The translations under genes were made by a program, and so were the position numbers. From the IMG/VR virus record IMGVR_UViG_3300042884_001268, positions 1 to 23,466 of that record: a stretch of DNA of 23,466 nucleotides; one strand, written 5' to 3'. How positions within the stretch are numbered: the first letter of the stretch is position 1; every line of letters begins with the position of its first letter. Below, one piece after another: positions 1-23,466 of this stretch. The notes beneath the pieces are model-generated. The model did no database searches, was not told the DNA's origin, and saw only the letters and a list, made by a program, of their open reading frames with translations. The DNA comes from a virus.

Positions 1-1
1 C

Positions 2-13
2 GTGTCGGGCATG
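2..13 (-). CDS. Start of next head gene (partial)
   Basis: Just after the portal stop, an ATG on the minus strand at 13-11 begins a frame reading M-P-D-T before the window ends. A GAGGAG motif in the last portal codons lies about a dozen bases upstream and could serve as its ribosome binding site. In lambda-type head modules the gene after the portal is usually an S49-family head-maturation protease, so that is the expected product, but four codons cannot show it. This is an inference from gene order only. Confidence 0.35.
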
Positions 14-16
14 GCC

Positions 17-1528
17 CTATTTCTCCTCTGCATCGGATTGGGGGTCGGCAGTTTCACTGGCCGGGTCGCTCGTCTGGGCGCTGCCGGTCTTGGTCACTCG
101 GCGCGGGTCGCTGTCGAGAACCAGCCCCAGCGCATCCAGCTTCGCATTGGTCGCGGCGATTTCCGCCAGCACCGCATCGGGATTGCGGCCCTGCCGGGCG
201 ATCACCTCCGCCAGAGTCATGGTGCCGGACCGGATCGACAGCAGGTTCGCCATCGCGTCCTTCTGCGGATCGACCGCTTCGAACTTCGGCGGCGACCATT
301 CCACCGGCACATCGGGCGACGGGATCTGGCCCGCCGCCCATGCCGCTTCAGTGAACCAGCGCCAGACAGGGGCGCAAAATATCGGGATGAACAGCTGCCA
401 CTGGACGGCATCGATCTGGCGGCGGAACTCGACGAGCCCCGCCCGGATCGAGGAATAATTGACCTGGCTGAGATCGCCGGTCAGCAACTCATAGGGTACC
501 CGGAACCCCGCCGAGATCGTGTGGAGGCTCGCCCGCTTGTATTCGCCATAACCGCCAGTGGCGGACGGCTGATTGAAGCGGATGTCTTTGCCGCCGCGTG
601 CATAGGCGATGAGGCCCGGCTCGAACTGCTCGACCCGGTTGCCATCGGCATCGACCACGGTGGGCGCAATGCCCTGCTGGGATTCGTCGTCGCCAAAGAC
701 GATGGCGGTGACACAGGCCTCGGTCTTCTTGCGGACCAGTTCAGCCACCTCGTAGTCGTCGAGATCGCGCAAGGACCGGATCACCGGCGCGCCCCAGGGA
801 ACACCGCGCACCTGTGTGCGCTGCTTTTCATAGACATGCGCGATCTCGGTCGCAGGGACCGGGCGGCTGTCCAGACCGCCGCGCAAGGCTCCGTGTGCAT
901 CGCCGGGGTGTTCCGGGTGCAGCCAGTAAGCACGGCGTTTGCCGACCGGGTCGAACTCGATGCCCTGTACGATGCGCCCCGCGCCGACGTTGCTGGACTT
1001 GGTGGCGTCGAGGAAATCCGCCTCAAGCACCTGCAACTGCAGCGGCACCGCCAGACCATCGCTGGCCCGCCGAAGCCTGCGCCGCACCAGCACCTCGCCC
1101 GCCTCGACCATTTCGCGGCAGATCAGCGTCTGCAGCCCGTAGAAATCAAGCTGGCCATCGGCATCGCAGTCTGCCGTCCAGCGTTCGAACAGGGCATCGA
1201 CCTTGCGGTCCAGCTTGTCGTCGCCACTGGCCGCACGGGGCATGATGCCCGAACCGACGATGTTGTTCACCAGCACCGCCACGGCCTTGGCCGCGTGCGG
1301 GTTGTTGCGAACAAGATCACGCATCCGGTCGCGCAGGAGCGCCCCGGCGACACCGATCTCGGTGTCCGCAGAAGAGCCCGGCGCGCGCCACCCGTCCGTC
1401 CGCCGCCCCTTGGACGCCCCGTCATAGCCGCGCGTCAGGGTCTCGAAGGCCTGCCGCGCCAGCACGCGCCGAGCCGCCATGCGGGGTGCGACGGAGGCGA
1501 TGGCATGGTCCATCCAGTTCGGGGGCAT
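17..1528 (-). CDS. Phage portal protein, lambda family
   Basis: A 503-residue protein with the length and character of lambda GpB-type portals, which form the dodecameric ring at the capsid vertex through which DNA is packaged and to which the tail connector attaches. The N-terminal third has the typical family stretch of an Arg/Ala-rich start, then RDLVRNNPHAAKAV and NNIVGSG around residues 65-95. The C-terminus is acidic and variable, as in relatives. The ATG at 1528 overlaps the stop of the upstream gpW-like gene (TGATG), so the two are probably translationally coupled; an ATG five codons later is an alternative start. Gene order (TerS, TerL, gpW, portal) agrees with the call. Family assignment is by recognition, not by alignment. 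Confidence 0.92.
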   Translation of the reverse strand: MPPNWMDHAIASVAPRMAARRVLARQAFETLTRGYDGASKGRRTDGWRAPGSSADTEIGVAGALLRDRMRDLVRNNPHAAKAVAVLVNNIVGSGIMPRAASGDDKLDRKVDALFERWTADCDADGQLDFYGLQTLICREMVEAGEVLVRRRLRRASDGLAVPLQLQVLEADFLDATKSSNVGAGRIVQGIEFDPVGKRRAYWLHPEHPGDAHGALRGGLDSRPVPATEIAHVYEKQRTQVRGVPWGAPVIRSLRDLDDYEVAELVRKKTEACVTAIVFGDDESQQGIAPTVVDADGNRVEQFEPGLIAYARGGKDIRFNQPSATGGYGEYKRASLHTISAGFRVPYELLTGDLSQVNYSSIRAGLVEFRRQIDAVQWQLFIPIFCAPVWRWFTEAAWAAGQIPSPDVPVEWSPPKFEAVDPQKDAMANLLSIRSGTMTLAEVIARQGRNPDAVLAEIAATNAKLDALGLVLDSDPRRVTKTGSAQTSDPASETADPQSDAEEK

Positions 1529-1737
1529 CAGCGATCCCCACGAGAGAAGCCCGCCAACCCTGCAATCGGCAATGGTCGCGCAGTGCCCGCGATGGCGCGT
1601 TCGATGGTCCGGATACGGCCGAGCAGATCCTCTGCCGAACCATAGTCGACGGATTTGCCGTCATAGCTGACCCGGGTCGTGCCGCTGGCATAGGCCCGGC
1701 GCAGGGCCGCGAGTTCGGTTTCTGTCCAGTCGGTCAT
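1528..1737 (-). CDS. gpW-like head-tail joining protein
   Basis: A 69-residue protein lying exactly between large terminase and portal, the position of lambda gpW, which is of nearly the same length. gpW-type proteins bind below the portal and let the tail join the filled head. The sequence has an N-terminal helix (WTETELAALRRAYASG), a short turn containing VSYDGKSVDYGS, and a second helix (LLGRIRTIERAIAG), matching the alpha-beta-alpha layout of the family. The start at 1737 overlaps the large-terminase stop (TGATG), and its own stop overlaps the portal start in the same way. An ATG three codons upstream (1746) is also possible. The reading frame stays open much further upstream, but that extension overlaps the terminase and is noise. 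Confidence 0.82.
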   Translation of the reverse strand: MTDWTETELAALRRAYASGTTRVSYDGKSVDYGSAEDLLGRIRTIERAIAGTARPLPIAGLAGFSRGDR

Positions 1738-3740
1738 CAAAACCATCCTCCGCGTCGGCCAAGCCAATCCGACTGGCGTTTTCCCTGAGGCGCGGATTGC
1801 GGCCGGTTGACCCGCCCCGCGCTGTCCATTTCCGTCGGCGCCGCCCCGAGTTGATCCTCGAGATCGCGCCATTTTTCGTCTGGCCAGCGGTCCGCACCCA
1901 CGATCCAGGCGGCAGCGCGGGCATAGACCCGGCAGTCCAGCGCCTCGTTGCGTTCTCGCAGCTTCTGCCATTCCAGCCGGGCGAAGCCGCGCTTCGTGCG
2001 CACCGTCACCAGCTGCTCGGCCACGAACTGCTTCAGCCATTCGTTCTCGACCCAATGCGGCAGGTGCACGGATCCCGGTGGAAACGCCGCCCCCTCGGCG
2101 ATGTCCTCCTCGGTCGGCCGTTCCAGCCTCAGGAAGCGATAGGTCTCGGCCTTGAAGGTCGACACCGCCACGGTCCAGAGCCGCGCACCCCGCCGGAGGC
2201 GCTTCCCGCCCTCGGTCGCATCGACAAAGGTCGGCCCCGATACCGGGCTCGAACGGTTGAACCCTTCGACACCCTTCACCGGCGACACCTGCCCAAACCC
2301 CTGCGCCCGCGACCAGGAATAGACCGCCGGGGCCTCGTAGCCCGTGTCGATTGCAAGCCGCGCGATGCGCAGATGCGCGCCACGTTCATGCGGCCAGGAC
2401 CGATCAAGCAGCGTGGTCAGTTCCGACCATGCATCGTGCCGATCAGGCCCGCCCTCGATCACGACGTGATCGACCAGCCAGCTTTCCAGCCCGCGACCCC
2501 AGGCCCAGACATCAACTTCGATCCGGTCCTTCTGCACATCGGCCCCGGCGGTCAGGAACAATCCGCCCGCAGGCACCGTGCCGGATTTCCAGCGCTCGCG
2601 CCTATCATAGAGCCGCTGCCAGTCGGGGGCTTCCCCGGTTTCGACCCAAGTCTCGCCCAGAATCGTGTTGCGAAACGCCTTGATCGCCTCGTCCGATCCT
2701 TGGGCCGCTTCCCATGACCGCACGATCCGCTCCCAACTCAGCCAGCCGATCGGCGAGTAAAGTGCCGAGAGGTGATACCCGACCGTGGTCGGATCGACAG
2801 CAACGGCGGTCGCGCGCCATCCGCCCGCTTCCAGCATCGCCGTCTTGTGATGCTCGCCGATGGACTGATCACAGCCCTCGCAGTAATATTCCGCCGTTTC
2901 CGGCTTGCCCTTTTGCCAGCGCAGCCGGTCGAATTTCAGCCATTGGTCATGGCCGCAGTGCGGGCACGGCACGAAGAACCGGCGCTGGTCGCTGGCCTCA
3001 TATTCTCGTTCGATCCGGCTCAGACCCCGGATCGTCGGCGTCGAAACCAGAAACACCTTTCGCCGGTGCGCGAAGGTTAGCGACCGCGCTTCGGCCAGCG
3101 TGACCGGATCGCCTTCCTCGTCGGCCGAGGCCGGATAGGCATCGACCTCGTCGAGGAAGATGTAGCGTGCCGGGGTGGACCGCAGCCCGACAGCCGAGTT
3201 TGCCCCTGTCATGATCAGGATGCCGCCCGCGAATTCTTTCGACAGCATGGTGTTGCCAGCGTCGCGCGACCGCGCCGGTTTCACCCGTTCCCGCAGGTCA
3301 GGGCTTTCGTCGATCAGCGGGTCGATCCGCTGCCGCGAGTTGCGTTTCGCCAGTTCCACGGTCGGCTGGACCGCCAGCATCGGCCCCGGTGCCTGGTGGA
3401 TGGCAAAGCCGATCCAGTTGTTCCCGGCCTCGGTCGCGCCGACCTGTGCGGCCTTCATGAACACGATGCGCTGCATCAGATCGCCGGGCGACAGCCGATC
3501 CATGATTTCGCGCATGTAAGGCGTGCGCGCCGTGCGATACCGTCCCGGTTCCGCCGATGCGCGGCCCGACAGCATCCGGTGCTTGTCTGCCCATTGCGAC
3601 ACGGTCAGGTCGGGGTCCGGCGTCAGCCCCGCGCCCCAGGTGCGCAGGATTTCGGCCGCGCCGTCGAAATCAGTCAGCCCGTCATCATCACCGGAAGTCG
3701 GGCCGGACCTCGGCAAGCTCGTCGAGGTGGGCACGGACAT
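1737..3740 (-). CDS. Phage terminase large subunit, GpA family
   Basis: A 667-residue packaging motor of the lambda GpA type (ATPase plus endonuclease). It cuts concatemeric phage DNA and drives it through the portal. Visible landmarks are a Walker A-like motif around residues 95-105 (MKAAQVGATEAGNN, the deviant P-loop usual in this family), Walker B YIFLDEVDAYP at about 193-203, the coupling motif VSTPT at 232-236, and a zinc-finger-like pair CPHC (259-262) and CEGC (287-290). The C-terminal half carries the nuclease domain (AGADVQKDRIEVDVWAW, then LAIDTGYEAPAVYSW), whose Asp residues fit an RNase H-like fold. Its start lies inside the small-terminase gene (53-nt overlap) and no strong ribosome binding site is seen, suggesting coupled translation. 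Confidence 0.95.
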   Translation of the reverse strand: MSVPTSTSLPRSGPTSGDDDGLTDFDGAAEILRTWGAGLTPDPDLTVSQWADKHRMLSGRASAEPGRYRTARTPYMREIMDRLSPGDLMQRIVFMKAAQVGATEAGNNWIGFAIHQAPGPMLAVQPTVELAKRNSRQRIDPLIDESPDLRERVKPARSRDAGNTMLSKEFAGGILIMTGANSAVGLRSTPARYIFLDEVDAYPASADEEGDPVTLAEARSLTFAHRRKVFLVSTPTIRGLSRIEREYEASDQRRFFVPCPHCGHDQWLKFDRLRWQKGKPETAEYYCEGCDQSIGEHHKTAMLEAGGWRATAVAVDPTTVGYHLSALYSPIGWLSWERIVRSWEAAQGSDEAIKAFRNTILGETWVETGEAPDWQRLYDRRERWKSGTVPAGGLFLTAGADVQKDRIEVDVWAWGRGLESWLVDHVVIEGGPDRHDAWSELTTLLDRSWPHERGAHLRIARLAIDTGYEAPAVYSWSRAQGFGQVSPVKGVEGFNRSSPVSGPTFVDATEGGKRLRRGARLWTVAVSTFKAETYRFLRLERPTEEDIAEGAAFPPGSVHLPHWVENEWLKQFVAEQLVTVRTKRGFARLEWQKLRERNEALDCRVYARAAAWIVGADRWPDEKWRDLEDQLGAAPTEMDSAGRVNRPQSAPQGKRQSDWLGRRGGWF

Positions 3741-4248
3741 GTTTTTCCAAGGCCTTCTGCATTGCGGCCGGTTCCACGCCCAGTTCCGCCGCCATCAATG
3801 CCGACGACCGCGCAGGCCAGTTCACCCAAGCGTCCCGCACCTCCCGCGCCAGCCGGAACACCAGCGACAGCGCGCGTGCCCGCTCGATCAATTCCCCCTT
3901 CAGCTTTTGCAGCCGGATGCGCCGCTCTTGCGCTTTCAGCACCTCGTTGGCGGTCTTGGCCTGCAGGTAGGTCGTGCCCCCGCCAACCGCTGGCACCGCC
4001 AGCCCCTGTTCGCGCAGGGTGTCGCCCACAGCAGCAACGGCCGCCTCGGGCACCGGCTTTAGCTTGGGCTCGGGCGGCTTTCGGGTCTTCGACGGGTCGG
4101 TCGTTTCCGCCCGACGCACATCGCTGGCCTTGGCATCGATGCTGCCATCGGCGAACAGCACAAGCCGTTCGGCCGTCTTCGCCTTCTGGATTGCGCCCCG
4201 CGACAGGCCGACATGCGCGGCGTACTGGCGCTCGCTCATGCCCTGCAT
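3688..4248 (-). CDS. Phage terminase small subunit (putative)
   Basis: A 186-residue protein immediately upstream of, and overlapping, the large terminase. The N-terminus (SERQYAAHVGLSRGAIQKAK) looks like a helix-turn-helix that would recognise the packaging site, as in Nu1-like small terminases. A Pro/Lys-rich linker (about residues 50-70) follows, then a helical middle that is probably the oligomerisation region and a C-terminal part that should contact the large subunit. The ATG at 4248 follows GGAG with good spacing (GGAGCCATCA); an ATG three codons later is an alternative. The function rests on position plus the HTH-like start; the sequence is less diagnostic than that of its neighbour. 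Confidence 0.75.
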   Translation of the reverse strand: MQGMSERQYAAHVGLSRGAIQKAKTAERLVLFADGSIDAKASDVRRAETTDPSKTRKPPEPKLKPVPEAAVAAVGDTLREQGLAVPAVGGGTTYLQAKTANEVLKAQERRIRLQKLKGELIERARALSLVFRLAREVRDAWVNWPARSSALMAAELGVEPAAMQKALEKHVRAHLDELAEVRPDFR

Positions 4249-4259
4249 TGATGGCTCCG

Positions 4260-4333
4260 ATTATCATTCAAGATCATGCGCTTATCTCGTTGATAAGCAT
4301 CGCGGACAGAGCGAACGTCCTTTCAGAAGGACG
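4260..4333. promoter_or_regulatory. Divergent control region between terS and the rightward genes
   Basis: This gap separates leftward terS from the rightward 74-aa gene. It holds a perfect 7-bp inverted repeat, GCTTATC/GATAAGC, with a 5-nt spacer (4280-4298), a plausible operator. GATAAT on the minus strand (4265-4260) could be a -10 box for terS, but no good -35 was found. Further on, CGTCCTT/AAGGACG (4316-4333) is a perfect 7-bp stem with a TCAG loop that would lie in the 5' leader of the rightward gene. No T-tract follows it, so it is not a standard terminator. All roles are inferred. Confidence 0.45.
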
Positions 4334-4359
4334 ATGCAACTCACCAAGGAGCCACCAAG

Positions 4360-4584
4360 ATGACCCGCCGCGCGACCGACAACACCAAAGCCCTCGATGC
4401 CTTCATCGGCAAGAAGGCCGAGATCGATGCGATGCTCGCCCGACTTCAGGCGCTCAGCGACGACCATTTCAACTTCGATCCGGAAGCGGTCAATTGGGGC
4501 AGCGTCGGCTCGATTGGCAGCGTCGCCAGCGACCTCCGGAAGATCACCGATTTCCTTTTCGGCGAGGGAGAACACGCCGAGTAA
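4360..4584 (+). CDS. Small conserved phage/accessory protein, 74 aa
   Basis: A 74-residue, soluble, acidic protein with no recognised domain. The first half is helical and charged (TKALDAFIGKKAEIDAMLARLQALSDDHF); then come a short NWGSVGSIGSVASDL stretch and a helical end. The start is supported by AAGGAG at 4346-4351, eight bases before the ATG. It is read opposite to the flanking packaging and methylase genes and lies about 90 nt before the DUF3489 gene, probably on the same transcript. Good ribosome binding site and codon character make it a real gene; the function is unknown. Confidence 0.7.
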   Translation: MTRRATDNTKALDAFIGKKAEIDAMLARLQALSDDHFNFDPEAVNWGSVGSIGSVASDLRKITDFLFGEGEHAE

Positions 4585-4603
4585 CCCACCCAGCTACCGC
4601 GCC

Positions 4604-4622
4604 AGCCCCGCCCTGCGGGGCT
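4604..4622 (+). other. GC-rich hairpin between two rightward genes
   Basis: AGCCCCGC (4604-4611) and GCGGGGCT (4615-4622) form a perfect 8-bp stem with a 3-nt loop. There is no following U-run, so it is unlikely to be an intrinsic terminator. It may stabilise or partly attenuate the transcript between the 74-aa gene and the DUF3489 gene. Confidence 0.4.
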
Positions 4623-4673
4623 TGGCCTCGTAGAAGGGCCCGCATCCCGCGCGCCCCGATACGGGAGACGACG

Positions 4674-5240
4674 ATGACCCAGCTTTCCGACACCCAAGCC
4701 CTGATCCTGAGCGCCGCCGCCCAGCGGCCCGAGCGCATCGCCCTGCCGCTGCCCGAAAGCCTGCGCGGCGGGGCTGCCGCCAAGGTGGTCGGCGCGATGA
4801 TCGCCAAGGGCCTCCTGCAGGAGGTCGACGCCGACCTGCGCAAGGGCGAACCCATGTGGCGCGAGACCGGCGACGGCCACGGCACCACGCTGGTCGCCAC
4901 CGACGCGGGCCTCGTCGCCATCGGCATCGAGCCCGAGGACACGCACACCGCGCCCGTGAGCGCGACGGACGCGCCGACCGACGAAGCCACGTCCGACACC
5001 CCCGCCGAACCCGACGCCGCGCCTAAGGCGCGCACGCTGCGCGAGGGCACCAAACAGGCCACGCTGATCGCCATGCTGCGCGCACCGGCCGGTGCGACCA
5101 TCGAGGAGATCATGGCGGCGACGGGCTGGCAGTCGCATACGGTGCGCGGCGCGATGGCCGGGGCGCTGAAGAAGAAACTCGGACTCGAGGTTACCTCGGA
5201 GAAGGTCGAGGGGCGCGGTCGGGTCTACCGCTTAGCCTGA
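4674..5240 (+). CDS. DUF3489 domain protein
   Basis: A 188-residue protein of two parts joined by an Asp/Pro/Thr/Ala-rich linker (about residues 85-120). The N-terminal part (QLSDTQALILSAAAQRP) looks like a small winged-helix segment. The C-terminal part (about 120-188: REGTKQATLIAMLRAP, then TGWQSHTVRGAMAG and GRGRVYRL) matches the DUF3489 family, itself winged-helix-like and probably DNA-binding. In alphaproteobacteria this family often sits beside DUF2924 and a serine recombinase, neither of which is present here. A GGGAGA ribosome binding site (4663-4668) precedes the chosen ATG. The open frame extends far upstream in the same phase, but that part overlaps terS and the 74-aa gene and is not coding. 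Confidence 0.85.
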   Translation: MTQLSDTQALILSAAAQRPERIALPLPESLRGGAAAKVVGAMIAKGLLQEVDADLRKGEPMWRETGDGHGTTLVATDAGLVAIGIEPEDTHTAPVSATDAPTDEATSDTPAEPDAAPKARTLREGTKQATLIAMLRAPAGATIEEIMAATGWQSHTVRGAMAGALKKKLGLEVTSEKVEGRGRVYRLA

Positions 5241-5270
5241 TCGCCTGCGAAATTGTGAAGCAAAGGATCT

Positions 5271-5344
5271 TCAAGAGGTATGATGCATACCTCTTGACGA
5301 ATCGTATTGCCGTTCGGCAAGATGCATGCATCAACCCTCTTGAA
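5271..5344 (+). promoter_or_regulatory. Promoter with palindromic operators for the RHH gene
   Basis: A perfect 12-bp inverted repeat with a 3-nt centre spans 5271-5297 (left arm TCAAGAGGTATG). The end of its right arm supplies TTGACG (5294-5299), a good -35 box; CAAGAT at 5318-5323 is a possible -10 with an 18-bp spacer. A second perfect palindrome, GATGCATGCATC, covers 5321-5332, and a further half-site CCTCTTGA recurs at 5337-5344 just before the ribosome binding site. Operators overlapping the -35 and the start region fit negative autoregulation by the downstream ribbon-helix-helix protein. The repeats are seen directly; the regulation is inferred. Confidence 0.6.
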
Positions 5345-5355
5345 AGGTGGCGCGC

Positions 5356-5910
5356 ATGGTCGACTCAATTACCGTTCGGCTTGATCACGATCTGGCATCT
5401 CGACTCGGCAAGTTCTTGACTGAAAACCCCAGCCTCTCTGCAGCTTCTGTGGCCGTCCGCGCGTTGGAAGATTTTCTCCCCAAGTCTGTTAAGATCGCAA
5501 TGACCAAACCATCCGGACCGGGAGGCGGGCAGGATGAGGTCTCGGGTCGCGAGGGCTACGAGTTTGGAATCTCGGCTGGTCGGGCACTTGCGAGCCAAAT
5601 CGGCGAACTCGTCAGCCCAGTGGCAACCGAGCTCAAACTACCGGACGGCCGTCGCGCGACGCTTCGGACGGCAAAGGGGCGAAACACCCAATGGGGATGC
5701 CTCAATACACTTCTTGAACGTGTCGATGTCGTCCTTTGCGCATTCACCCCGGATGGAAGCAACTTCGATGTTTGGGAGGTTGATGCAAAGGTTTGGGCGC
5801 GCGAGGCCCGAAACGCGTCTCCCGGCCACAAACTCCACAACAAGCTGACACTGCTGGGAAAGTCCGGAGTTGATAAGTTCGGGAAGCACTTCGGCAACTA
5901 TGCCATCTGA
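5356..5910 (+). CDS. Ribbon-helix-helix protein with unknown C-terminal domain
   Basis: A 184-residue protein. Residues 4-9 (SITVRL) form a short strand, followed by two helices (DHDLASRLGKFLTEN and AASVAVRALEDFL, ending near residue 42). This is the Arc/MetJ/CopG-type ribbon-helix-helix DNA-binding fold seen in antitoxins and small repressors. The remaining 140 residues (with GRRATLRTAKGR, then DVVLCAFTPDG and FDVWEVDAKVWA) match no family I recognise; that region might be an effector or a nuclease-like domain, but no catalytic set can be named. ATG at 5356 is chosen because AAAGG precedes it by 8 nt; a GTG nine bases earlier is in frame. It looks less GC-rich than its neighbours, hinting at recent acquisition. 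Palindromes in its promoter suggest self-control. Confidence 0.75.
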   Translation: MVDSITVRLDHDLASRLGKFLTENPSLSAASVAVRALEDFLPKSVKIAMTKPSGPGGGQDEVSGREGYEFGISAGRALASQIGELVSPVATELKLPDGRRATLRTAKGRNTQWGCLNTLLERVDVVLCAFTPDGSNFDVWEVDAKVWAREARNASPGHKLHNKLTLLGKSGVDKFGKHFGNYAI

Positions 5911-5952
5911 TCGCAAGATTCTTACGGGGCTCGACATGGTCCTTGGCTTCGC

Positions 5953-6168
5953 TCACCGCATTCGGATCGCCTCGAAGAACCGCCGCAATGCGTAGCTGCG
6001 GCCAATCGAGACGACGGTGAACACCGCGCCCAGCTTCAGGTTCTGCGCCAGCGTCGTGTGCAGTCCAAAGATCGGGAAGATCAGGATCTGCGTCACGACT
6101 GCGACACCGTAGCCGACGATCACGTTGGCGACGGACTCGACCAGCGACATGAGGCGGGACTGCTTCAT
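5953..6168 (-). CDS. Small membrane protein, DUF7220 family
   Basis: A 71-residue protein with two hydrophobic segments, VANVIVGYGVAVVTQILIFPIFG (residues about 13-35) and LGAVFTVVSIGRSYALRRFF (about 46-65), separated by a short polar loop. It is probably an inner-membrane hairpin ending in a basic tail. It resembles the DUF7220 proteins common in rhodobacteral and rhizobial prophages, whose function is unknown. Its ATG overlaps by four bases (ATGA) the stop of the second reading frame of the upstream methylase region, whereas the methylase stop itself lies 9 nt before it. It ends tail-to-tail with the rightward RHH gene about 40 nt away. Confidence 0.8.
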   Translation of the reverse strand: MKQSRLMSLVESVANVIVGYGVAVVTQILIFPIFGLHTTLAQNLKLGAVFTVVSIGRSYALRRFFEAIRMR

Positions 6169-6953
6169 GCCACCGCCTCATCCATCGGCCAGCAGTTCAG
6201 CCGCGAGAGTTCGCAGCGCATGCGCTGCAACCAGGGGGACCACGCCGTTGCCACAGAGGCGAAGCCGGTCCACCCGGTGGGCCAGCCCATCAGCGCCTCG
6301 ACGAACAGCGGGTTCAAGGTCCGGCGCACATCGGAGGTATCGCTCCCAGCCATCTGCGTCGCCAGGACCTGGCGGCCAAGCAGGCCGTTCACCGGCGTGT
6401 TCGCCAGTGTCGTCGCCCCGTCCTTGTGATCCCGCGCCGTCGGCGTCATCCACATGCCCGCTGCATGGGTCAGATCGGCCGACCGACGGTTGCCCGCGCT
6501 CGGCTTGCATCCGTCGTTCGCCATCGGCGTCGGCCAATCGCGCGCCATCCGGTCCAGACCCTTCTCGTCCTTCCGCTCGCCACCCCGGCTGCGGAAGCTG
6601 TCGATCTGCGGCGTCGGCCAAAGTGCTGCCGTCGTCGCTAGGTTCAACCCGTGCTGCCCCGCTTCCTGCGACGGCGTGGGTTTGGTCTGCCGGTTCTCGT
6701 TGGCACTCGCCCTCGGCGTGGGCCAGAGACGCAGCAGTTCCGTCCGGTTCCCGCCACTCGACCGGGTGCCAGAGCAGGCGCGCGGGGTCGGCCAGTTCGT
6801 CTCCCTCGCGGATGGCGAGGATGAACAGCCTTTCGCGCTTGTGGGGCGCACCGACTTCCGCCGCTGTGAAGAGGCCTGCCGCAAGGCGGTAGCCCATGCC
6901 GACCAGTCCTGCGGCGACTTCGGAGAAACCGAGGCGGAGATGATGGGCGACAT
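6165..6953 (-). CDS. Overlapping +1-frame ORF with WPTP repeats (dual coding)
   Basis: Inside the C5-methylase gene, a second minus-strand frame (+1 relative to the methylase) is open and reads protein-like. It carries NWPTPRACS, LWPTPRASA, LWPTPQIDS, DWPTPMAND and MWMTPTARD, and ends with NPLFVEALMGWPTGWTG and a polar tail. From memory, C-termini with WPTP motifs and an NPxxVExLMGxPxGWT block occur as genuine protein sequence in phage methylase loci. Its stop overlaps the DUF7220 start by four bases (ATGA), a junction expected of a translated gene. The start is not determined: the coordinate given is the first in-frame ATG before the repeat block, without a good ribosome binding site. An internal start or a +1 frameshift from the methylase are both possible. 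Absence of stops alone is weak evidence in such GC-rich DNA. Confidence 0.42.
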   Translation of the reverse strand: MSPIISASVSPKSPQDWSAWATALRQASSQRRKSVRPTSAKGCSSSPSARETNWPTPRACSGTRSSGGNRTELLRLWPTPRASANENRQTKPTPSQEAGQHGLNLATTAALWPTPQIDSFRSRGGERKDEKGLDRMARDWPTPMANDGCKPSAGNRRSADLTHAAGMWMTPTARDHKDGATTLANTPVNGLLGRQVLATQMAGSDTSDVRRTLNPLFVEALMGWPTGWTGFASVATAWSPWLQRMRCELSRLNCWPMDEAVA

Positions 6954-7407
6954 TCTCGAGGAAGACGAAGGGCGGCCCGACCTCACCGATGATGCGGGCG
7001 ACATGCGGCCAGAGATGGCGTGGATCCTCGGTGCCGAGCCGTCGGCCCGCCACGCTGAATGGTTGGCACGGATAGCCCGCAGTGATGATGTCCACCGCGC
7101 CGCGCCACGGGCGGCCGTCGAAGGTTCCAACGTCGTCCCAGACAACAGTCTGATCCAGGGACGCGTCTTCCATCCGCGCCACGAGAGTGGCTGCGGCGAA
7201 GGTTTCCCGTTCGACATGGCCCACAGCACGATATCCGGGGATGGCGATGGTGAGGCCGAGGTCGAGCCCGCCAGCGCCGGAGCAAAGGGAGAGGCCGAAG
7301 AGACATGCATCTGCGGCTCCGGAGCCAAGTCCGGAGGAAGGTAAAGCCAGGTCATGCATGTCACGCGGCGGCTTCGGGTTGGGATTCTTCAGGCGCGGCC
7401 GGGGCAT
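6178..7407 (-). CDS. DNA (cytosine-5-)-methyltransferase
   Basis: A 409-residue C5-cytosine methylase of the Dcm type. Visible motifs are I (LSLCSGAGGLDLG, 39-51), IV with the catalytic Cys (GYPCQPFS, 111-118), VI (ENV, 151-153), VIII (KRERLFILA, 190-198) and X (LCGNGVVP, 384-391). Between VIII and X, where the target-recognition domain should be, the protein is instead rich in LADA/DADG repeats and looks disordered. These repeats come from a DNA word that also encodes WPTP in the +1 frame. ATG at 7407 is the farthest start; ATG at 7359 gives 393 residues and lies one base after the upstream methylase stop (TGA-C-ATG), so it may be the real one. No restriction enzyme is adjacent, so it is probably an orphan protecting phage DNA. 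Confidence 0.92.
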   Translation of the reverse strand: MPRPRLKNPNPKPPRDMHDLALPSSGLGSGAADACLFGLSLCSGAGGLDLGLTIAIPGYRAVGHVERETFAAATLVARMEDASLDQTVVWDDVGTFDGRPWRGAVDIITAGYPCQPFSVAGRRLGTEDPRHLWPHVARIIGEVGPPFVFLENVAHHLRLGFSEVAAGLVGMGYRLAAGLFTAAEVGAPHKRERLFILAIREGDELADPARLLWHPVEWREPDGTAASLAHAEGECQREPADQTHAVAGSGAARVEPSDDGSTLADAADRQLPQPGWRAEGREGSGPDGARLADADGERRMQAERGQPSVGRSDPCSGHVDDADGAGSQGRGDDTGEHAGERPAWPPGPGDADGWERYLRCAPDLEPAVRRGADGLAHRVDRLRLCGNGVVPLVAAHALRTLAAELLADG

Positions 7408-8704
7408 CCCCCAGGCGCTCAGTCCTCACCTGCGCGAAGGTCCGACCGTCGCCGTCGAGGATTGCGTCGCGTCCCGTGTCGGCCTGCCAGCGTTCGACGG
7501 CGACATCGATGTAGGCCGGGCTGATTTCCATCGCGAAGACGCGACGGCAATTCGCTTCGCCTGCCATGATCTGCGACCCGGAGCCCGAGAACGGTTCATA
7601 GCAGAGACCGCCCCGCGCCACATGCTGGCGCATCGGGATCCCGAACGCATCGAGTGGCTTCGGCGTCGGGTGGTCGGGCCGGTCGTCCTTGGCGAAGCTG
7701 GGCAGCGCCCACGTCGACGGCAGGGTTTCCTCGGCCACCTTGGGCGGACGGTTCGGGCGGCGCCAGCCCATGAAGCATGGCTCGTGCTTCCACAGGTAAT
7801 GCGAGCGGGTCAGAACCCCGCGGTCCTTCACCCAGATGATCTGCTGGTGCACAAATGCCCCGGCTTTTTCCCAGCAGGCCTCGAGCATCGCCTGGCGGCG
7901 CGAGGCGTGCCAGCAATACCACGCAGCATTGTCAGCGATGGCCTCCGCCACGGCGGCCGCGATGAAGCCGTCGTAAAGCTCGGCCCCCTGCGAACTGTCG
8001 TCCCAGGTCGTGCCATAGGATGCCGACCAGTCCTTGTTGCGGGTCGGATGATTCGAACCGTCGTAGTCGACGAGGTAAGGCGGGTCTGTCGCAAACAGGA
8101 TCGCCCGTTCGCCATTCATCAGACGACGTACATCGGCAGCGCTGGTCGAGTCCCCGCAAAGCAGCCGGTGATCGCCGAGGATCCAGAGATCGCCCGTCCG
8201 CGAGGCCGGATTGCGCGGCGGTTCGGGGATGGTCACCGGCGGCACCGATCCCCCGGCACCACCTTCTTGTTCGTCCCTTTCCGGAACAAAGGCCAGCAAC
8301 TTGTCCAACTCGCCGTCCGAAAAGCCGACCAGTGACAGGTCGAAATCCTCGGCCAGAAGCGTGTTCAGTTCGGCCGAGAGCAATGCCTCGTCCCAGGTGC
8401 CAAGCTCGGTCAGCTTGTTGTCGGCGATCCGATAGGCCCGGCGTTGGGTTTCGGTCAGGTGCCCAAGCACGATAACCGGCGCTTCGGTCAGCCCTAGTTG
8501 GGTGGCGGCGAGAACCCGGCCATGGCCCGCGATCAACTCGCCGTCCTCGGCCACGAGGCACGGCACGGTCCAGCCGAACTCGGCCATGCTGGCGGCGATC
8601 TTCGCCACCTGGTCCGCGCCATGCGCCTTGGCGTTACGTGCGTAGGGCTGGAGCCTGGCCAGCGGCCACATCTCGATCCGATCCGGGGCAAAGCTCAGCG
8701 TCAT
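7361..8704 (-). CDS. ParB-like nuclease / DNA N4-N6 methyltransferase fusion
   Basis: A 447-residue two-domain protein. Residues 8-115 form a ParB/sulfiredoxin-like domain (AGHGRVLAA at 59-67, RAYRIADNKLTE at 89-100) that probably binds DNA. Residues about 170-410 are an amino-methyltransferase with DPPY at 207-210 followed later by the SAM-binding FSGSG at 372-376, the beta-class order. Such fusions are common in prophages and methylate adenine N6 or cytosine N4 without a cognate nuclease. The ATG at 8704 is chosen: it starts the conserved domain, has GAGGA upstream (somewhat long spacing), and leaves the repeat block at 8755-8806 non-coding. The frame is open back to 8812. It lies directly upstream of the C5 methylase and is probably co-transcribed with it. 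Confidence 0.93.
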   Translation of the reverse strand: MTLSFAPDRIEMWPLARLQPYARNAKAHGADQVAKIAASMAEFGWTVPCLVAEDGELIAGHGRVLAATQLGLTEAPVIVLGHLTETQRRAYRIADNKLTELGTWDEALLSAELNTLLAEDFDLSLVGFSDGELDKLLAFVPERDEQEGGAGGSVPPVTIPEPPRNPASRTGDLWILGDHRLLCGDSTSAADVRRLMNGERAILFATDPPYLVDYDGSNHPTRNKDWSASYGTTWDDSSQGAELYDGFIAAAVAEAIADNAAWYCWHASRRQAMLEACWEKAGAFVHQQIIWVKDRGVLTRSHYLWKHEPCFMGWRRPNRPPKVAEETLPSTWALPSFAKDDRPDHPTPKPLDAFGIPMRQHVARGGLCYEPFSGSGSQIMAGEANCRRVFAMEISPAYIDVAVERWQADTGRDAILDGDGRTFAQVRTERLGDAPAAPEESQPEAAA

Positions 8705-8754
8705 CAGCGGGTCATTCCTCGGATCAGGGTGGATACCCTTGGCTTCCGGACTCC

Positions 8755-8806
8755 GGGGTCCAGACTGGACTCCACGCGGGGTCCAGCGGCCACCGGGGGT
8801 GTCCAG
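8755..8806. repeat. Four copies of GGnGTCCAG upstream of the methylase operon
   Basis: GGGGTCCAG occurs at 8755-8763 and 8778-8786, GGTGTCCAG at 8798-8806, and an inverted copy CTGGACTCC at 8765-8773. The first and inverted copies form a near-perfect 9-bp dyad with a 1-nt centre. The block sits 50-100 bp upstream of the methylase start, where operators would be expected. The repeats are seen directly; a regulatory role is inferred. Confidence 0.5.
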
Positions 8807-9093
8807 CTTCAAGGATTTGATTTTGCGTTGTTTCAGGCCGGTTCAGGCGGCGGTGGCTTCCGGGTGGCTTCCCAAAAATCCGGCCCTGTCGCTAGCGATA
8901 TGTCGCGCTTCGCCCGCCAGCATACGAATGTCGCCAGGAAGGAACCAGAAATCAGTGGGTTAGCGGGACGGATGCCGATTGGACCCTGCCCGGACCCCGG
9001 AAGCCAGCTCCGGTGTCCACCTCGCGATCAGCAACGGTTCATCCGAGCGCACGACCCCGAGTATATCGGTATTGATAGCCAATGGCGGTTGAT

Positions 9094-9131
9094 TTGTCTC
9101 GTTGTCCGTTGTCTCGCGGAAAGTTGTCTCG
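9094..9131. repeat. Three direct repeats TTGTCTCG at 15-bp period
   Basis: TTGTCTCG begins at exactly 9094, 9109 and 9124, so the period is 15 bp, and a related TTGTCCG lies at 9102-9108 within the first unit. Regular spacing argues for a protein-binding array (operator or iteron) rather than chance. It lies about 100 bp upstream of the putative promoter of the gene at 9254. What binds there is unknown. Confidence 0.6.
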
Positions 9132-9200
9132 GTCGTACGAACCCGATTGACATTGCCTACCGTATATCGGCGGCGACGCACCCGAATGTACATCATCTCG

Positions 9201-9229
9201 TTGGCGTCGCGGCTTAAATCTGATATGTT
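9201..9229 (+). promoter_or_regulatory. Putative sigma70-type promoter for the gene at 9254
   Basis: TTGGCG (9201-9206) and TATGTT (9224-9229) are separated by exactly 17 bp and lie 25 bp before the ATG at 9254. Both boxes match the consensus only moderately. The position suits a constitutive, prophage-state promoter. Confidence 0.4.
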
Positions 9230-9253
9230 GCCAATCTGTTCACGCGCGCGAAG

Positions 9254-10258
9254 ATGAACGTTGGTCTCGCGACTCGTCGCGGTGGCCGCATCAGCTCAGT
9301 TGGCAAGAAAATCGGCATGAAACCACCAACTATCAAGGCATTACCCGTCAAAAGCGATGGGAAGGAAATCGGCCAAGGTGTTCTTGATCTCGGCATTGAA
9401 AAGGATACCGAGATCAATGGAATCGGTATGGGTGTGCTTTCCAATGGCACGCCATACTTGAATCAGCGTGGACTTGCCGCGCTGTGTGGCGTCCAGAACG
9501 CCCACATCGGGACGATCAGTTCTCAGTGGGACGAACCGGATCCAAAGCCAAGGATCAGGGCCATCAAGGGCATATTGTCCAAGATCGGCCTTGAGGCCCC
9601 CGCCGCCCATATTGAAGTGCCGCACAACGGAGTGGTGCACTACTGCTATCCAGCAGAAGTGTGTCTGGCGATCCTCGAGTACTATGCGTTCGACGCTGGT
9701 ACGAACTGCCAGCCAGAGGCACGGGACAATTTCCGTATCCTAGCCGGCACGAAACTTCGCGAGATGATCTACTCGCAGGTCGGTTACGACCCGACCGGTC
9801 GCGCGCGTTTCGACAAATGGCATGAGAGGATTGCTCTGAACTATCAGTCTGCTCCGCGGGGCTTTTTCAGCGTGTTCAACGAAGCCGAGACGCTGATCTA
9901 TGAGATGATCGTTGCGGGCGCGCCAGTCGACGAAAAGAACGTTGTCGATATTTCGATTGGCCTGCATTGGTCGAAGTTCTGGGACGAGAACGGCTTCAAT
10001 GAGCGGTTTGGCGATCGCAGCAAGTTCCCTCACCGGTATCCGGATAGCCACCCACAGGCAAAGTCAAACCCTCAGGAAGCGTGGTGCTATCCGCTCGAAG
10101 CATTGGGTGCGTATCGAGAGTGGCTGCAGGACCACTACATCGGCGGGGGAAAATTCCGCAAGTACATCAACGATAAAGCGAAGAAAGGCACTATTGCACC
10201 CTCAATTGCCCAACTTACGATTGCAAAGATCGAGACGCCGCAGATCACTGGCTACTAA
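9254..10258 (+). CDS. Prophage protein, possibly BstA-like abortive infection factor
   Basis: A 334-residue soluble protein read against all its neighbours. Residues about 58-115 (IGMGVLSNGTPYLNQRGLAALCGV onward in the same helix-rich segment) look like a KilA-N/antirepressor-type DNA-binding N-domain. A conserved-looking core follows with PAEVCLAILEYYAFDAG (133-149), LREMIYSQVGYDP (168-180), GFFSVFNEAE (203-212), VDISIGLHWSKFW (231-243) and QAKSNPQEAWCYPLEALG (268-285). From memory this resembles prophage proteins of the BstA abortive-infection type; I could not test it by search. The coding looks less GC-rich than its surroundings and it has its own upstream promoter and repeats, as lysogenic-conversion genes do. 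The start is uncertain: no good ribosome binding site precedes the ATG at 9254, and an ATG at 9317 is an alternative. Its stop overlaps the convergent DUF6362-like gene. Confidence 0.7.
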   Translation: MNVGLATRRGGRISSVGKKIGMKPPTIKALPVKSDGKEIGQGVLDLGIEKDTEINGIGMGVLSNGTPYLNQRGLAALCGVQNAHIGTISSQWDEPDPKPRIRAIKGILSKIGLEAPAAHIEVPHNGVVHYCYPAEVCLAILEYYAFDAGTNCQPEARDNFRILAGTKLREMIYSQVGYDPTGRARFDKWHERIALNYQSAPRGFFSVFNEAETLIYEMIVAGAPVDEKNVVDISIGLHWSKFWDENGFNERFGDRSKFPHRYPDSHPQAKSNPQEAWCYPLEALGAYREWLQDHYIGGGKFRKYINDKAKKGTIAPSIAQLTIAKIETPQITGY

Positions 10259-10677
10259 GCAGTCCGGCTAATCACGAACCCCATAGAACGCTTGCGCGGC
10301 ACCTGGTTTCCATTCAGCCGCCAAACGATCACAGCGATGCCGTATTGCCACCGGCGGTTGGCCGTTGCCCTGCTGATGCCGAGTTCCCAGCAGATCGGCT
10401 TCCAAGGTTTCCGGTTGGCCCGAAGCCATAGGAGCCGCGAATCGTCGGGATCCAGCCAGCGTAGCCAAAGCAACGTCTCCTCGGCTTGGGTGATCTGGCG
10501 CGGGCTGGGCTTTGGCCGCCGCATCTGAGGCTGCTGGCCGACCTTGTCAGCAAAACTGTGGAAGTATTCAGGCCAGGCGTTGAAGTAGCCCTGCGGCTTG
10601 CCCTCGGGCAGCATGCTGAAAACATCGGCGGCGCTTTCGAGCCGCGCGTCTACCGTGGCTGGCGTCCATTCAACCAT
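10255..10677 (-). CDS. DUF6362-like phage protein
   Basis: A 140-residue protein of the DUF6362 type found in alphaproteobacterial prophages. It begins VEWTPATVDARLESAADVFSML, has a middle with YFNAWPEYFHSFADK, and ends in a helix-turn-helix-like segment (RKPWKPICWELGISRATANRRWQYG, about 100-124) suggesting DNA binding. GGGAGG lies seven bases before the ATG at 10677, which fixes the start although the frame is open to 10848. It overlaps the upstream 66-aa gene by 8 nt. At its 3' end the stop codon overlaps the stop of the convergent gene by 3 bases. Function unknown; a small regulator or packaging/replication accessory is possible. Confidence 0.8.
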   Translation of the reverse strand: MVEWTPATVDARLESAADVFSMLPEGKPQGYFNAWPEYFHSFADKVGQQPQMRRPKPSPRQITQAEETLLWLRWLDPDDSRLLWLRANRKPWKPICWELGISRATANRRWQYGIAVIVWRLNGNQVPRKRSMGFVISRTA

Positions 10678-10870
10678 TGGCGGCCTCCCGGCTATCAGCG
10701 CGTTGGCCATAGAGCTTGTCACCAAGTTGGCGGACCAGTTCGCGTTCCGGCCAGGTGAGCCGGGGATCGTCGACCGACACCGCGAGCAGACCTTGGTCAT
10801 GCCAACCGTCTTGCTTGACCTGCTCAGGGTCACGGCGCGTGCCGCCATAGCCTCGGGGGTGCCACCTCAT
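10670..10870 (-). CDS. Small phage protein, 66 aa
   Basis: A 66-residue basic protein without recognised domain, with Arg/Gly-rich start (RWHPRGYGGTRRDPEQVKQ) and a helix LTWPERELVRQLGDKLYG. Its ATG overlaps the resolvase stop by four bases (ATGA), and it overlaps the next gene by 8 nt, so it is an integral member of this three-gene string. This packed arrangement is the main reason to call it real. Function unknown. Confidence 0.65.
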   Translation of the reverse strand: MRWHPRGYGGTRRDPEQVKQDGWHDQGLLAVSVDDPRLTWPERELVRQLGDKLYGQRADSREAANG

Positions 10871-11388
10871 GCGACGCCCCCATTGGTCTCGATGGCCCAG
10901 AGAAGGATAGCGATGGCGTCGGCTTCGTTGTCGTCAGTGGGCGAAAACCCTTTGGCCTTGGCCGCCGCGATCATCGCCTCTTTCGGCGCATTCCCCTTGC
11001 CAGTGGCATGTCGCTTGATGGTGCCGACAGTCACGCCCTGATACGGCACGCCTCGCAGTTCGGCCCAAGCCGTCAATGTCGCCATCAGTCCGCCATAAAT
11101 GTGGGCCGCATCGGTGCCCGCGTGCCGCCGCACCTCTTCAAACCAGATGGCTGAGATCGGGCCGGAGAGGTGGTCGATTTCGCCCAGCCAGTTGGTGAAG
11201 CGCAGATAGCGCATTCCTCCGCCATCGAAGCGGCCAGGGCGGAAGGATGCGGTGCCGCTGGTGATCACACCATCATGGCCGCGCAGGGCCCATCCGGTCG
11301 TAGTGCCCAGATCGAGGGCGAGGATGCATGAACGGGAAACTGGCCCCGGTTGGGGGCGCAGGTCCGGCATGGAGATCGTCTGGTTCAT
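10867..11388 (-). CDS. RuvC-like Holliday junction resolvase
   Basis: A 173-residue RNase H-fold nuclease of the RuvC type, which cuts four-way junctions and branched DNA during phage recombination and before packaging. The first acidic strand is CILALDLGTTTGWAL (D26), the second acidic position is in IWFEEVRRHAG (E84/E85), and the C-terminal acidic helix is TDDNEADAIAILLW (E155, D157), so the usual carboxylates are present. The basic patch TIKRHATGKGNAPKEAM precedes it, as in bacterial RuvC. No clear ribosome binding site is visible at 11388; an ATG six codons later is an alternative. It follows the inverted-repeat region and heads a three-gene leftward string. Confidence 0.88.
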   Translation of the reverse strand: MNQTISMPDLRPQPGPVSRSCILALDLGTTTGWALRGHDGVITSGTASFRPGRFDGGGMRYLRFTNWLGEIDHLSGPISAIWFEEVRRHAGTDAAHIYGGLMATLTAWAELRGVPYQGVTVGTIKRHATGKGNAPKEAMIAAAKAKGFSPTDDNEADAIAILLWAIETNGGVA

Positions 11389-11492
11389 GTTGAAGGCTCA
11401 CAGACAGTGGGCCTTCGGCTTTGGACACGCTGATAGAATCATGGCGGACGGGCGCAATCAAGAAAAATGCGCAACGCGGGCGCTTTGGATTG

Positions 11493-11742
11493 CTGGCCCC
11501 ACTTGGTCCCACATCCGTCGAAAGTGGGGCCAGAAAAATGCATTCAAAATCAATGCTGTCCCCACTGGCCCTACCTGGTACCACCTCTTTCTTTCCGATG
11601 TATGATGAAGGGAGGGACTAGCGTGGACTCGTCATTCCTATGGGAAAGGAAAGGAAGTCAGTGGCCGAAGTGGGGCCAGTGGGGACACGATTGATATTGA
11701 TGGATTTTTTCTGTCCCCACTTCGCCGCCAAGGTGGGGACAG
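11493..11742. repeat. Inverted-repeat field built on AGTGGGGmCAG; possible origin
   Basis: The 432-nt gap between the resolvase and the primase-helicase holds at least six copies of a 10-12 bp word, AGTGGGG(C/A)CAG, in both orientations. Copies are CTGGCCCCACTT at 11493-11504, AAGTGGGGCCAG at 11522-11533 and 11668-11679, CTGTCCCCACT at 11556-11566, CTGTCCCCACTT at 11711-11722, and GTGGGGACAG at 11733-11742. Larger arms, roughly 11519-11596 and 11648-11724, align with each other as an imperfect inverted repeat of about 75 bp. Short frames here encode mirror-image peptides with KWGQK and VPTGPT, an effect of the repeat. Position next to a Toprim-VapE gene suggests a replication origin or binding array, by analogy with P4-type systems; this is inference. 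The remainder (11389-11490) shows nothing notable. Confidence 0.65.
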
Positions 11743-11763
11743 ATCGGAAGGTGGGGCCGCGGC

Positions 11764-11795
11764 AAAACGAAAAGGGGCACCCTCGCGGATGCCCC
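11764..11795 (-). terminator. Rho-independent terminator after the primase-helicase
   Basis: On the minus strand, 26 bases past the primase stop, GGGGCATCC and GGGTGCCCC form a 9-bp stem (one G-U pair) closed by a GCGA tetraloop of the GNRA class, followed by UUUUCGUUUU. It should end the long early transcript, separating it from the resolvase string. Confidence 0.85.
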
Positions 11796-11820
11796 CTGTC
11801 GTCGGCTGGCTGCAATTCCG

Positions 11821-14376
11821 TCAGTCCTTTCGTTCTGGCCTGCGATAGCGCCATTCGCGGGCCTCCCCCGTGCGGCGACGATACCGCTCCCAATGCCGAG
11901 ATTTCAGCCAGGCGCCGACCCGCATCTGATCGATCTTCGTCCATTTCGCAGGTTCAATTCCAAGGGCCCCTTCGAGAATTTCTCCCACGGACACGTCGCG
12001 GATCGGATCGACCCGCTCGACCTCCTCGTCCTGCCAATCCTCATACCCCGCGTGGCCGCGATTGACGCTGTGCGTGTCGTGGGTGAGCCATCGGTCGATG
12101 CGCGCGTCCCATGCGTCGCCCTGATACCGGGATTCTTGTTCGGTCCTGGCTTCTGCAAGCAGATCCGCATCGTCGATCCACCAGATCGCGCCCTCGCGGA
12201 AGCGGTGGACAGCTTCGGCCCAGAGCTGGTCCCGGTCGCGGGCGAGAGCCGCGATGTCGATGGTACCACAGCGGAGCGGCCAGAAGCGGCGGTTGCCGGT
12301 TTCGTCGCGCAGATAGGTGTCGGGGTTGACCGTGCCCGCGAAGACGCATTGACGGGGAACCTCGACGGTATAGCGGCCATAGGGCGGGCGGAAACGGTCG
12401 GTGGTGCGGGTCAGGAACGCCTTGATGCGGGACACCTCGGCACGTCCGATGGCGTCGAGTTCTGCGATTTCCACGATCCAGATGCCCTGCAAGTGGATCG
12501 CCGCGTCCTTGGACCCCAGTTCGGGCAGTTCGTCGGTGAACCATTCCTCGCCCGCCAGCACCTTGATGGCCGTGGATTTGCGCGCACCCTGCGGGCCTTC
12601 AAGGATCAGCATGTGGTCGGCCTTGACGCCGGGCCGGAAGATGCGGGCGACGGCCGAAATCAGCCACAGCGCGCCAACGGTGTGATGGAAAGCAGTCGGT
12701 TCGGCCCCGAGATAGGTGCTGGTCCAGGTCTCGATTCGCGGCATGCCATCCCAGCGCAGGTGATCCAGCCAGTCCCGCACCGGGTGGATGCGATGATCGC
12801 GGGCGACGGCACCAATGGCGCGTCCGACCACCATGGGGGCGACGTTGACGCCGCGCAGTTGCAGCCATTCGGCGGTGCGAACTTCGTCCGCATCCTCCCA
12901 CGGGCGGGGAAATGGGCCGGTCGCGCCATCCCATGGCAGCGGTTGCCGCACAACGATTGCCTGCGCGAAGTCGTCGAAGGCCAGAACTCCGGCGAAGGCC
13001 ACATCGGAGGTCAGGGCAATGATGACATTGGCTTCGTTGCGTTCTGGTGTTCCCGCCATGTCCTGACGCAGGCGGTTGTACCAAGCCGGTTTGGAAATGC
13101 GTGCATTCGGATCGCCACTGGCGTTCACGCCGCGACAAAGTTCCGTCAGCTGCTTTTCAAGGATTGCCATGGGAATGCCGGTCGCAACCTTGATGTGCGC
13201 CAGGATCTGGCGCGCAGGCAGCGGGTCAAGCCTCGCCAGCGCAATGCGGCCAAGCAACTGGCCGAGGCCCGTGATGTCGGGCGGATTGGTCAACGCATCG
13301 GCGGCAGCGACGAGAGCCTCAATGGGATTGTCACCAACAGGGAGGCCTTCTGCCCCTGCCATCTCACTGATCGCGGGGACGTCCTGCCCGGCGCGATAGT
13401 CCTCGGCGCGGGCTCCGCGCATCAGGTCGTCGTTGAAATCATCGCCATTAAGCGGCAGGACGATTTCGTTTGGAATGTCGGCCCTGTTCAGCCGGTCCGA
13501 CAGGGTCGCGGCGGCCTGACGCCCGGCATCGCCCGCATCAGCGTAGATGGTGATGCGCGTCGTGCCGTCGGGCCAGCGAAAACGCGCCAGCCCATCAGCC
13601 GAAAGGGCCGCCCAGACTGGCGTGCCGAACAGATCGTGCACCGCAAGGGCCGTCTCGATGCCTTCGGCCACACCAAGGTGGCCGTCGTCCGGTATGGCAT
13701 ACAGACGCACTGCGGCCTCCGCGACCGAACCCAGCATCTTCTTGCCCGCAGGGGCCTTGGCGCTGCCGTCATCGAGAAGAAATGTCCGATGGATGCCCGG
13801 TGCCCGATCACCGTTCGCGAACCGCGCCAGCGCGATCAGCCCCGGCCAACCACGCTTGGTCTCGAAATCCGCAAGGTCAGGATGGAATATCAGATCTGGC
13901 GAGGCAGGAGCCGCTAGCCCGCGCGCCCGGAGGTAGTCTTCACCAGCGGTGCCCGCCAACGGGATTGCACCAGCGACAAGTCTGGCGATCTCGGCGGAAT
14001 GATCGGGCTTTGGGCGCGGCGCGGATCGGGGTGCCGGATGATCCATGCCCGCGATGCGCGCCGCCTCGTCGAAAAGTGCGGCGTCAGAGAGGCCCGTTGC
14101 CTGTGCAATCAGGTCGATCGGGCCCGCGCGCTCGCCGGTAGCATAATCGAAGCCCCAGCCGGCATAGGGCCCGTCAAGGTGGATGGTGCAGGATCCGTTC
14201 TTACGCGGGGCCCGGCCCGAAAGATCGGCGCAACGCAACGCGTGCCGGTCACGGGCAAGCTGCGCCTCCGGGAACAGTCGCGGCAGCCAGTCGTTGGCCG
14301 TGATGGCAAGCCGGTCACGCACCGCTGCCAGATCATGGCGCGGGTTGGAGGTGGCGACATCGTTCAGGTCGATCAT
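11821..14376 (-). CDS. Toprim-VapE primase-helicase
   Basis: An 851-residue replication protein. The N-terminus (about 15-110) has a small primase-associated region with HALRCADLSG and WGFDYATGERAG. A Toprim domain follows (GVAEGIETALA at 235-245, YADAGDAGRQAA at 278-289), the fold that makes RNA primers. The C-terminal half is a Virulence-associated E/D5-type superfamily 3 ATPase with Walker A EGPQGARKST (593-602) and Walker B GIWIVEIAELDA (631-642), then the sensor-like FAGTVNPDTYLRDETGNRRFWPL. Such fusions prime and unwind phage DNA at the origin. AGGGG six bases before the ATG at 14376 fixes the start; the frame is open to 14478 inside the helicase gene. The ribosome binding site and first codons nearly duplicate those at 16711. 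Confidence 0.92.
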   Translation of the reverse strand: MIDLNDVATSNPRHDLAAVRDRLAITANDWLPRLFPEAQLARDRHALRCADLSGRAPRKNGSCTIHLDGPYAGWGFDYATGERAGPIDLIAQATGLSDAALFDEAARIAGMDHPAPRSAPRPKPDHSAEIARLVAGAIPLAGTAGEDYLRARGLAAPASPDLIFHPDLADFETKRGWPGLIALARFANGDRAPGIHRTFLLDDGSAKAPAGKKMLGSVAEAAVRLYAIPDDGHLGVAEGIETALAVHDLFGTPVWAALSADGLARFRWPDGTTRITIYADAGDAGRQAAATLSDRLNRADIPNEIVLPLNGDDFNDDLMRGARAEDYRAGQDVPAISEMAGAEGLPVGDNPIEALVAAADALTNPPDITGLGQLLGRIALARLDPLPARQILAHIKVATGIPMAILEKQLTELCRGVNASGDPNARISKPAWYNRLRQDMAGTPERNEANVIIALTSDVAFAGVLAFDDFAQAIVVRQPLPWDGATGPFPRPWEDADEVRTAEWLQLRGVNVAPMVVGRAIGAVARDHRIHPVRDWLDHLRWDGMPRIETWTSTYLGAEPTAFHHTVGALWLISAVARIFRPGVKADHMLILEGPQGARKSTAIKVLAGEEWFTDELPELGSKDAAIHLQGIWIVEIAELDAIGRAEVSRIKAFLTRTTDRFRPPYGRYTVEVPRQCVFAGTVNPDTYLRDETGNRRFWPLRCGTIDIAALARDRDQLWAEAVHRFREGAIWWIDDADLLAEARTEQESRYQGDAWDARIDRWLTHDTHSVNRGHAGYEDWQDEEVERVDPIRDVSVGEILEGALGIEPAKWTKIDQMRVGAWLKSRHWERYRRRTGEAREWRYRRPERKD

Positions 14377-14386
14377 CGCGTCCCCT

Positions 14387-15706
14387 TCAGGCCAGCAGCA
14401 CCAGGCCACGCTCGGCCCGGGTGATCGCGGTATAGAGCCAGCGGCGGCGGTCGAGATCGGTGCGGCCCAACCCGTCATCCCAGACGATCACGTTCTCCCA
14501 TTGCGAGCCCTGTGCCTTGTGGGCCGTGATCGCCCAGCCAAAGGTAGCTTCGGTCAGAAGGCGCTTGTCCTTCCAGTCCCGGTCGTGACGTTTGGGGTCA
14601 TTGGCGACATGATCCTCGAAATGCCCCTTGTAGACGCGCAGGCGGCCGGGTCTGCCGTCGCGATCAAGGGGTCCGACCCGGCGACCATCCTCATCATGGA
14701 CTATGGCCGAGAAATAGAGACTGCCTTCGTCGACGATGCCTTCCAGCGTCAGGAACATGCCGTTGATCAGCCCAAGGTCGTTCTGGTTTTTCAGGCAGAT
14801 GATCTTCTCGGCCGCGCCGGTGGGCAGGTATGTCCCGCCAAACCCCGCTGCCGCGCGCATGGCATTGTTCAACTGCAGCCGCGTCGCGTTCAGACCACAG
14901 ATCAACTGTCCGCCCCGCAGTGCCTGATCCGGGGTGATGTCGCCCTTGCGCAGCTTGGCCACGAAAGAGTCGTAGGTCCCGAATCCGATGGGTTCGCCCA
15001 TCCGCGCCATGGTAGCCAGCCGGATGATAGCGCTTTCCGCCGCCTGGCGGTGGATTTCCGTGAGCATCACGTCGGGCGCGTCGCGGGTGAAAGCCCCTTC
15101 GCCCTTGATGGGGGGCAACTGGCCCGGATCGCCCAGCACCAGGATCGGCTTGTTGAAACTCATCAGGTCGCGCGCCATCTCCTCGCCCACCATCGAAACC
15201 TCATCCAGCACGATCAGCTTGGCATCGGCGGCGTCGCTCTGCGGGTTCAGGGCAAAGCGGGGGTGTTTCATGGCCGAAAGCGCCTGGCGCATTGCCTCGA
15301 TCCCCGCTTCGGCCGCAGTCCTGTCGAAACCCGTCAGTCGGCGGGAGGCGACTTCCGCCTCCTGCACTTTCACCGCGGCGGCCGCGACTTCCTCTTCGGT
15401 CGACTCGATCACCGAATAGATCAGGCTGTGGATGGTGCGCGCGGGCGTTCCCTTGCGGTTCAGCACCAGCGCGGCCTTGCCGGTGAAAGTGGCGGTGACG
15501 ACGCCCGGTACGCAGCTGCCGTCCTTGGCGCTGCGGTGGGGTGACAGGCCGAGGTCGTCGAGGGCAAACTTCAGAACCGTGCTTTTGCCTGATCCGGCAT
15601 AGCCGAAGAGGCGGAAAACCTGCTGCTGGTCGGTGCGGGTTTCGAACCAGTCTCGGACCTCGGCGATGGCTGCAGCCTGTGCGGCTGAGGGGGTGAAGTC
15701 ACTCAT
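14387..15706 (-). CDS. RecD-like superfamily 1B DNA helicase
   Basis: A 439-residue ATP-dependent helicase. Walker A is GYAGSGKST (35-43), Walker B LIVLDEVSMVG lies near residue 165, and QLPPIKGEGAF gives motif III. The C-terminal UvrD-C-2-type segment has AITAHKAQGSQWENVIVWDD and the closing YTAITRAERGLVLL. It resembles RecD/Dda-type 5'-3' helicases found with phage recombination genes. GGGGGA seven bases upstream supports ATG at 15706; upstream open codons overlap the nuclease gene and are not coding. It overlaps the Cas4-like nuclease by 8 nt, suggesting that the pair is co-translated and may act together, as RecB-type nuclease and RecD-type helicase do. Confidence 0.92.
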   Translation of the reverse strand: MSDFTPSAAQAAAIAEVRDWFETRTDQQQVFRLFGYAGSGKSTVLKFALDDLGLSPHRSAKDGSCVPGVVTATFTGKAALVLNRKGTPARTIHSLIYSVIESTEEEVAAAAVKVQEAEVASRRLTGFDRTAAEAGIEAMRQALSAMKHPRFALNPQSDAADAKLIVLDEVSMVGEEMARDLMSFNKPILVLGDPGQLPPIKGEGAFTRDAPDVMLTEIHRQAAESAIIRLATMARMGEPIGFGTYDSFVAKLRKGDITPDQALRGGQLICGLNATRLQLNNAMRAAAGFGGTYLPTGAAEKIICLKNQNDLGLINGMFLTLEGIVDEGSLYFSAIVHDEDGRRVGPLDRDGRPGRLRVYKGHFEDHVANDPKRHDRDWKDKRLLTEATFGWAITAHKAQGSQWENVIVWDDGLGRTDLDRRRWLYTAITRAERGLVLLA

Positions 15707-16499
15707 GATTATTCCCCCAGCATGTGCCTGCCCACGCGCAGGGCGCATGCCATTTGCCCGCCGACATGCCGCCCCGGCACACAACTGCTGTGGGGTCAGC
15801 CGCCGTGCGCGGCAGCCATTCGCTCGCTTCCGATGCCCGCACCACCGCGACGGCGCGGTCCGACATGTCCTGCGCCAGCCGCGCATCGAACGGCACCAAT
15901 TCTGCGTGTAGTTCCATCGTGTCGCGGTTCAGCGCTGTGAACAACGCGGGCTTTGGCAGATCAAGATAGGCCTGATAGAGCGCCAGTTGGGCGGCATAGA
16001 CCGGGCGGGCGATGCTGACACCGCGCTTGACCACATCCTTCCAGCTTGACGCCCCGAGCGCCTTGTTTTCCCAGAGGGCGGGATAGTCCATGGCGACCGG
16101 GCCGGAGACCAGGCAACCATCGATGTGGCCTTTGAACCGGCCGCCAAGCGCCTCGAACCCGAACTGCCGCCCATCGGCGCGTACTGTGCGCAGATCGAAC
16201 CCAGCAATGCGCAGCCAGCCAGCGATGATGTCCTCGCCCCGGTGCCCCGCCTCGAAGATGCGCAGGGTTTTCGGGGCAAACTCCTGACCCTCGTCTTTTG
16301 GCACGGCGAGAAAGTCATACTGGATCTGGCGCAAACAATCGCGGCCAAGACCTGATGAACTGACATAGGTGCGGGGCCGTTCGCTGCGGTTGCGGGCCAC
16401 AAGGGCCACGTCGATGGCGGCAGAAACGGATGAGGCGATGGTGGCGGGCGGGGTGGCCTCGCCGTAAAGGCAGCCTGAGCCATGGTTCAAGTCGATCAT
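15699..16499 (-). CDS. Cas4/RecB-like PD-(D/E)XK nuclease with Fe-S cysteines
   Basis: A 266-residue exonuclease of the PD-(D/E)XK superfamily. The core has FKGHIDG (122-128, the metal-binding Asp) and LWENKALG (142-149, the E-x-K motif), followed by YAAQLALYQAYL (168-179, the motif typical of RecB/Cas4 nucleases). Cys55 in LGRDCLRQIQYDF and three C-terminal cysteines (241, 254, 260) match the spacing used by Cas4 and AddB for a 4Fe-4S cluster. No cas1/cas2 or repeats are nearby, so this is a phage recombination nuclease rather than part of a CRISPR locus. The start at 16499 overlaps the upstream stop by four bases (ATGA). It probably works with the RecD-like helicase and Sak4-like ATPase of the same operon. 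Confidence 0.85.
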   Translation of the reverse strand: MIDLNHGSGCLYGEATPPATIASSVSAAIDVALVARNRSERPRTYVSSSGLGRDCLRQIQYDFLAVPKDEGQEFAPKTLRIFEAGHRGEDIIAGWLRIAGFDLRTVRADGRQFGFEALGGRFKGHIDGCLVSGPVAMDYPALWENKALGASSWKDVVKRGVSIARPVYAAQLALYQAYLDLPKPALFTALNRDTMELHAELVPFDARLAQDMSDRAVAVVRASEASEWLPRTAADPTAVVCRGGMSAGKWHAPCAWAGTCWGNNHE

Positions 16500-16711
16500 T
16501 GGTCGCGCTCCCAGAACCCGCCGGCCTGCGCGATGCAGGTCAGCTTGTGAAACTGGGCGTCCGTCAGCTGGGCGCGCGCGCCGAACCGTTCGAGTTTCTG
16601 GCGCAGGCTGTCACAGAATTCGATCTCGAAATCGGTGGCGGCATTTTTGGTGGCGGTGGCCAAGAGCACCTTCCAGGTGCAGGTCGTCGTATCATCGTTC
16701 AGATCAATCAT
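16496..16711 (-). CDS. Small phage protein, 71 aa
   Basis: A 71-residue protein without recognised domain. It has a Thr-rich beta-like start (TTTCTWKVLLATATKN) and a helical C-terminal part (LRQKLERFGARAQLTDAQFHKL). AGGGG lies at the end of the previous gene, a few bases before its ATG. Its initiation region nearly duplicates that of the primase-helicase, and its first residues MIDLND are shared with that protein. It overlaps the nuclease start by 4 nt. Function unknown; the tight packing supports a real gene. Confidence 0.68.
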   Translation of the reverse strand: MIDLNDDTTTCTWKVLLATATKNAATDFEIEFCDSLRQKLERFGARAQLTDAQFHKLTCIAQAGGFWERDQ

Positions 16712-16722
16712 CGCGCGCCCCT

Positions 16723-17133
16723 TCAGAACGGAATCGGATCATCATGGGCGGTGCCGGTGCGTTCCTTGATAGCCCCCTGCGCCAACATGCTGTCGACGTA
16801 GCCGGTCACCGCAGCCTCGATCAGACGATCAATGTCGGCGGCGGTGCGGTTGAAGAAGGGCTCCATCAGCCCAAGGTCGGTCAGGGCTTCGGCGAAAAGC
16901 ATCCGCGCGTCGCGGATCGCACGGGTCTCTCGGGCGGTCTTGTCGATCATGCCATTGTTCCTTTGGGCAATTGCGCTGCCGACGTCCTGACAGCGGAGCG
17001 AGCAGAAGCGGTGATAGGGAAAGCGGTCGTGCTGAAGTCGGTGGACGTAGCCGAAGCCGCGGGCTTCACGCGCGCAGACCGCGCAGATCGCTATCCGAGC
17101 AAGAGCATCGCGACCGGGTCCTCTTGCGGCCAA
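16723..17133 (-). CDS. DUF6511-like zinc-binding phage protein (start uncertain)
   Basis: The conserved part begins at ICAVCAREARGFG and continues with RFCSLRCQDVG, giving a C-x2-C plus C-x3-C set that should bind one zinc ion. A helical C-terminal region follows (RDARMLFAEALTDLG, then IDRLIEAAVTGYVDSML). This pattern matches DUF6511, a family of rhodobacteral phage proteins of unknown role. The start is unclear: no ATG lies between the upstream gene's end and the zinc motif. The nearest canonical start codons are TTG at 17133 (used here, 136 residues) and TTG at 17172, neither with a convincing ribosome binding site. The frame is open to 17307, but that would lie wholly within the upstream gene. 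Translation by re-initiation at the upstream stop (17091) is possible. Confidence 0.72.
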   Translation of the reverse strand: MAARGPGRDALARIAICAVCAREARGFGYVHRLQHDRFPYHRFCSLRCQDVGSAIAQRNNGMIDKTARETRAIRDARMLFAEALTDLGLMEPFFNRTAADIDRLIEAAVTGYVDSMLAQGAIKERTGTAHDDPIPF

Positions 17134-17321
17134 TCCTGCCGCTGAAGGCGTTCCGACTGCAGGACGATCCAACGTGAGATCGCGTTGACCGCCATGGCCT
17201 CGAGGTCGCCGAGGCTGAGGCTTGCGATGGGTTGGTGCAGTTTTCCTCGGGCCTCGAGCCATTTTCCGATCTCCAGCGCGGCGGCGCGCGTCACATGCGC
17301 CTGCCATTCGTCCGGGGTCAT
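17091..17321 (-). CDS. Small conserved phage protein, 76 aa
   Basis: A 76-residue acidic, helical protein (TPDEWQAHVTRAAALEIGKW, then SLGDLEAMAVNAISRWIV) without a known domain. GGGAG eight bases before the ATG at 17321 supports this start; the frame is open far upstream but there it overlaps the ssDNA-binding-like gene and reads as Pro/Arg/Ser-rich noise. Its 3' end overlaps the presumed start region of the DUF6511-like gene. Function unknown. Confidence 0.7.
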   Translation of the reverse strand: MTPDEWQAHVTRAAALEIGKWLEARGKLHQPIASLSLGDLEAMAVNAISRWIVLQSERLQRQDWPQEDPVAMLLLG

Positions 17322-17353
17322 GGGCCGGTCTCCCGGCCCAGCCCCACTAGGTT

Positions 17354-17390
17354 CGACGGTTGGTGAGAGTGCCGGCCCACCTGACCGTCG
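17354..17390. other. Interrupted hairpin between two early genes
   Basis: CGACGGT (17354-17360) pairs with ACCGTCG (17384-17390), and inside it GGTG (17362-17365) pairs with CACC (17378-17381). The structure lies in the 82-nt gap after the ssDNA-binding-like gene stop, with no T-run, so RNA stabilisation or attenuation is likelier than termination. Confidence 0.4.
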
Positions 17391-17403
17391 CGTCCGTCGT
17401 GCC

Positions 17404-18180
17404 TTAGCCATTGAGCCACGCGGGCATCGCGGGGTTGGCGGGTGCAGCGGGCGCAGGTGCCTGCGGTGCCGCGGGGGCCGTCTGCGTTCCCCAAGCGGGC
17501 GCGGATGCGGCGGCGGGCTGCGGTGCCGCGCCCCAGTTCGGAGCTGCGGGCGACGGTTGCGCCGCACCCCATGCCGGTGCCGGGGCTTGCCAGCCCGATG
17601 CCGTGACGCTCGCGGCCTTGCGCGGCGGGGCGTTGACGGGATCCGGCGCGACAGTTTCACCGCGCATGATCGCCGCATGTTGCGGCTCGTCAGGCAGAAC
17701 GACGTTGGCGATGCGGTTCTGATCCCGGTACTGCGGGTTGGAGGCAGGCTCGACCATGATGCGGGCGGCGAAGATGATGCCTTCCAGATGCCGAAGGCCC
17801 GGCAGAACCCGCTTGGCTTTGGCGCCGGGGCTTTCGTCCTTGGGATCAAGGCCAAGGGCGCTGTCCACGATGGCGCGAAAGGTGGATTTCGAGATCTTCC
17901 AGCCGATGGACTGCCCTTTCTCGTCCAGCTTGCCGCCCGCCACCGTGAAACTCTGCCAGAACTTGCGCCGGGCATGGGGGCCATCGACCACGGTGAATTC
18001 GCAATCGAGCATGCGCGCATCGCTGGATTGCGATGCCTTCAGCAGCCCCGCATCCGCCGGGGTCGCGCCGTTCACGCCGCCGGGGCGAATGGTCAAGCGC
18101 ACCTTGGCGAAGGTGCCGTCGGGGATCAGTTCGCCGATGGGGGCCATCTGCGGCTGGGCGTCGTTCAGATCGTAGCTCAT
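17404..18180 (-). CDS. Putative ssDNA-binding protein with Pro/Ala/Trp-Gly tail
   Basis: A 258-residue protein. Residues 1-170 appear to be a beta-rich domain (FAKVRLTIRPGG, then LDCEFTVVDGPHARRKFWQSFTV and IGWKISKSTFRAIVDSALGL). The last 80 residues are a low-complexity Pro/Ala tail with three Trp-Gly units (APAWGAA, PNWGAA, APAWGTQ) and end in MPAWLNG. This layout of compact domain plus disordered tail, and the position immediately after a Sak4-like ATPase, recall phage SSBs that partner such recombinases. I do not recognise a named family, so the role is inferred. AGGA eight bases upstream supports ATG at 18180. Its first residues (MSYDLNDA) share the DLND word with three other genes of the operon. 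Confidence 0.65.
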   Translation of the reverse strand: MSYDLNDAQPQMAPIGELIPDGTFAKVRLTIRPGGVNGATPADAGLLKASQSSDARMLDCEFTVVDGPHARRKFWQSFTVAGGKLDEKGQSIGWKISKSTFRAIVDSALGLDPKDESPGAKAKRVLPGLRHLEGIIFAARIMVEPASNPQYRDQNRIANVVLPDEPQHAAIMRGETVAPDPVNAPPRKAASVTASGWQAPAPAWGAAQPSPAAPNWGAAPQPAAASAPAWGTQTAPAAPQAPAPAAPANPAMPAWLNG

Positions 18181-18199
18181 GACATGTGTCCTTTCAGGA

Positions 18200-19057
18200 T
18201 CAGGAGGAGAAGGTGGGATGGGCGTTGGCGCGGCCGTCGATGCGGGCAAGCAGCGCGCCAAGGTCGGGCGGTTCGGTCATATCCAGACGGCCGGAGCGGT
18301 CCTTGGCTGGAAGGCCCCAGGGGTTGCCGGATTTGCAGACGAGGCGACGTTCGGTGGCGGTCTCGTCCAGCACCCAGCCGCCTTCGGCGTCGCGGGCGAA
18401 CAGTTGCATCGAGACCACCTGGTCCACGATTCCCGGCAATTCCCGTCCGGCCTTGCTGCCTTCCATCTGCGGCTGCCAGGTGACCGTCCCGAAATCGTCG
18501 GTGACCTTTTCCAGCACGCCGACGAAGATGACGGTCTTGCCGCGTGCATGCTGCAGATGCTTCAGCGCCTGGATCACCTCGCGCCCCAGCAAACCGTAGG
18601 CCCCGCGCACATCCGGCTTGCCGGTCCGGTCCGAAAACGCCTCGGGTTGCTGGCGGGCATAGGCCATGACCTGCCGCGTCAGGTCGGTGATCGAGTCGAC
18701 AAACACGATGCGGCGCGCGGCGAGGAAGGCTTCGATGCCGCTGTCGCGGTGCTGGGCCTGCAGCCACGCATGGCGATCGGTGCCGTACCAGGACTGCGGA
18801 TGCTGCGCCGGATCGGGCCCGCCGATCAGTACCACCAGATCACGGAAGTCGGTGAAGCTGCGCACCGGGATCGAGGCCCCGCGCCAGTCCTGCACCGACT
18901 TCATCCCGGCTTCGAGGTCGAGGCAGACGGTTTCCCCGGCGGGCAGCGATTTCAGAAGGGTGGTCTTGCCCACACCGGGCGGACCGAAGATTGCCAGGGA
19001 GGTTTTGTTCTCGGCCGAGGAGATGCGTTCGTCGGCGGTAATGATGCGGAAAGTCAT
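18200..19057 (-). CDS. Sak4-like AAA/RecA-fold ATPase
   Basis: A 285-residue single-domain ATPase: Walker A FGPPGVGKTT (24-33), a strand TVCLDLEAGMKSV (43-55), Walker B RIVFVDSITDL (116-126), and a sensor-like strand KTVIFVGVLEKVTDDFG followed by PQMEGSKAGRELPGIVD. This matches phage AAA_24/Sak4-type proteins, which are shortened RecA relatives that anneal or exchange single strands together with a phage SSB. GGAGA seven bases before ATG 19057 fixes the start; the open frame continues upstream into non-coding DNA. The gene directly downstream is a plausible SSB partner. The next upstream gene is 100 nt away with nothing recognisable in the gap. Confidence 0.85.
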   Translation of the reverse strand: MTFRIITADERISSAENKTSLAIFGPPGVGKTTLLKSLPAGETVCLDLEAGMKSVQDWRGASIPVRSFTDFRDLVVLIGGPDPAQHPQSWYGTDRHAWLQAQHRDSGIEAFLAARRIVFVDSITDLTRQVMAYARQQPEAFSDRTGKPDVRGAYGLLGREVIQALKHLQHARGKTVIFVGVLEKVTDDFGTVTWQPQMEGSKAGRELPGIVDQVVSMQLFARDAEGGWVLDETATERRLVCKSGNPWGLPAKDRSGRLDMTEPPDLGALLARIDGRANAHPTFSS

Positions 19058-19158
19058 GGGGTTCTCCGAAAGATTGAAAGGGGCGCGGCGGCGGGGGTGA
19101 CCGGGTGCCGAAGGGGAACCTGCCCGGCGTTGCCGCTCGGGCGTCCCGCCGCCGCGCA

Positions 19159-19677
19159 TCACCGGTCTCGGGTCTCGAGCCGGAACACGGGTTTGCCGGT
19201 GGTCTCGGTGCGGGCGGCCGCGAAACCTTCCCGCATCGCCTCGGGCCAAGCCCCGAACCGGCGCTCTGACACACGGTAGGCGATCTCGAGATACTCGGTC
19301 GGATCGTCACCGGTTGCGGCGATGCGCGCGGCCATGGCAGCCAGCCGGTCCTGATCCCAGGACACCTTCTTCGGCAGGTCCGCGATCACCACCACGCCCG
19401 CATCCTCGATGCGCACCGTGCCGCAGGACTTTCCTTGCGTTGCCCGCTCGGCCTCGATTGCCGCGCCGTAGCGCTGGCCGATCCCGGCCTCCAGACGGTC
19501 ACGCAGACGCTTGACCCGGGCGGTTTCCGCAACAGCGGCTTCCTGCAAGGTGAACAGCAGATCGGGCGGCAGGGCAGCGATGTCGCCGATGGACAGGCGG
19601 TCGATGTCATTGAGACCGGGGGCATTGGCGAGTTGCGGGGCAGCCGCCGCATCGGTGCTGGGGAACGGAATGGCCAT
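19159..19677 (-). CDS. Conserved phage early protein, 172 aa
   Basis: A 172-residue protein with a long central helix (FTLQEAAVAETARVKRLRDRL) and a C-terminal part with DLPKKVSWDQDRL, YLEIAYRVSERRFGAWPEAMREGF and TGKPVFRLE. This kind of protein recurs next to Sak4-like ATPases in rhodobacteral prophages; its function is not known to me. ATG at 19677 follows GGAGGGG with 7-nt spacing and overlaps the previous stop (TGATG). An in-frame GTG three bases earlier is less likely. Confidence 0.78.
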   Translation of the reverse strand: MAIPFPSTDAAAAPQLANAPGLNDIDRLSIGDIAALPPDLLFTLQEAAVAETARVKRLRDRLEAGIGQRYGAAIEAERATQGKSCGTVRIEDAGVVVIADLPKKVSWDQDRLAAMAARIAATGDDPTEYLEIAYRVSERRFGAWPEAMREGFAAARTETTGKPVFRLETRDR

Positions 19678-20069
19678 CACTGCCCCTCCCGTTTCAGCGC
19701 CGCATCAACGGCGCGGTCGGTCCCGAATGCTCCCGCCTCGCGAGCGAGGCGGTGCAATCGCTCAAGCGCGGAGGAACGCCGGATCGCGACCGAGACATCC
19801 GCATTGGCGGCCACCACGGCAAAGGCGATATCGTCGATGGTGGCCACCTCAATCGGCAGCGGTTCGATCTCGTTGCCTTCGCGCCACGGCGCAGGGATCG
19901 TGTCGGGCAATTCGTCGAGGCTGTGAAAGGCACGGCGCAGGCGTGCGATCAGGCTCGGCAGCTTGGCCATGGAGCTATCTCCGGTCGAGGGTTCGGCCGC
20001 TTTTCCGGCCAAGGCGAAGTAAAGGGAGGGCGGGAGCCGATCTCCGATCCAGGCAAGTACGGCGCGCAT
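19677..20069 (-). CDS. Phage early protein, 130 aa, unknown
   Basis: A 130-residue protein without recognised domain. It has a short hydrophobic start (VLAWIGDRLPPSLYFALAG), a basic helix (LPSLIARLRRAFHSL), and an acidic middle (EIEPLPIEVATIDDIAFAVVAANADVS) ending in an Arg-rich helix. AAGGAGG seven bases before ATG 20069 is the strongest ribosome binding site seen in this operon; an ATG at 19970 with GGAGA upstream could give a shorter product of 97 residues. Its start overlaps the preceding stop (TGATG), and its stop overlaps the next start in the same way. Confidence 0.68.
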   Translation of the reverse strand: MRAVLAWIGDRLPPSLYFALAGKAAEPSTGDSSMAKLPSLIARLRRAFHSLDELPDTIPAPWREGNEIEPLPIEVATIDDIAFAVVAANADVSVAIRRSSALERLHRLAREAGAFGTDRAVDAALKREGQ

Positions 20070-20425
20070 CAGGCGGCCTCCTTTGTCGCTATGAGTTGAA
20101 AAAAGGGGATCGGCGCGTGGCGTGGCTTGGTCCGCGCAATGGCGAGGTAGGCGAAGCGGTCCGGCCCGACGCGCACCTGCACCAGATGGACCAGCGCAGC
20201 CTCGAAAGCCCGGTGGGCAGCACTGGCCAGCGCCCCAAGCGTGCGGCGTTCGGGCTCTGGCAGGGTCGAAATCACGGCAGTGGTATCGATGCCGAGAAAT
20301 CCGCGATGGTATTCCAACTTGTCACCGGGCACCGCTTGGCCGATCCAGGCGCAGAACTCGATGTCGGTGAGCGGCCGGGGTTTGGCCGGGATGAAGGCGG
20401 TGGGGGGCATGACGAACATCTCCAT
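20069..20425 (-). CDS. Phage early protein, 118 aa, unknown
   Basis: A 118-residue protein without a recognised family: PRPLTDIEFCAWIGQAVPGDKLEYHRGF near the N-terminus, a helical centre (ERRTLGALASAAHRAFEAALVHLVQVRVG), and a strand-like end (FAYLAIARTK, PIPFFQLIATK). GAGG precedes ATG 20425 by a few bases. It lies 13 nt after the sigma-factor stop and is chained to the next gene by TGATG, so it is part of the early operon. Function unknown. Confidence 0.7.
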   Translation of the reverse strand: MEMFVMPPTAFIPAKPRPLTDIEFCAWIGQAVPGDKLEYHRGFLGIDTTAVISTLPEPERRTLGALASAAHRAFEAALVHLVQVRVGPDRFAYLAIARTKPRHAPIPFFQLIATKEAA

Positions 20426-20438
20426 GAGGGTCCTCTAC

Positions 20439-21032
20439 TCAAGCCGCCCGTGAACCGTCCCACTGCACCCCGAACCCGCGCATCGCGAGATCGAGCCGCA
20501 ACTGGGCGATGTGCCGGTAAAGGGCGGAACGGGAGGTGCCGGTGCGGCCGACGATTTCTGCGATTGCGCAGGTGCCAAGCGCAGCGCACAGAGTGCGCGC
20601 ATCTTCGGGCAGATCGCCCAGTACGCGAGCAAGGTCATGGCGGAGATCGGCATCCTCGGTCGCGCTCAGGTCCCGGCCATGCCAGGCGGCCAGACCGTCA
20701 GCTTCCGCCAACAGGCAGCCCAGCGGCTCCGTCCCGCCAGCGATGGGTGCGTCGAGCGACAGCACGGTCCCGCCTTGCGCACGGCGCTGGCGATGGTGCT
20801 GTATCGCGATCCGCGACGACTGGTTGCGCAACACGATATTGGCAAATGCGCCGATACTGCCGCGACGGGAGTCGAAGCTGGGCAAACGGCAGATCAGATC
20901 GATCAGCAGATCTTGCCGCAGATCATCAATATCTGCGGCGGGCAGCACCAACTTGCGGTGCAGGCGGCGCGCAGCAACGGCTGCCTCGGCGATCAAAGTG
21001 GAAAGGTCGGCGGGGGAAATCGGGGGGTGCAT
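20439..21032 (-). CDS. Phage-encoded sigma70-family (ECF-like) factor
   Basis: A 197-residue protein with a region-2-like half (DIDDLRQDLLIDLICRLPSFDSRRGSIGAFANIVLRNQ, residues about 34-70; the DDLRQDLL core and the GSIGAFANIVLRN helix are the promoter -10-binding part). Its region-4-like half, LGDLPEDARTLCAALGTCAIAEIVGRTGTSRSALYRHIAQLRLDL, contains a helix-turn-helix for -35 recognition. Such small sigma factors occur at the head of early operons in rhodobacteral prophages; their targets are unknown. ATG 21032 follows GAGG. The 130-nt region upstream holds an 11-bp-period repeat array and two inverted repeats. It is first in a leftward chain of at least twelve genes that it may help express. 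Confidence 0.82.
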   Translation of the reverse strand: MHPPISPADLSTLIAEAAVAARRLHRKLVLPAADIDDLRQDLLIDLICRLPSFDSRRGSIGAFANIVLRNQSSRIAIQHHRQRRAQGGTVLSLDAPIAGGTEPLGCLLAEADGLAAWHGRDLSATEDADLRHDLARVLGDLPEDARTLCAALGTCAIAEIVGRTGTSRSALYRHIAQLRLDLAMRGFGVQWDGSRAA

Positions 21033-21044
21033 GTCGTGAAGCCT

Positions 21045-21139
21045 CGGAACATCATTGCTGTTGTTCCGAAACTGCCGTTTCGCTGCAGGCTATTGGTGGG
21101 AATGGCGTGGGAAAATCGTGGGAGAAACGTGGATCGACT
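21045..21139. promoter_or_regulatory. Control region of the early operon: 11-bp repeats and dyads
   Basis: GTGGGAATGGC, GTGGGAAAATC, GTGGGAGAAAC and the weaker GTGGATCGACT start at 21096, 21107, 21118 and 21129, an exact 11-bp period of about one helical turn. Closer to the sigma gene are a 7-bp dyad CGGAACA/TGTTCCG (21045-21068) and a 6-bp dyad CGAAAC/GTTTCG (21067-21082) that share bases. Regularly phased repeats upstream of an early operon suggest an activator or repressor array. TTGACA on the minus strand at 21166-21161 could be a -35, but its -10 partner is poor. Confidence 0.6.
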
Positions 21140-21162
21140 CAATCGCGAATGTCGATATCCTG

Positions 21163-22116
21163 TCAAGGCAGGTTGATGGTCAAACCCCGTCCATGCACCG
21201 TCTGCACGAGATCGAATGCCTGGTCCCGCGTCAGGCCCTGCTTTTGCAACTTGTCGCGGAGTTCGTTGATGACATCGCGGTGCGTCGCTCTGTTGGTCAG
21301 GGCGTAGAGTTCTTGGTAGGTGAGCATGACCAATCCTGCCGCGACTTTTTCTGCGGCCCCAAGGAAACAATCGAACTCGGTCAGAGACAGGACGAAATCT
21401 CGACCATCCAGTTGAACGCTTCGGCGTGAGCGTGAAATCAGAAGCCGGGCAACGTTGGATTTGACCCCATCGGAAAACACCCCCTTAACTTGCGGATTTT
21501 CACGGATCCGCTCGACGACCAGACGATCCGTGCCGGACTGCTCACGGATCATCACCTCGCCGAGGTCCATTACTGTGATTCCTGCTTCCCGCCATCGAAT
21601 TGCATGGGTCGAATTGATGGCGTGGGCGATCAGGGCCACGCGTGTGCCACCAGCCGCAGCCTTGACCGCAAGGATCATGCCGGGCGATTCCAACCGGTCA
21701 GGGTTGCTGCAGAGCACCACCGAATGGCCTGAAGGTGCCCTGCCGATCAGCCAAAGGCCATCATCAATCCGGACCACAGTGCCGACGAGCCCACCCGATG
21801 CCGCGATCTCGCAAGCGAGGCGCTCTCCGTCGACGGAGTAGCGTTTCAGGTCATCCTCGGTGAGAACAACATCTTCAGCAGCATCATGCGGGCAGCAAGC
21901 GCGAATTTCATCGCCGACCCTCCGGATAGGGCGTACATCGAGTCCGCAATCGCACTGCGTACAGACGGACCAACTGTCGGTTTTTCGGGTTTCGATCAGC
22001 ACCCGCGCCCGGAGCAGGCGCTCGACACTACGGTCGGAGAATTGGCCTAGCGCCCGGCCGGAAACCGTCGTTTCCGCCCCGCTGTCACTCAGCCGCTTCC
22101 ACAACCAGGTCAGCAT
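21163..22116 (-). CDS. Zinc-ribbon and winged-helix protein of a two-gene cassette
   Basis: A 317-residue protein of unknown family. Residues 1-45 are helical. A Cys cluster (VCTQCDCG at 51-58 and RACCPHD at 72-78) makes a zinc-ribbon-like module. A middle domain (about 110-190: VGTVVRIDDGLWLIGRAPSG, then TRVALIAHAIN and REAGITVMDLGEVM) alternates strands and helices. The C-terminus (232-317: RSVQLDGRDFVLSLTEFDCF, LTYQELYALTN, RDVINELRDKLQKQGL, VQTVHGRGLTINL) closely follows the OmpR/PhoB-type winged-helix pattern, including the final TVHGRG wing. ATG 22116 is chosen as the domain start; the frame is open to 22170. It overlaps the upstream 411-aa gene by 32 nt, so the two form a coupled pair. 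I infer DNA binding; the biological role is unknown. Confidence 0.75.
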   Translation of the reverse strand: MLTWLWKRLSDSGAETTVSGRALGQFSDRSVERLLRARVLIETRKTDSWSVCTQCDCGLDVRPIRRVGDEIRACCPHDAAEDVVLTEDDLKRYSVDGERLACEIAASGGLVGTVVRIDDGLWLIGRAPSGHSVVLCSNPDRLESPGMILAVKAAAGGTRVALIAHAINSTHAIRWREAGITVMDLGEVMIREQSGTDRLVVERIRENPQVKGVFSDGVKSNVARLLISRSRRSVQLDGRDFVLSLTEFDCFLGAAEKVAAGLVMLTYQELYALTNRATHRDVINELRDKLQKQGLTRDQAFDLVQTVHGRGLTINLP

Positions 22117-23320
22117 CGCGATCCTTTTCCAGCCCGTTGCGGGCCACCAGCGCGTGAATCGCCTTTTCAAACCGTGTCCGGCGGAAAGCGAGCGTCCCTG
22201 GCGGTTTCAGCCGAACAGTGACTTTTGCGGGCCGTTTCGCGTCGCTCTTGAAGAATACCCGGAACGTGATCTCCCCCAAGCGCCAGCCTCGCCCGAAATG
22301 CACCTCGCTGGCTTTGAAATGCCGGAGCGCAGCGCCCGATGCATCCTTCGACTCCCAAGTGCGCACATACCGCCATGCACCATCCTCATCCTCGGCGAAG
22401 AAGTCGGCCGCCGCCGCTACGATCCGCACGTCGAGAATCCGTTCGTCAAATGCATGGTCGAAAACAAAATCCGGGCCGAAACGGGTGATCGGATCAAGGG
22501 TGTAGAGGTCGCGCGCATCCTTGCCCGCGAAGAATCCTGCACACCCCAGAATGTGTTCGGCAAATATCGCCGCCACTTCACCTTGCTGTCCCTTCGGCAC
22601 GCCACCGATGCGCAAAAGCCCCTCGTTTGGCGCATAGCGCAGGGCCGCATATTTCACCGCACGCAGGGTGATGATCTGCTCACGGTCACCGGCCACAACC
22701 GGCGTCGTCGTAACCGGTGCGCCATGGCTGACCACAAGGTTGATCTCGCCTTCCTCCTCGTAAGGGCCGAGGCGGCAGTAATCGCCCTGCAAATCCTGCG
22801 CGAACAGTTTCATGATGGCGGCCTTGAATGCCGCTGAGGTTTCGTCGGTCAAATCGGCGCCAACGTCGCGTTCTGGCCCCCGGAACTCCGCCATTGCCGT
22901 TGGTGCCCGCAGTGCCTGGAAATCGGCTGCCGCCTCGAAGATCTGGTGGTGATGCAGATAGGCATGCAGCGCCACATGCTTGGCTTCGTGTTTGATCGGC
23001 GCTGACTCGATGTCTTCGGTCTCGGGAACAGGGTAAAGGGCAACCCCTTGGCGACGCGCTTCGTTCAGGATGAGTTGCATCCCCTCAGTGCTGCCCAGTT
23101 CCGCGACGCGATGCAGGTCGGCGACAAGCCCCTCTTGCCAGCCGGTGACGGGTTCTTCGAAATACTTCGTCAGCTCCGATCTGACTGTCGGCGCCTCGGT
23201 ATCAAAAGCGACCGGCATGGCATCTTCGCCAAAGTGCCGGATGAAAAGTTCCCGCATCAGCCCAAGTTCGATGCTCTTGAGAAACTTCGGATTGATGAAC
23301 TTCTTGATGTCATAACCCAC
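22085..23320 (-). CDS. Uncharacterised protein, first gene of the cassette
   Basis: A 411-residue soluble protein with no family I recognise. The first third is helical (FINPKFLKSIELGLMRELFIRHFG). A central stretch has HVALHAYLHHHQIFEAAADF. The C-terminal half is mixed strand/helix with ILDVRIVAAAADFFAEDEDG, YVRTWESKDASGAALRHF and VTVRLKPPGTLAFRRTRFEKAIHALV. No signal peptide, membrane span or classic nucleotide-binding motif is visible. The ATG at 23320 opens the frame (upstream GAGG is close to it). It overlaps the following zinc-ribbon/winged-helix gene by 32 nt. An IS fragment begins within 60 nt upstream, so its promoter may have been altered. Candidate roles (defence, regulation, lysogenic conversion) are speculation. 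Confidence 0.72.
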   Translation of the reverse strand: MGYDIKKFINPKFLKSIELGLMRELFIRHFGEDAMPVAFDTEAPTVRSELTKYFEEPVTGWQEGLVADLHRVAELGSTEGMQLILNEARRQGVALYPVPETEDIESAPIKHEAKHVALHAYLHHHQIFEAAADFQALRAPTAMAEFRGPERDVGADLTDETSAAFKAAIMKLFAQDLQGDYCRLGPYEEEGEINLVVSHGAPVTTTPVVAGDREQIITLRAVKYAALRYAPNEGLLRIGGVPKGQQGEVAAIFAEHILGCAGFFAGKDARDLYTLDPITRFGPDFVFDHAFDERILDVRIVAAAADFFAEDEDGAWRYVRTWESKDASGAALRHFKASEVHFGRGWRLGEITFRVFFKSDAKRPAKVTVRLKPPGTLAFRRTRFEKAIHALVARNGLEKDRDADLVVEAAE

Positions 23321-23361
23321 GGGAGGCCCTCGCTAAAGACAAGTTTGTTCCGATTATGTTC

Positions 23362-23466
23362 TAGAGCATGTCGCCTTCAATTTAAACCATAGCCTGCGGC
23401 GATGAAGTAGTTTCGGCATTCCTGCGGCTGGAACAGGTCGCAGACTGCGCCGACCTGCTTCCACAG
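23362..23466 (-). mobile_element. 3' end of an IS630-type element (partial)
   Basis: The minus frame entering from the right edge encodes LWKQVGAVCDLFQPQECRN and continues YFIAAGYGLN before a TGA at 23379-23377. The 'ECxNYFxAAGY' ending is the usual C-terminus of IS630-family DDE transposases. The bases after the stop (towards 23362) should contain the element's terminal repeat; GAGCATGTCGCC beside a TA (around 23361-23376) is a candidate, since IS630 elements insert at TA, but the other end is outside the window. Confidence 0.7.
23377..23466 (-). CDS. IS630-family transposase C-terminus (partial)
   Basis: Only the last 29 codons are present and the frame is open to the edge. The sequence motif QECRNYFIAAGY is characteristic of the C-terminal end of IS630-type transposases. 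Whether the full gene is intact cannot be seen. Confidence 0.7.
   Translation of the reverse strand: MWKQVGAVCDLFQPQECRNYFIAAGYGLN

Follow-up and report, generated by a model that had tools for sequence, protein, structure and literature searches.

M.EcoHK31I is a natural C5-cytosine DNA methyltransferase whose two ORFs overlap in different frames, and M.EaeI is another natural two-polypeptide enzyme of this type. According to its published description, the large subunit of M.EcoHK31I carries motifs I-VIII and X, and the small subunit carries motif IX (PMC3404938). The predicted recognition domain is placed in the large subunit in that description, and this placement is itself a prediction (PMC3404938). 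M.AquI is likewise described as a split C5-methyltransferase, with a small subunit that comprises the distal variable region together with motifs IX and X (PMC3404938). Furthermore, fragments of M.SssI are described as complementing each other, and as doing so best when the C-terminal piece starts between motif VIII and the recognition domain (PMC3404938), and a split of the kind considered here is therefore biochemically plausible.

Here we analyze a virus record of 23,466 bases (the window, by which we mean this whole stretch of DNA), whose minus strand carries a methylase frame, called alpha, and a +1 frame, called beta. Judging from the sequences, the locus very probably (we estimate a probability of roughly 0.87) encodes a two-polypeptide C5-cytosine DNA methyltransferase that is made from two overlapping genes and works like M.EcoHK31I. 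As described for that enzyme, motifs I-VIII and X are found in one polypeptide, alpha, and motif IX in the other, beta. The two differ in that the recognition domain of M.EcoHK31I is assigned to its large subunit, whereas selection in the window puts the recognition-like segment in beta, and in that the window genes overlap over essentially their full length, with probable starts 4 nt apart. Because the comparison is with a published description and the recognition domain is placed differently, we do not file the window as a member of an M.EcoHK31I type. M.AquI resembles the window in being divided into two polypeptides after motif VIII, but its motif X is described as lying in the small subunit with motif IX, whereas motif X of the window lies in alpha. 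The original prediction for this locus had pointed to two protein-like frames in the 3′ half of a phage cytosine methylase, and this observation is more than chance and larger than first noted.

Organization of the Overlapping Genes

The alpha gene (minus strand, 6178..7359) encodes a C5-methyltransferase subunit of 393 amino acids from ATG 7359. Delimited mechanically, its ORF extends from 6178 to 7407, and codons 1-15 are variable at every position when codon entropy is calculated for 86 genes. The beta frame is open from 7364 to 6165 on the same strand, and the beta gene as we place it (minus strand, 6165..7355) spans nearly all of alpha and encodes a subunit of 396 amino acids, with a WPTP array and motif IX in its C-terminal half. 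The ends of the two genes are 13 nt apart. The upstream gene (minus strand, 7361..8812) encodes a protein with a ParB-like domain and an N6/N4 DNA methylase (phrog_498, E 2.5e-125; PF01555, E 6.5e-7; its ParB_N match falls below the cut-off). This gene ends one base ahead of the alpha start, and the junction (minus strand, 7353..7363) reads TGA-C-ATG-C-ATG, which holds the stop of the upstream methylase, the alpha start, and the probable beta start 4 nt further on. At the other end, the beta stop TGA indeed overlaps the next ATG as ATGA (minus strand, 6165..6168), as had been predicted, and the next gene (minus strand, 5953..6168) encodes a DUF7220 protein of 71 amino acids (PF23858, E 1.3e-34). 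The beta stop is overlapped by an ATG likewise in 134 of 149 distinct related regions, a count that covers the overlapping bases themselves.

Within the overlap, the N-terminal half (minus strand, 6796..7352) is selected in its alpha reading, which holds motifs I-VIII, and the beta reading is open but mostly a passenger under little constraint; alpha codons 152-184, conserved in both frames, are the exception. Motif IV (PCQPFS, minus strand, 7054..7071) has invariant P, C, Q, and S residues in 56 sequences. Motif VI (ENV, minus strand, 6949..6957) has a +1 ATG inside it at 6953. The beta segment that follows (minus strand, 6318..6794) contains five WPTP/WMTP words and is presumably the target-recognition part. 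Over most of this segment the alpha reading is weakly constrained and predicted to be disordered, yet it is a stop-free passenger. Beta motif IX, LNPLFVEALMGWPTGW, comes next (minus strand, 6270..6317). Alpha is selected again at motif X (GNGVVP, minus strand, 6235..6252), which lies 65 nt past the start of beta motif IX and is present in the alpha frame as the CGNGVVP that had been predicted.

The repeated words that drew attention to the locus are also present as claimed. Words resembling GGCGTCGGCCA are exact at 6526 and 6610, carry one mismatch at 6715 and 6784 and two mismatches at 6442, and have the predicted spacings. Such words with at most one mismatch occur at three further sites of the 23.5 kb window (1751, 4869, and 13259). 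In translation order, the alpha frame reads the five words as LADP, LAHA, LADA, LADA, and VDDA, and the +1 frame reads them as four WPTP words and one WMTP, as anticipated, at beta residues 188, 211, 246, 274, and 302. A Rhodobacter sp. metagenome-assembled genome (L448) carries beta residues at 100% identity.

The Selected Frame Alternates along the Gene

A tblastn search with the C-terminal half of beta matched 14 phage records. Eight of these matches (L001-L007 and L009) were fetched, as was L008, an Acidovorax phage found through alpha, and all nine read as a methylase one frame back on the same DNA. Two scans of viral contigs then gave 159 loci. These and the window yielded a codon alignment of 86 distinct full-length genes, which excluded 18 loci with fragment hits, 11 short genes, and identical copies.

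The frame under selection switches along these genes: alpha is selected for motifs I-VIII and X, and beta is selected in between. Up to about codon 205, codon entropy in the 86 genes is mostly highest at the third alpha position; for codons 211-345 and 361-375 it peaks at alpha position 1, the wobble position of beta. There is no clear phase at codons 346-360, and the peak is again at alpha position 3 for codons 376-390. Single-base changes in 43 disjoint pairs that alter alpha and are silent in beta outnumber the reverse class by 1115 to 135 at codons 205-345 (3.59 vs 0.43 per possible change) and by 40 to 2 at codons 363-375; they are outnumbered by 774 to 207 at codons 40-150 (3.0 vs 0.75), by 175 to 20 at codons 185-204, and by 166 to 32 at codons 376-409 (1.95 vs 0.53), and none of these counts represents independent events because the clade A genes are related. 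Neither frame is clearly favored at codons 346-362 (27 vs 74 changes, or 0.77 vs 2.06 per possible change), and because alpha-silent changes are commoner there, this is a short stretch inside the overlap that does not follow beta. Over codons 205-375, beta has a mean identity to the window of 0.935 and alpha one of 0.787; over codons 39-150 the values are 0.897 for alpha and 0.768 for beta.

The pattern at third positions of the +1 frame in these entropy profiles and change counts is therefore not neutral, which agrees with the original prediction. The expectation that both frames are constrained stands insofar as both are selected; it does not stand in the sense of both being tightly constrained over most of the gene, where the selected frame alternates by segment. 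At codons 152-184, alpha-silent changes that alter beta occur at 1.04 per possible change, which is rarer than the value at codons 40-150. The idea that low synonymous variation is unique to codons 152-184 was weakened, as other stretches in clade A are low too.

Because LADA in GC-rich codons automatically yields WPTP, synonymous shuffling was carried out. The alpha protein was held, its synonymous codons were permuted (100 shuffles) or resampled (100 shuffles), and the +1 readings were scored with a profile lacking sequences of at least 50% identity; 103 genes from a set of 113 genes plus the window were used. The real +1 reading of each of the 103 genes, the window among them, outscored both sets of 100 shuffles at GC contents from 0.42 to 0.71, a result that measures constraint rather than frequency, since the genes other than the window had been found through beta queries and phage matches. 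Mean scores were 159 bits for the real readings and 35 and 30 bits for the two kinds of shuffle, and the window beta scored 128.6 bits against at most 54.7 when shuffled. An earlier run with less strict training gave 62 of 62 (62 of the 113 genes, the window not being among them). These shuffles rule out a codon-usage artifact.

Both Frames Are Kept Open

With the beta protein fixed, codons 205-370 of the 86 genes contain no alpha stop at all, against an expectation of 255. The base T is found at 0 of 2,533 sites where it would create an alpha stop and at 1,229 of 9,093 sites elsewhere. Because an open alpha frame had been a criterion in choosing the 86 genes, the count was repeated on regions located by beta. 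Alpha stops are absent from 103 of 103 such distinct regions within the loci of the two scans. A set of 140 distant loci, for which beta motifs alone gave the location, has 17 alpha stops where 448 would be expected, and all 17 fall in four loci. Since alpha is stop-free over the beta-coded part, it appears to be translated across this weakly selected region to reach motif X.

The beta frame was treated in the same way with alpha fixed. In clade A (84 genes), there are no beta stops between motifs I and IV (69.7 expected) or between motif IV and ENV (17.4 expected). In clade B (53 genes), stops between motifs I and IV are as frequent as expected (155 vs 156.5), and none is found between motif IV and ENV (52.3 expected). 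A mixed set C of 32 genes has 30 stops between motifs I and IV (62.8 expected) and none from motif IV to ENV (18.5 expected). This pattern of depletion therefore puts the beta start ahead of motif I in clade A and ahead of motif IV in clade B.

Probable Start Sites of Beta

Motif I was found in 76 of the 86 clade A genes, and 75 of these 76 have ATGCATG (73 genes) or ATGAATG (2 genes) as a dual start. A 20-mer around the dual start recurs in 157 of the 534 loci fetched, with many duplicates among them, and the beta ATG is present in 80 of 80 aligned genes. On the basis of the open frame and the conserved ATGCATG, beta of the window clade probably starts at ATG 7355, 4 nt after the alpha start at 7359. 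The original prediction had placed the start of the +1 ORF at 6953, which is probably wrong given that beta in this clade is stop-free along the whole gene.

A wider survey of starts used 173 of 232 items. In 46 of these 173 more distant genes, the opening of the beta frame lies upstream of motif I, and 36 of the 46 have a beta ATG within 8 nt of an alpha start codon. In the other 127 it lies between motifs I and IV, inside alpha. A beta start codon is present in 116 of 118 distinct genes of the internal type. A Shine-Dalgarno match of at least four bases at proper spacing accompanies 83% of the 116, compared with controls of 45% for the third frame, 46% for random positions, and 8% for alpha-frame codons. 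Six-base matches precede 46% of internal beta starts and 13%, 16%, and 0% of the respective controls. Approximately three quarters of the Shine-Dalgarno-matched starts lie 40-69 nt upstream of motif IV.

Two routes to a functional +1 segment had been considered at the outset. Production of a second protein is strongly supported by the stop-free alpha frame, by the internal starts with Shine-Dalgarno matches, and by a relative with a separate beta gene (see below). The other route, in which a +1 frameshift swaps recognition domains, is unsupported: alpha is stop-free over the beta-coded segment, and no invariant shift site was found at the frame junction in codons 200-204 of the 86 genes, since synonymous positions vary there.

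Family Matches and Predicted Structures

In Pfam, alpha matches the C5-methylase family PF00145 (E 1e-30) over residues 39-205 only, and in PHROGs it matches phrog_363 over residues 39-401. Its catalytic residues are well kept in 56 sequences, with PCQ and E151 invariant and N152 nearly so. Alpha thus has the PF00145 match together with PCQ and ENV by which we recognize a C5-cytosine DNA methyltransferase. As a single chain, however, it lacks a recognition domain and motif IX between motifs VIII and X, because the segment found there evolves mainly under the frame of beta and is predicted to be disordered.

The +1 protein matches phrog_27243 (E 7.4e-16, unknown function) and phrog_1008 (E 3.6e-13, DNA methyltransferase) when searched alone, as had been suggested, and its C-terminal half from the window has no match in Pfam. 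A Pfam search with 68 beta proteins returned only five families, each matched by one or two of these proteins at E 0.029 or worse, and a beta profile found nothing among PDB chains. The families phrog_363, phrog_1008, and phrog_27243 are separate in the library, and the matches noted give no nested relation among them. The phrog_1008 family aligns not only to beta proteins but also, toward its end, to the part of loci L414 and L381 that holds motifs IX and X. The Pfam match on L414, L381, and L378 ends at residues 183-222, short of motifs IX and X.

The predicted structure of alpha has pLDDT values mostly above 85 from about residue 36 to 210, where three ten-residue blocks drop to 69-79, and of 87-94 in its C-terminal helix. 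Residues 215-344 are modeled without structure, with pLDDT mostly 32-42. M.HaeIII and M.HhaI rank first in a Foldseek search with this model, and its comparison with M.HhaI gives Z 21.7 and an rmsd of 3.8 over 207 aligned residues (target 327, model range 34-409). A model of a 262-residue piece of beta has a mean pLDDT of 49.8 and no visible recognition-domain fold, and a recognition role for beta is therefore proposed from position and homology. The earlier claim that the repeats stand in place of the recognition domain is backed in the same way: by where the repeats lie and by homologous versions that have motifs IX and X in one frame, not by structure.

Arrangements in Relatives

Among 203 representatives, the C-terminal half of beta carries between 0 and 8 [WYF]xTP words, usually 2 or 3, and LNPxFVExLMGxPxGW comes after them. 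We take this element, LNPLFVEALMGWP in beta, to be the canonical motif IX of ordinary C5-methylases. A similar motif precedes motif X in the same frame in L414, where it reads LNPLFVEYMMGLPIGWV, and likewise in L381 and L378. In 124 of 168 loci, both motif IV and motif X lie one frame behind beta motif IX and the alpha frame is open from IV to X; the distance from IX to X is exactly 65 nt in 113 of these 124. Among the remaining 44 loci, 38 lack a motif by regular expression or reach a contig end, one (L183) has motif IV in the frame of beta, two (L256 and L308) each contain a single alpha stop, and the last three (L188, L189, and L230) are informative relatives described below. In L378, L414, and L381, motifs IX and X are in alpha and WPTP/LPTP-like words are still in +1, an arrangement that a simple split into two subunits does not explain.

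Homologues of the +1 protein encoded without the methylase frame, whose absence the original prediction had named as evidence against it, do exist (L188, L189, and ChampagnePapi gp81). The beta ORFs of L188 and L189 encode 509 and 549 residues, with MAWLYLP/MTWLYLPP near the start; alpha ends shortly after motif VIII, and motif X lies in a later, third ORF. Their alpha frames contain 7 and 6 stops, where 6.3 and 10.1 would be expected, and alpha is thus unprotected there. Mycobacterium phage ChampagnePapi encodes a beta homologue, gp81, that includes motifs IX and X (E 1.6e-12 for the best domain when 7 proteins were searched). It lies in tandem with gp82, which holds motifs I-VIII, and each frame is stop-rich over the other gene. 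Gordonia phage Upyo gp53 is also a beta homologue with IX and X (E 1.1e-12). Because the beta frame of Upyo is open through gp54 and its alpha frame is interrupted at 2035 and 2110 by two stops and is open beyond them, we regard it as a broken-alpha form and not as a clean tandem. L230 has an alpha with motifs I-VIII and a beta with WPTP words and motifs IX and X. With IX and X together in the beta frame, L230, Upyo gp53, and ChampagnePapi gp81 resemble M.AquI.

The order of WPTP units is the same in 84 pairs of beta proteins and different in 13. Five of the 13, all rows of L176, are segmentation artifacts, and the other eight represent one event, the window clade versus L189. Shuffling of WPTP units between beta proteins is therefore only suggestive.

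Proposed Mechanism and Alternative Explanations

The sequences themselves show that both frames are selected and in which parts, that both stay open, and which start and Shine-Dalgarno patterns accompany beta; from them we infer that both frames are translated and that alpha and beta pair into one catalytically active enzyme with motifs I-X. Alpha would contribute a catalytic Rossmann part, which holds motifs I-VIII, and a C-terminal helix with motif X; its approximately 170 middle residues would be mostly a shadow of the beta coding sequence. Beta would give the part responsible for DNA recognition and specificity (the WPTP-repeat array) and motif IX, with its N-terminal half being mostly a shadow of alpha. 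In the window clade, the neighboring ATGs at 7359 and 7355 would probably both be used, perhaps fed by termination of the upstream methylase at 7361. In many other phages, beta would start inside alpha ahead of motif IV, usually with its own ribosome site. The role of the enzyme would probably be to shield phage DNA from host restriction.

We also lean toward a broader proposal, in which the common C5-methyltransferase of tailed phages is a heterodimer with both subunits encoded by one stretch of DNA. Each frame would be half selected enzyme and half open, weakly selected passenger ("reciprocal passenger" genes), and in the window clade both would be nearly full-length from starts 4 nt apart. 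Beta would then be a modular WPTP recognition subunit whose units are gained, lost, or reordered, so that targets could be changed or combined without touching the catalytic frame.

Among the alternatives, it is unlikely, but conceivable, that beta is real and starts internally at ATG 6953 in ENV, giving a product of 262 amino acids. The asparagine codon of ENV is AAT in 81 of 86 clade A genes, whereas their other Asn codons comprise 79 AAT and 251 AAC; this enriched ATG, the scarcity of alpha-silent changes at codons 152-184, and a further drop in clade B synonymous entropy from ENV onward make a shorter beta product possible. However, the ATG is absent in 5 of the 86 genes while the dual ATG is nearly universal, and beta stops are missing well upstream of ENV (0 vs 87 expected from motif I to ENV in clade A, and 0 vs 52 from motif IV to ENV in clade B). 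We consider it quite improbable that beta is an independent protein unrelated to methylation, such as a regulator or an anti-restriction factor, that merely overlaps the methylase. Such a view would fit the lack of a solved or Pfam relative, but it does not accommodate the position of motif IX between motifs IV and X of a methylase in most loci, the similar motif IX in frame with X in L414, L381, L378, and L230, the actinophage versions that join IX to X, or the predicted disorder of the alpha middle, where a recognition domain is expected.

Double programmed frameshifting, with a +1 shift near codon 204 and a return near codon 375, would yield one chain with motifs I-X in canonical order, and the selected frame does switch there and back. 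The arrangement of L378, L414, and L381, with words like those of a target-recognition domain (TRD) in +1 and motifs IX and X in alpha, fits such shifting at least as well as it fits a split. Nevertheless, we judge this mechanism very improbable, because a shifting ribosome would not need alpha to be stop-free across the skipped segment, beta is stop-free far upstream of the supposed shift, and codons 200-204 hold no invariant site. The Shine-Dalgarno matches at internal beta starts, the frequent overlap of the beta stop with an ATG, and the existence of beta as a tandem gene in ChampagnePapi also argue against it. Finally, the automatic conversion of GC-rich LADA codons to WPTP might suggest that the +1 reading is a by-product of alpha amino acids and codon usage. 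The chance of this is negligible, since every gene beat all of its synonymous shuffles across a wide range of GC content and alpha amino acids change more than those of beta in the segment.

If the two-polypeptide reading is correct, then a common phage enzyme is often annotated as half an enzyme. The annotated ORF cloned alone could be inactive, and specificity read from the alpha middle would mislead. The loci would also provide a large natural experiment in overlapping genes in which selected and passenger segments can be separated codon by codon, and the M.AquI-like and broken-alpha relatives would give testable directions of evolution. Membership of M.EcoHK31I in a phage-wide class likewise becomes directly testable.

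Distribution and Annotation

The DNA pattern of motif IV alone drew at least 119 viral contigs, and 98 among the 119 matches listed have beta in +1. This 82% among the matches listed is no census, because the motif IV pattern favors one version and some of the contigs are also in the profile. The rest comprise 7 that are cut off, 7 with neither beta nor an in-frame motif IX, 1 with an in-frame motif IX, and 6 with their best beta-like match in another frame. Among these six, L409 and L371 look like an upstream frame slip in alpha, and L378, L414, and L381 have the third arrangement described above; L406 is the other. Among loci in bacterial genomes found with beta, 73 of 80 have PCQ and motif X in the frame of alpha. 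A search with one clade B beta protein matches 215 of 50,697 phage records and 14 of 72,556 plasmids, the latter from an incomplete plasmid table.

We found no paper on nested genes in phage C5-methylases in the open-licence PMC literature. Among 13 annotated nested records that were inspected, one of which comes from an incomplete plasmid table, 2 list both frames, 7 list alpha only, and 4 list beta only. The deposited annotation of Paenibacillus phage Shelly resembles our description of the window in giving gp55 and gp56 as a cytosine methyltransferase and, in the +1 frame, a "g55 internal gene". It differs from the window in that the annotated internal start lies inside alpha, and the internal gene is labeled hypothetical with no subunit role given. 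In the annotation of phage Bloom, both frames are listed as methyltransferases.

Variant arrangements of the two frames

Several related loci depart from the usual layout. At two of these (L188:1525-3115 and L189:1474-3124), the methylase frame, alpha, is interrupted shortly past motif VIII, and the +1 frame, beta, is intact and larger. Motif X resides by itself in a separate ORF, with MGNA near the start of that ORF. This arrangement possibly represents either a three-piece methylase or the decay of alpha. The window (6318-6794) and L189 share a pair of WPTP units, CSGxRSSGxNRTEL and NRQTKPTPSQxxGxHGLNLA, but in reversed order, which suggests unit reshuffling.

A third arrangement is observed at loci L378, L414, and L381, where words resembling WPTP or LPTP are present in the +1 frame and motifs IX and X are both in the alpha frame. 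Here, the out-of-frame portion would be the recognition part alone. At locus L183, regular expression matches place motif IV in the frame of beta and motif X one frame behind, and either a frame slip or a different join is possible.

In an Acidovorax phage (L008:2508-3674) and at locus L534 (L534:2148-2897), the deposited annotation gives the name 'cytosine-specific methyltransferase' or 'DNA methyltransferase' to beta rather than to alpha. In Klebsiella virus KpV2811 (L005:2387-3469), beta is stop-free into the downstream endonuclease VII gene.

Reading frames near alpha/beta

A 187-aa ORF on the plus strand (window 5347-5910), which converges on the downstream DUF7220 gene, has no match in Pfam or PHROGs at E values up to 1. 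Immediately upstream of alpha/beta lies a gene with a ParB-like region fused to an N6/N4 DNA methylase (window 7361-8812), and thus the phage carries two dissimilar DNA methylases in tandem.

What the first reader, a model, noticed from the sequence alone, without database searches (positions are those of the whole stretch)
9254..10258. Lone rightward prophage gene resembling BstA-type abortive infection proteins
The gene is transcribed against the surrounding leftward genes, appears less GC-rich, has its own promoter-like boxes and repeat array, and encodes a protein with a putative KilA-N-like N-domain and a conserved core (LEYYAFDAG, SNPQEAWCYP). These are features of prophage-encoded defence genes expressed during lysogeny. 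Known BstA loci also carry a cis-acting self-immunity element at the 5' end of the gene; here a short dyad CGCGA/TCGCG lies at 9268-9281 within the first codons. The BstA link is from memory.
Basis: partly seen in the sequence, partly recalled or inferred. Interest (0 to 1): 0.7.

Follow-up and report, generated by a model that had tools for sequence, protein, structure and literature searches.

The report
BstA prophage defence gene with self-immunity DNA
The gene is a real member of the BstA family, with which a dormant virus guards its bacterial host against other viruses, and its start carries a pair of DNA repeats 57 bases apart that is probably the 'do not attack me' tag; such 56- or 57-base pairs recur across much of the family, and one version also sits in viruses where no BstA gene was found.

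Summary
Confirmed: the lone rightward gene encodes a BstA homologue (PADLOC BstA E=2e-116; PHROG 6287 E=3e-84; about 40% identity to BTP1 BstA). The start is more likely ATG 9317 (313 aa) than 9254. The locus is conserved in Rhodobacterales prophages, with its own promoter-like region instead of lying behind a repressor gene.

The better candidate is a direct repeat, AAGAAAATCGGC (9305-9316) and AAGGAAATCGGC (9362-9373), 57 bp apart around the start codon. This is the layout of the only mapped aba (BTP1: two CCCGCC, 56 bp apart, both essential).

The layout recurs in the family: 56/57-bp repeats in about half of divergent loci (7 of 14 held-out loci; 2.6% of random windows). The repeat sequence is lineage-specific and follows the N-terminal domain (partial r 0.55), not the C-terminal one (0.05), as expected of a cognate code.

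The alphaproteobacterial version, with its interior pattern, also occurs in about 24 places not attached to bstA; none of the 23 such contigs tested holds bstA. These may be portable BstA-immunity tags. Binding and function are inferred.

The parts
9317..10258 (+). bstA homologue, 313 aa; N-terminal KilA-N-like DNA-binding domain, C-terminal BstA domain
   Evidence: PADLOC BstA E=2.2e-116, PHROG 6287 E=3.4e-84; alignment with BTP1 BstA; AlphaFold mean pLDDT 90.6; start choice
   Evidence: 62% identity to the extension in L005 against 94.6% for the rest; in L006 the only in-frame start is the 9317 equivalent
9305..9316 (+). candidate aba, repeat copy 1 (AAGAAAATCGGC), abutting the start codon and overlapping the Shine-Dalgarno position
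   Evidence: extended repeat 9301-9316
9362..9373 (+). candidate aba, repeat copy 2 (AAGGAAATCGGC), 57 bp downstream, inside the gene
   Evidence: copy 2 Glu and Ile codons are GAA 19/19 and ATC 19/19 in relatives against 45% and 62% elsewhere in the gene
9317..9361 (+). interior of the candidate aba, with the partly conserved ATCAA..TTAC..AAA pattern
   Evidence: interior columns CA, TT and C.AA are enriched at the same places in non-bstA places that were chosen by the end repeats alone
9201..9229 (+). promoter-like TTGGCG-17-TATGTT, the likely bstA promoter
   Evidence: aligned in relatives; below the threshold of the consensus scan
9094..9131 (+). three TTGTCTCG repeats, 15 bp apart; probable regulator-binding array in the divergent intergenic region
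7361..8812 (-). neighbour: DNA methyltransferase with ParB-like N-terminal domain, divergent from bstA
   Evidence: PHROG 498 E=2.5e-125, PHROG 620; Pfam N6_N4_Mtase
10255..10848 (-). neighbour: DUF6362 protein, convergent with bstA
   Evidence: Pfam PF19889 E=1.2e-38

Best explanation
The locus is a BstA-aba prophage defence module of a Rhodobacterales-type phage. In the lysogen, BstA is made from its own promoter, against the direction of the phage genes around it. When another phage infects, BstA goes to the replicating phage DNA and blocks its replication, so the infection aborts (shown for BTP1 BstA, with defence also shown for Klebsiella and E. coli BstA, in PMC8585504; inferred here). 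When this prophage is induced, it is spared because its DNA carries a cognate aba element: two AAG(A/G)AAATCGGC repeats 57 bp apart around the bstA start codon, plus a conserved interior. [quoted passage not shown] Shown here: family membership, the repeat pair, its fixed 56/57-bp spacing across much of the family, lineage-specific repeat sequence, constraint at the DNA level, and covariation of repeat type with the N-terminal domain. Not shown: binding, defence, immunity.
For: BstA profiles. Alignment with BTP1 BstA and other BstA proteins. Published aba: 63 bp, two CCCGCC repeats whose point mutation abolishes immunity, DNA-based, cognate (PMC8585504). Spacing peak at 56/57 only: 110 loci; 35 and 16 protein clusters; position fixed relative to the gene; held-out loci 7 of 14 against 2.6% of random windows. 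Own-locus repeat match 54% against 2.8% between loci. Repeat type follows the N-domain (partial r 0.55, p at most 0.0005), not the C-domain (0.05, p 0.14). Synonymous constraint in copy 2. In 31 of 65 loci copy 1 lies upstream of every possible start codon, and 56 bp is not a multiple of 3, so a peptide repeat does not explain it. Window repeat p=0.00025 by shuffling at 56/57.
Against: No experiment on this protein or this DNA. About half of the divergent loci lack a repeat that passes the threshold, so the rule is not universal or their repeats are short. Copy 1 in the window has one mismatch to copy 2. Within the alphaproteobacterial clade the two copies do not change together significantly (p=0.09). 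N-domain and aba are adjacent, so shared recombination could produce part of the covariation. No solved structure matches the model. The record is a fragment; whether the phage is active is unknown.
Confidence: 0.85

Rival explanations
1. The repeat pair is an operator for control of bstA expression (by BstA itself or a phage regulator), not an immunity element.
For: It lies at the start of the gene, overlaps the Shine-Dalgarno site, and the N-domain covaries with its sequence, which fits autoregulation too.
Against: For BTP1 the same kind of repeats was shown to be needed for immunity supplied in trans from a plasmid (PMC8585504). Alpha-type elements also sit in contigs where no bstA is found, away from any bstA promoter. 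Both roles could coexist.
Confidence: 0.12
2. The element is primarily a phage DNA-replication site (origin-like or regulatory) that BstA has come to recognise; bstA loci and phages without bstA both carry it for replication.
For: Several copies not attached to bstA lie in replication genes: D5-like primase (L436), O-like replication initiator (L419), helicase-methylases (L446, L479/L445). BstA acts on phage replication (PMC8585504).
Against: Other copies are in a small ORF of unknown function, in no ORF (L467), or in unknown genes. The repeat sequence differs completely between BstA lineages. The BTP1 aba is not found in phage records that lack a bstA sequence.
Confidence: 0.15
3. The 57-bp repeat is a protein-level repeat (KEI..KEI) and the DNA similarity is a by-product.
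For: 57 is a multiple of 3, and most alphaproteobacterial copies read KEI or EEI in frame.
Against: Spacing 56 in many lineages; copy 1 often upstream of the start; GAA 19/19 and ATC 19/19; in L436, L392 and L388 the longest frame through the element is not the KEI frame.
Confidence: 0.03
4. The gene is a degenerate or silent BstA relic without defence activity.
For: At least one relative (L006) has its bstA split by about 3.45 kb of extra DNA.
Against: Intact 313-aa frame with the invariant family residues, 87-95% protein identity to the bstA of Rhodobacterales relatives, several of whose other phage genes are much less alike, conserved promoter region.
Confidence: 0.05

Closest known systems
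BstA-aba of Salmonella phage BTP1 (PMC8585504)
   Same: Homologous two-domain protein (about 40% identity over 87%); direct repeats around the start codon with nearly the same spacing (57 here, 56 in BTP1); prophage setting.
   Different: Repeat unit AAG(A/G)AAATCGGC instead of CCCGCC(A). Copy 1 abuts the start codon here, 28 bp upstream in BTP1. The gene has its own promoter-like region and is divergent between a methylase gene and a DUF6362 gene, not behind and sharing the promoter of a cI repressor.
BstA homologues of Klebsiella and E. coli prophages (BstA-Kp, BstA-Ec)
   Same: Same family; each reported to have its own cognate aba, whose sequence was not defined in the text read here.
   Different: Related loci found here carry other repeats (GGTCAGCA-like and GATCCC-like, 57 bp apart); the exact published strains were not checked.
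KilA-N / Bro-N / antirepressor phage proteins
   Same: Fold similarity, presumably in the N-terminal domain.
   Different: The C-terminal BstA domain and role differ; no Pfam family is hit.

Membership tests
BstA | Full-length similarity to the BstA profile | tested here: met
   PADLOC E=2.2e-116, profile positions 5-290 of 292; PHROG 6287 E=3.4e-84
BstA | N-terminal KilA-N-like DNA-binding domain | tested here: met
   Foldseek viral library: antirepressor, KilA-N and Bro-N proteins, best E=4.6e-4, low TM-scores over the whole chain; no Pfam hit; supportive rather than decisive
BstA | Location in a prophage | tested here: met
   Portal, terminase, primase-helicase and other phage genes in the window; related loci inside bacterial genomes
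BstA | Downstream of, and co-transcribed with, the prophage repressor (the common BstA setting) | tested here: not met
   Neighbours are a divergent methylase and a convergent DUF6362 gene. A common, not a defining, feature: 21% of the published homologues showed no phage genes nearby at all (PMC8585504)
BstA | Abortive infection / block of phage DNA replication | not testable with these tools
   Needs plating and replication assays
aba (anti-BstA) element | Short DNA across the bstA start with direct repeats at its ends | tested here: met
   9305-9316 and 9362-9373, spacing 57; conserved in relatives
aba (anti-BstA) element | Both repeats needed for immunity; works as DNA, in trans | not testable with these tools
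   Shown for BTP1 only (PMC8585504)
aba (anti-BstA) element | Cognate to its own BstA | tested here: inconclusive
   Repeat type differs by lineage and follows the N-domain; consistent with a cognate code but not a test of function

The most novel reading that the evidence does not exclude
The aba element is a definable DNA code: two lineage-specific repeats 56/57 bp apart, read by the BstA N-terminal domain. The alphaproteobacterial version also exists as a free-standing element in phages that appear to lack bstA, in linkers of replication genes, small ORFs or intergenic DNA, where it acts as a portable counter-defence tag that makes the phage insensitive to BstA.
Probability: 0.45. Interest if true: 0.88.

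Novelty: new member of a known kind. Interest (0 to 1): 0.68.

Why it matters
How BstA recognises aba, and what defines aba beyond the one mapped case, was left open in PMC8585504. A fixed-spacing repeat rule turns that into direct tests: predict the aba of many BstA loci, swap repeats between lineages on plasmids, and look for binding by the N-terminal domain. If the elements in contigs without bstA are functional, phages use the password of a defence system without carrying the system, which would explain part of why some phages are insensitive to BstA.

Tried and rejected
Single-strand hairpin in the candidate aba: folds no better than shuffles (z=0.70). Known RNA families in the window: none. 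Pfam, NCBIfam and PDB sequence hits for the protein: none useful. PDB fold search: nothing at E<=0.001; weak DdrC hits not used. Concerted change of the two copies within the alphaproteobacterial clade: p=0.09, not claimed. The alpha-type element in 372 alphaproteobacterial genomes: only the bstA-linked copy has the interior, the rest are chance pairs. The BTP1 aba in phage records: only at bstA loci. A viral scan with the Bradyrhizobium protein found nothing. An early note that a stop codon in L002 fixes the start was wrong: that frame is open; the start choice rests on L006/L011 and on conservation.

Full report
WHAT IS THERE. The window is a 23,466-base IMG/VR virus record classed as linear. 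It carries portal, terminase large and small subunits, two DNA methylases, a RuvC-like resolvase, a primase-helicase, a Dda-like helicase, a Cas4-type exonuclease and a Sak4-like annealing protein, all leftward. The finding is the one rightward gene between the methylase with ParB-like N-terminus (7361-8812) and a DUF6362 gene (10255-10848). Relatives of 85-93% identity lie in Rhodobacterales genomes and viral contigs (Rhodovulum, Tropicimonas, Frigidibacter, Cereibacter and others), more distant ones (66-69%) in Sphingopyxis and Bradyrhizobium. In the Rhodobacterales loci where the flanks are held, gene order and orientation are the same.

WHAT THE PROTEIN IS. It matches the PADLOC BstA profile over nearly its whole length (E=2.2e-116) and PHROG 6287, described as BstA (E=3.4e-84). 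BTP1 BstA is about 40% identical over 87%, and some 40 columns are invariant in a ten-sequence family alignment. AlphaFold on a 57-sequence alignment gives mean pLDDT 90.6. Foldseek finds phage antirepressor, KilA-N and Bro-N proteins (best E=4.6e-4) and no solved structure at E<=0.001.

START OF THE GENE. ATG 9317 is preceded by AAGAAAATCGGC, in most relatives AAGGAAATC plus three bases, a Shine-Dalgarno-like position.

UPSTREAM REGION. Three TTGTCTCG units 15 bp apart (9094-9131) are conserved as GTCTCG/GTCTTG-like units in the aligned relatives. A promoter-like TTGGCG-17-TATGTT (9201-9229) lies at fixed spacing in the alignment but scores below a consensus scan. PMC8585504 calls the usual setting, behind the repressor and presumably on its promoter, strikingly conserved; here bstA instead appears to have its own promoter. 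Lytic leftward transcription would run antisense through bstA; that this lowers BstA on induction is a guess.

THE SELF-IMMUNITY ELEMENT. PMC8585504 mapped aba of BTP1 to 63 bp (-29 to +34), with a terminal CCCGCC direct repeat; one base change in either copy abolishes immunity, and the element works as DNA. A direct repeat around the likely start codon, 9301-9316 and 9358-9373 (core AAGAAAATCGGC / AAGGAAATCGGC), has start-to-start spacing 57 (p=0.00025 by shuffling at 56/57) and is kept in relatives down to about 59% protein identity as RAGGAAATC-like copies. In copy 2 the Glu codon is GAA in 19 of 19 relatives and the Ile codon ATC in 19 of 19, against 45% and 62% in the rest of the gene (the sequences are related, so the combined p of 3e-11 overstates the evidence).

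A FAMILY-WIDE RULE. In 110 BstA loci, 7-base direct repeats in the 250 bp before the GxxMGVL motif pile up at spacing 57 (36 loci) and 56 (25) against about 1 expected per spacing. After clustering proteins at 70% identity, 12 and 7 of 35 clusters have a repeat of score 7 or more at 57 and 56, against 0.5 at other spacings; at 60%, 8 and 3 of 16 against 0.23. Copy 2 sits at a fixed place relative to the gene (SD 5.7 bp against 26 for control spacings), and the mean score peaks at 56 and 57 alone. A second collection, reduced to loci below 70% identity to every earlier one and to each other, gave 7 of 14, against 2.6% of random windows in the same loci. A peptide repeat cannot explain it: 56 is not a multiple of 3, and in 31 of 65 loci copy 1 is upstream of every possible start.

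A COGNATE CODE. Repeats match within a locus (54% at score 7 or more) but not between loci of different clusters (2.8%): CCCGCCA in Salmonella, CCGCCAG in Pseudomonas, GGTCAGCA-like, GATCCC-like, CAGGCCACC-like and others. Across 43 loci below 80% identity, repeat similarity follows N-domain identity given C-domain identity (partial r 0.55, permutation p at most 0.0005), not the reverse (0.05, p 0.14). Caveat: the N-domain is physically next to aba, so shared recombination could add to this.

ELEMENTS WITHOUT bstA. A scan of IMG/VR for RAGGAAATC-N48-RAGGAAATC gave 98 distinct sequences. Scored only on their 48-base interior with a profile from bstA-linked copies, 33 score above 0 against 0.22 expected from shuffles; nine of these are at bstA, about 24 are not. 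Independently of that profile, the 83 non-redundant places without bstA (chosen by end repeats alone) show enriched columns at CA, TT and C.AA, the positions conserved at bstA loci. These copies lie in a D5-like primase (L436, in another reading frame), an O-like replication initiator (L419), helicase-methylases (L446, L479/L445), a small ORF beginning MIRDPSDGS in six contigs, and in no ORF (L467). None of the 23 such contigs tested, about half of them 39-67 kb long, holds bstA, while both bstA-bearing controls were found. Contigs may be incomplete. In 372 alphaproteobacterial genomes the only copy with this interior was the bstA-linked one. The BTP1 aba was found only at bstA loci in phage records. 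I read these as possible portable immunity tags; a replication-site origin is the main rival.

WHAT IS SHOWN AND WHAT IS INFERRED. Shown by computation: membership, gene context, repeat pair, spacing rule, lineage specificity, N-domain covariation, elements in contigs without bstA. Taken from PMC8585504: defence by replication block, DNA-based cognate immunity in other members. Inferred: that this protein defends, that the repeat pair is its aba, that the N-domain reads it, and any role of the free-standing elements. In the open-access library searched, no paper describing the spacing rule or free-standing elements was found; subscription papers and preprints were not searchable.

Noticed in passing
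L436:8541, L419:2637, L446 (reverse, 422 from that end), L479/L445, L462:2332, L418:7146, L487:1692, L467 (reverse, 13387 from that end): Copies of the alpha-type repeat pair with the aba-like interior in virus contigs where no bstA was found, several inside replication genes.
   Followed up: partly
L006:5774-9226: bstA split by about 3.45 kb of extra DNA after residue 253; both repeat copies remain intact.
   Followed up: no
L058 (Salmonella phages S107, S135, S137): bstA reading frame is broken into two annotated ORFs while both aba repeats are intact; immunity may be kept without defence, or this is a sequencing error shared by related records.
   Followed up: no
window 9094-9131: Three TTGTCTCG units at 15-bp spacing, conserved in relatives; binding protein unknown.
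   Followed up: partly
L289 and L286: Exact 17-base and 15-base repeats at spacing 57 at the start of other BstA genes (AACAAAAATATCGCGGG; AAAAGAGATCACCCT), good candidates for bench work.
   Followed up: no
window 20439-21032 (-): Protein with weak sigma-70 region 2 similarity (Pfam PF04542 E=2.8e-5, just above its cut-off).
   Followed up: no
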